DNA of 64,000 bases from Meloidogyne chitwoodi (taxonomy: Eukaryota > Nematoda > Chromadorea > Rhabditida > Meloidogynidae), in the NCBI GenBank assembly GCA_015183035.1, contig JACZZP010000015.1, forward strand, positions 868,001-932,000, written 5' to 3'. The notes beneath the pieces were generated by a model. It did not search any database. It was not told the origin of the DNA and saw only the letters and a list, made by a program, of their open reading frames with translations. Each line of letters starts with the position of its first letter. Within the stretch, counting starts at the first letter, position 1. Positions 1 through 64,000 of this stretch are shown here, piece by piece. The position numbers and the translations under genes are program-made.

Positions 1-1861
1 TATAGGTTTGAAACCGGGGATTCAAGGTTTAAAATATGGTTTTCCAAAAAAGGTTAAAATTAGAATTCTTCCATTTTGACCAAATTACAGACTTTAGATC
101 TAACTAACTACTCTAACAATCTGAGAAAATACTTTAAATAATTTTTAAATTAATAAAAAAAATAATTATATTTAGCTTCTTCAATGAAAAGTTTCACTGG
201 ACAATTAATATGGGAAAGATTAAGAGAGAAAATTTTAAGCGAATGGTTTCAACATCTTTGTACTTCATTTGTTTCAGATAAAGAAGCTTCTAATCATTTA
301 ATATTTTTAATTTCATTACTTGTTGATTTGGAGGTTATTTTCGAATTTTTTTATTATTATTATTTTTAATAACTTTTCTAAAATAGAATTATTCTCAAGA
401 AAACAAAAAACGTTCAAATAATAATTATTCAGTTGTAATAGCTCCAATTAATAATTATGTAAAAGAAGACAAGGTTATTAATAATTATTTTTTTAATTAA
501 TTTGTATCCTCTAATATATTTTAAATTATTTTTAAAAATAAAAATTATAAATAATTAAAAATATTAATTAGAAAATATAAATTAAATCTTTTTTTTAAAT
601 TTTTCTTTTAAGATTTCAATTATAATTCCAAAATTGCTTTATATTTTGAATGCTCATAATAGAATTTGGGCTGCTTTTTATGAAGTTCCAGATGAGTATA
701 TTTCAAAGTTTTCAAGTTTTAATCAAATATTAACATCCTCTGATAATATTCTTGGTTATTATGAGAGATTTAATGTATTTTTTTATTTAATTATTATTAT
801 TTAAAAAATATTTATTTAATTCTCTTTTTTAATGACTATTTTATAAGCAAATATATCTTTTTATTAAATCCTTAACTGTAGCTAATATTTGGCGTTTTTT
901 TGTTCTCCCAGATTCGCTTGCAATGAGTCCTTACATTTAAATTTTTTTTTAATATTTACTATTTGTTTTAAATATTAATATTTTTATTAATAATTTATTT
1001 ATTTAGCCAAATCCTCCATTAATGAATGAATTAGAAAGAAAATCATTTCTTAACAACTTAAATAATAAATTCCCTAATCCTATAGATCATCCATATATTA
1101 AAAAATCTGTTATTGTTTGTAGATTACTTGTTATTGGTATATTCAAGGCTTTACCCTTTTTTGGAAAACTATCACTAAATGATCAGGTATAAAATTAAAT
1201 CTTTCTTTTTTTTTAATTTTAAATTTAAAAAAAAAGAATATCCTTATAAATCGTCAAATAAAAACGGTTAGTATTTTACTAAAAATTTTCAATGCTATAA
1301 AATTACAAGCAAATACTTTAATTGGAACGGATGGTATAACATCAATGGATATTTATTGTGCTTATAAAAAATTCCGAGAAAATAAAAAGTTAATTTTTCA
1401 TTTTAAATAAAAATTTATTTAAAACAATTATTTTAATTTAGTTTAATGAATTTGGCTGAAAAAACATTTACAAAAGTTACAAATCCATTTCTCCAAATAT
1501 TACCAATTATTGATGAAAATGAATTTTCATTATTATTAACAATAATTTGTGCATTTGGAGGTCATTATTATTTTTTTATAAAATATTTTATTTTATTTTT
1601 TTAGCATTTTCAGAAATTTCTAAATATTCTCGTTTATTGCTACAAATTGAAAATGAATTTTATGCGAATATTCTTCTTAAATATTGCCAATTTCGTTTTG
1701 GTGATGTAAAAGGTGCTTGTCGATATGCTGAATTTATGTATTTAATTGAATGTATATTTGTTTTTGAACGTAATTTTGAATTATTTACAACATATATTGA
1801 ATTATATTATCAAGAAAAAAATAAAAATAATATTCCTGAATATTTGTTAAAAGTTATTTGA
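1..1861 (+). CDS. Nuclear hormone receptor, ligand-binding part (5' end outside window)
   Basis: At least seven exons splice into a protein typical of the divergent nematode nuclear receptor ligand-binding domain. The diagnostic stretch at about 1006-1187 ends in [16 protein letters not shown], matching the helix 3-5 signature (K.LPFF..LS..DQ) in which the domain contacts ligand and co-activator. The last exon (about 1605-1861) reads through the usual C-terminal helices and stops with TGA at 1859-1861. Bases 2-52 encode a basic segment that could be the end of the region after the zinc-finger domain, but its splice phase does not join cleanly to the next exon (from 176). No C4 zinc finger is in the window, so the DNA-binding domain lies to the left or is absent. 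Such receptors act as ligand-regulated transcription factors in the nucleus. The orphan family is greatly expanded in nematodes, so no specific name is given. Confidence 0.72.
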
Positions 1862-2569
1862 TTTATTAATAATTAAAATTAATAATTGTTTTATTATTTA
1901 AAATATATTAAAATATAATATATTTACTAAATAAATATAAATTAAATTTTTTTATTAATATTTTTTCAAAAATTCAAAAGAAATAATAATTATAAAAATA
2001 ATTATATTTAATTAAATAATAAAATTTTAAATAAAGAAAATTAATTTAATATATTCTAATGCATTTTTAAGAAATAGTTATTATCTAAAAATTAAAATAA
2101 AATATTTATTAAAATAATTTTATCATAGGAGAATTTTAAAAATAAATATTATAATATATTTGTAATTAAAAAAAATAATTTATTGGAAATTTTATTAAAA
2201 TTTTTAAAATTTAAAAAGTTAAAAGTCTAAAAATTTAAAAAAAATATTTATAATTTTCCTTTAAATTTTTATAATAATTAAAGTTTTTATTGAGTAAAAA
2301 ATATTTAAAATTAATAATTAACTAATCTTTTTTATATAAATATAGAAATAGATAAAAAATTAAAAATAATTTTTAATCGAAATAATGTTTTATTGTAATT
2401 AAATAATTAATGTTAATAAAATTTTCTAAAAATTAAATATAAATAAATAAATAAGTTATTTATATAAAAAATTAAAATAAAATATTAGCCCCAACATTTT
2501 CAGCTACTTAATAAATAAACTTTAATTTAATTTAATTATTTGGATATTTATCTTTTTAAAAATTTAAAT
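1862..2569. other. A+T-rich intergenic stretch between convergent genes
   Basis: About 700 bases of almost pure A/T between the ends of the nuclear receptor (+) and the Kunitz gene (-). It should hold both 3' UTRs. I see no open frame, RNA gene or repeat that I can support. Confidence 0.5.
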
Positions 2570-3624
2570 TTATTTAGGACAACAATGTGCAAATATTTCT
2601 AATTGAATACATTCTTCTTTTTCTGAACAAAATTCAGCATCACAAGATATACCATAATACCAAGAAGGATTTTTACCATTTTTACATTTTGGTTTTTTAT
2701 CAGTATTTTTTTCATATATTTCTTTTAAATATTTTAATTATTTATAATTTTATTTTAAAAATATTACTAATATTTTCAATATTACAACATTGAGCAGCAA
2801 AACCATGATAACATTCATAACATTGTGGGCAGTCTGTTATAATTTTATTAGAATCATCTGAATATTCATTACAAAGTCCTATAAATTCTACATCATTTTT
2901 ATAATTACATCTAAAATGAAAATCATCAGCATCAATCACTTTAAATAATAATTTAATAAATTTATATATTAAAATAATAAACTAACTAAGCCAATTACAA
3001 TTATCATAACATTCACTTTGTGAATTAAATCTATTACCATTACCTCCACAACCTTTGTAACCAAAAGGAAGACATAATTGATTCTCATTATCAAAATACC
3101 ACTTAAATTTATTAAATTAAATATTTTTTAGATATTTTAAAAGAAACTAATAACAATTTGGAAGGTTAAAAGATGTCAAAAAAATCTTGAAATAATAAAT
3201 ATATTTATTTTAACATAATTATAGACAGTCTTTTTAATATTTAGTAATTCATGAAAGACTTTCTATTATAAAAACTCTGGTTTTAATTCTCTAATATTAT
3301 TTATTTTTTATATTAATTTTTAAGAGAAATATACTTTCATTCCAGATGTATTTGTATTTAATCCTTCACCACAATTATAACCTTTATTATAATGAGATAA
3401 ACAATCTTCATTCCAATAATCAGAATATTTAAATTCAGTTGGTTCACTAAATAATTAAAAATAAATATAATTTAATAAAAAAATAAAATTAACCAAAAAT
3501 CATCTAAAAATGGAATTAAAGATTTATTTTTAGCTTCTTCTAAAGTTATTTTATTTAAAATAATTTTATTTAATAATATAATTATTAAAAATATTTTTAA
3601 TAAAATATTTAAAAATATTAACAT
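2570..3624 (-). CDS. Secreted Kunitz-type protease inhibitor with extra cysteine-rich domains
   Basis: Five exons on the minus strand. The start at 3624 gives a hydrophobic signal sequence (MLIFLNILLKIFLIILL). Next comes one Kunitz/BPTI domain split by an intron: two cysteines before the P1 loop, then WYFDNENQLC, the core FGYKGCGGNGNRF and the closing C...C pair, which makes all six cysteines. The intron after GMK is phase 0 and joins directly to WYF. After the Kunitz domain (about 2742-2935) are CNYKNDVEFIGLC and CPQCYECYHGFAAQCC, then a last exon with SWYYGISCDAEFC and FAHCCPK before the stop at 2570-2572. These short segments ending in CC resemble the lustrin-like cysteine repeats that nematode Kunitz proteins often carry. 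The expected role is inhibition of serine proteases outside the cell. Whether it is host-directed or endogenous cannot be told from sequence. Confidence 0.8.
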
Positions 3625-4116
3625 TTTTATTAATTAATTAATAAAGTTAAAATAATTTAGTGTGTGATTATGATTCATTCTTTAATTAATTAAAAAAAAA
3701 ATATATTTAATAAATAAATCAAAAAATGTCATAAAAATACTACATTAAAATTTAAATTAATATTTTTTTATAAAAATTAAAAAATTTAGGGCAACTACGT
3801 CACTCGGTTTGAGTTTAAAATTAGTAGAACACTTAAGTACAACGATTTTAACAATTAGCACATCAGAAATTAAATAATCAACTACTTCTTTCCATCTAGT
3901 AAAATTGCTAGTGGATTACTGTCAAATAATTCTTTCAATTTTGAATTTGCCTTAGAGCAGTGACTTATTAAGGAGTTCTACGGAATTAATTTATTATGAA
4001 TCTTTTAATAATTTTCTTTTGTTTATAATATTGTATTTAGTCTTATAAAATATTAAATAAAATATTATTTTATAAATTTTAATAACATTTTTGGAAATAT
4101 TTTAAATATTTCATTT
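3625..4116. other. Intergenic, upstream of Kunitz gene and downstream of TDO gene
   Basis: Roughly 490 bases containing the Kunitz promoter and the 3' UTR of the dioxygenase gene. Around 3790-3990 the base composition is a little less A+T rich, but no coding frame or RNA fold was recognised. Confidence 0.4.
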
Positions 4117-5831
<1,715 letters not shown>

Positions 5832-6536
5832 TTTCTAATATATTTTTATGCAATTTGATTATTTAATTGTATAAAATAAATTTAATTATCAGAATTATTA
5901 ATTTGATATAAAAGTAATAAATTTATCAATAATTATTATATGATTAACAATGAACTCTGGAAATGGTGGAAAGAAATTAGTGTTCACAAATAATAGAGAG
6001 GGAAGGTACATTATTTTTCGTTGAAGCAATAATATTATTTACCTATAATATTTATCATTAAATTAATTTAGTATATCAGCATGTACTCATAGCATAAACC
6101 AAATGAGTAAAATTGATAATTGTAAATATTTTTATGTTATTATATTTTTTGTCTCTTAACTCATCAGACTTATTCGAATTAATACTTAAAAACTTTTTTT
6201 ATGTTTATTCCTTTGATTACCATTTTTAAAACCTAGTCTTGCCTGGGAGTACCTTTTTTGAGGAACTCTTTTTAGCTACAATTAACATTAATAAATATTT
6301 AATAAGAAATGTGCAAATATATGCCTATTTATTTAAAGTTTAATTTAATATAAAGACCAGACAGACTTAATACCAACAGTCACTAAAATAATTTATTCCA
6401 TGTTGAAGAACATACATCATTTATATAGGTTATAAGTAAATACATAAATTATATTCAAAAACGTTTTAAATATCAACAGTGCTTTATGGTTATTGAAATA
6501 TATACAGATTTAGTATTTCAATATCATTTATTATTA
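5832..6536. other. Intergenic region between TDO and the lysine-rich protein gene
   Basis: About 700 bases. It contains the TDO promoter and the 3' UTR of the minus-strand gene to the right. Apart from the weak candidate gene at 5950-6159, I see no feature. Confidence 0.4.
5950..6159 (+). CDS. Possible small two-exon gene of unknown function
   Basis: An ATG at 5950 opens a 19-codon frame beginning MNSGNGGKKLVFTNNREG. It ends at a good donor (GGAAG|GTACAT). The next AG at 6071 (TTTAG) restores the frame and reads 28 more codons to a TAA at 6157-6159, giving about 47 residues. It is divergent from TDO by about 120 bases. There is no signal peptide or known motif, and a frame this short can arise by chance. 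Low confidence. Confidence 0.2.
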
Positions 6537-7243
6537 TTAGTCATCTCGCCCTTCTCTTTCCGACAGAAAAGCCGATATTGTAGGATAAGGATCCACTTCT
6601 TCTTTCTTCAAACATTCATTCTTGATTCTTGCCTAAAAAGAGTTCCATAAAATTAAGGGAACAATGTATGTTTACCTCTTTTTCATCAAGGGCAAATGAT
6701 CGCGGTTTGATTGGTTCCGAACTCAAATGCTTAAAAATAAAGTTTATTTACGTTAAAATAATAAAGTACTTACAACATCCGCCAGAAGTCCTTTCGACGA
6801 ATCTGAATCATCTCCATCATCATCCTTTCTCTTGCGCTTCTGTTTTTTTGAATGCCTAGAACGCTTCGATTTCTTAGAGCGCTTGGATTTCTTTGACATT
6901 TTTGATAGAGCTTTCTTAGCTGTAGTAGTTTCATCAGGGGTCACTTTTGTAATCATTCCAGCCTTCGACTTCGGCGAGTTAGGGCTGGCTTTTTTAGTAA
7001 CAGTAGTGTCATGAACTGCTACTTCCTTAAATTGACAAAATTAAGAAACAATTAATCCGATTAACTAACCTTCGCTGGAGACATATTACGAGGTTTAGTC
7101 GTCTTGACGGCTTTATTGGCAACTTTATTTGCCTTTGTCTTTTTCTTCTTAGCACAATGAAGTAACAAAGTCGTTATAGACAAAATGGTGAGCAGTGACA
7201 GAAAAGTGAACCACAAAAGCGACGTTATTGACCAAAACTCCAT
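6537..7243 (-). CDS. Single-pass membrane protein with lysine/serine-rich tail
   Basis: Four exons with consensus splice sites, one a full GTAAGT donor. The start (MEFWSITSLLWFTFLSLL) gives one N-terminal membrane helix of about 25 residues, ending before a CAKKKKTKAN stop-transfer sequence. The rest is very basic: KSKRSKKSKRSRHSKKQ and KKQKRKRK followed by an acidic DDDGDDSD patch, then a conserved-looking end EEVDPYPTISAFLSERE and GRDD with stop TAA at 6537-6539. By topology rules the basic tail should be cytosolic, although the lysine-arginine runs would also serve as nuclear localisation signals. The total is roughly 175 residues. I do not recognise the family. The ordered, less basic C-terminus contrasts with the low-complexity middle and is the part most likely to be conserved. 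Confidence 0.65.
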
Positions 7244-7685
7244 GTTTAGATCGTTTGTCCGAGATAACGGACAATGTTAGAAGCTGAATAAGAACTATAA
7301 ATCTAATAATCACAAATTCCAGTTTTTATACAAAAGTTTTTTACATTAAAAAATGGCTCTTTCGACACCCTAAGAATTTCGGTGATCCTTAAAAAATTTA
7401 TATACTGTACTTATGTAATAGATTTAAGTTTAGATGAAATGAAGTTTTTTCCCGCAAACATAAAATGAAGGATTTTTGTAAAATTATTCATTTTAGAATA
7501 ATACATTTCACATACTTGCAATAACACCATGTTTTTCAAAAATTCCTATGAAGAAAATGTTTTTCAAATAATTAATACATAATATACTTATGTATATGTA
7601 CACATTTAAATAAATTTAATTTAATAAAACGTACATACATATGTATTTTGTGATTTTATTTTAGATTTTGATTTCTTTTTCAAAT
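7244..7685. other. Divergent promoter region
   Basis: About 440 bases between two divergently transcribed genes. A TTTTATTTTAG acceptor sits at 7654-7664, just upstream of the next gene's first ATG, with no upstream coding exon visible. That is the arrangement expected for a spliced-leader trans-splice site, but it was not tested. Confidence 0.35.
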
Positions 7686-10192
7686 ATGAATAATAGTGGA
7701 TTTTTTGGTCTAAACAATACAACTAAAATTAGTCGTGATGAATTGATGGCTTATGTACGAGAAGAATTAATTTGTACTATCGGCAGTGCAGATAGTCCTG
7801 TAACTATTCCAGTTTTGATCACAATATTTAGGTTTTTTTATTTTTATAAGCGTCAAAGATTAACAAATATCAATTTGAAAAGATATATTTGATTTATTTT
7901 AAATAGATATATTTAAAGGGACGATACATCTAATGATATTGGAGTGCTTGCTGAAAAACTTGGATATCCATCTATTCCTGCTATGCTTGGATCAGATGAT
8001 TTTCGTCATATTATAGAACCTTGTTATACAGATATGGCAAAAGGTGCAGGCAATGTAAATCCTGAAAAAGTCTTTTGTTACAAAGTAATCTTCTTATTTT
8101 TTATTTTATACTCGAATTTAATCAATATTTAATTCACATGCAGATAAAACCTCGTCCGGATATTGCTCACATTTTAAGTTCGATTGAAGATTCTAGACAT
8201 TTTCGCAATGCAAAAGAAACCGAGAAATTTAAACGACTACAGGTTTAAAATAATTTTATATTCAAATTTATAATTAATTAGGTACTTGTTCGTGATCCAA
8301 AATCATGTCCTAAGATTCTTGAGGTTTAAAAATAGTTCATTAACTAAAATTTAGATTAATACAGGGAAAAGAAAATCTTTTAAAATGTTTACACAATTTG
8401 GGGGCAGAGGAAAGGGAAGTGGAATTACAAGATCTTCAGAAGGAGTATAAACTTGCATATGGCGTTGAAATGAATAAATTGGTTTTTAATTTTATTTTTT
8501 ATTATTTTGTATTTATTTTTAGGAATTAAAACGCTATTTTCCAACTGGACGACTTAAAACAATTATCGACACTTATTTATATGACGATATTGAAATTTAT
8601 ACGGACAATAATCGAACGGGATCTCTTCTTTTTAAAATGAAGCGAACAATGAAAGAAGTGCTTGCTGAGTGTGAAAAAATTCTTAAAGAACGTTTTGAGG
8701 CTATTAAGATGGAAGAAGAAGCGGAAAAACAAAAAATAAAAAACAAAATTAAGTTGAAAAAGCCAAAAACTGCACAGCCAGTACAACACAAAAAATTAAG
8801 AGTGATAAAGCCGCCACCTGAACCAAAAATTGTAATTAAATTAGTACATATACATAATTCTTTTATTCGTTTTTATTAACATTTTGCTCATTAATTTTAG
8901 AAACCAAAACCAGTTGTGAAGCCTTTAGTAACGCGTCCCAGTATTTTTTATACGGATGATGCTTTGTTAGCTAGAAACATTAATTTTGTACATAATAGTA
9001 ATTATTCTACTTCCAAAGAGGATAACGATGAAGATTCGTCAGCTATTGAATTGGAAAGCAATGAAATTGGAGGAACTGTTAGCAAGGTTTACTTTTAGGT
9101 TTTTACTTAAAAATTATAATTAAGAATCGCTATACAAGCGCTGTTGAAGGTGCTGAGTTTACTGATAGTGAAGATGATGGTTCTTATGCTGAAACGGCAG
9201 AATTTCGATTGATTGATTTAAATAATAAAGATCCATCTTCAACTAATGATACTTCTGCCCCTTCATCCAGCGAAAGCAAAAAGGAAAACTGTGATAATGG
9301 TAGAATTTAAATACTATTTAATTTAAAAATTTATTATTTTTTCATAACGAAAAATTAGCATTTTGTTTAATAATTGAATTTTTAGAAATCGACTTGGACG
9401 AATTAAAGAAATTATCAGCACAGGTTTGTTATTTATTGTACAATTAATATTATAAAAACTTAAAAGGGAAATTATTTTTTATTCATTCATTTTTGTAATT
9501 TTTGAACTATAAATTTTAGAAAAATAGCATGCGCCTTGCCATTGCGGCACAAAGTATGCGAAAAAGGAGAGAATATATTCAGCAAATGGTAAATAAAAAT
9601 AAAACGGATGCTCCAATGGAAGGTACATTTGCAGAAACGACGCGATTTGGTCGGCGTGCAAAAGAAGAGGAACAGAGACGAGAACGTGTACAAAATCTTT
9701 TAAATAAATTAAGCTCAAATAATAACTTGGTAACATCAAAATTGGTTGTCTCTAATAAATCTAATGTATTTTTTAAATGTTTTTATCAATATTTTTATAT
9801 TATTTTTTCAGGAGAAGAAATTTTTGATTGCTGCTGTAATTGCACAATTTGTTTTAGTTAATCGAGAACTTGGGGTAAATACATAAAAAAATAAAAATTT
9901 TTCTTATTTTAATTATTTCATAAATAGTTGTCAGAAGTCAAAAACATGTTGAAGTTGTTATTTTCTGAACACTACTCTGACATTGAACTTGATATGTTAA
10001 AATTTATTGAAGAATATTTACCCTGTATGAAGCTTGTTAGGGCACCAATTGAGGTTATTTTTAGCATCAAAATTTAAATTAATTTTAATTCAGCCACATA
10101 TTGTGATTGAACCGGAATGCATAAAAACATTTGTAAAGGCCTTTTGCAATCGAATTGGAAATTTCAATAATATCAATATCAGGAAGCTTTAG
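7686..10192 (+). CDS. Large charged intracellular protein, unrecognised family
   Basis: About ten exons splice in frame from MNNSGFFGLNN at 7686 to the stop TAG at 10190-10192 (about 600 residues by eye). There is no signal peptide or membrane helix. The first 150 residues look folded (RDELMAYVREELICTIGSAD, then AEKLGYPSIPAMLGSDDF). The middle is strongly charged and probably coiled-coil or disordered: a K/E-rich helix around 8637-8780, a proline-lysine segment around 8770-8940, and acidic stretches ending near 9300. An R/E-rich helix follows at 9529-9700 (AAQSMRKRREYIQQMV). The C-terminus (FLIAAVIAQFVLVNRELG to PHIVIEPECIKTFV) looks like a small compact domain. The alternation of folded ends and charged linkers suggests a scaffold or a nucleic-acid-associated protein, but no catalytic motif is visible and no function is assigned. 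Confidence 0.68.
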
Positions 10193-11108
10193 ATAATTTA
10201 TAATATTTAACTATAGGCTAATATTTCTAATTTCAATATACATATTTGCTCAGTATATGTATTAATTTCTGACTTTTTATCTCTATTTTTTAATTTATTC
10301 CAAGTTTTCATATTATAAAATTCCTTAATTAAATTGAGGTTTACTTAATGTTAAAATAACTAAAATTAAAACAAAGTTCAAAATTATTTATTATTTTCAG
10401 ATCCGTGCAATAATTATGAGTTCATTGAAAATTATTTTCTTTCTTTCCTTATATTTTAAAATATGAAATTTGATCATTTAATCGACTGCACTTCTCATTG
10501 GCAAAGCAAAAAATGTGTTGGGGATAGACAACCAACTTCGGTGGTTCATTCGATTGTCAAAACATTTAAAACTTTTCCTATTTCCCAACAGGCAGTGTAA
10601 AACTAAACTGCCTTAACATTTTGTATTGTATAATATTATAGTACGTGTGCTTTGTTTATCCGTTCTATTTTAAATACAAAAAATTACCCTTCTCAATCAC
10701 ATTCAACCCCTCCTCTTAGGCTTTTGATTTTATGTTTGCTAGGTTAGATTTGTTCATATGATAACATTATGCTAATTCAATCATTTTGCCTTTAGAATCA
10801 TCAAGTTTCTGAGAAAGGCATACCATCTCATCGATTATATTTAATCAATTAAAGTAATTCTATTTTTCCTAGCCATTAAAACCGCATCTTCGTCTAAATA
10901 AACTTTAACTTTTTTATTTAATTCATTTAATTATCCTGTTCATCGTATTTTCAACCCTGGTAGGGAAAGTTATGAAGTAACACGGAGGAGAGTGAATAGG
11001 GTTGATCTCGTTTATATTTAACACTGATTTTTATAATTATAAATTAAGAATTTTATATAGTAATATTTTAAAATTTAAGGAAAAAGAAGAATTTAGAAAT
11101 TTTAAATC
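10193..11108. other. Upstream region of hemicentin
   Basis: About 900 bases, less A+T rich than most gaps here. A strong TTATTTTCAG acceptor-like site at 10391-10400 is followed by a 16-codon hydrophobic frame, and then by an unrelated 46-codon frame (10462-10602). Neither has a recognisable product. The stretch most likely holds the regulatory region and 5' UTR of hemicentin, but no specific site could be named. Confidence 0.35.
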
Positions 11109-14100
11109 ATGCAACATGGTCAATTTTTACTTCTCTCAATTTTACTTAGCTTTGTTTTGAGTAGAACAACAACGGCAGTAAACCAAATAGATTATGGACA
11201 TCCTTTATATGAACTTCAATATGTTCAACAACCTCATAAAGAAATATATCAATTTCAAAGAGATGTTGTTGAAGATAATGTTAACGTCCAACCACCTCCT
11301 CCTCCAGATGTCTCTTCTCTCACTTTTGTTTTTGATCAGACTGGCTCGATGAATGGTTTTTATTAAGGTAACTAAAATAATGTTAAATTTACAGATGATT
11401 TGAATCAAGTGCGTCATGGTGCCAAAAGAATTTTTGAAACTGTAATGAAACAACGCAAGAAACTTATCTACAATTTTGTGCTTGTCCTTTTTCATGATCC
11501 AGGTAGATTACACTTTATTACCTCTAGAGTTAACTAAAAAAATGTTTAGAAATCAGCCTTCCATTTATCACAACAGATCCTGATCTTTTTCAACAGCAAT
11601 TGGCCTCTGTTTCTGTACAAGGTGGTGGTGACTGCCCAGAAATGGTCATTAACATTTTTAATTTAACTAATTTCTCATTTCTAGGCACTTTCTGGCATAA
11701 AGAAAGCGCTTGAGGTTTCCTTACCAGGATCTTATATTTATGTTTTCACTGATGCGCGTTCAAAAGATTTTCATCTTGAAAGTGCTGTACTAAACCTTAT
11801 ACAGGAGAAACAAAGCTCAGTTAAACTTTTAATTAATTTTTTGTTTGTAACCTTTATTTTTTATATTAAAAGGTTGTTTTCGTCATGACTGGTGATTGTG
11901 GAAACCGCTCAGCTCCTGGCTACAAAGTATTTGAACGAATAGCAGCTGCTAGTTTTGGACAAGTATTTCACTTGGAAAAATCACATGTTAATACAGGTAT
12001 ATAAATTTAGAATAAATAAAATAGGTAAATATTTTAAGTGCTTGAATATGTACGCCATTCTGTAGCCAGACGAAAGGTTCATATTCTTTATGAAGTTCGT
12101 GAATATGGTCAAACACACACTAGGTTGGAATTTCTAATATTAATATTATTTAGTATTTTCCTTAATAGTCTTGTCCCAATTGATACATCTTTCTCTGAGT
12201 TGGTCATTTCATTGGCTGGAGTACGTGACGATAGTGACTTGATGGATATTGAGTTGATTGATCCTCACAGTTAGCTTTATTGAGAAAAATTAAATTTAAT
12301 TATTTATTTTTATTTATTATCAGATCGTCGAATAGACAAATACGAACATGACGATGGCACAATAAATTTAAAAAATATAAAATTAGTTCGACTTCTTGCT
12401 CCTGTGCCAGGCATTTGGCGAGTTCGGACTAGTAGCCGATTAAAGTTTGGGCAAATAAATTTAGATTTTTAGATAAATATATGATTTTTCAGACATACTT
12501 TACTAATTTTTGGTCATGGTGATATTGACTTCAAGTATGGATTTTCCTCTCAACCAGTTTCTTCATTAGATTTAGTGTGTTTTTAAAATATTTTTATTGT
12601 AACCACTACTTTTCTTTTCTGTTATTTCAGACTCATCCACGTCCAATAGCTGGCCAACCAACATATTTACTTATTAAAATGTCAGGTCTTAGGCCACCTG
12701 GTGCTTTGGAGCATGTATCGCTTGTTGATTATTACGGAGATGAACTTTATCGAAACGAAACTCGTTTATATCCTGGAGATATTTCTTCTATTCATTTTGT
12801 TGGTCCATTGATTCCACCAAAAGTTTTCTTTTTTGTGCGTGTGAAAGGAAAAGATTCGCAGGTAAATTATTATTATTGTATTGTTTAAATTAAATTTTTT
12901 TATTTATTTTAAGAACTACGAATTTCTTCGAATAGCTCCTACAGCAATTGCGGCAGTTGATGTCATCGGTCCTCGAGCGTACATGGCTGAAAGACTTACG
13001 GCAACTGCTTACAGTCCTGTAAATCTTACTTGTTCCATCGAATCACGTGTCCCTTTTACCGTACATTGGCTATTTGGGAGTAGAACAATTGGCGGACCTC
13101 TTTTCTATGAGTTTATTTTGTTTAAAATATAAAAATTAAATAATCCATTAAAATTAATTTAAAAAATATTTTTGTCTTATTTAATATAGAAATACAGACA
13201 CTTCAACTTGGACAATTGATGCAATTACTCCTGCCCACCGTGGTTATTATACTTGTTTGGTTGTTAGCTCATTAGGCAATCATTCTGTCTCAACTTTTCT
13301 TGAATCAAAAGGTGTTTAATTTGTTTCTCAATTAGATAATGTAATTTATAAATAAATAGAATTGCCACCTGATATAATTGCTATGCGTAACGAGTCAATA
13401 CTGCTTCATGAAACTGCTTTTCTACACTGTATAACTCAAAGTATTGAACAACCACGCATCAATTGGATGCATAATCATAGCTTAAATGTTGGAAATTCAG
13501 CAAAAACAGTATGTTTTCTTATCATATTTTTGAATTATTTTTAATGATTAATTTTAAAAAATATAAATAAAACCTTTCAGTATACATATGATAATGGTAC
13601 TTTGAGAATTCATGATGCAAGTTTTGAGGATGTCGGTACATACACATGCTTTGCAAGAACTTCTGGAGGTCAAAGCGAAGAAACTTCATGGCTAACAGTT
13701 ATGCAACCTCCACGTGTACGAGTAGAACCACGAGAGATATTTAGTGTTGAAGGTACTACATTTACATTGCAATGTATTACTACCGGTGTACCAAAGCCTG
13801 ACGTAACTTGGTATTTTAGAGGTTTTATTTTCATCTAATTTTCTTTTTATTAGAATTTTTAAGGTTCTCTAATTTTTTCTGATCCTAAATTCTACATTAG
13901 TCAAAAAGATGAATTAATTGTTACTGAAGTAGATGATGAAGATGAAGGGTCATATACTTGTCAAGCTAAAAATAAGGCGGGTACAGCTTCTGCTTCTACA
14001 TTAGTTCATATTGCTGGTCCTTATTTTTTAAACAAATATTTTTTATTAAAGAAAACCTTAAATAATTGTAAATATTTGTTTATTTCTTTCAGTTCCTCCA

Positions 14101-17100
14101 ACTATTATTGTCTCTCAAAACAAACAAATTATTACTAAGGATGATTCTATTATGCTTGATTGTCAGGTAAATTTATATTTTCTTTGATTTTTTTGAATTT
14201 TATTTCCTTTTGATTGACTTACTCAAAGGGAAAATGTGAAGATTGAAAAAGAGTTACAAAATTCAAAATACCTTTTTCCTTAAGGTAATTAGTGGTATTC
14301 CATCCCCAACGATTGTTTGGTGGAAGGATGGTAGACAATTATTTACAAATCGCTATATACAAATTCAAGAGAATGGACGGCTTACTATTCTTCATGCAGA
14401 TGTTTCAGATGCCGGAACTTATGCTTGTAAAGCTGAGAATATTGCTGGTTCAGCTATTAAACCATTAACGATTGGTGTCGGAAGTTTGATAATTTATATT
14501 TCTTACAAAATTCATATAAATAAAATTAGGCTCTCCAACAATTTTACCTAGTCCTGAGACAATTTTTGTTCAAATTGGACATACGGCAACACTTATTTGT
14601 AGAGCAGATGGAAATCCAAAACCACAGATTCAATGGCTGAAAAATAGTTCTCCAATTGATGGATTAATAGAAGAACAATTACGATATTCTCAATTACCTG
14701 ATAATAGTCTCCACATAAGAGGTACTATTTACTCAAATATAAATTTTATTATTATTTTTTATTCAGCCTCAACATTATCAGATCAATCAACATTTACATG
14801 CATTGCTCGAAATCAATTTGGTGAACAAAGAAAGCACACAAATTTGGTTATTACCGGATTAGGTTTATTTTTAAATTTATTTTTTTATTTATTTTTTAAA
14901 AATTAAGTAAGCCCTGTTCTTGCCAGTCTGCCATCAAAAATTGAATTGTTAAGTATTTTTATTATTATATTTAAATAATATAAAATTTAAGAGTCGAAGG
15001 CAAAGATCTTCAAATCAATTGTATTGTCCTACTCGGAAATCCTCGACCAGAAATTGAATGGCTTAAGGTAGATAATGAAAATAAACTATATTAATTTGAA
15101 TATTATTTTTAATCTACTTTAAAAATAAAAATTTTTAAATTAAAGGGCGGAAGAGCCCTTACTGAATCTATATCAAAAGAAAATGCAATTCTTCTTCGTG
15201 ATGGTTCTTTATTGTTGAAAAATGGTTCTGATGTTCATAAAGGAACTTACACTTGTAGAGCTAAAAGTGCTGCTGGAATTGCATTACAAGATGTGAATGT
15301 AGGATTAATAAGTTTGTTATTATTAAAATATTATTTTTTTTAAATTATGGCTTAAATTAAATAAAAATTTAAATTTACGCGAAGTTTTTCCAAGCTAATT
15401 TTTGTTTTTGATTTTTTTTAAGTTTATTTTTGTTATGGATTTGATTCTTTTGTTTCTTCACAAAACTTACTCAATATTTTTGCGTTTAATTTATAGTGAA
15501 ACCAAGAATGCTTCAAACAGATATTGAAGATATACTTGTGGCTAAACATGGTACTCAGCTTGAAATTCCTTGCCCCTTGCATGTACCTGAGGGGCAAATA
15601 AGACCAAAAGTGATTTGGGCACATGATTCCCAACCACTTAATGTTAATACACCTGAATATGTTGTTTTGGTAAATTTATAATTTTTAAAAGAGATTTTAT
15701 ATAATTAATTAAATTATTTAATAGCCAAATCTTAGTCTGAGAATTTTGCGAGTTAGTTCTTCACATATTGGTCGTTATACATGTACAGCAGTGAATGAGG
15801 CAGGCAAACTAGAAAAAACTACTCTTGTTCTAGGTAATTTATATTTTAAAATATTACATATTTTAATTACATAATTAAAAATTTGATCATTTATTTGCGA
15901 AGAAAATTATTTACAAAATTCTTATATTCTTTTTTTAATCATTTTAACATTCTTATTCCTTCATTTCTTTCTACAACTTTTTTTGGGATTATCTCCATAT
16001 TACTAAAGTAAAGTTCATCTAATCGAGTACCTATTTTTTGCAAAATAAAGCATAAAACGCTTAAATTGCAATAACAAACAAATAACATCAAAATTGTATT
16101 TCCAATAGCAAAAATTGAGGCCAATTGACCATCAAATTGAAAATCAAACGATTGTTTTTTTATTTGATTATTTATAGCAATTGGCATTGTTAACTCTTAA
16201 AAAGAATATTTTAAACAACACTTAATTTTAAGGTCCTATTCTCCCTTATTTTTGAGATTTTTATTTATTACAAAATTTTGTTTTTGTTTTTTGACAAAAA
16301 GTTAATCAAAAACTATTAATTTTTAGTATATAAACTTCGATTAACACGGAACAACTAAAAGTGTTAAATTTTTTAATTTACATGAAAAACTGTGAACATG
16401 TGAATAAAACTTGATTTTCTAACAACAGAAAATTTTGTAAGAAATAAAAATAGCAAAAATAAGGGAAAACTAGGGATGAATTGAAACCTTAAAATTAAAT
16501 ATTTCCCTATTTCGATAATTCCTTAAAACTAACTAAATGAATTGTAAGCTTCTAATGCATTTCTTTGAAGGACCATCAATGCGATTTGAATAAAAATTAA
16601 TGTAGGTGCCAATAGCTTTAGTAATTTGCGAAAATTTTGCTTTTTTGATCTAAAATAAATAATATTTATAATAAATTTTGTCTTTATAAAAATAAACATT
16701 TTTTTGGCCTGCCAAAATCCCAATAGTCCGATTAATATATTTAACAAGAATTCGCCTATTCTATCAGAGACGTAATATAAGGCTGCTCCATTCCAAGCAA
16801 TACACCACTTTAAATTATTAAAATTTTTTGGTTTAATTAATTAGAAATACCAACCGTTGATATTCCATATTTTGTAGTTTTTAATGCGCTAATTCCAGTC
16901 CAAAATTCCTCATCTTCTTCAATATCCTCATCATATTCATTTAATTTCTTAAAGTTTTCTTCACATCTCTTAATTTTTTCTCTTTCAACCTTTCTCTTTT
17001 CTTCAGTATTTATTCCATTAATTTGAAAATTATTATTACAATGTTCTTGTTGATTTTTTATTTGTTGTTTTGCAGCATCCTTTTTATATTCAGGTGCGAA

Positions 17101-20100
17101 AAATTCAATTCCACTTCTATGTGTTGCAATCGTATCAGCAATATTTCTTCCCATTCCAACAGCATTTGTTGTTTTTCGCCTTTTTTCCATTTCTTCTACT
17201 TCATCTACATTTTTTCCTACTTCTAATAAATTTTTTAGAGCAGATTCGTCAAAACTTAATGATATATTTTCACCTAGATTTTGAAAATTTTGAAAGCGTT
17301 TTGTACGATGTGGAGGTTTAATTATTTGTTGTGATTTGGATAGGCCTATTTCGATAGAATTTTGAATTTCAGATGTTGTTAAAATGTTTTGTCTTATAGT
17401 TGAAGTCTCCATTTCTTTTTTTTTAATATTTAGAATTAAAATATTGTTGCTAAAATATGAGAAATATTGATGAATTAAAATGAAAACTACGCCTCTGTAT
17501 TTTTAAGAATGTCTTTTAAATTAAATCTTACACTCATTTAAGTATTACGCACGAAACCACTACTATCATTAATTCTTAAGCTCACATAATCCTAGCTTAA
17601 AATTATTATCTTTTTTTTTATAATAATGTCTAGCTATGAGAAAGTTGTAAATTAATTAAATGTCTTAGCTTTTAATAAATAAACCCTTGTATTATTGAAT
17701 TTGAAATAGGATTAAAGAATAAAAAGATTGGCAATAAAATTGTTTTTACTTATTTTTTTGTTTATTTTTACAAACATTTTTGTAATAATTAATTAATCAA
17801 TTATTTTAAGCTCCTCCTGAAGTAGGAACTGATGTAATGCTTGAGGTAATGCAAGGAGAAGTACTTCCGATGAACTGTGATTTACAGAATCCTGGCGAAT
17901 CAACAACAATTACTTGGCTTTTTGTGAGAAAATATATTTAATAATTTAAATATTATTAAATTAGAATAATTCTACAACTCTGCCGATAAATGTAACTGTT
18001 CAATCTAGTGGTAATTGGTTACACATTTTAAATGCACAAATTGTCAATCATCAAGGAAAGTATACTTGTTTAGTTCAAAACTCTGTTGGAAAGGCGAAAA
18101 GGCAATTTAATGTTAATATTTTGGGTAAGAAAATTTTAGAAAAAAATAATTTTGATAATTTAAAAATTTTTTAAATTTAGAACCGCCTAATTTCATCGAT
18201 ACTACCAATACTAAATATTTTCTACTACAAGGCCAAACAGTTATGCTCGACTGCACGTTAAAAGGGTCACCATGGCCTAAAATTGTTTGGAAAAAGGTGG
18301 GTAATTTTTATAATTATTTTTTAATATTTTAAAATATTATATTTATATGTAAATATCTACAATTTATGATTAGGGGTAAATAAAAACTTAATTATTAAAT
18401 AATTAAAAACAAAATAAAGTGTATGTGGATATGATGTGAAAAAGGCTCAATAATAAATATTAACATAATTTTGATATAAAATAAATGATTAATTGGCAAA
18501 TTAAAATTTAATCCCCTCAAGATTTAATCTCATTCAAAAAAGTTATTTATGCCAATTGTCTATCAGTAAGTTTCAGAAAAAATGGTAGATGATGAAGTGA
18601 TTAGGACGGCTAAGATTAATATAGAAAAAACAATAATTGCAAGTAAAGTAGTTGATACTCGATTTTGGTTCCTTCCACCGGGAGAAGCATCATTTGAGCA
18701 TATTCCATAGCGATTGCATCTTTTGCCACCAGCGCACTCTAAACCTATTCTCCAAATTGGGCGATCTTGTGCTGATTTAATGCCATAATTTCGATGTGCG
18801 TTGCGGCAACGTCTTGTTGAAGGCTTCTGAAAATTGTTAATTTTTTAGATTTATTTGTTTAACCTGGTGATAATCATAACAACAAAGCTGGCATCGATCT
18901 TCTGATGCAAATCCGGTATCAGGGTCAATTGCTGGACAGTCACAAACCATTAAATATGGCGATATTTTGGCACATGGATTTTCGCATACGTCGTCTACAC
19001 AAATCTTTTCTGACCTTCAAATGATTTTTATATAATAATATTAATTATCACTAACTTTTTATCACAATATTGCCCTTGTTGTTTATCAACACAGACTGAT
19101 TTTGAGCATTTACCCTGTAGACATAACCTTTGTGTGTCCTGATCATCACAAGGCATTCCGTCCATTTGATCTCCATTCATTCTACATCTCGTGCAAGCAT
19201 CGCGCTCCCAACGCTCGCCATTATCCCTATAAATTAATTAATTATGTAATTAGATCATTTTCGAAAAATTTAACACTATACCTGAGTATGCCATGTTCAT
19301 GTGCTGGCAAACAACGATTTCGCTCGTTCCCACAACATAGGAAACAATAATTATCTTCTTCACTATCACATCGACATTCACGCATTTCTCGAACAGAACA
19401 AACTGTAACACAACTGTAGAATAATTTTAGGAAAATATTTACATATTAGAAATATTACGTATTATTCCTGCAAATCTGTGCTTTACTTGTTGAGCAAATA
19501 CTTTCTTCTACAGAACATTTATTTACATTGTCATTATATCGATGCTGATAGGAATGTGATGAGGAACTTATACAATTTTGTATTTGAATTGTGAAAAGAG
19601 TGCCCAGAAAAAGTATTCCTTTTAATTGTTTGTTAAATATTAAATTTTGTTGTTTTCTTCTTTTAAAGCATTTTTCTTTTCTTTCTATACTAGTACATTC
19701 TTGACAATCAAAATTGTAATTAAAAATAACATAGTAGTAGGATTTGTACATTTTTAACTTGTTTGTTAGTATATATAAATGAAAGCAGTGAAAACCACCT
19801 TCTGATGCTTTTACTACAATTCTCGTATCTTTTAGTCATCAGTTTTTCTTCCACATTAAAATAATAAATCTTTTTTTTAGCTTATTGCAGACCTAAAAGT
19901 GAATAATTATATTAAATAATTGTGAATTTGTAAAATTAAAGATATATCTGAATATCATCCAATAAGCAAGAAAAAACATAATAGTAAAGCTAGAAGTGTT
20001 GAAAAGCAAAAAAAAAAAAGTTTGGCATAAAGATGCGCCTTTCCGTTCTCACTTTACACCTCTCATCTACGCTCCTTCAAAGGGCGGCGGCGAGTCAAAT

Positions 20101-23100
20101 GTTATTTTGGATTGATGGGGCATCAATTTGCTTTAAGATGAGAAAAAAGGGTTAAACTTAGGGAATAGAGTGAATATGCTCTGCTTTTTTACATTATAAA
20201 TCTTATTTTGTCATTTATGGATAATAAACAAAAAACATTTATTTACCTCCAAAATCTTCATTACTTTTAATTAAAATAATGATATAGAGATTGATTAATT
20301 GTGATTTATAATTTTAATATTAAGTTTTAGAGGAAAACTTAACTTTAAATAATATTAGAACAAATAAGGCCCCAAGAATTAAAATTTCCCGATGTCCTTG
20401 AATTGATAAAAACAAAAAAGCCCTCCACATATTCTTTTATTTCTCCCGCAACTAGTTGAATTTTCCCTAAGTTTGTTGGAGGGAGAAAATTCTTTTTGAA
20501 ATAGGTTGGCAATAAGCAGCATATGGCGGTTATAAAGAGAGAAAAGCTTAAAAATGTTGTGATGGAGATGAATAAAAGTGAATAAAGTTGAGGGAGGTGG
20601 AAATAGACGGCTGTGAAAAGCATACATCTGGAAAGAATTGCCTCAAGGCAAAAAAGAAGGGAAAGGACCAATTGGTTAGCTGTGTTGTATTGGCCACACA
20701 AAAGTTTACTCAGTTCCTTCCACCTAACCCCTTTTCAAACCTTTTGCTCTATTCTATTTATATACTTCTTTTATTTTTCTGTTCTCCATTTTTTTCTTCT
20801 AACCAACCGACTGAGTGCTCATTCATCAGAATTTCATCCGTGTACAAAAACTCGGTTTTTTCCAACATTTTTATACTGGTCACCTGGGCATTTTTTCTAA
20901 AGGTTTTTACATATTTTTTGGTTTAAAAAATATGAAAAAAGCATTTGTAACATTTTTAACAATATTTTGCAACAAAGAAGGGAATGATGAATAAATGATT
21001 CTAAAATTTTACATATTTTTAAAAAATTCTAAAAGGGAATTTCTTTATTTATTTTGTAAAATTGGTTGAATTTAAATTTTAATATTACTTTGATTAATTA
21101 AATATTGGTGTCCCCAAAGCTATTTTTTAATTTTTCATAATGCATTCATTCCTTTCCTTATGCAAATAATTGTGCTAATGGATTAGATATAAAAAGATGT
21201 ATTTTACATTAATTTATAATAAAAAATATTAAAAGTAAAAGAGCGCATCATTTGGCTCTCAGCTTCAATGAAAAGGAAAGAATAATTATAGTAAAACATT
21301 AATTGCCAATTAACGCTAACAAATCAACAATATACTAAACGTGCCAAAAAAAAATTGGATGGATCTTTTGGACTAAAAATATAAAAAGAAAATATTATAT
21401 GGAAGGGCGAGGTGAGTGAATAGATTAACCGTGAAATGGTCCTATTCTTACTCATCAGCCGAAGGGCATTCTGCGTTTTTTTATTGGTTTGGAAGGAAAC
21501 AAATCTTTTCCCTAAGGAATAATTGCCCAGCAACTGAAATGCAGTCGAGAAAATGGGCCAGATGAATGGCTTTTTTACAAAAAAATGGCCAAAATGAGCT
21601 TTTGGGAAGAATTAGTGGGAAAAAAATGTGTAGTAAAGAGAAGTGCCATTTTCCATCATTTCTCATTTTCGAAAGAGGGAGGAAGAGGAAAAGAAGATTT
21701 TGTAAAAGGAATTTAGAAATTTTTCCATGAGCGGAGGAAAAAGGATTTAGAGCCTTTTTTAAAAGATGGGCCATCTTATTTTTGAAAAATTAACTGAAAT
21801 ATATTTAACATTTTTTTAGTTTCTCATATTTTTTTAATAGATTTATAGTTTAGAAGGTGTATATTGAAAAAATTAAAGATTTTAATTAAGCAGAGTAGCT
21901 TTCTATATTATTTATTATTAAAAAATATTATTAAAAACAGGTGTTTTTCCTTGGGACTTTCCCACGAGTATATTTATTTTTAAAAAAGCTTCTCATTTTT
22001 TTTCAAATGGATTGTTTGTTTAACTAATATATTTATATATTTTATATACATGTTAGTTTTGAATATTATTTATAGTATATAAATATAATGAATTTATATG
22101 GAAGTTACTAATTAAATTTATTTATTTTTTTACTTATTTTATTCTATAAATCTAATTTAATAAGTTTAAATAGTACTATATATTAAGTAAATTAAATTAA
22201 AATCTAGCCAACTAATAAAAATTGCGGAATAATTGCGCGTGATTTTAATGCAAAAATTTTAAGGCAAGAAAGACGAGAATTGATAATAATATTTAGATCA
22301 ATAAAGTAAAGAAAGTGAAATGTGTACAATTAAGGAGTGTTCAAATATTTACACAATTCACAATTTTTTAAAGTATTTTAAAGAATGAAAGAGCAAAGGA
22401 ATAATTTCATAATAAGTATATTTTTTAAAAGTTTTGGAATAAATAAATAATTTACACAAATTAGGAACTAACTTACTAATTTTTTTATCTATTTGAGGAA
22501 TTTTAAATGATATATATATTACTAGAATTTAATAAATGGAAAATAAATTTAAAAAAATAAAGGTCGTTTAGTTTTGATTTTACTGTTTAATTAATTAATG
22601 GATTGAAATAATTAATTAAGTAAATACAAATAATTAATGTTTGGTCGAATTATGGAAATAACAAGAAAAATTTATTAAATAAAAATTTTAATTACTATAT
22701 TATTATCAGTATTATTTTTTAGTTAAAAATTGTGTTAATAATAAAATATTGATATTAAAAAAATAAAATAATTTTTTTATCTATTTTTACAGAATAATAA
22801 ACCATTAGAGCTAGAAGATTTGTCAAATGATTTGGGAGACAATGAACCTCAGTATCAACTAATAGACAATGATCAAATACTTCACATTTCTGAGGTGGAT
22901 ATTCGACATGCTGGTCAATATTCATGTATTGCCGAAAGTCGGGCAGGTAGTGCTGAGAAGGATATTAGTGTTTCTTTGCTAAGTGAGTTAAGCTTGTTAC
23001 CATATTTTATATAATATTTTAATTTTTTTTCTAAATATATTAATATAATTCTTATTTAATGTTTAGCAGCTCCTATAATGGCAATAAACCAAACAAGTGT

Positions 23101-26100
23101 AGAGTTGATCGAGAATGAAAGTCAAACATTAGATTGCCCACTAGAAGATGATGGTGGCTCAACGACTGAATTATATTGGACCAAAGATGAAATGCCGATT
23201 GGTCAACTTGGTGATCAATCGGAACAACAACAAAATAACGTTCAGGTTTTAATTTGGTACAGATTTATTTATTTAATTATTTTAGCGTTCTTTTTCTGGA
23301 AAAAAACTTTATTTGATGAAAGCACAACGAATGGATTCGGGTACTTATAAATGTATGGCTAAAAATGCTGCTGGTGTAACAGAATCTATTATCAACGTTC
23401 TAGTTCTTGGTTAAATTGATTTATACTTTTTTATATTTAATTTTATCTATAGTTCCCCCGAGAATTGAGGATCCTCATGGTTATCGTACTTTAGAAGCTC
23501 TTATCAATGATAGTGTTAAAATGGATTGTATTGCCAGTGGTGTTCCCATTCCAAAGTATTAAGATAATTAATTTAATTTGAAAAAAAAATTTTATTTTTA
23601 ATTTTATCAGGATTGAATGGTCACATAATGGTAGAAGTCTCTCCTCTGCCGATTCTGCAAGTTTATACTTCGAGGATGGCAAATCAAAGCTTCACATAGA
23701 TTCAGTGCAAGCAAAGAATGCGGGTATATTTTCATGCACTGCAACTAATAAAGCAGGCAATTCTGATATGGATATTTTTCTTGATGTGATTGGTTTGTTC
23801 ATTTTAATAATAATAAATAATTTAATTAAATGCAGCTTCGGAAATAAATTAGAACGGAACTTTTTAAATGTTAATATGATAAATAACTTAAATTTTAATT
23901 TAAGGACCACCTACAATACGAGCACCAGCAACTGAATTGAGTGTGGTCGAGGGATCGGAGCAGCGTTTAGAATGTATTATTGGAGGTCATCCTTCACCTC
24001 GAATAGAATGGCGAAAAGCGGGTAGCAGTGATAACGACCCTCTTGCTGTTCAACAACAACAGCAATTAGAAGAAGAGAGCCATACTGACGAGCAATCATT
24101 GTCCTCAGAACACTCATACTTTTATCACATTCATTCTGCTGGACAACAACATGCCGGTCGTTATACCTGTATTGCTAAAAATAAAGGTGGAGAAGAACGT
24201 CTAACTATTCAATTAAATGTTTTGGTAATTTAATTTTATCTTTCGTTTTTTATTTAATAAAAACAATTCTTAAGGTTCCTCCTAGTATAGAAAAAGGAGA
24301 ACGTCTGATTCGTGTGATTGAAGGAGGTACAGCTTCTTTTGATTGTCCAGTCAAAGGATTACCTACTCCCAAAATTATTTGGAGAAAAATGCCTCAAAAG
24401 ACAGTACTTGGTAATTTGGATGAGAGTCTACAACATTCTGGCAATGGAATAAAACAAAATATTCTTAAAATTAAAGATTTGAAAGCAGAAGATGCTGGCA
24501 GGTGAAATAATTTTAGATTATATTTTTGAGGACTTTATGTAATTAATTGTTAAGGTTTACTTGTGAAGCTTCAAATGAAGCCGGTAATGCAACCGCAGAA
24601 TTTGTACTGGAGATATTACGCCGTCCTACTTTGCTCGCCAATCCGGCCAATTTACAGGTGACTGAAATTTAGAATTTCCATTTAAAATTTGTTCAATAAT
24701 GTTTTTTTCAGTTGCGTGTTCTTGAAGGTATTCATGCAAAAATGGAGTGCCAGGCTAGCGGGAATCCAGATCCTAGTATTATGTGGTTACGGGCAGGTCG
24801 TCCAATCGAACCTTCAAACAACAATCTTATATTTTCTCCTCGAATTGATACTTTAATGCTTGTTAAAACAAGAAGGTAAGACGAATGAAATTAATAAATT
24901 AAATATTAATTACTAAATAATAGAAGTGATTCTGGTGAATATACTTGTCGTTTGAACAACAGTGTTGGGGAAGCTGGTTTGAGTCAATTTTTTAATATAA
25001 AAATTTAATATTTCAGAAGCAACATTTACACTTACAGTACTTGTTCCCCCACACATTAATGAGACATTGGACCAGAATCCACGTGTATTAAGGAATCAAG
25101 AAATTCGATTGCCATGCCCAGTTCAGGTAAATTAGATTAAATAAATTGACAAAATTTTTGAATTTATCTAGTTTTATGTATCTATTTATTAAATTTATTT
25201 TAATTACTTTCTTTTATAATTTGAGGGATTTCCAACGCCATCAGTACATTGGTTGAAGGATGGAAAACAGATTCATTTTACTGAACGTTTATTTCAAGGA
25301 AAACTATCCGAAAATCAAAATGATCTTTGGATAGCATCTGTGAATACAAATGAAGCAGGCCGATATACATGCAAAGCAGTCAATGAAGTTGGCCAATTAA
25401 ATACTGATTTTGAATTGGAAGTAATTGGTAAATTAGAAATTAACTTAACCAAACTTTTCAAATTTAGCACCACCAGAATTTGCCTCTGAAGGTAAACGAA
25501 ACTTTGAGGTTATTGAGGGCAATTCTGTCACTTTGGTTTGCCCAGTTGAAGCAAGTCCTTTTCCTGAGATAACATGGTTGCACGGAACTGATTTAATAAC
25601 TAAAAATTCTTTCTTCTCGGATGATAGAAAGGCCTGTTAGATTTTTATTAAATTAATTTTTTATATTTCTTCAGAATCTCACATTACTTCGTGCTACTGT
25701 GCCAGATGGAGGAAAATATATTTGTAATGCAAGCAATATAGCAGGACATTCTGAAATAGATTTACAACTTCGTGTTCTTGTCCCACCTCAAATTGACAAA
25801 TCAAACCTTGTAATAATAGATGAAAATTAATAAATAATTTTTAAATTAATTAAAAAAGGTTTCTAGCCCGTTAGCAATTCTCGGTAATGAGATGTTTCTA
25901 GAATGCCCCGCTGAAGGCACCCCACAGCCATCTGTGACCTGGCATAAGGAAGAAAGACAAATTACACAATCATCAGAAAAATATGTTTTGAAATCAGTTA
26001 ATTAATTAAATAATTTTATATTATTAAAATATTTATTTTATTATTCAGAGGAATCAAACATTGTCAATTAAAAATATTATACCAGAAGATCAGGGTTTAT

Positions 26101-29100
26101 ATACATGCACAGTTCAAAATCAGGTAATTATTTTATTATTTTTTTATACATTCCATTCCAGGCTGGTCAGCTTCGTGAGGAATTCAGACTTGTAACTAAA
26201 TAAATAAAATTTATTATAAATTATTAAAAAATGTTTAAGGAAGTTCTTTTACCACCAGAGATGGAGGAAGTTTCATCCTCTAAACCTGGTGATGGCAGAA
26301 TACCAGGACCACCACTTTCTAAACATGAAGGTGAACAATTGGGTGAGAGAATGAATAAATAAAATATAATTAAAATTAAAAATTAACAGAATTGGACTGT
26401 CCTTTGAAAATTAAATCATCTCTAATACAAAAAACAACAATTAAACCTATGATAGAAGAAGAACTTTGGAAAAGAATGGAAGAAGATGATGATGGAAAAC
26501 AATTAAGAGTTGCATGGTCAAAAGACGGAAGACCATTGGAATCTGGGTTAAATTCTAATATTGAAGTGAAACTTTATTATTTTTCTAATTTTTATTTTTT
26601 TTTCTTTTAGATAAGTGAATATCCAGGAAAACGATTACAATTACTTACAACTTCTGTTTCTGATTCGGGAGAATATAAATGCATAGCATCAAACAGAGCT
26701 GGCCAATCCTATGTCAAGTTTCTCGTTGAAATTTTGTGTAGGCTTATTTTATATTTGTGTTGTGCTTTCCCCTTTAACCATTAACAAATATTTTACCCAA
26801 AATATAATAAATTTTGTTTTATTTTATTTTTGAATAATTATATTCCTTTGTTTTTAAAAAATGCGCGAATCGTTAAACAAACTTTTTAATTTTATTACAA
26901 TTATTAAACTTAAAAATATTTAATGTTTTTATAGCCAAACCAAAAATTGATACATCCAGAAATGCGCCCGAGCCGCATGTGATTGCTGGTAGACCGATCA
27001 CTCTTTGGTGTCCTGCTAGGTTTGTGTTTTTTTATTTTTTATTTTATAATTTTTTAATTTAATTTCTAAAATTAAAATAATTTATTTAAGTGGCAATCCT
27101 CCCCCTACAATTCGTTGGTTTCATAATGGAGTGAATATTGCACAAAATAAACGTTATCGGCTACTTGATTTTGGTCATGGTCTTGAAATTCAGCCAACAA
27201 CAAAGGAAGATATTGGCCTTTGGACTTGCCTAGCAAATAATGCAGCTGGAACTAGCTCTGCTAATATCAGCCTTGATGTCTGGGGTAAATTTGAATTTAT
27301 TTATTTATTATTTTTTGTATAATAATTATCTTCAACTCATGTTGTTTTTAACAATTCTCAATTTATAGTTAAGCCAACTTTAAAAATGCTTGTTGAGGAT
27401 TCAATTCCATTAAAACCATTGGGTTCATTTATTACTCTTCTTTGTGTTGTTAATGGTAATCCAGAACCTATAATTCATTGGTCCCTCAGAGGTCAAACAA
27501 TTATTCCATCTGCTGGTAGATTACTAATTTCTAATGGTGGGCAAAGGTCAGTCAGATTTTATTTTACCAAAATATTTAGTATTACCTTAAAGGTTAGAGA
27601 TTCATAATTTACGAAGTGAAGATGCTGGTGAATATCGGTTAGTAAATTTATTTTTTTTACCAATTTAATTTCTAGTTTTTTTATTTTTAAATAATTTAAA
27701 AATAATGTAGGTGTGAGGCGCAGAATGAAGTTGGCGATGCTTCTGATAGCGTTGAAATTGACATATTAGGTAAATGAATTGTCAAGATTATCCATTTTAC
27801 AATTTCTTTTTATTAAAGTACCACCTAAAATAAACCGAGAAACTTTGGAATTAAATCCTCGAATACCTCTTGGACGTTCTTTCACTATTTTTTGTGATGT
27901 TAAAGCAAAACCAGATGCTAAAATATCTTGGTCATTTAATGGAATATCATTGGATAATGATGGAGGGGATTTACCTTTTCTATCAGTTAATAATGGAAAG
28001 AGTAAATTTTTACAAATTGAGAATATTTCATTGGTTCATCGAGGTATATTTCGTTGCAATGCTTCAAATGCAGCTGGAACTGATAGTATTGAATATAAGG
28101 TACTTTTAAAAAGTTGAATATGATATTATTATCATCTCATTATTTTATAGGTTGATGTTTTTGATCCACCTAAAATTGAATTAAGAGGAGGCACAACTCG
28201 AATACTTGAAAACAATGATGTTGTTTTATCATGTAATGCCTCGGGTGAACCTCCTCCTGTTATCACTTGGGTAAAATTTCTGATTTATAATTAAAAATTC
28301 TAAATTATTTTTCCTTTATTTAGCAAAGAAATGGTGTTTTAGTTGAAACAGGCGCCCGCTACTCTATAGAACATTCATTTCTTAAGGTATCAATTGTGAA
28401 TATTATATTAGTAAAAACATTTATTTATTATCAGGTTGCTGATACACGCAGTTCAGACTCAGGAATTTATGTTTGTGTAGCAACAAATGAAGCGGGAACT
28501 GATCAACAAGCTTTTACACTGTTTTCCAAGTTTTTAAATAATTATATATTTCTAATTTAAGCGAAGTGCTTGTTTTACCTAAATTATCTTTGGCTTCTCA
28601 AATGCCTACTCAATTATCTGTTCCTTTAGGTGGTAATGTTTCATTAGGTCCTTGCAAAGGTCAGGGTTATCCACCGCCAATTCTACAATGGTTTATTGCT
28701 GACAAGACCAATAATAATAATGTTAATATATTTTAATTAAATATTAATTTTTATATATTTTTTTAACTTCTAGGACTTTTTACCAATTAATTCTTCTTCT
28801 GTAACATTAAAGGAATTGGAAGATTATAAAATTATTTATAATGAATCAAACACAACTACTTCACTTTATTTAATTAATATTAAGGAGCAAAAAGATAAAC
28901 GCACTATTTTTCGTTGTTTTGGTTCAAATTCCGCTGGAACTTCAAATATAGATTTTACCATTGATATTGTTATGCCCCCATTACTTATTGACAATAATGT
29001 TAATTAATTAATCTATTTTTAAACATTCATTTTTTAAGAATTCTGTAAATGAGGAACTTCGCATTATTGAGGGTCAAGCAATAAATATTTCATGTGGAGT

Positions 29101-31324
29101 AAAACTGACTGGTCAAAATGATTATATTCAATGGACACATAATGGAATTGAAATTAATCTTATAAAAAAACAAAAAAATGATCAATTTGAATATTTAACT
29201 ATTGAAAATATTACACTTAATGATGCCGGTAACTATACTTGTTTAGTCAAAAATTCAGCTGGAAGTGCTAATGTTACAAAAAGAATTGTTGTTGGAAGTA
29301 TTATTTTTACCTTTTTTAATTTAAAAAATTTAAAATTTTTTTTAGTACCTCCAAAAGTGGACAAATTTAATGGAATTAGGGTAGCTGTTTCACGTGGCAA
29401 CACTGCTCAACTCCGTTGCGAAGCGTTTGGCTTTCCACCACCAAAAATCCATTGGTTAAGAGATCAAATGCCTTTAAATAAATGTTTTTTTATTAACAAT
29501 TATTTTTTCTTTATAAATATCTCTTTTGATAGTTATGCCAACGGCTGTAACAGGTTCAGAGATGTCTACAAGTGGAGTTGTAGTTTCTGAAAATAAACGT
29601 ACTGCCACAGCAATTCTTCATGATATAAAGCCAGAATATGCTGGATCATATTTTTGTAAAGCTGAAAATTGGGCTGGCACTGATAACAAAACAGTGGAAT
29701 TAATTGTACTCTGTGAGTTATTGGATTTTATTAAAAAATATTATATTTTTTTAGCCTACCCAACAATAACACCAGAGCGTGATCAGATACGTTTAGAAAG
29801 GTTTTTATTATTTTAAATATTAAAAAATTAATTAATTATATATTTTCAGTGGACAGACTGCTACAATTTATTGCAATTGTATTGTTAAATTATTAAAAAT
29901 TTAAATAAATTATTTGTTTTTAGCTTCTGGTAATCCAAACCCAACCATCACTTGGCAAAAAGTCACAGAAACACCAAAAAATATTTTTGATGACAGAAAA
30001 AGTATTATAAAAATTAAAAATAATATATAAAAATTAATAAATTTATTTAATAGAATATTTAATATCTGACGATGGAAATTTATTAACAATTAATAATGTA
30101 ACAAAAGATGATAATGGTTTATATAATTGTATTGCCAGGAATGAAGCTGGTCAGGCAATCGGGACACGTAAAATTGATGTAAAATGTAAGAAATTATTTT
30201 TAACTTTTTTATAATTTATTTTGTAGTGTCCCAAATTGAGAGGAGTATTACTGCAAAAAGGGATCGAATTTATGTTGAATGTGATGAGAATGGATTACCA
30301 ATAAAAAGTACATTTGTTAAAGCACGTGGTGATCGTCCTCAACAGACTAATAATAATGATGAATATATTCATTGGAATGAAGAATCAGATTTGGACGCTT
30401 TGTCGATAAATGGTACTGATGGTTTACTAACTGTTTGTATGCCTAAAACAAATGACGAAAATAACATTGTGAATAGAGGAACACGTCGAGTGTCTACATT
30501 GCCTTCTACTAATTTTTCTTGCTGTAATTAAATATTTTTTTTTAACATTTTAAATAAATAATAAAATTTTAAATATATTTTTAGTAATTAACAATCAATG
30601 CAAATACAAATGTCAGAATTTAGCAAATGGTTCTTTCCAATGTATTTGTCCTGAAGGTTATTCTTTAAGTGAAGATGGTCGCTGTTTGGATATCGATGAA
30701 TGTAAAAATAATAATTTATTACAATGTGCTTCTAGTCAGCTTTGCTTTAACAAACTTGGCTCTTTTTCTTGTATCCATAACCCTTGTCCACAAAACTTTA
30801 ATCTTGACCGAGAAAGGTTTTTTAATAAACCAAAAAAATAAATAAAACATTTAGTAAACAATGTATTCCATCTTGTCATAATTGTACAGAATTGCCTATT
30901 CGTCTTTATATGTTAGCAATACCAAAAGGAGTTTCAGTCAATACAGCATTGGTTAAAAATTTAAATTTTAATATCTTCACTAAGATTTCAATTATTTTAG
31001 CTTCGTCTAAGTGCTCTTGATAAGTTTGGTCGCTTGCTTAAACGAACAAAATTTCATATTCGTTCAGAAAGGAATTCATTTAATAAAAGTGACGTTAATA
31101 TTTCATATAATCCAAAAAAATTTCATTTTGCCATTATTGATGAAAAAGATGGTCGTGCAACTTTACATTCTAGAAAAAATTTGTTACCTGGTTCTGAATT
31201 TCTTTTGACTATTCGATCAACTAGCAATAATAATACAAATGAAAACGAATTTACATCAATAGAAATAAGAAAGTGGCAGTCTAATTATATGGTGCTTATT
31301 GCAGTTTCTGAATATCTTTTTTGA
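11109..31324 (+). CDS. him-4: Hemicentin (extracellular matrix VWA / Ig array / EGF / fibulin-type protein)
   Basis: A giant secreted matrix protein. In C. elegans HIM-4 it assembles into tracks that anchor cells and organise basement-membrane contacts. The start gives a signal peptide ([17 protein letters not shown]). A von Willebrand A domain with the MIDAS sequence FDQTGSM follows. Then come about 26 Ig domains (roughly 12.9-30.2 kb), each with a C...W...YxC pattern and usually starting V/A-P-P. After these are a polar linker (30226-30510), two EGF-like domains including DIDEC, and a fibulin-type C-terminal module ending at TGA 31322-31324. By eye the protein is about 3,300-3,500 residues. 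C. elegans HIM-4 is larger and is usually described with 48 Ig domains, so this array is much shorter. All exons join in frame, so it is probably intact. The introns at about 15.84-17.81 kb and 18.30-22.79 kb are unusually long and hold minus-strand genes. Confidence 0.93.
11320..12880 (+). other. Hemicentin VWA domain and following hemicentin-specific region
   Basis: The exons encode [11 protein letters not shown] (metal-ion-dependent adhesion site), [24 protein letters not shown], the [18 protein letters not shown] helix and [16 protein letters not shown], which is the full VWA fold. The region after it ([20 protein letters not shown] through VKGKDSQ) links to the first Ig domain near 12900, as in other hemicentins. 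Confidence 0.88.
15939..17412 (-). CDS. Nested multi-pass membrane protein of unknown family, inside a hemicentin intron
   Basis: It is encoded on the opposite strand within the hemicentin intron between Ig domains 7 and 8. Exon 1 (16855-17412) encodes a 186-residue charged, probably cytosolic N-terminus (METSTIRQN to [11 protein letters not shown]) rich in K, E and N. Splicing GTTGGT...TTTAAAG leads to exon 2 (from 16807), which starts [20 protein letters not shown] and carries a first hydrophobic helix. A likely 48-base intron (ATGTTTATTT...TTTTAG) removes a lysine/phenylalanine-rich stretch before a second helix ([14 protein letters not shown]). A donor just before the TAG at 16529 joins in phase to an acceptor at about 16195, adding a last exon with a third helix ([18 protein letters not shown]) and stop TGA at 15939-15941. 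The alternative is two separate short genes (16529-17412 and 15939-16187). The phase match favours one. I do not recognise the family. Confidence 0.6.
18563..19751 (-). CDS. Nested cysteine-rich membrane protein with two ADAM10/17-like membrane-proximal modules
   Basis: It lies on the minus strand inside the hemicentin intron that interrupts Ig domain 9. The N-terminal exon (from 19751) has a hydrophobic segment ([16 protein letters not shown]) that could be a signal sequence or anchor, preceded by about 42 polar residues. Two cysteine modules follow. The first has [19 protein letters not shown], a linker, DGMPCDD and [11 protein letters not shown]. The second has [33 protein letters not shown] and RYGICS. 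The C.C...C.xCC...C pattern followed by G.xC...G.C is the arrangement of the membrane-proximal cysteine region of ADAM10 and ADAM17. A C-terminal membrane helix ([20 protein letters not shown]) and a short tail end at TGA 18563-18565. No metalloprotease or disintegrin domain is present. Function unknown; it could be a non-enzymatic relative acting at the cell surface. Confidence 0.68.
19760..22790. other. Long remaining part of hemicentin intron
   Basis: About 3 kb of intron upstream of the nested cysteine-rich gene. From about 20030 to 21790 it is less A+T rich than the surroundings and contains overlapping open frames on both strands (for example 20345-20701 minus and 20588-20926 plus). These have no homology I recognise, no splice logic and a composition driven by polypyrimidine runs. 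I treat the stretch as non-coding and possibly regulatory. Confidence 0.4.
30226..31324 (+). other. Hemicentin C-terminal linker, two EGF domains and fibulin-type module
   Basis: Joining the donor at about 30523 (after NFSC) to the acceptor at 30585 supplies the first cysteine of an EGF domain ([17 protein letters not shown], then [13 protein letters not shown]). A calcium-binding EGF follows ([13 protein letters not shown]). The last about 150 residues ([14 protein letters not shown] to [12 protein letters not shown]) match the layout of the fibulin-type C-terminal module. Confidence 0.82.
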
Positions 31325-31631
31325 ATTATTTATTTATCTTTTGTTATTTAATTTAAATATTTTAATCTATTTTTTCTTTAACATATTAGTAATAACATTT
31401 TATTATTTATTCTCATTTTTGTTCACTCACAATCAGTTACTCCCAGTGCTTTTGTTAATATATTTATTAAATTAACAAAAAAATCATTTAATGATAAAAA
31501 TATAGAAAACGGAATAAATAAATTATAAATGGTTATTTACATTTTATTAAAGTAAATAAAGAACATTAAATTATAATCATAAAATAATTGTATTACCTAT
31601 ATCATTTTATTTTGTTTAATTTAATTTTAAA

Positions 31632-34600
31632 ATGACTGGCAATGATGACAATAAAATGGGTCGTTGGGGTGCCATAAGTTATGTTTTGGGAAATATTGTA
31701 GGTGCTGGTATTTTTATAGCACCGACAGCTATTTCAAATCAAGTTGGATCGGTTAGTTTTTTAAACAAAAATATACCTATATATATTAAATAAACCTTAA
31801 GGCAGGGGTATCGCTCATCATTTGGTTACTCTCAGCATTTATTTGTACAATAGGCGCCTTTTGCTATTTAGAACTGGGTACAATTGTTAAAAAATCAGGA
31901 GGAGATTTTGCTTATCATTGCTTTGTTAAGTGGTAATAATATTAATTTAGAGTATATTGTATTATTTGTTAATTTAAATAGGCACTGGATTGCCTTTATT
32001 TTTATGGTTTCCGGTTGTGTTATAGTTTATCCAATGCAGGTATATTATATAAAATATTTATTTATAGATCTTCAAAATTTATTATATAATATTTATTTTA
32101 AATTTCTTAAAAAGTATTTTAGCCCTTTTATCAATGCAGTTAGCAATCGCAGCTAGTGCTTCAGGCGAATATATTGTTCAGGCATTGAAATTTTGTATAT
32201 TTTATTTTCCTTTGTTATTCTAAGGGTCTTGGATTTTCTGGTCATCCACATGTTTACTGGCTTAACAAATTATTTGGATTTTCCATTGTTTGTAAGTTAA
32301 TAAGTTTACTCTGAATTAAATTTTTACAATTTTAAGGGATGATCCTTTTTCTTAACTTTTTTTCCATCCGCAGAATTGTTGCCCCTTTTCAAATGATTTC
32401 TTCATTAGCTAAATTAATTGCATGTACTCTCGTTATTGGAGTTGGAGTTTTTCAGATTTTTATGAGAGGTCATTTTAAAAAAGAATACCGTATTTATTCT
32501 AATAGAACGACATGTCGTTCTATTATTCAACCTCCTTCTGGACTGTCGTTCTAATAGAGACTGTCGTTCTAATAGAGACTGTCGTTTTATTATTCAACCC
32601 ATTAAAAAAATATTAAAAATTTTTCAAGCTATATCGGTATAGGTCAGGGGTGTGCCAAATTGAATTGTAAAAAACGAGAACGAGATACGAGTAACGAATA
32701 GCCCCAAAAATACGAGTAATATATTTCAAAAAGGGTAATATTGTGTTGATGGCCCAGACTCCAATCAAGACAATATATATCATTCGAAAGAGCTCATCGA
32801 GCTGACAAGGGAACGTCACAACATGCCACTCACCGATTTTGGCAAAACTTATACCATTCGAAAGAGTTTTTTGAGTAGACACAGAATCCAAATTTTTATG
32901 TGCCCGTTTTAAGGTATTGTAATGTTACGAGCTTTTAAAGTTTCAAAAAAATGTTCCTTTTACTCTTCAAAAGCGTCCCTTTTACTCTACTCTTTATTAC
33001 GCCCTTAAGATCACCTCTCTTCTCTCTTTTCTTTTCCTTGCAGCGGCCGCCAGTTACTCCAAGAAAAAAGAGGAAAAGAAGAGAAGGCAGGCTTCCGCTG
33101 CATGGAAAACAAAAGGAAAATAGAGAATAGAGTTGAACATAAGTGTGGCGATCCTCTTTTTTGAAACTTTAAAAGCTCGTAACTTTACAATACCTTAAAA
33201 CGGGCACATAAAAATTTGGATTCTGTGTCTACTCAAAAAACTCTTTCGAATGGTATAGTTTTGCCAAAATCGGTGAGTGGCATGTTGTGACGTTCCCTTG
33301 TCAGCTCGATGAGCTCTTTCGAATGAGTCTCATATTTGAATTTTTTACCCTAAAAATGCTTGGTCCCTCCTATGATTTTTTGATTTTCAGGGACCTGTAT
33401 CTTGGCTCACATTTGAGATGGGAAACTTTTTTGATGTCATTCGACTAGTTAACTAATTATAAACAATGATATAACGTATAGGTCTAGATTAATTAATGAT
33501 CCTAAAGGAAAAAGGAAAAACTGTCGTTCTAATAGAGACTGTCGTTCTAATAGAGACTGTCGTTCTATTTTTCAACCTCCTTCTGGACTGTCGTTCTAAT
33601 AGAGACTGTCGTTCTATTTTTCAACCTCCTTCTGGACTGTCGTTCTAATAGAGACTGTCGTTCTAATAGAGACTGTCGTTATATTAGAATAAATACGGTA
33701 TTTATTTTCAGAATTTTTTTTAATTTCATAGGCAGTATTTTTGAAAATATTGATGAGTTATTTGTAAACTCTAGCTATTCGCCAGGACAAATTTCTGCTG
33801 CCTTACTTGGTGGTTTTTACAGGTTTTCATTATTAAATTGGTTTATTGTCTATTTATTCATTTTACAGTTATGATGGTTGGGACATTCTAAATTGGGGTA
33901 CTGAGGAAATTCGAAATCCGGAAAAGTTTATATTTTCATCATTTTATTGCTGAAATAAATATATATTTTTAGAATAATGCCCTTCGCTATTATTGGTGGA
34001 ATGGTATTAGTTGCTTTGCTTTATACTGCAATGAATTGTGCTTATTTTACGTTACTTACTGCCAATGAAATGAAAGTTTCCAATGCCGTTGCAATTGTAA
34101 AATATAAAATTTTATATTTTATTTTCTAAATTATTTATAGACATTTATTGAACATATTATTGGTAAACAATTAGCTAGTTGGACAGTTCCCTTATTAATT
34201 AATTTGGTCTTGCTTGGTTCAATTAATGGAACAATGTTTATTGCAAGCAGGTTAGATTTTATTATTATTTTTTTAATTTATTTATAAAATGTAATTTCAA
34301 TTTATATAATTAAAGGTATTTGTTTGCGGCAGCCCGTGAGCGTCATTTGCCATCATTTCTTGCTTGTGTAAATGTAAAAAATGACAGTCCTCGATCTGCT
34401 CTTTTAATTCATGTGAATTAATTTATCTACATATTTGTTAATTTTAGAATATAATTTTTAGGTATTATTTGCATTTATCTTTTCATTCGTTGGTAATATT
34501 GAACAATTAATTGTTTCAATGGGATTTGCTCAATTATTACAACGTTGTTTTACTTTATCTGCTCTTATTTATATTCGATTATATGGAAATATAGAAAATG

Positions 34601-34812
34601 AAGTCATACGGACACCAATAATTTTACCAATTCTTTTCCTAACAATTTGCATTATACTCGTTTCTATTATAATTATTCAAAAGTTTTCTGATGCTTATAT
34701 TGCATTAATTGTTTTAACTATTTCTTCATTTATTTATTTGCTATTCCTTTGGAGAAAAGGTCTTCGCAGATTCGAGCGTTATAGAATAATGGCAGAAAAA
34801 ATAAACGGTTAG
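31632..34812 (+). CDS. SLC7/LAT-type amino acid transporter
   Basis: A twelve-helix transporter of the L-type amino acid exchanger group (APC superfamily); worm relatives are the aat genes. The start MTGNDDNKMGRWGAISYVLG leads into helix 1 with the family signature GNIVGAGIFIAPTAI. Helix 2 reads SLIIWLLSAFICTIGAFCYLEL. Exons then continue with GDFAYH, the IAFIFMVSGCVIVYPMQ helix, and FLNFFSIRRIVAPFQMISSLAK. After a 1.2-kb element in the following intron come FYSYDGWDILNWGTEEIRNP, the signature before helix 7, then FIASRYLFAAARERHLPSFL, and the last helices to stop TAG at 34810-34812. The cysteine that bridges to the SLC3 heavy chain cannot be assigned with certainty. The splice around the element (MRG|SIFENI) is in phase, so the insertion need not break the gene. 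Confidence 0.88.
32486..33700. mobile_element. Non-autonomous inverted-repeat element (MITE / fold-back type) in transporter intron
   Basis: A 1215-base element ends in inverted repeats. The first 19 bases (TACCGTATTTATTCTAATA) recur exactly inverted at 33682-33700, and the match runs to about 27 bases with one mismatch. If the outer TA is a duplicated target, the insertion fits Tc1/mariner-like TA targeting. Beside the ends are tandem copies of an 18-base unit (CTGTCGTTCTAATAGAGA), three or so on the left and more on the right. Inside, arms of about 167 bases (about 32781-32948 and 33160-33325) are inverted copies of one another around a loop of about 210 bases that contains a G+C-rich patch. 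No transposase frame is present. Confidence 0.75.
33520..33675. repeat. 18-base minisatellite at the right end of the element
   Basis: About nine copies of CTGTCGTTCTAATAGAGA, some interrupted by a longer variant with TTTTTCAACCTCCTTCTGGA. The same unit and variant occur near the left end (32512-32600), so the array belongs to the element and is not a neighbouring microsatellite. Confidence 0.75.
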
Positions 34813-35436
34813 GTAGTTTAAAATAAATTTTAAAAAAGTTTGAAATTTTTCATAGTGGATAAAGCATACTGTATTTCCTATAATATTATAGGGCTCCATG
34901 GGGCTTTTCAACTTTTCTATTATATAATTAATGGGAAATTTTTGAATCTTATATTTTAACATATATTTTAAGCATTCATCTGTTATCTGACACAAATAAT
35001 TTTTGATGGCAGAATTGAAACGATTGAATGATAATTTAATGATAAATTTTTTATTTTAGTTTTTTATTTCGTTATAAATTTATTAAATAACAAAAGTCAT
35101 TAAATTAAACACAAAAAAAAAAAGAAAATAATATTGCTTACCTTATAAAAAATATTTAAGGAATTTCCGAAAAATTGTACAATAAATTCTTTATTATTGT
35201 TATAATACCTAATCATCTTATCTAATACAAATTCCTGAGTAATACTACACCTCGGTGGATTGCTTATTTAAGCAATATTTATTATTATAATTTTTCGTTT
35301 AAAAAATTCTCTATTTGTTAAAAATTATAAATTAGTAGAAATTAAATAATTAATATAATTTTTCCAAGTTTTTTAATTTTCTACATTTATTTATTTATTT
35401 ATTATAGCTTTTATTTTATAAAATATTAATTAATAA
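34813..35436. other. Intergenic between transporter and invertase
   Basis: About 620 bases of A+T-rich sequence holding the transporter 3' UTR and the invertase promoter. A minus-strand frame at 34741-34995 overlaps the transporter end and has no support. Confidence 0.4.
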
Positions 35437-38400
35437 ATGGATTCACCTACACCTCGATTAAATTTAAAGTCATCATTAAGAAAAAAACCGTTAATAATAG
35501 CATTTACTGCTCTTTGTGCTTTTGTAATTATTGCTTCTATTACTTTCTGTTTATTAAAACTTATTAAGTAATAAAATTTTTAAAGAATAATTACTTAAAA
35601 TTAAATTATTAAAAATTAAAATAAAATTAATTTTTATATATTAGGAATATTTTACTTTTTTAGAAAACACAATACAGAAGAATTCGAAGTAACAACAATC
35701 TCATCAATAATTACTTCGACAACCGATAATGGAACTTTTAAAAAATATAATTATGTTTATTTTAATTTAATTAATACTTCAGTTTTACATGTTTGGTTAA
35801 AACCAAAACGGGAAGATTTAGTTAAACAATTTATAAATATAAAAATTTATAATTTATTTAGATAGCAACTCTTTATGCAAATATTTCCAAAACAAATTTA
35901 AATGAATCATTTTCTACTCCAATTTTTTATTCAACTGAAATTGGTGCCCCTACTTGGTTTGATTTTGTACAATTGGAGTTGAACTTTAGTGGAATAATTG
36001 AACTTAGTTGGTCAGAGGAAACAACAAATGTTTCATATATTTATGTATATGAACCTGAATATGTAAATACATATATTACTTTAATTTTTATTTTAATTAT
36101 TTATTTTATAGGTTAAATTTGAAGGAATCCGTCCATTATATATTTCTGAGCAGGCAATGTATCCACCTATAGAACAAAGTTTTCACTTTAGACCTCCTTT
36201 GGGTTGGATAAATGATCCGAATGGATTTAGTCGTACTAGTGATGGACTTTATCATTTATATTATCAACATTATCCGCACAGTAAACGTTGGTTTGTTTTT
36301 AATATTTAAATTAAATAAAATCAACATTTAGGTCATCCATATATTGGGGCCATGCCATAAGTTCTGATTTAGTCAATTGGGTACATCAACCAATATTTCT
36401 TCGCCCAAACGACAAAGAATGTGGAAAAGACTGCGGGGATTTTTCAGGTTCAGCTGTCCCTATTGGACATGACGGATTACAAATTTTCTTCACTGACAAT
36501 AATAACAGTTAAAATTTTAAAAATATATCTCCATTGTCTGTTTATTAAAATATTATTAAATTTAAGCACGAGATAATCAACAAATACAGCGAACTATTTA
36601 TACAAAAGACACAATTACACCTTTCAATGAATCAGAAATAATTTTAACTGATTTGCCTGATTTGGAGGAAAAGGGACTAAAATTGACTCTTGATTTTAGA
36701 GACCCAAATGTTTTTATTGGTCCAGAAGGTTATTATTACATGACATTAGGTAGTGGTGATATTTCTGGTTCTGGTGGTGTTATTTTGCTTTATAAAACAA
36801 AGGAAAAACATTCTATACATTCTGGCTGGCAATTCCAGGTGATTTTTTAAATTTATTATTTAATAAAAAATTATATTAAATATTTATTTATTTATTAAGA
36901 ATGTTCTCAAAACAGACAATAACTTTGGAACACAAGTGTGTGAATGTAGCCAAATTATCCAACTTGGTGATAAAAATAGGAGAAGTCAAACATTATATGC
37001 TTTATTATATGCAAGAATGGGTAGTAAAGATGAAGATGGGCGTTCAAATCTTACGCCCATTATTTTGGGAATGTTTAACGGCAATCACTTTGTAAAAATA
37101 TATGAACAAGAATTGGATTTTGGTGCTGGTTCTTTTGGATTTCAAGTATTTTAATTTTTATTCTAATTTCACTAAAAATTAAAAACTTTAGGCATTTTAT
37201 GACCCGATTGCCGATGAAGCACTTCTGATTGGCTGGCTAGCTAATTGGCCGGATTGGGATAGAAATTCGGATTGGCCAACTTCACTTACTCTTCCTTGGG
37301 TTATCAGATGGAATAATAAACATCTTTTGATTGGCCCACATCCAAATATTTTGGGACAATTACGTGATATCGAATTAGATGGAAAAGCATTACAACGTGG
37401 AAATGTTGTTGGATTACCAAATGGAACGGTTAGTATTTAAATTTTATTGATATATTTTATTAATACAAAAATAAACACAAAAAACTGAAAAACCAGATCA
37501 ATAAAGTCATTATACTACAAAATAAACATTTCACAAAATAAAAACGTGAATAAACAAACGAACTTAAGAAATAATTGGTCAAAACATTTCTTTAACTAAA
37601 ACACAGACATTGCAATAACAATATCTTAGCTCAAAGAAATAATGCCAACAAAGACAAAAATAAATATTAAGAGGTCGCCCACCCACCATCCCTGACCTCC
37701 ATTACCACCAAACGGCGAAACATCGGCCACAACCAAACGGCGTAACCTAAGCCACAACTAAACACAAGAATGATGAGAAAATAAGCGGTTTATACAGTAT
37801 CCAACTGTCAAAAACTATTATAAAAGGTGGTGCGACAATTTCGGCTGAGACATTTGCGGCCCAGACACTTGCGGCCCCGACATTTGCGGCTCACTCCTTG
37901 TTCGATTGAGACCGGAAGTTGATTTTTGTATCATTCGACTCAGCTCGATGAGCTCTTTCGAAAGATATATATATTGTCAAGATCGGAATCTGGGTCTTCA
38001 AGTACAACTGTTCCAAAAAATTTTAAAATTCTTGAATCGCAAATGTCGGGACCGCAAATGTCAAAATAGGGGTGAGCCGCAAATGTCGGGACCGCAAGTG
38101 TCTGGGCCGCAAATGTCTCAGCCGCAAAAGTCGGCCATTCTTATAAAATACCCATTTTTAGTTACTCCTAGAGTTACACGAGACCGAGACTTTTGGGAAA
38201 AACCGATACCGAGATTGGAAAATGGGCGAGACTCTCGGTCCGGTCTCGGCGAGACTCTCGGTCTCGTGTAACTCTAGTTACTCCAATCATTTGTCATAAA
38301 AGGACAAACAGACATACGGACAAACATTCTCTTTTAAATAAATAGATATTTATTTAGGCATATGTACGGCTGGCCATAGAATATTATTATTTTTATAATG

Positions 38401-38811
38401 GAATTTTTCTTCAATTAAACCATCCTAGTTATATTCAATTAGGTGTTAAAGTTAGCAATATTGGTCTTGAAATTATCAAGGTGAAAAAGTAAGTAATTAA
38501 ATAATTAATTTAATTTAAATTGTAAGAAGATAATTTTTTATAAATTTAGTAATGATCTGCCAAATCGACGTTTTTTGGTGGAAGGTGCACGTCCTGACAT
38601 TGTTCACATTTACATTGATCGTGACTCTCTCGAAGTATTCGGTGAATTGAAAAATGACGGAATGCCTAGATGGGCTGGTACAACACGTTTTGTAGGCGTT
38701 GATACTTTTGTCGAGTCAGTTCAATTATTTACATCGGATCACTACAGTTATGTAATGAAACAATGCCAAATTTGGAGCATGAAGTCAGCAAAATTTAAAG
38801 GTCGATTATAG
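35437..38811 (+). CDS. GH32 beta-fructofuranosidase (invertase), probably of bacterial origin
   Basis: It hydrolyses sucrose and related beta-fructosides. All three family signatures are present. WINDPNG at 36205-36225 holds the nucleophile Asp, within HFRPPLGWINDPNGF. RDPNVF at about 36698-36715 holds the transition-state Asp. CECSQI has the acid/base Glu codon at 36942-36944. The beta-propeller is followed by a typical beta-sandwich domain (VHIYIDRDSLEVFGE) ending at TAG 38809-38811. Animals generally lack GH32. Root-knot and cyst nematodes are known to carry copies acquired from bacteria and used on host sucrose. Here the gene is fully nematode in form: several introns with local A+T composition and a domesticated structure. 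Unusually, the N-terminus has about 17 polar residues and then a strong membrane helix (IIAFTALCAFVIIASITF), so the enzyme is predicted to be a type II membrane protein or to use a long signal anchor. Confidence 0.92.
37436..38357. repeat. Repeat-rich intron insertion in the invertase gene with two hairpins
   Basis: The intron after GLPNGT is far longer than the others. It holds an inverted repeat of about 60 bases (37839-37898 with 38069-38127), built from degenerate copies of a GACATTTGCGGC unit. A second, shorter hairpin lies outside it (38170-38190 with 38257-38275, motif GAGTTACACGAGACCGAG). Between the arms of the first, at about 37930-37980, is a segment shared with the arms of the element in the transporter intron (CAGCTCGATGAGCTCTTTCG). 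I found no clear outer termini, so the limits given are those of the intron. Confidence 0.65.
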
Positions 38812-39707
38812 ATATATCTTTATTAAATGCAACCATATATTTTATTTTAATTATTTATTTATTAACAAATTTACTTTTAAAAATTATATTAAAGGTCTAT
38901 AAACTAATTATAATCTTAAAAAAAGATTTTTTAGAAGTAAAATATTAATTTACCTTTAAAATTAATTAATTAATATATATTATATTTCATTGTTTAATTA
39001 CGAAAAGATTTAATTGTGAATATTTTATTATAAAAATTATTTTATACTTTTTTAATAATTTTATTTAAATATATTTTTTAATTTATTATAAAATATTAAT
39101 TTAAATTAATTATTATTAATTTTTTATAATATTTAAAAATCTAACTGATAAAACTTAAAATTATTTTTAATAGCTTCACTCATTTTTATAATAATTTTTT
39201 ATCAATTTTTCTTTAAATTATCATTAGTAAATAAGCAAATGCTGGCTTTTTTTACACTAATTTATTTAACAAAAATTAGTTGGTTTATTTATAATCAATT
39301 TAAGTAATTAATTAAAAAAATATATTTAAAATATTTAAATAATCATATAAATATTTATTTATTTATTTTAAAAAATACATATTTCTAGTATTATTAATTA
39401 AACTTTTATCAATTGAAAATTTATATACCTATTTAATTATTTTTTAAATAAAACTATCTTTTCTTAAATTTTTTACTTGAGAAAAATAGGAATGGTATTA
39501 CAGTCAGTGAACTTTCCTAGTTTGTAATGGGTGGGCGAGGTTCGTTGCCCGGTAGAATTATTGTTAAATTATAATTTCACTATTTTGTGGTTGATAAAAT
39601 AAAAATTCATAACTTATGATTTGATAATTCGAAATATATTTTAGCTTTTGCTCTAAATTTTTATTTTATAATAATCTAAATTATTTTTAGGATACAAAAA
39701 ATAAGAA
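38812..39707. other. Intergenic between invertase and LRR gene
   Basis: About 900 bases, mostly A/T. A slightly G+C-richer island at about 39490-39560 (GGGTGGGCGAGGTTCGTTGC) was inspected for a tRNA-like fold without success. No gene is supported. Confidence 0.4.
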
Positions 39708-42700
39708 ATGAATGTAAAATTGTTAATATTAATTTTATATTCCTTTGTATTTATTTATTTAATTAAAAGTGATATAAGTTTGCATCAAAGTTGGGAGGAT
39801 AATAATTCATTTGAGGATGAAGAAAATGATCCAGAATTACAAGTTTATTTTTATTATTTTTTTATTAAATTTAAAATTAACAATAACATAGTTTAAGTAA
39901 ATATGAATTTAAATATTTGAATTAAATTTATGTTTAATATATAAATAATTATGGGGCGTTCTGTGAGAGGTTAATAATTAATGAAATTATTTGACTTTTT
40001 ATTAATTATTTTAATTTAGTATTCGAGCAAACAAAGACAAGGACCTGTTAGAATTCATGTATGTGACAAATCATCAGGTAATAATTAAAAATTATTAAAT
40101 TTTGAAATTAAAAAGATAAAAGTATTTGTGAATGTATTCCTGGTGGAAATCAAACATTAAAATGCGGAGCTCAAGATCTGAAAAATACAAACTTGATAGT
40201 GCCTAAAGAAATTGGACTTATTGCAATTGCACATTTGGAACGTAATTCAATTAGTTATCTCTTTAAGGTAGTTAATATTAAAAATAAATTTATTTGGATA
40301 AACACAAGTTGAGAAATAAAAATAATTTATTTACAATACCCAAAATATAATGAGATAAATAACTGATGTTAGCTACAAATAAAGTGATTATTTTCTCCGG
40401 ATTGAGAAAAAAGGGCTAATTTCGATTTTCTATCTATCTTTCGAGAATTTTTTAATAGTGATATAATGGCAAAAAAATCTATTGAAAGTCTTAAATCATC
40501 AATTTTTGCTATATATTAGTTCTAAGCTCAGAAGACACAAATTAAGCAATTTTTATTCAACATACATACATAAATAATTACAAAAAGGCAATCATTAAAT
40601 AAATAGAAATGGGTGAATATTCAAATATCAAAAATATACACAATTATACAAATGAACAGCAATATGAGGTGAATATTTATTACTCCTGGTTCTTTATTTC
40701 CTCTCGTCTGTCGTCTTTCAGGGTTCATTTCGTCTTTCAAGGCTTACTTCTTGCTGCCCACCTCCCAATCGAATGGGGTTTCAATGACGCCCTTTGCCCT
40801 CAGAGCTTTTTTGAGCTTGTCGTAATACTAAAAAATGTGGAAATTAGGTTGGTTTTATAATTATGAACAAACACACCATCTGGTATTCTGGAACATCGTA
40901 GTAGCCGAGTGCGATGACGCTTTGTAGAATTTCTATAAATGGCAGCGACTTATACCAAATGTTGTAAAATACCTCCATATTCAGACGGACATCCTTTGAA
41001 GAGATCTCTGAGCATTCCTTCTTCCAAAGCATGGACACGGCGCTTCTGCTCCCCGAGTTCGGTCATGTTCTGGATTCGACGCCACGGGATCCCAGCGGTT
41101 GTCAGCTCCACGATCATGTAGATCTGTTAAAAAGAATTTAATTAATTAAATACGAAGAGCAGCGCACCCAGGACTCCACGTCGTCGGCCCTGCAGTATTC
41201 CATATTCTGAAATAAAAATATGTTTGCTCAAAAATAAAAAAAATCCGCTGACCATGTGACATCGGAGTGCTGCATAACGGGGGGTTCCACGAAATCCAGC
41301 CGCAGAACGTGGTCGACGCAAAGAGTTGTCTTCCCGGACATAACGACGACACATGCCAAAATCAAGGATGTAGATGTTGCGAATGTCCCCTCTACGATCC
41401 GATACTCCAACTGAGTAGTTGCCGGGCTTAATATCCCTGTGCAGATATCCAATTTTATGTAATTCCTCGATTGCTTCCAAAGTTTGCAGGGCCGATCCAA
41501 CGGCAGTTCCCATCGTGAAGTGTTCAGACTTTCGCGCCTTCCGTAGATCATGCAGGGACTTGCCAAGTAGCGTCATGACCATATAGAAGAAATTATCGCG
41601 CTGAATATAATAAAAGAGAAATTATTTTAGGTTAACTCTTATGTAAGAAAGAATCACATAACGTCCGCTCTCGTAGATCTTCGCGAAGTGCTTGAATTGC
41701 TGTCGTCCCGCGTCTTGAAGAACTGTCACGTCCATCATAAGCACGTTGTGCTCAGCATCGCAGTGCTCTGTCTTCAATGCGTAGACCAGTCCCGCACTGT
41801 CTCGTACGCGGTACACTTCGCCGAAAGCTCCAGCTCCAAGGCGGTCGTGAACAATCCAATTCAGGAACTTCTGGCCAGGCTCCAAGCCACGCTTCTTTGA
41901 TGACGACCTTGAGGACATTGAGCAGCGATGTAGGGCAGCAGGAACTAGTAGACGAGAAGTTGAGTTGTGCAGCAGGAACAAGTAGTCGAGCAGCAAGTGA
42001 GTTGAGTTGATGTGCTTAATGTGAATCATTTGGGGTTTTTATACTGGTTAAATAAGTGGCTCGAATGTCACGGCTCGGTATAAAAACCCCAAATGATTAC
42101 ATTAAGCACATCAACTCAACTCACTTGCTGCTCGACTACTTGTTCCTGCTGCACAACTCAACTTCTCGTCTACTAGTTCCTGCTGCCCTACATCGCTGCT
42201 CAATGTCCTCAAGGTCGTCATCAAAGAAGCGTGGCTTGGAGCCTGGCCAGAAGTTCCTGAATTGGATTGTTCACGACCGCCTTGGAGCTGGAGCTTTCGG
42301 CGAAGTGTACCGCGTACGAGACAGTGCGGGACTGGTCTACGCATTGAAGACAGAGCACTGCGATGCTGAGCACAACGTGCTTATGATGGACGTGACAGTT
42401 CTTCAAGACGCGGGACGACAGCAATTCAAGCACTTCGCGAAGATCTACGAGAGCGGACGTTATGTGATTCTTTCTTACATAAGAGTTAACCTAAAATAAT
42501 TTCTCTTTTATTATATTCAGCGCGATGATTTCTTCTATATGGTCATGACGCTACTTGGCAAGTCCCTGCATGATCTACGGAAGGCGCGAAAGTCTGAACA
42601 CTTCACGATGGGAACTGCCGTTGGATCGGCCCTGCAAACTTTGGAAGCAATCGAGGAATTACATAAAATTGGATATCTGCACAGGGATATTAAGCCCGGC

Positions 42701-45700
42701 AACTACTCAGTTGGAGTATCGGATCGTAGAGGGGACATTCGCAACATCTACATCCTTGATTTTGGCATGTGTCGTCGTTATGTCCGGGAAGACAACTCTT
42801 TGCGTCGACCACGTTCTGCGGCTGGATTTCGTGGAACCCCCCGTTATGCAGCACTCCGATGTCACATGGTCAGCGGATTTTTTTTATTTTTGAGCAAACA
42901 TATTTTTATTTCAGAATATGGAATACTGCAGGGCCGACGACGTGGAGTCCTGGGTGCGCTGCTCTTCGTATTTAATTAATTAAATTCTTTTTAACAGATC
43001 TACATGATCGTGGAGCTGACAACCGCTGGGATCCCGTGGCGTCGAATCCAGAACATGACCGAACTCGGGGAGCAGAAGCGCCGTGTCCATGCTTTGGAAG
43101 AAGGAATGCTCAGAGATCTCTTCAAAGGATGTCCGTCTGAATATGGAGGTATTTTACAACATTTGGTATAAGTCGCTGCCATTTATAGAAATTCTACAAA
43201 GCGTCATCGCACTCGGCTACTACGATGTTCCAGAATACCAGATGGTGTGTTTGTTCATAATTATAAAACCAACCTAATTTCCACATTTTTTAGTATTACG
43301 ACAAGCTCAAAAAAGCTCTGAGGGCAAAGGGCGTCATTGAAACCCCATTCGATTGGGAGGTGGGCAGCAAGAAGTAAGCCTTGAAAGACGAAATGAACCC
43401 TGAAAGACGACAGACGAGAGGAAATAAAGAACCAGGAGTAATAAATATTCACCTCATATTGCTGTTCATTTGTATAATTGTGTATATTTTTGATATTTGA
43501 ATATTCACCCATTTCTATTTATTTAATGATTGCCTTTTTGTAATTATTTATGTATGTATGTTGAATAAAAATTGCTTAATTTGTGTCTTCTGAGCTTAGA
43601 ACTAATATATAGCAAAAATTGATGATTTAAGACTTTCAATAGATTTTTTTGCCATTATATCACTATTAAAAAATTCTCGAAAGATAGATAGAAAATCGAA
43701 ATTAGCCCTTTTTTCTCAATCCGGAGAAAATAATCACTATTTAACAATTGCACAAATATAATAGTCTCAATACAACTTCCAATAATCTAAAGAATTTGTA
43801 AGACATTAATTTATTTTCAATTTTTATTCTTTAATTTTATTTGTTATTCTTGTAGAATAAAATTCTTCCTGGCCAGGAAAAGTCTTTACTATTATTAGAT
43901 CTTTCTCAAAATAAAATTGCTGATATAGAGCCTGGTTCTTTTGACAATTTTGTTAATTTATTGGAACTAAAATTAACACAAAATAATTTGGATGAACTGA
44001 GCGAGTTAGTTTCTTCGATAAAATAATTAAAAAATAATTAAATTTTTCCAAATATTAATTTTAAAAAAATTATTATCATTTTATTTCATTTAGTGATATT
44101 TTTACTAAATATCTTGGATCATTACATCAACTTTATTTGGACGACAATTTTCTCAGTATTTTCTTTTAAAAAAAATTTTAAATAATTTAATTAGAATATA
44201 TTTAAGGTAAATTAGATGATGGAGTATTTGATAACCTTAAAAACTTAAAAAAATTAGTTCTTGATGGAAACCGAGAATTAAAAATTTCTAAAAAAGTTTT
44301 TAAATTTTATTTTTAATTTAATTTAAAATATGTTAGATATTATCCTCATCCCTTTCTAATTTGGAAATTCTTTCTCTTGATTCATGTCATTTGGACAAAT
44401 TGGATGATGATTTATTTGAAAATTTACCGTATTTATAAATTAAAAATTATTATATAATTTATTATTTTAGTAATCTTCGTGCTCTTTCATTGTCGGGCAA
44501 TCCATTACGTAAAATTCCAAAAGCAATTTCTCCAGAAAAACTGCCAAAACTTGAAATACTTGTACTATCAGACACTTACTTGGAGTCTCTTAATGATGGA
44601 GAACTTTCAACAGTTGCACCTAATCTTAAAAAGCTTTGTGAGAGAAAATGAAATATTAACTAATTTACTTTTAAAACATAAATAGAAATATTTAATATAT
44701 ACCTATTTTTAAAGATATGCGAAGGAATAGATATTTCAAACGAATTGGTAATTGTGCATTTTGTGGACTAAAACAATTAGAAGTAATTCAAAACTAAAAA
44801 TAGAATTATACTCTTTAAAAATTTAAATTTAGAGCCTTGACTTCTCAGGATCAAAATCTTTTAATGAAATTGATTCAAATGCTTTTGGAAAATCTCCACC
44901 AAAAGAATTAAAGCAGATGAACTTAAATAATTGTAATTTTAGTACATTACATGAAGGAACACTTAAGAATGTATATTGGAGTACAATGCAAAGATTAGAA
45001 CTTGAAGGAAATCCTTGGGTAAATAAAATAAATATTTTTTAAATAAATTTAAATATTAAAGAATTGTGATTGCCAACTTAAATGGCTAATGCAGAATGAA
45101 AATGCTATGCGAACAGCATCTGAAAAATCTGAACCAATGTACAAATAAATTATTTTTAAAAAATTTTCTTTAAAGTTGCAACTCACCGGAAAATGTTAAA
45201 GGACAAGCCCTTTACGAAGCTAAAGACCACATTGACTGTGGATCTACTATTAATGGTGGTGTTTCTTCTATGGGCAAAACAATGGTGTTTATGATAATAA
45301 TGGTATATATTAATATATTTTTTAAATAAAATTTTGACCTTAATATTAATTAACTAAATAGTAAACTATATATAGGCTAGAGGATAATTCTAACCCTCTT
45401 GGATAGACTTTCGCTGAGATATTTTTTTCAACTTTTTTTATAATTATAAATAATAATTTTTTCTAATTTTTCAGATGCTTAGTGCAGCTGTTCTCGTTTT
45501 TGGAATTTTATATGCTCGTAAACATTTTACACTTGCAGGTATATTATTAAACTAAATTTAGTTAAATTATGAAACTAACTCATTGTCAGATTAACATTAA
45601 AAATAATAATATATTTTAGGCCAAAATATTTAAAATAAAACAAAAATATTATTCAAAATTTAGCTCGAATGGCTCCAGATCAAATTGGCTTCTCTGCAGG

Positions 45701-45818
45701 ACGAGAAATGTTCTCCAATGAATTTGAGGATGATAATGAACAAGAAGCAGATTTTGTCGAACCAGCCAATACGGTTGTTTCATTACGTAATGGAGTGCCT
45801 CAATCAGTTATTGTTTAA
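39708..45818 (+). CDS. Leucine-rich-repeat single-pass membrane protein
   Basis: A cell-surface LRR protein. It has a signal peptide (MNVKLLILILYSFVFIYL), an N-terminal cap with cysteines (ICECIPGGNQTLKCG) and LRRs such as LLLLDLSQNKIADIEPGSF, LHQLYLDDNFLS, LKKLVLDGNRELKI, LEILSLDSCHLDKL, LRALSLSGNPLRKI and LEILVLSDTYLESL. The C-terminal cap is LEGNPWNCDCQLKWL with later cysteines. After the cap come a membrane helix (MVFMIIM then MLSAAVLVFGILYARKH) and a short acidic cytoplasmic tail ending in SVIV at TAA 45816-45818. Such proteins usually act as adhesion or signalling receptors; the partner is unknown. The intron between exon end 40267 (SYLFK) and exon start 43857 (NKILPGQEKSLLLL) carries the 3.36-kb kinase palindrome, yet the flanking exons still join in frame, so the gene can remain functional. 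Confidence 0.85.
40744..41918 (-). CDS. CK1/TTBK-like protein kinase, left palindrome copy
   Basis: The mirror image of the right-arm gene, with the same six exons and 312-residue product as far as I compared the arms; the single arm difference is in the 5' region, not in the coding part. The start codon complement is at 41916-41918 and the stop at 40744-40746. It is transcribed leftwards, against the host LRR gene. Its TATAAAAA box is at 42036-42043, about 120 bases before the start. Because the copies are so alike, both could be active, or one could be a by-product of the duplication; the sequence shows no disabling change in either. Confidence 0.85.
42036..42043 (-). promoter_or_regulatory. 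TATA box of the left kinase copy
   Basis: TATAAAAA on the minus strand, mirror of the box at 42079-42086. Only 35 bases separate the two boxes, so the two genes share a tiny common upstream region. Confidence 0.6.
42079..42086 (+). promoter_or_regulatory. TATA box of the right kinase copy
   Basis: TATAAAAA located 117 bases upstream of the kinase ATG at 42203. The longer open frame that starts at 42056 begins before this box and is therefore unlikely to be translated from its first ATG. Confidence 0.6.
42203..43377 (+). CDS. CK1/TTBK-like protein kinase, right palindrome copy
   Basis: Exons 42203-42463, 42521-42868, 42915-42953, 42998-43148, 43189-43244 and 43294-43377 join in frame to 312 residues. 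The catalytic elements are complete: glycine loop LGAGAFGEVY, lysine in YALKTE, HRD-type YLHRDIKPGN, DFG in ILDFGMCRRYV, and a CK1-type activation segment FRGTPRYAAL. The later part reads RADDVESWIYMIVELTTAG and IPWRRI, and then GYYDVPEYQ, as in worm CK1-like kinases. It phosphorylates Ser/Thr in principle. In C. elegans this expanded family is largely expressed in the male germline, but that is family knowledge and is not seen here. Introns are very short (40 to 57 bases). I chose ATG 42203 because it follows the TATA box and begins a polar MSSRSSSKKRG N-terminus. Confidence 0.88.
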
Positions 45819-46724
45819 TTGAATATGAAAAATGAATTCTTTTTCTCTTAATTAATTTTTTATTTATTATTAAATAATCTAATTCATTAATAAATTTTAT
45901 TTTTAAATAAATATTTTTATTAATTTTTATTTTTTATATATCGAGACTAAAATAGCAACATTAAAATTAACAATTATTTAAAAGTGCAACAAATATTTAT
46001 AAACAATAAATTAAATTTATTTTTAATTTTTTCAAATATTAATTTCGAAAACAAAAAATATAAACATCACATTTTTGTTTACAGATTTGTTTAAACTGAA
46101 TCTTTTAACAAAACAAAACAATTTGTTTTTTATTTTTGTTATTTTATTGGATAAATAACTTCTTAAATAAATTCTGCCTTAAAAAGTAAAATGACAGGTG
46201 ACACATTATTAAAATAATTATTTTGGAGCAGCTTTTTTATTCTTTCATAAAATGTTTTTTTTTTTGATTATTTTTTGCCTAATTTTAGTAATAAATTTTC
46301 TTTTTTAACACATGTTGTTGTTTTTATTTAAAAAAATATATTGAGAAGGACCTCGTGCTTATTTTTGCTGATCTCCTCTTTGTGTACTAAATCCGTCCTT
46401 TTTTAAACATTCAATCTTTTTTTTGCCTTGTGGCACTCAAAGTTTGTTGTGAATATCCACTGATAAATAATTGGAGATTTTAGTAGTAAACAATCACTAC
46501 AAAATACGAGAAGAATTTTGGGCCATATATAAAGGAATTAAATAAACACTGATCATCTATAAACTCATTAAGAAAAACAAAAGCTAATAGCTTATAAATA
46601 TAAACATTCCCTAATAAATATAATTATTCTATGAATTTTTAATAAAATATTAAAATTTTTTAATATAAAATTATAACAAAATTTAATTTTAAGCAAACAA
46701 ATCTTAATTATTTAAATTTAAAAA
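45819..46724. other. Intergenic, upstream of small heat shock gene
   Basis: About 900 bases containing the LRR 3' UTR and the heat shock gene promoter. A TATAAATA sequence at 46593-46600 lies about 125 bases before the start codon. I looked for GAA/TTC heat-shock element trimers and found none that were convincing. Confidence 0.35.
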
Positions 46725-47161
46725 ATGTTGACAGCTCAACGAATTCCTATAAGTCATGATGAATCTAGTGTCAGCCAATGGGACTGGCCTCTCCAACATA
46801 ATGATGGAATTGTTAAAGTTCAAGAAAATTCAGAAACTTGGGAAGTTGATTTAGATATGTCCTTCTTTGAACCAAAAGAGATTGAAGTAAATTTAAATTT
46901 AAAAATATTTTCATTTTTTTAAAAGGTAAAAGTAATTGGTGATTGTCTCAACTTCCATTGCCAACACGAAAAGCGTAGCGATGTGCATGGAGGCGCTGTC
47001 AGTCGTGAAGTTAATCGAAGCTATCGACTTCCTGAAGATTTGGACCGTAACACAATTAAGGTTTTTTAAAAGAAAATTAAAAAAAAATAATTAAAATTAT
47101 TTTTCAGTCTCATTTACTTCACAATGGTGTTTTGCGTGTGACTGCAAAAAAGCGTCATTGA
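46725..47161 (+). CDS. Small heat shock protein, 12-kDa nematode type
   Basis: Three exons give about 115 residues with a short N-terminus, one alpha-crystallin domain and almost no C-terminal extension. The domain reads DLDMSFFEPKEIEVKVIGD, then FHCQHEKRSD, SREVNRSYRLPEDLD and LLHNGVLRVTAKK, the conserved G-V-L end. The stop TGA is at 47159-47161. The size and missing extension match the worm HSP-12 group, monomer or small-oligomer members of the family whose holdase activity is weak or unproven. There is no I-x-I tail, so large oligomers are not expected. Confidence 0.9.
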
Positions 47162-47482
47162 ACCTAAGAGACACGAAAGCGATGATTAATTAAATAATAT
47201 ACTCATAAAATTAAATAATATTTTTTTTAACATACAATAAGCGATTACTTTTTTTTATTTTTAAATAAAAATATTGAAAATTAATGGTCAAAATAATAAT
47301 AATATAAAATTATAAAAGAATTGTAAAGCAAAAAAATTAATCCTTTAGAGCACCAAAAGACAATCAAAAAATAAATCAAATATTAAATTTAAAAAAATCT
47401 AGCTGAGATTATCAAAACAAATAAACTATCAAAAATTATAAAATTAAATGACTAGAAGAATAATTAAAAAATAAAATATAAT
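47162..47482. other. Short gap between convergent genes
   Basis: About 320 A+T-rich bases that must hold the 3' UTRs of the heat shock gene and wolframin. Nothing else seen. Confidence 0.4.
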
Positions 47483-50400
47483 TTATGAAATAATCATAAA
47501 TGGGGCAAATACAAAATTAAAAATAATTTCGAAAGCATTGTTTAAACGAGCCCATATTTTTCGCCTTCCAGATTTAACGCTAGTCAATCGAAGATGTTTT
47601 AATTTGTCCGAATTTAACTAAAAAAAATTTTTAATTTTTCAATTAAACAAACTTTGTTGCAAATAAGGCATTCAAGTTGAAGCAGTCGAAGGCGTGGTGG
47701 GTACCGAAAAACTGGATAATTATCAAAAAATGCAATAAAACGAATAATGTCTCCTTCATCTAAAAATCGTAATACTTCACCAAAATTGTGTTGAGCAGTT
47801 AATAGTAACTGCCCTTTATTTCCACTTATTTGAAATTTTTCGCCATAAGGACCACTAACCTTAAAAAATATTAATTTTTAATTATTAAAAAAAAATAATT
47901 ATTATTAAAAAAAAACTTCTAATTCATAAGTATAATGATTGTGTTGAGCAAGACTACATTCATTTGAATATAAATCTCTTGGAATAGAATCTTCATCTGT
48001 GCTATCAGTATCATAAAAACAACGAATAGCTTGAGCAACAGAATCAGGCAAATAATCTAGTAAAGTCTCAAAAGAATTATCAATATCAGAAATACGAATA
48101 GATTGAACAGTTCCTTTCCAATTTATTGCCATACCTTTTAATTAATTTTTGGATAAAATATCAGAAAAAACCTTTCATTTGAGAACAATGCATTTGTGAA
48201 TGTATTTGATTAGCACCATTAATTGCACAATGATTTTCAAATTGAAGCCAAGTAAGATTTGTCAATTCAGAAGAAGCATCAAAAGAAGAGTGACTTTGAT
48301 AAAGAAAAGAAATTACAGCCAAAGAACCAAGTAAATAAGAAAAAAATAAAATCAAAACACTTTTTGTATTAAAAACTTAAGAAAAAATAATAAAAATAAA
48401 TAAATAATAAATAAACTAACATTTAATTTTATATTTTTTTATAATAATATTGTAACATTTTCGAACGATCAGAGGAAGTAGAAATACAAATAATGTAATT
48501 AAAATTTTAAGAATTGTAATCTGAAAATAAAAATTTAATTATTTAAAGTTTTATGAGTCAACTATTTATTTTATTTTAATTTTTTAAAATTAAAAAGATT
48601 AATTACCAAATTAATTGCTCTCTTTATTTGTGAAAATAAAATTCCAAAAGCCATTGTTGCACCAATATAATTAGGGAGAACAAATATTGAAAACAGAGAA
48701 ATTGCAAATAAAAAACTTGTAATTGAAAATTGTTTAAATCCAATCAAAACCATTGTTAAGGAAATATTTGACCAAATAAGGCAAACAATATAAGGCAAAA
48801 TAGATCTTAAAAATAAAACAAAATGTCCATTTGAAGATGGATAGCGACGAGATTTGTGTAAAGCAATTGATAATAAAATAGGAGGAATAATAAGAAGAGC
48901 AAGTGAAGATAATCCAAAATTAAGGCGAATATTACCTAATTTTTAAATTAAAATTAAAAAAATAATTTTTTACCAAACTTCCAAGAGAAGAAATGTCGCC
49001 AAATAAAACTTCGACCAAATGATAATCGAATTTTTGAACTAAGCTTGGGTATACTAAATAATAAATATGTAAAATATTCTAAAATAATTATTAAAGAAAA
49101 ACAAACAAAGAAATAAAATTTGCAAATAAAATTGCTGTTAATCCCCAAAAACTAAAAGCTCCTTCAGACATTAATTCAACAAAACAAGTTCCAGTAAAGA
49201 AGAAAGCAATTCCACAAAAAATTATTGAATTTGGCACATATTTGTCAGATATTCCAATTGAAAAAAAGAAAAGAAAAAGTGAAAGAATAAAATTTAAATA
49301 AAGAGAGAAGCTAGTTTTAAAATAAAAACGGCTAATTAAAAAAGAATCATCATTGCCTTCAATATTTTTTCCTAAAAAATATTATTTTTAGAAAAAATTT
49401 CTTGACAAAAAAATTAAAAAAAACCTTCATTAGATTTTTCAAAAGTATTTTTAACATTAATCAAATCCTTCTTAGATTTCTCATAAAATAAATGTCCAAA
49501 ATGTTGCCAAATAGCTAATTTATCATCAAATGATGTTTGTTTTTTGAACATTTTTAAAGTAAAATAACACATTGAAATAAATGAAAAATGAGCTAAAATA
49601 ATTGGCGCTGCATTAAAAATAGTGTTGAGCCTGTTATACAAAAAATAATGAAAATATTTATTTTTTTTAATTGAGGAAATTAGGTTTAAAAAAAAATCCT
49701 GAATAAATGTTTGGGACTTTTAATTACACAATTAAATTAAATTAAAAAAATAATTTTATATAAATACTAACCCAATAAGTTGAACAAAACAAATCAATAC
49801 AAGAGTTTGAACTTGATGTAAAGGAATAAGAGCATAAAACAATGTATGCCATTGTTGTTGTAATTTCTCAAGTAAATAATCCAAAATTGAATCAAACATT
49901 CTAAGTCCCTAAAGTATGAATAGAGTTCGTAATAGAATTTTCGAAATATTTTAATATTGCTTGAGCCTAAATTATCCAAATATAACGGAAAATCTTAGGT
50001 TAATTTGGTCAAATTTAGTCTTAAATTTAGAGAAATGCCAACAGCAGTCTATAAATTTTCCAACTTAATAATTTACCTAATAAAATATAATAAAATTAAA
50101 AACCTTGTTAGAATTATTTTTCTTTTCTGCTTCTTTTTCAATTGCTTGAATTAACTTTTCCAAAAATTCTTTATCTTTTTCATCATTTTTATTATCAAAA
50201 TATTCATTTAAATCAATATTATGCAAAAAATTATCTATTGCACCTAAAAACTTTAAATTTTTTAAAAAGTTCAAACTTTTTTGGTCGTCATCAGCAGATG
50301 AGCTTTTAAATGAATTTAACAATTCTCTAGCACTTTTTTCATTTGGCTGATTTTTTACGACATTGAAAATTCGTCTAGCTGCATCTCTAGACCAATTTTC

Positions 50401-50574
50401 TTAAAAAAATTTTAAAAATATTTTCTTTTAAATTTTTATCAAATAAAAACCGTTTTCACTTCGACAAAATTTAGATTGAGACAAATCTTTCTTCCAACTA
50501 TTTTCTCTTTTATCATCATCAGAAGAGTCTGACCTAGTAAATGCTTTTGAACTTTTCATAATTATTCTTCTCAT
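47483..50574 (-). CDS. wfs-1: Wolframin (WFS1-like ER membrane protein)
   Basis: A multi-pass endoplasmic reticulum protein linked to calcium balance and the unfolded protein response. The N-terminal cytosolic part is polar ([15 protein letters not shown]), with helical segments ([31 protein letters not shown]). The middle exons encode about nine hydrophobic helices (for example [16 protein letters not shown] and [10 protein letters not shown]). The C-terminal lumenal domain is diagnostic: [64 protein letters not shown], then a hydrophobic end ([14 protein letters not shown]) with TAA at 47483-47485. Two in-frame ATGs are possible, 50574 and 50559; the first follows a TTTAATTAAAG acceptor-like site. 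The protein appears full length. Confidence 0.87.
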
Positions 50575-50733
50575 TAATCTTTAATTAAATATTAATTAGT
50601 TTTTATTCAACAATTGATCAACACTCTGTAGCTGGATTAACTGACAACATAATAACGATGGAAGAGGAGAAATAACACATTTAAAAAAATTGTATAATTA
50701 AAAAACAATTCAATTCTACATTATATATGTAGA

Positions 50734-50833
50734 CCTTTCTGTCCAAAAATATAAATTGGCATTTAGTCCAAGATTTACGGAATAGGCCTGTTAAGTGACA
50801 CCATGCAAGAAGAGCCGATTCAGAACGAGCCAT
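50734..50833 (-). CDS. Possible first exon of a small gene upstream of wolframin
   Basis: The ATG complement at 50831-50833 opens a frame of 33 codons with a coding-like, less A+T-rich composition (MARSESALLAWCHLTGLFRK, then CQFIFLDRK), ending at a good donor AAG|GTCTAC. A candidate acceptor (TTGTCAG) and a possible AATAAA signal lie before the wolframin start. I cannot join a second exon with certainty and do not recognise the product. Confidence 0.3.
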
Positions 50834-50839
50834 TTTTAT

Positions 50840-51688
50840 TAAATTCTACAAAAACTTGCAAGCCAATATTCGCTAATTTTTTATATTACTAAATATTCTT
50901 ATTTTATTACAAATACATATTTTGCAGAGTAGTAAAATAAAAAAATTTTAAATACGTAATTTAAATGTAAAAATAGTATTTGTGGCTAAAAATACGCAAA
51001 ATAGTAAAAATTCATTTTTGAACGATAATTGTCAAAATTTTTCAAAATTTCAATAAGTAAACAAAAAAGATACAGTTCAAAACTTAACCTAAAAAAAATA
51101 AAATGCGTATAAATACTACGCTGCTATTTTGTTATTTTTTGCAAAAAATTAAAAATATTTATTTTAAATATTTTTTTACAAAAAATTAATTTTTACACAA
51201 ATTTAATTTAAATTTTAATACTTTGCGCATTCGTGCGTCAATAAAAAATACTTTTTTATTGAACCATATTTTTTATTATTATATATGAATACTTTAAATA
51301 AATAATAAACAACCGAAAAGAGTGATTGCCGAAGCTTTACGAGAATTGATGAATTAAATAAAAATAAATAAAATAAAAAGAGGACAAAAATGTGTTAACA
51401 AAAGAAGGATTTATTAAAGTATTTTTTATTTTTTTAATTTTCTATTTATTTTTAAATATTTTCTAAAAATGAACTTTTATTGTTGATTAACTTCTCTTTA
51501 TATTTTGAAAAAAATTTTTTTATAAATTGTTGAGAAAAAACTAATTCTGTCAGTAAAAAATATCAGAGTTTTTGTAAATATTTTCAAAAAAATTTTTTAA
51601 TTTATTTGAAATATGCTTAAAAAATTATTTTTTAAAATTAGTAATATTTTTAATAATTTAAGGTTAAAAATTTGTTATTAATTTATAA
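50840..51688. other. Divergent upstream region
   Basis: About 850 A+T-rich bases between minus-strand wolframin and the plus-strand tyrosine-rich gene. No supported feature. Confidence 0.4.
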
Positions 51689-52434
51689 ATGAGTTCTTCT
51701 ACGTTTTTGTATGTTTTTGTAAAAATATATAAAAATATATTTTTAATTTTTATAATAACTGAGAAAATATAATAATAATTTTATATTATTAAAATAAATA
51801 TTTATTAAAAATATTATATTAAGTTTGTTGACTTTTTTGCCATTTGTTTTGCTTAATTGTTTTTCTTTTGGTGCATATAGTAATAGCAATTGGGTATTTT
51901 TTTTAAATTAATTTTAAAAATTTAAAAACTTTTAAAGTATAAATAAATAAATTATTATATTTAATTTATTTAATTATTAGTTAATATTTAAATAATTAAA
52001 TATTTTAATTAAATAAATGAATTAAAATAAATTATTATATATTATTAATTTTCCTTCAAGTACAACTCATATCCTTCTAATTATTATAATCCTTACTATT
52101 ATTATTATAATCGTCTAACTGGTACTCAGCAAACTTCGTCAGATTCAACAGGAACAAGTTATTATCAATATGATCCTTCTAGTGGAACTTATAAACTTCA
52201 ATCAGTAAATTAATTATATTAATTAATTTTTAAATAATAAAATGTTTTTTAAAAACTATTTTTAAGGCTAATTCTGGTTATTATTATTTGCCTGGATATG
52301 GCTACGTTTCAAATGATAACAAATCTTCTCAAGACTCTTCTTCACTTACATGGCCTTATTACAATTATAACTACAAAAATTATTGGCCAAATTATTACTA
52401 TCCTAATACTAGAGATTATTATGGAAAGAAATAA
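51689..52434 (+). CDS. Short secreted tyrosine-rich protein
   Basis: Four exons. ATG 51689 gives MSSSTF and a donor at GTATGTTTTT. The acceptor before 51828 restores the frame to FLLTFLPFVLLNCFSFGAYS, a clear signal peptide. The mature part of about 100 residues is dominated by Tyr, Asn, Ser and Pro (NYYNPYYYYYNRLTG, YYQYDPSSGTYKLQ, GYYYLPGYGYVSND, YWPNYYYPNTRDYYGKK) and has almost no cysteine. The stop TAA is at 52432-52434. Tyrosine-rich low-complexity secreted proteins in nematodes include structural (cuticle or eggshell) proteins, where tyrosines can be cross-linked, and some oesophageal-gland products. Either is possible. No homologue is recognised, and this gene is too fragmented to stand out as a long open frame. 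Confidence 0.62.
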
Positions 52435-52597
52435 AAATTTAAAAAAATAAATTAAAAAAATAGTTAAAAATAATTGTCTTTTCTTTTTTAAATAATAATA
52501 AATATTTGTTTTTTAAATAAAAACTAATTTACTTTTTTTGTGAATTTTGCAAATTTAAATATTTATTAGAAAATATACGAATTAATTCACATTTTAT

Positions 52598-52955
52598 TTA
52601 TTTTTTAGTCTTTCCCGTCTTTTTAACATTTAATCCAAGTTCTTTAAGTTTTGCATCCTTTTGGGCAATAGGAATTAAAGCACAATTACCAGAAGCACCA
52701 GCACAATACCAACGAGGACCATAACGATTAAAAAAAGATTGTTCCATTGCTGCATTACCTGCTTGAAGTTTTGCACGACAAAAACAACAATTAAAACATC
52801 CTTTATGAACTAAAATAATTTTAATAATTTAATTTAATAAAAATAATAAAACAACTAATTTCACGGTCAACCATCAATTTATCTGCCAATTGAACTTTTT
52901 CACCACAAAAGGCACAATTTTTAATATCTGGATCACCGGCACAACCAAAATTCAT
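52598..52955 (-). CDS. Small single LIM-domain protein
   Basis: Two exons give about 100 residues. The start MNFGCAGDPDIKNC leads to CAFCGEKVQLADKLMVDREI. After a short intron follows HKGCFNCCFCRAKL, giving the LIM pattern C..C, then H..C and C..C, with a second zinc site at NRYGPRWYCAGASGNC. A lysine-rich end (LNVKKTGKTKK) closes at TAA 52598-52600. LIM domains bind two zinc ions and mediate protein contacts, often with actin or signalling complexes. The second finger is atypical, so I call it LIM-like with good but not full confidence. Confidence 0.72.
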
Positions 52956-53490
52956 TTTTAACTTAAAAACAAAATTTAAAAATTAATTATATATTTTTAA
53001 AATATTTAAAAATAATAATTAATTATTTAAAATTTAGTTCTCTACAATTTATTTATTAAAATATTAATTGATTTATCCAATAAAATATGTTCAAAAACGT
53101 AGGCGAATCTTTTTTAAATAAATTTCCATCTCTCAAAAAAAGATTGTGTCAGCTGGCAAAAATACTTTTGAAACATTTGTTTTTAATAAAAAACAGAAAA
53201 TATTGCAGAGATAAAAATTAAATAAGAAGTAAAAGCGTTGGTGTATTTATATACAATTTTTATTCAAAAAATGGGAATTAATTTCTACAAAGTTCAGTTT
53301 TGATATAAATTTTCTTAAAATTAATAGGATAATACTCTAATATTTTTACAGATGACATTAATTATTTAGTATAATTATTAAAGATAAACTAACTTTTAAT
53401 TTTTAAAATTTATTTTATTTTTATATAATTTTGTTTTAAAAATATATTTTTAAATTAAAATATAATAATTATTTAATAAATTAAATATCT
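52956..53490. other. Intergenic
   Basis: About 530 bases upstream of the LIM gene and downstream of the mARC gene. Nothing supported. Confidence 0.4.
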
Positions 53491-55446
53491 TTAAAAAGGT
53501 TTAGGTTTATATAAAATCCAAACAGGATCTCCAAGACAAACACGCCCTGGTTTAACAATAGCCATATTTACACCAAACACTGGACTTTCCTTTAAAAATA
53601 AAATTAAATTAATTTAAAATTATTTAACTTTATATTGTTCATATAATTTGCCTGGTGCAAGACGATATCTAAAAATAAATAAATTAATTTTATTTAAATT
53701 TATAAAGAAAATAATATTATTTAAAATTATTAAGTAAAAAAACTTATTTTCTCAACATATTCAATGGTTCCATTTTTGGACATTTTTGGCCAGAATCAGG
53801 ATTTACTGTTGTTAAAATACAACTTAAAATTAATTTTTATTTAATTATTTAATTTATTTAATTTATTTAATTTATTTAATTTATTTAATTTATTTAATTT
53901 ATTTAATTTATTTATTTATTTAATAATAACCGTGTACAAGGTTTATAACAAATAAATTCAGCATTCCCTGCTTTAATATTTAGCCAATAATCTTCATCAA
54001 ATGGAGGTAATCCAGAGATTACTAAAGTTGGACGAAAATTACGAGAATCAATACTTACACCATTATTTTTTAAATTTTTATTTAAATCAGTAACTGAATT
54101 TAAAGAAAATGCCATAAATGATGCCAAATCATGAAAAGCAATCTTAATTAAAAATTAATAAAATTAATTTTTAATTTTCTAATGGAAAAAAGACTAAAAA
54201 TATTTAATGAAATTAATTTAATTAAAAAAAATATATTTAAATTAATTACAAATTATTCTTTTTCATTAAATTATAATTTTAAAATAATATTTTAAATTAA
54301 TTTTTACATTATCTTTTAATTGTGGCACAGGATTATTTAACCAAAATTCATTTTTTGATTCAAAATCTCTTTCTGTATATAATATTTCTTCATCTCCAAA
54401 CCTTTATTTAATTTATTATTTTTAATTTTATTTTTAAATAAAAATAACCAAATTAAACGAAGTTCTCTTTTATTATTAACTTCAAGAAATTCATCAAAAG
54501 CTTTTCCAATTTCATTTCCACAGTCAAATCCTTCAGTACGAGTATCAGAATGTAAACTATAAGGATTAGAAGAAAGTGAATCTTTTTTAGACATATGACG
54601 TTTTTGGGATGAAGGCCAAGACCTTTTTTTATTTTTATTTTAAAGAAAGAAGGAAATTCTTATTTGTTTTTAAGGAAACAAAATTTAATAAAAATGAATT
54701 TTTTCATAAATAAATTAATTATTTTATTTTAAAAAACTTAAAAAAAAATAATATTTTTAGATGTATATTTTAGAGTAAATATTTTATAAATTAGACACAA
54801 AAATATTTAAAATAATTACCGAGCTCTTCTTATTTGTCCATTTTCTCTTACTTTTTCTAAATCAACTTCAACAATTTTATCTTTTTTAAAATAAAAATTA
54901 TTTTTAAATTAATTAATTAATTTAAATTACCTGTTCCAAATTTGACAATTAATTTTTTATTAAATATATGTGCCTCAATTAATACCATTTTTGGATAAAT
55001 TCGAGCAGTTAAAAATAAATTATCTTTTAAAGAATCAACTAACTTTTTTTTAATTAAATTAAATTTATTTTAAAATAAAATAAAATTTAATACTAAAAAA
55101 TGACGATCAAATTCTTCTCCATTAGAAGCTCCACGTTTTTCACAATCAATCCAATCAACCTTAAAATAATTTTAAAAAAATAAAATATTTTATTTTCTTA
55201 ACTTTATTAGCTTTGCATGATTTTATTGGATATAAATATAATTCACAAACATTCCCAACTTTTACAAATTCTCTAAAAAATAAATTAAATAAATTAATAT
55301 TTTTATTTTATTTTTTATTTTTGCCTTGTTCTTTTTCGTTTTTGATTTAAATTTTTTAAAGTAAACCAAATAATTGTAGTTAAAGCAATTGCTGTTGCTG
55401 TACTTGTGAGTAATATTAAAGTAAATCTTTCATTTATTAATGTCAT
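53491..55446 (-). CDS. mARC-type molybdenum cofactor protein (MOSC domain)
   Basis: Mitochondrial amidoxime-reducing components reduce N-hydroxylated compounds on the outer mitochondrial membrane using a molybdenum cofactor with cytochrome b5. The start at 55446 gives a membrane anchor (FTLILLTSTATAIALTTIIW) and a basic stretch. The MOSC N-terminal barrel follows: LYLYPIKSCKANKVDWIDCE, then EEFDRHFLV. The MOSC core is NFRPTLVISG, then FDEDYW, FICYKPCTRCILTTVNPDSG (with the Cys expected to ligate Mo), and a tail LAPGKLYEQ, SPVFGVNMAIV, VCLGDPVWIL. Stop TAA at 53491-53493. The intron between CTR and CIL contains a microsatellite. The protein appears complete. Confidence 0.87.
53833..53926. repeat. 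AATTTATTT microsatellite in the mARC intron
   Basis: About nine tandem copies of a 9-base unit (TTTATTTAA), nearly perfect, directly after an exon border of the mARC gene. Confidence 0.85.
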
Positions 55447-58400
55447 TTAATATTTATTTTAATAATTATATAATAAATTACCTTAATATAATAATTATTA
55501 TTTAATAAAAGATTATTTTATTATCAAATTAAAAATAAATAAACTGGTATTTTCTAATCAATTTATTAATTACATTTATCAATATATAGTATGTATTTAT
55601 ATTTTTTAAATTAATTATTTTACACTCTATTCCATTTAAATAAAATTTTGGTTAATTTAAATAAATATTTAAATAAAAATATTTATTTAAAATAATAAGT
55701 AATTAAAGTTTATTTAATTTTATTTTCAATGATGTCAATTATTAATTAATTATTTATTTTATAAATTAATATAAAATATTTTAGTATTAGTAAAAGAAGT
55801 TAAAAAAGGAAGTGTACATAAATAAATAAATTATAAAAAAACAATTTTTATTATTTATTAATAAATAATTATTTTTTTAAATAAAATTAACAAATTTGAC
55901 TTAAAAGATTTTAAATAAAATAATATAATTATTATTTATTATATATTATAAAAATATTTATTAATTCATAGAGAAAGAAGATCCAAGAATTTTTCTTTTA
56001 TATTTAATTTTTAAAAAATAAAAAAAAATTAAATATTTTTTTTCTTTTTTATTTTAAAATATTTTTATTAAAATAATTAAAAATTACGTATTTATTTAAA
56101 TATTTTAATTAATAATAAGCACTTTATTTATTTTTTTACAATTTTTTATTTGTACTTTAATGTTGAGAATATTTATAAAAATAATTTTAAAATATTATTA
56201 AATTAATAATTAACTAATTATATACATAATACTCTTCTCTGTTATTTATTTAGATAAATGGAAAAGGAAAAAAATTAAAAAAAATATTTTAAGAAAATTT
56301 TTAGTTTTTAATTTATTTTTATTTATAAATTAAAAATAAAATTTTAAATTATTATAATATTAATTATTTAATTTATTTATTTTTTTAATTTAAAAAAGTT
56401 TTTAAAATTTTAACAATTCTTTTTTTTTTACTGAAATATTTTAAACATTTTATTTAAAAATATTTATTTTATAAAAATCTAAATTGTAATCTATTTTAGT
56501 TTTTTGTTATAAATAAAACTTTAAAAATCACTTTTTTATGATTTCTTTAAAAAAAATATTATTAAAATTATTAATTGGGTTTTTATTTATTATTTTAATA
56601 TTTTAGTAATTTAATAATTTAATTTTTACATATAAAATTAATTAATTTTCGCAACACTTTTTTTAAAATATTAATAATAATAATAATAAAATATTTGTTA
56701 ATTCTAAGTAAAAAAAGAGATTATCTACTTAATAATAAATAAATAAATAATATTTTATTTTTTAGGTAAAACAAAATTAATTATTTTGAGTCAGATGCAC
56801 TCCTTCTTTTTTTTTTGTTTTATTTGACGAAAGCAGAAAATAATAATGAGAATAATTAAAATATATTTTCATTATTTAATTTTATTTATTTAAATAATTA
56901 AAAGACTTTTTTTGATGATTTTTATAATAAAAAAATTATAAAATTAGATGAGACATTATACTATAATTTTAAAGTATTTTTAAGAAATAATTAATTTGAG
57001 AATGTAAAATTATTATTAAACTTTTGATTCATAAGAAAATTAATTTTTAGATTTTAAAGAATTTTTATTCAATAAAATATTATTAATTTTTAACAAAAGG
57101 GTTATAATTTAATATTATTATTTATTAAATATTTTAATAATTTATTAATAAAATTATTATTTTATTTAAATTTTTATAAATATTTAATAATTAAAATTAA
57201 GCTATAATATAATAAATAAATTACTAGTATTATTATTATTATTATATATATTTCTCATAAGAATATTCTAATAATTTTTATTCTTTTCTCAAAAAAGAAT
57301 AAAAATAAAATTATTATTTTTTATTCTTTTTATAAAATTATTGAATATATATTTTTTTTAAATAGAATTTATGCGACATTTTATTTAAAAGAATCTTAAA
57401 AAAGAACAAAATATAAATTTACATTTTAAATCTCTTAAACTTTTCCAAGTTTTAAATATTTTAAATAGTAATTATTTATTTATTTAAATTTAAAAAAAAG
57501 AAAGAAAAAGATTAAAATATTTAAGTGATATTTAAAATAGGTATATTTTAATTTAAATATTTTAAATGAGATTTTAATTTATTTTTTATTTTGACATATA
57601 ATTTTTTAATTAAATTTTGACATAAATATTCTTTAAACATTTAATTTTAATTTAATAAAAAAAGTTCATTTTTATTAAATAAACTTTAGTTGTTTTCCAT
57701 CAAAAATATAAATTTTAATTTAAAATATTTTTTTAATTAAAAATATAATTCTTTTTAACAAATTTATGTATTTAATTAATTAATTAATTTATTTATTTAT
57801 TTATTTTATAATAATAATAATTAATAATTAAAAATATTCTTCTTCACCTGCTTTTATTTTATTCTTTTTTTTGTTATAATTATTAATTTACTCATGAGGG
57901 AATTATATTTTTATTTTTAAACAAAGACTGACTGACTATTTATTTTATTTTTATTTTTCTAAAGGCATTAATTATTATTTAAAAAATAAAAATAATTTTT
58001 AAATTAAAATTTTATTTTATTTTTTAATTTTTAATATTTAATGAAATATCAAAAATTATATTTTTTTAATTTTTATAATTTATTGAATATTTTAATTTTT
58101 TAAAAATAATTCTAAATTTAATTTTAATTAATATTAAATTCTAAATAATTCTTTTACTTCCAAAATATCTAACAAATTTTATTTTTTAATTTTTTTGAAA
58201 ATAAATATATTGTCTAATTTATATTTATTTATTTATTTTAATTAATTATATATTGAATTATTTAAATTTTATTTCCTTTTTATTTTTTAATCTCTTTTAA
58301 ATTTCCAAATTTGTTGAAAAAGGATATTTATTTTTATTTTTTATTGAAATAAGATATATACAAATAAATAAATAAATATATTTTATATGAATAAATTTGA

Positions 58401-60572
58401 AGTTAAAAAAACCATTTTTCTTAAAAATAGAAAAGCTACTTTTTATTTGATTTTTGGTCTAATTTTTGAGAATTTATTTTTTTTAATTAATTTTTAGAAT
58501 TTAAGTAAAATATATTCTTTTAATTTTAAATTATTTTTTTTTTAAATTAATTAATTTATATTTTTAAAAATCAAAATTAATTTAAAAATTTAATTTATTT
58601 TATAAAAATTTATTTAAAATTAAATTAAAATATTATAATAAATTATAATTTTATTTTAAATAAATAAAAATTAATTATAAGTTTAAAAATATTATTTTAC
58701 CTTTAATTATTAAATAATATAAATATTAAATTATTTTTTATTTTTTATTTTCAACATTTTATTTAATCTTTTCAATTAGGAAAATTAAAATAAAATAATA
58801 ATAACCTTTTAATTTTTTAAATAATTTAAAAAAATTTAGAAATTCACCCACTCACTTTCGTATTTTTTTTTTCGTAATTTTAAAAAAATATAGACTTTTA
58901 ATTCCCCTTGCAATTTCTTAATATTTTACGAAAAAAAATTTTGACAAATAAAAATATATTTTATTAAATTTTAATTTAAGTATTAAAAATAAAAGCTTTT
59001 TAGATATTTTTTAATTAAATTAATTTTATAATGATTTGATCGTTATATAAATTCATTAATATTATATATTTGTTTTATTTAATTTGTTAAATATTATTAA
59101 TTAATTTAAAATTATATAACAAGGAACTAAAAAATAAATCATAAAATTATTAAATTTGCAAAGATTAAAAAATATAATAATAAAATAAATGAAAATAGAT
59201 GAACTTTTTATTTTTAAAAATATATAATTACAAAGTATGTACTTCAATACTTTAATTTATTATTAACATTTTCTTTGCAGATTAAATAAAAATGTTAGTA
59301 AATTTAAAATATTTTTTATGTAATCCTAAATTCTTTAATTTTTAAATAAAATATGAATTAAAAAATAAAATTATAAATATATAAATATTTTAATAAATAG
59401 ATTTTTCAATTTAAAAATTTATAAAATAAATAATTTTTTAATAATTTTATTTTTATTTAATTTATACAATCTACCTATATATATTTATTTTTAAATAAAA
59501 ATATATTTTTAGATTTTTAAAATATTTAATAAATAAATTTAATTATTTTTTTTTAATACTTTTTCTAAATTAATTTATTTTTAAAATAATTAATTTAATA
59601 AATTAATTAATTAAAATTAAGTTTATTTTAGATTTTACCATTTTAATACATTTTTAAATAAAATAAATAATAATAATTATTATTATTTTAACTTTCCCAC
59701 AAAATATATTTATTTATTTAATGCCATTAAATTAATTTATTAATTATTCTGCCTTTTTAAACATTATTTTATATATCTTTTTTTTCATTATTTATATGTA
59801 CTTTTTTTTCTTTTTTAAATCAACTTCCTTTGACGTTTTTTTAAACCTGTTAGTTAATATATATTAACGTCATTAAAAATAATTAAATATTATTTTTATT
59901 TAAAATAATATTTAAATAGTGAGAAGAAAGGCTTTTTTAAAATAATAAAAATAAATTTTTAAAATTTTGATTTAAATATTTATTTATATTTTTTTGTTCT
60001 TTATTTAAATAAAATATATAAAAAGTACTATATTTACTTAAAAATTAAAAAATATATATTTAGGTCATTTTAAAAAAATTTTAATTATTTATTTAAATAA
60101 ATGTTACATTATTTGTTAAATTAAATATTTAATTTAAATATTTTATTATATCAGGAAGGATAAAAGTTTTTTAATTTTTTTTCATGAGAAAAAAATGTGT
60201 GTTTTATTTAAAAAGGATAAATATATTATAACAATTCTTTTATGAGATAATTTTTAAAAAATAAAATTGTTATTTTTAATCAACATTTAAATTTTATTTT
60301 ATTTTTTCAGAATTACTTAATTATTTAAATATAATTTAATTTAGAATTAAAAAATATTTGTCCTGCCTTTCTTCTAAGCTTTTTTAAAGTTAAATAATAT
60401 TTATGTATAATTAATTAAATAATTTAATAATATTTTATAAAAGGTTATAAATCTATTATTTAATTAATTTCACCTGCTCAAATAATATTATACAAATAAA
60501 TAAAAATTATAATATTATTTTTTCTTTTAAGAAATATTATTTTATTTAACTAATTTTTAAAAAAGTAAGAAA
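55447..60572. other. Long A+T-rich gene-free stretch
   Basis: About 5.1 kb of almost continuous A/T with short runs such as TATT, AATTAATT and TTATTATTATT. On both strands frames are closed by stops within a few tens of codons, and I see no motif, RNA gene or terminal repeat. It is the upstream region shared by the mARC gene and the GPCR gene. Confidence 0.5.
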
Positions 60573-62683
60573 ATGGATGAATTGCAACAAAAAATAATAA
60601 TTTCTCAGCTGCTTATTTCTTTACCATTTTCTTCATTAAATAATTTAACAAATAATCAACAACAAAAACATCAAATTATTGTTATACCACCATCTGATTC
60701 TATTGATGAATCAGAACTTTGGTCAGTACATTCAACATCTGAATTAGTTGAAATGCTTTATCAAATGTGTTTTTTTGCTGTTGGGGCTCCTTTAAATGCA
60801 ATTTCTTTGAAAAATTTTTATAAAAAGTATTTTTTAAATAATAATTTATTTAAAAAGGAGAGTGGTTATTTGAGAATTTATTTATTTAAAATTTAATTAA
60901 AAAAATAATTAATTAATTTATTTATAAATAATTTTAATTTCTATTAAATTTTAAAATATTTAATTATGTTTAAATGTTTAGAAGAACAAAAGCACATTCT
61001 GGTGAAATGCGTTTAATAAGGCTTTCAAGGCAATTGTTAATAGCTCATTTAATGGTTTTTTTTAATAAATTTAAATAAAAAAAATAATAATATATTTTTA
61101 AAAAGGTTCTTTGTATTTATTGTTTATGGAGAACTTATTGGATTTGGAATATTCATTGGACATTAGGAAATTCAATGTGTAAAGCTTATTCTTTTCTTTC
61201 AACATTACCCTTTCATTTATGGTCTAAGATGGTTGCAGCAATTGCTATAGATATGCTTTTTTGTATTAGAATGCCTCTTGGTAGTGTAACTAATGGAAAT
61301 AAAAGAGTTTCTTGGTTAATTGGAATTGCTTGGTAATTATTTAAATTAAATTAATTAAATTATTTATTTATTTAAAGGATTCTTGCAATTATTTGTGCTG
61401 CCCCAATGACTATTTTTCGCGGTACTCGTTCAATTCCTCGAACTAAACCAGTTCTTATGCAATGTTATCATTTACATGGATTTACTAATGAACAAATTAT
61501 GGGGTAATTTTAAAATAATATTAATTTATTTATTTTTAGTTTTCATTTTTTCCACGTTATAACAACATTTTATTTACCATTGGGTGTAATTCTCTTTTGT
61601 TATATTTCTATTGGTTTATCACTTCGTAGTCAAGGGGCAAGTCTTCTTCGTCAAGGAAATTCTTTAGCAAATACAGATCAACATAGAAAAATGCAACAAA
61701 ATACAAAATTAAGATTTTTAAAGGCTTCGGCTGCAATTGTTTGTGCTTTTGTATTAAGTTGGTTACCTTATCAAATAATGGCTCTTTTACGTGTTGTTTG
61801 TGAAGCAGATTCTAAATGTGAAAAAATGGCCTCAAATTTTAATTGGCTTCAGTCAATTTTACTTGCAAGGTTTTAATATTTTAAATTATAAGAAAAAAGA
61901 AGAATTGAATATTTATATAAGTACATAGGTAAGGGGAAAGGATAAAAGGAACAGAGAAATATTATTTCTTTTTTTAAATTAAGTGAAGATTTATTTATAA
62001 GAATTATTTTGTTTGATTTAAAAAATAATTATTTTTAATTTTAGTACATGTATAAATCCATTTCTTTATCGTTTTGGCATTTTTCGAAGCCGTGGTGGTA
62101 ATAATGGCATAAAAGGAGAAAAGCGTAAAATGACAGGATATCTTTTAACTCCAGGAAATGGAACTTGTTATGGAGAATCTGGAGGAATAATTCAACCGGG
62201 AATTAATTTACCTGCTTCAGCAATTTATATTACTAATAGAGGAAGTAATGGAAGTGCTAAAATATATGAACCAAATTCTAGTTTTAGATCTATTCGAAGT
62301 ACAACTACATCACTTGGGTAATATTTTTATTTTTAAGAAAATAAATATGATTTTAAATTATTTAATTTGTTAGAAATATTATTTAAATTTTAGAAATAAA
62401 AAATCAACTACAGGCAATTTTGGAGAATTAAATGTTTTTGAATGTTCAGAAAATCAAAAGAAAAATATTAATTTATTTATATTTGATCATAATAATAATT
62501 TAATAAGTCCAACAAAAAATAAATTTAAAAAGGTTTTTTTAATAAATTAATTTAATTATTTAAATTAAGGTAAATGAAATAAATGTTACAAATAAAGAAA
62601 GAATATTTTATCAACGTTTATTAGAAAATAATTATTTAAAAGAAAATAAAATAATAAATCTACAAAAACAATTAATAAAATGA
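60573..62683 (+). CDS. Class A G-protein-coupled receptor, GnRH/AKH-receptor-like
   Basis: A seven-helix receptor. Exons read EMLYQMCFFAVGAPLNAISL (helix 1), RLIRLSRQLLIAHLMV (helix 2) and WTLGNSMCKAYSFLSTL (disulphide cysteine, helix 3). Then come WLIGIAWILAIICAAPMTIF (helix 4) and PVLMQCYHLHGF (partner cysteine). Helix 6 is ASAAIVCAFVLSWLPYQIM, with the W-x-P switch, and helix 7 is STCINPFLYRFGIF (NPxxY). The DRY motif at the end of helix 3 is replaced by CIR (DMLFCIRMPLG). The QC in the second outer loop and the helix 6/7 motifs resemble nematode GnRH/AKH-type receptors, but the ligand is not proven. The C-tail is long, serine and asparagine rich. Stop TGA at 62681-62683. Confidence 0.83.
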
Positions 62684-63039
62684 TATCCTATTATAGTCTT
62701 CTTTTTTAATTTTTTATAATTATTTTTGTAAATTTATTAATTGTGATCTCTTCTGTTCTTTTTTTAATTTTATAAATTTATTTTATTAAATAATTATTTA
62801 ATATATTATTTTTAATTTTAAAATGTTTAAAAATTATTTTAGTAAAAGTTATTGTTATAAAAAATAATTAATGATTTTTATTTGGAAAAATAGTTGTCTA
62901 AAATAAGTTTTCTTCCAAAAAATAAATAAAAAGGACATTTTATATAATAATAATAAATATAAAGGTATGTTTTAGGCCTTTCTAGTGTCAAATATTTTAC
63001 AAAAAATATAACTTAAAAATTAAAAAATAAATAATTTAA
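62684..63039. other. Gap between convergent genes
   Basis: About 350 A+T-rich bases between the receptor end and the transporter fragment. No nucleotide-binding-domain exon of an ABC transporter is visible here. Confidence 0.45.
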
Positions 63040-64000
63040 TTAATTATTTGGTATAATTTTAATCTTTTTTGTTTCAATTAATATTAATTCTTTTGTTGTT
63101 TTAATAAAATCATTTGAAATAAATAAAAGTGTTGTTAATCCAGTACTGCCCAAATGCATTGTTTGAATTATTCTAATAAATAAATAAATATTATTTATTT
63201 ATATAAAAATTATTAAATTAATTAATTATTAACCTATTTACTTTATTTTTTTTTTAAATAATTAATAAATTTATTAAAAATTATTTAATTAAATTTTTAA
63301 TATTTATTAAATAATAATAAAATACTTAAAAACACTTAAAGCTTTAACAAATCCATTTTGTACAAGTAAAAATCCACCAGCATAAGCAATTGCTTGACTA
63401 GCCTGTTGTAAACCATTTGTTGAAGCAAAAAATAAAGCCTTTTAAAATTAATTAAAAATATTATTTTTTTAATATTTTCTAACCAATTTCCATTGTTTTT
63501 CATTATTATTAATTGATTTGTAAAAAATAAAATATTGTAAAATTACTTGAAAACTAAAAATAATAAAAGCTAATAATCCCATTGATATATTTCCTTGTAT
63601 TGCAGAACATATAGATATTAACATACAAAAAATACTAAAATATAATTCTGCTGATAATAATGGAACCTTTTTTGTAAATTAAATTTTAAAATTAATTTAA
63701 TTTAATTAATTACCATTTCTATCCAATTTAAATTTATTTTATTAATTTTAATTTCATTTTCAATAAAATTACGTAAATTAATTCCCATTTTTGCAAAAAT
63801 TAAATTCTTAAAAAAATAATTTTTTATTTTATTTAATTTTTATTTTATTTAAAATAAAAAATATTTAAATTAATTTTAAAATTATTATTTACCCAAATTG
63901 TTATAGAAATAAAAATTATTATTCCCATTAAAAAATAAACAAAACATAACCATTTTACTTTTAAAATTAATAAATTTATTGAAATATCTAAAATTAAATT
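63040..64000 (-). pseudogene. ABCB (P-glycoprotein)-like transmembrane region, no ATPase domain visible, runs off window
   Basis: Minus-strand exons read KNLIFAKMGINLRNFI, then LISICSAIQGNISMGLLAF, KALFFASTNGLQQASQAI, YAGGFLLVQNGFVKALSVFK and IIQTMHLGSTGLTTLLFI. This is the pattern of the second half of an ABCB membrane domain (helices with the A.S..F.QA.....G..L...G.....VF motif). The last exon stops at TAA 63040-63042 just where the linker to the nucleotide-binding domain should start. No Walker A, LSGGQ or Walker B sequence follows in the 350 bases to the next gene. The upstream part lies beyond 64000. It could be a decayed copy, an isoform lacking the ATPase half, or a C-terminally truncated transporter. 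Confidence 0.6.

Follow-up and report, generated by a model that had tools for sequence, protein, structure and literature searches.

A near-perfect palindrome with a tau-tubulin-kinase-like gene in each arm, and sister head-to-head palindromes in the genome of Meloidogyne chitwoodi

Introduction

Why should an intron of a nematode gene hold two kinase genes that mirror each other almost base for base, and what keeps the two copies alike? A long palindrome whose arms nearly touch should be unstable. On the X and Y chromosomes of mammals, testis genes lie in inverted repeats, the arms of which are homogenised by conversion. The question is raised here by a stretch of 64,000 nucleotides of the root-knot nematode Meloidogyne chitwoodi (contig JACZZP010000015.1, positions 868,001 to 932,000 of the forward strand, assembly GCA_015183035.1), which was analysed as a whole and is called the window below. 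A preliminary description, made from the letters of the window, had noted the palindrome and ascribed it to a recent origin or to ongoing gene conversion between its arms. We examined the palindrome, its two genes and its host gene, and searched the genome assembly of the same species (47,477,280 bases, or 47.5 Mb, in 30 contigs) for similar arrangements.

Results

The palindrome and its host gene

The palindrome is near-perfect and spans 3.36 kb, with arms separated by one substitution and one indel (Table 1). Alignment of the arms bore out the lengths of 1662 and 1661 bases and the 33-base centre given in the preliminary description. The extra base at 42023 was also real, but in the stretches first compared the arms had been taken to be otherwise identical, and the substitution at 41594 had been overlooked. 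Among the inverted repeats found in the 64 kb the palindrome was the longest, the runner-up having arms of about 171 nt, and a 1.66-kb match of such identity cannot be a product of chance.

Table 1. Positions of the palindrome, its genes and the surrounding host-gene parts in the window
Feature	Position	Strand	Description	Basis
Left arm	40383..42044	-	1662 nt, holds left kinase gene	arm alignment, inverted-repeat search
Spacer, palindrome centre	42045..42077	.	33 nt, unique	arm alignment
Right arm	42078..43738	+	1661 nt, holds right kinase gene	arm alignment, inverted-repeat search
Sole substitution between arms	41594	-	D90 in right copy, N90 in left copy	alignment and splice model
Sole indel between arms (extra base in left arm)	42023	+		alignment
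Left TTBK-like kinase	40744..41918	-	312 aa, N90 (derived)	splice model, alignment
Left kinase exons	41918-41658, 41600-41253, 41206-41168, 41123-40973, 40932-40877, 40827-40744	-		splice model
Right TTBK-like kinase	42203..43377	+	312 aa, D90 as in Meloidogyne relatives	splice model, Pfam Pkinase, PDB matches TTBK1/2, alignment
Right kinase exons	42203-42463, 42521-42868, 42915-42953, 42998-43148, 43189-43244, 43294-43377	+		splice model
TATA box (TATAAAAA) of left gene	42036..42043	-	outward-facing; putative promoter role
TATA box (TATAAAAA) of right gene	42079..42086	+	outward-facing; putative promoter role
Host LRR-gene intron	40268..43855	+	3,588 nt; 232 nt minus the palindrome	flanking exons join in frame
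Host LRR exon upstream of intron, part read	40127..40267	+	own acceptor may sit a few bases further upstream
Host LRR exon downstream of intron, part read	43856..44003	+		Pfam LRR_8 in joined stretch

The two flanks had been read as exons of one LRR gene, and this was confirmed by an in-frame join across 40268-43855 and by a Pfam LRR_8 match. The flanks differ from each other, which agrees with the earlier view that the LRR intron contains two complete kinase genes in inverted orientation and not the terminus of a read that folded back on itself. Assemblers struggle with palindromes, and our analysis was done on the assembly itself; a single kinase gene could have been falsely doubled, or the arms could have been made identical by consensus polishing. 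We regard such an assembly artefact as very unlikely, because the flanks, which would also appear mirrored in a fold-back read, continue the LRR gene in frame, because the arms differ at two sites around a unique spacer, and because the same architecture was met at seven other loci on five contigs.

A DNA search of the genome assembly matched the two arms only and revealed no third copy, and the ends of the arms, inspected by eye, showed no target-site duplication. Fold-back elements have reportedly been described in root-knot nematodes, and the presence of other inverted repeats in the loci that we read could be taken to favour a fold-back mobile element, or a gene captured in one. However, fold-back transposable elements are recognized by multiple copies and target-site duplications, neither of which was found, and the arms consist of a nematode kinase gene with introns of its own and with relatives within the genus. 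We therefore consider this origin extremely improbable.

The kinase genes

Each arm contains a complete reading frame of 312 aa, which the splice model divides into six exons by five GT-AG introns, each 40-57 nt long. The two genes stand head to head with their ATGs 285 nt apart, and the two proteins are identical except at residue 90. This residue is D in all three aligned Meloidogyne relatives, and the N90 of the left copy is therefore regarded as derived. The best matches of the kinase in the PDB were TTBK1/2 (E ~1e-55), followed by CK1 delta (3e-31); with TTBK as the nearest among the solved kinases, the product would be classed with the tau-tubulin kinases of the CK1 superfamily. The catalytic lysine (K49), the HRD motif (H141-R142-D143) and the DFG motif (D167-F168-G169) were invariant in an alignment of 11 sequences.

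The intron holds one antisense and one sense copy of the kinase, so an unspliced host transcript would be self-complementary. It might fold into a 1.6-kb hairpin and be diced into siRNAs against the kinase. Such a function as a source of dsRNA seems highly improbable, since both kinase frames are intact with their catalytic residues kept, which silencing alone would not explain.

Protein relatives of the kinase were found in M. enterolobii (85%), M. floridensis (80%) and M. hapla (73%), and further ones in other nematodes, some of which are labelled CK1/WORM6. In its own genome, the best-scoring other paralog had an identity of 48% over 135 aa, with values of up to 56% in short stretches of further paralogs. 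A search for a single-copy progenitor had been proposed at the outset; as the best-scoring paralog was only 48% identical, none was found in the assembly.

The GC content of the kinase coding sequence was 51%, or 47% by the measure used for the paralog loci, and nine of the 20 paralog loci outside the palindrome had a coding GC content of 44-49%. GC-biased conversion as the source of the GC-rich coding sequence was thus unsupported, and we do not read this richness as a sign of conversion because other members of the family show it.

Other head-to-head pairs in the genome

Family-wise searches of the genome, in which matches within 3 kb were accepted as head to head and all counts are lower bounds, returned at least seven major sperm protein (MSP) pairs among 31 matches and at least two SH2-kinase pairs among 26 SH2 matches, all within 0.6 kb. 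At least 14 of the 31 MSP-domain matches stood in head-to-head pairs. The kinase scan gave further inverted pairs of equal score among the 140 matches listed. Cuticle collagens, a somatic family, had at least two head-to-head pairs among 42 matches, 1.8 and 2.3 kb apart. The sperm-linked families were not uniformly paired, because no head-to-head pair was present among the 45 Metallophos matches listed or, as judged by eye, among the 66 protein tyrosine phosphatase matches listed.

Eight of the nine MSP and SH2 pairs, including L003, were read as sequence. The remaining one, at C10:1201 kb, was left out of this reading; its centre sequence is the same as that of L031 on the opposite strand. 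Seven of the eight were palindromic (L036 being the exception), so that with the palindrome of the window the total is eight, and the seven sisters are spread over five contigs. In L003, the gene pieces of which match SH2 and tyrosine-kinase profiles, arms of 2,020 nt with eight mismatches and no indel enclose a spacer of 22 nt. The arms of L035 are at least 2,022 nt long, as the left arm runs up to the limit of the stretch read, and its spacer is also 22 nt. The idea that the window palindrome is a unique oddity was rejected with these seven verified cases, and the view of a tight palindrome as exceptional found no support in this genome, where two of the seven are longer and tighter.

Another arrangement was seen at L004, a tail-to-tail kinase pair whose arms of ~1.2 kb are 100% identical with ~2.8 kb between them. 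Other inverted repeats also occur within the loci read.

TATA boxes at the centres

The divergent TATA boxes of the window palindrome are 35 nt apart, and 42035-42087 was listed as a divergent TATA pair in a genome pattern scan. An outward TATA gap of 26-35 nt lay at the centre in all eight palindromes, the window's included. L036, the non-palindromic pair with unlike arms, also has an outward TATA pair, and the TATA geometry is constant across the head-to-head pairs examined.

The same scan placed the GTTTTTATA...TATAAAAAC pattern, with 14-44 nt between, at 17 divergent versus 0 convergent places. Backward-read controls gave 22 and 20, and 17 is therefore no excess in absolute number; it is the contrast in orientation alone, not the number, that is striking for the GTTTTTATA form. 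The 17 places are not independent cases, because repeated families are included. Five of them are head-to-head pairs of the present analysis, and at one of the 17, C2:446 kb (L038), no inverted repeat was present in the sequence read. The related CTTTTATA form, found at 21 divergent versus 32 convergent places where the backward controls gave 159 and 43, was not in excess; three of the 21 divergent places are head-to-head pairs of the present analysis, and the convergent matches displayed include a repeat family. With the two forms giving such a mixed outcome, a genome-wide excess of divergent TATA pairs was not established.

Conversion or youth of the arms

At the window palindrome, the two differences in 1.66 kb are equally compatible with a young duplication and with conversion. 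An inverted duplication without conversion, too recent for its arms to diverge, would be in keeping with the single substitution and single indel and with the identity that extends into the 3' flank, where no selection need act. The genome contains no palindrome homologous to that of the window with which it could be compared, which leaves room for this explanation. We judge it unlikely on the evidence of the sister palindromes, where changes are common to both arms, diverged MSP leaders lie beside near-identical arms, and arm identities in the class span a wide range.

The changes common to both arms were found in the two SH2-kinase palindromes, L003 and L035. Their 22-nt spacers are identical but reverse-complemented, as expected if one whole unit were an inverted copy of the other. 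Between L003 and L035, eight substitutions and four internal indels were common to both arms of each, and sites split between the arms numbered eight within L003 and none within L035. The arms of both are thus more alike within than between the homologous palindromes, and without arm-to-arm rewriting 12 parallel changes would be needed. This pattern, the one that arm-to-arm gene conversion would leave, supports such conversion at these loci. Alternatively, one of the two palindromes may have grown anew by fold-back from a single arm that had diverged.

In the MSP palindromes L031 and L032, the 5' leaders were identical at 53/71 and 56/71 positions, and the adjoining arms at 98.7 and 98.9%. The leader identity measure gave no separation from shuffles; a score-based test gave z 9 for L031 and z 13 for L032, with 0/500 shuffles each, and was weak for L034 (z 3, 5/500 shuffles). 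The boundary between leader and arm in L031 and L032 may stem from conversion or from strong constraint acting locally, and would not result from a duplication that was young throughout. Arm identity in the class ranged from 100% (L034, L035) to ~90% (L037), and the palindromes therefore do not look like the outcome of one recent burst. Of the two origins first put forward for the window palindrome, recent duplication or ongoing conversion, the alternative itself was rightly drawn, and conversion found its support in the sister palindromes of the same genome and not at the window palindrome.

Discussion

We think it probable that the TTBK-like head-to-head pair is expressed in sperm from a shared bidirectional promoter and that its near-identity is kept by conversion between the arms, both of these parts being likely. 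The two TATA boxes with the 33-nt spacer would form a compact bidirectional promoter from which both copies could be co-expressed. The pair may have been made by inverted duplication, perhaps with the two TATA boxes, which form a short inverted repeat, as the site of fold-back copying. Arm-to-arm conversion would then rewrite the arms and leave the spacer unique, a step that has its support in the sister palindromes and not at the window locus.

Expression of the pair in the male germ line is suggested by the function of the families concerned (PMC12436626, PMC4105102). The TTBK SPE-60 of C. elegans is described as sperm-enriched and required for sperm motility and fertility (PMC12436626), and nematode sperm locomotion requires MSP (PMC5765362). 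Because of these two facts, a sperm role for the kinases of the window is likely by analogy. SPE-60 belongs to the same kinase family and has an intact HRD motif, the likeness being drawn at the level of the family (PMC12436626).

A broader proposal may be put forward, tentatively and with more doubt than belief. The genome may store key sperm genes (MSP, SPE-8-like SH2 kinases and TTBK kinases) as dispersed mini-palindromes, in which the central TATA pair would be both bidirectional promoter and fold-back repeat and in which conversion would keep the pairs identical. These palindromes resemble those of the mammalian X and Y chromosomes in that gene classes of the male germ line, as judged here from the families, lie in inverted repeats. 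Unlike those, the arms here are 0.6-2 kb long, carry one gene each and are on several contigs.

Parallels also exist in Caenorhabditis, where inverted-repeat paralog pairs include hsp70 F44E5.4/F44E5.5, hsp-16 and the F42F12 genes (Zhao et al. 2007, PMC1803023). As in the pairs described there, the paralogs are divergent or convergent and lie in near-perfect inverted repeats (2,207 bp for the F44E5.4 arms) with short spacers, and the window palindrome shares this layout, with its head-to-head paralogs, near-perfect inverted arms and short unique spacer. In the Caenorhabditis pairs, the arms of one species often resemble each other more closely than they do those of another species, and conversion has been suggested for these pairs (PMC1803023). 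The pairs named in the sections of that paper at hand are heat-shock and other genes, whereas ours are putative sperm kinases and MSP; its two detailed examples have spacers of 126 and 414 nt, compared to 22-33 nt for our kinase palindromes; and the TATA geometry and the nesting in an intron, both seen here, are not described in those sections. In Caenorhabditis, conversion within local clusters keeps MSP genes similar, the genes being tandem duplicates according to the portion of PMC5765362 at hand, whereas in M. chitwoodi head-to-head pairs account for at least 14 of the 31 MSP-domain matches. The words 'palindrom' and 'head-to-head' are absent from the text of PMC5765362 on MSP clusters, and among the titles listed by our searches of the open-access literature we found no report of palindromic sperm-gene pairs in a plant-parasitic nematode. 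Inverted paralog pairs are already known in Caenorhabditis; what looks new is that such pairs recur, with a single promoter geometry, in three families of sperm type.

The genome of M. chitwoodi thus has several near-spacerless palindromes. The ones that were found have both their gene class and their promoter geometry in common. Two questions can be tested in this small genome: by what route palindromes of this kind originate and persist, and whether it benefits sperm genes to exist as pairs of copies that convert each other. The finding would mean that counts of nematode sperm genes and estimates of their expression need palindrome-aware assembly and mapping. If the broader proposal is true, the mini-palindromes are a small-scale counterpart of the testis-gene palindromes on mammalian sex chromosomes.

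Other inverted repeats and kinase duplicates

Several inverted repeats were found besides the head-to-head palindromes, among which the one in the window carries TTBK-like (tau-tubulin-kinase-like) genes, and their positions are collected in the table below. The kinase pair in L004 is arranged tail-to-tail in DNA of low GC (0.23), and it is a different kind of inverted pair from the head-to-head palindromes.

Roughly 1.5 kb separate the inverted repeat in L028 from a TTBK-like match, and inspection of the repeat's centre by eye did not reveal an outward pair of TATA boxes. Further TTBK-like paralogs sit within dispersed duplicates (L011/L012, L025/L026, L014/L015 and L014/L017) that are 1.5-3.3 kb long, are 93-99.6% identical and are spaced tens to hundreds of kb apart.

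Inverted repeats and features beside them. L, stretch fetched from the same assembly, with its own internal coordinates; C, contig.
Feature	Position	Arms	Identity	Between arms
Tail-to-tail kinase pair	L004 2565-7813 (C1:1687-1692 kb)	~1.2 kb	100%	~2.8 kb
Inverted repeat	L028 6070-7120 (C12:723-724 kb)	~447 nt	99.8%	161 nt
Inverted repeat	window 32780-33326	~171 nt	99.4%	206 nt
Direct repeats based on TGTCGTTCTATTA/TGTCGTTCTAATAGAGAC	window 32513-33686
90-nt inverted repeat	window 37816-38150		83%
Inverted repeat	L007 (C3:192 kb)	~624 nt		280 nt
Inverted repeat	L008 (C19:90 kb)	~624 nt		280 nt

Small repeats and a near-identical stretch on two contigs

In the window, the smaller inverted repeat with arms of about 171 nt, which adjoins the direct repeats, may represent a small mobile element. 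Repeats judged by eye to be GCCGCAAATGTC-like accompany the 90-nt inverted repeat. The second form of the TATA pair is convergent at 32 places in the genome, and in those listed with their sequence a recurring convergent motif is TATAAAAGAGAATGTTTGT...CTTTTATA, which resembles the two ends of a small element with inverted repeats.

L007, on the large contig C3, and L008, on the 99.9-kb contig C19, are 99.9% identical along 7.1 kb. Given this match, C19 could represent a second haplotype, or else it may have arisen by duplication.
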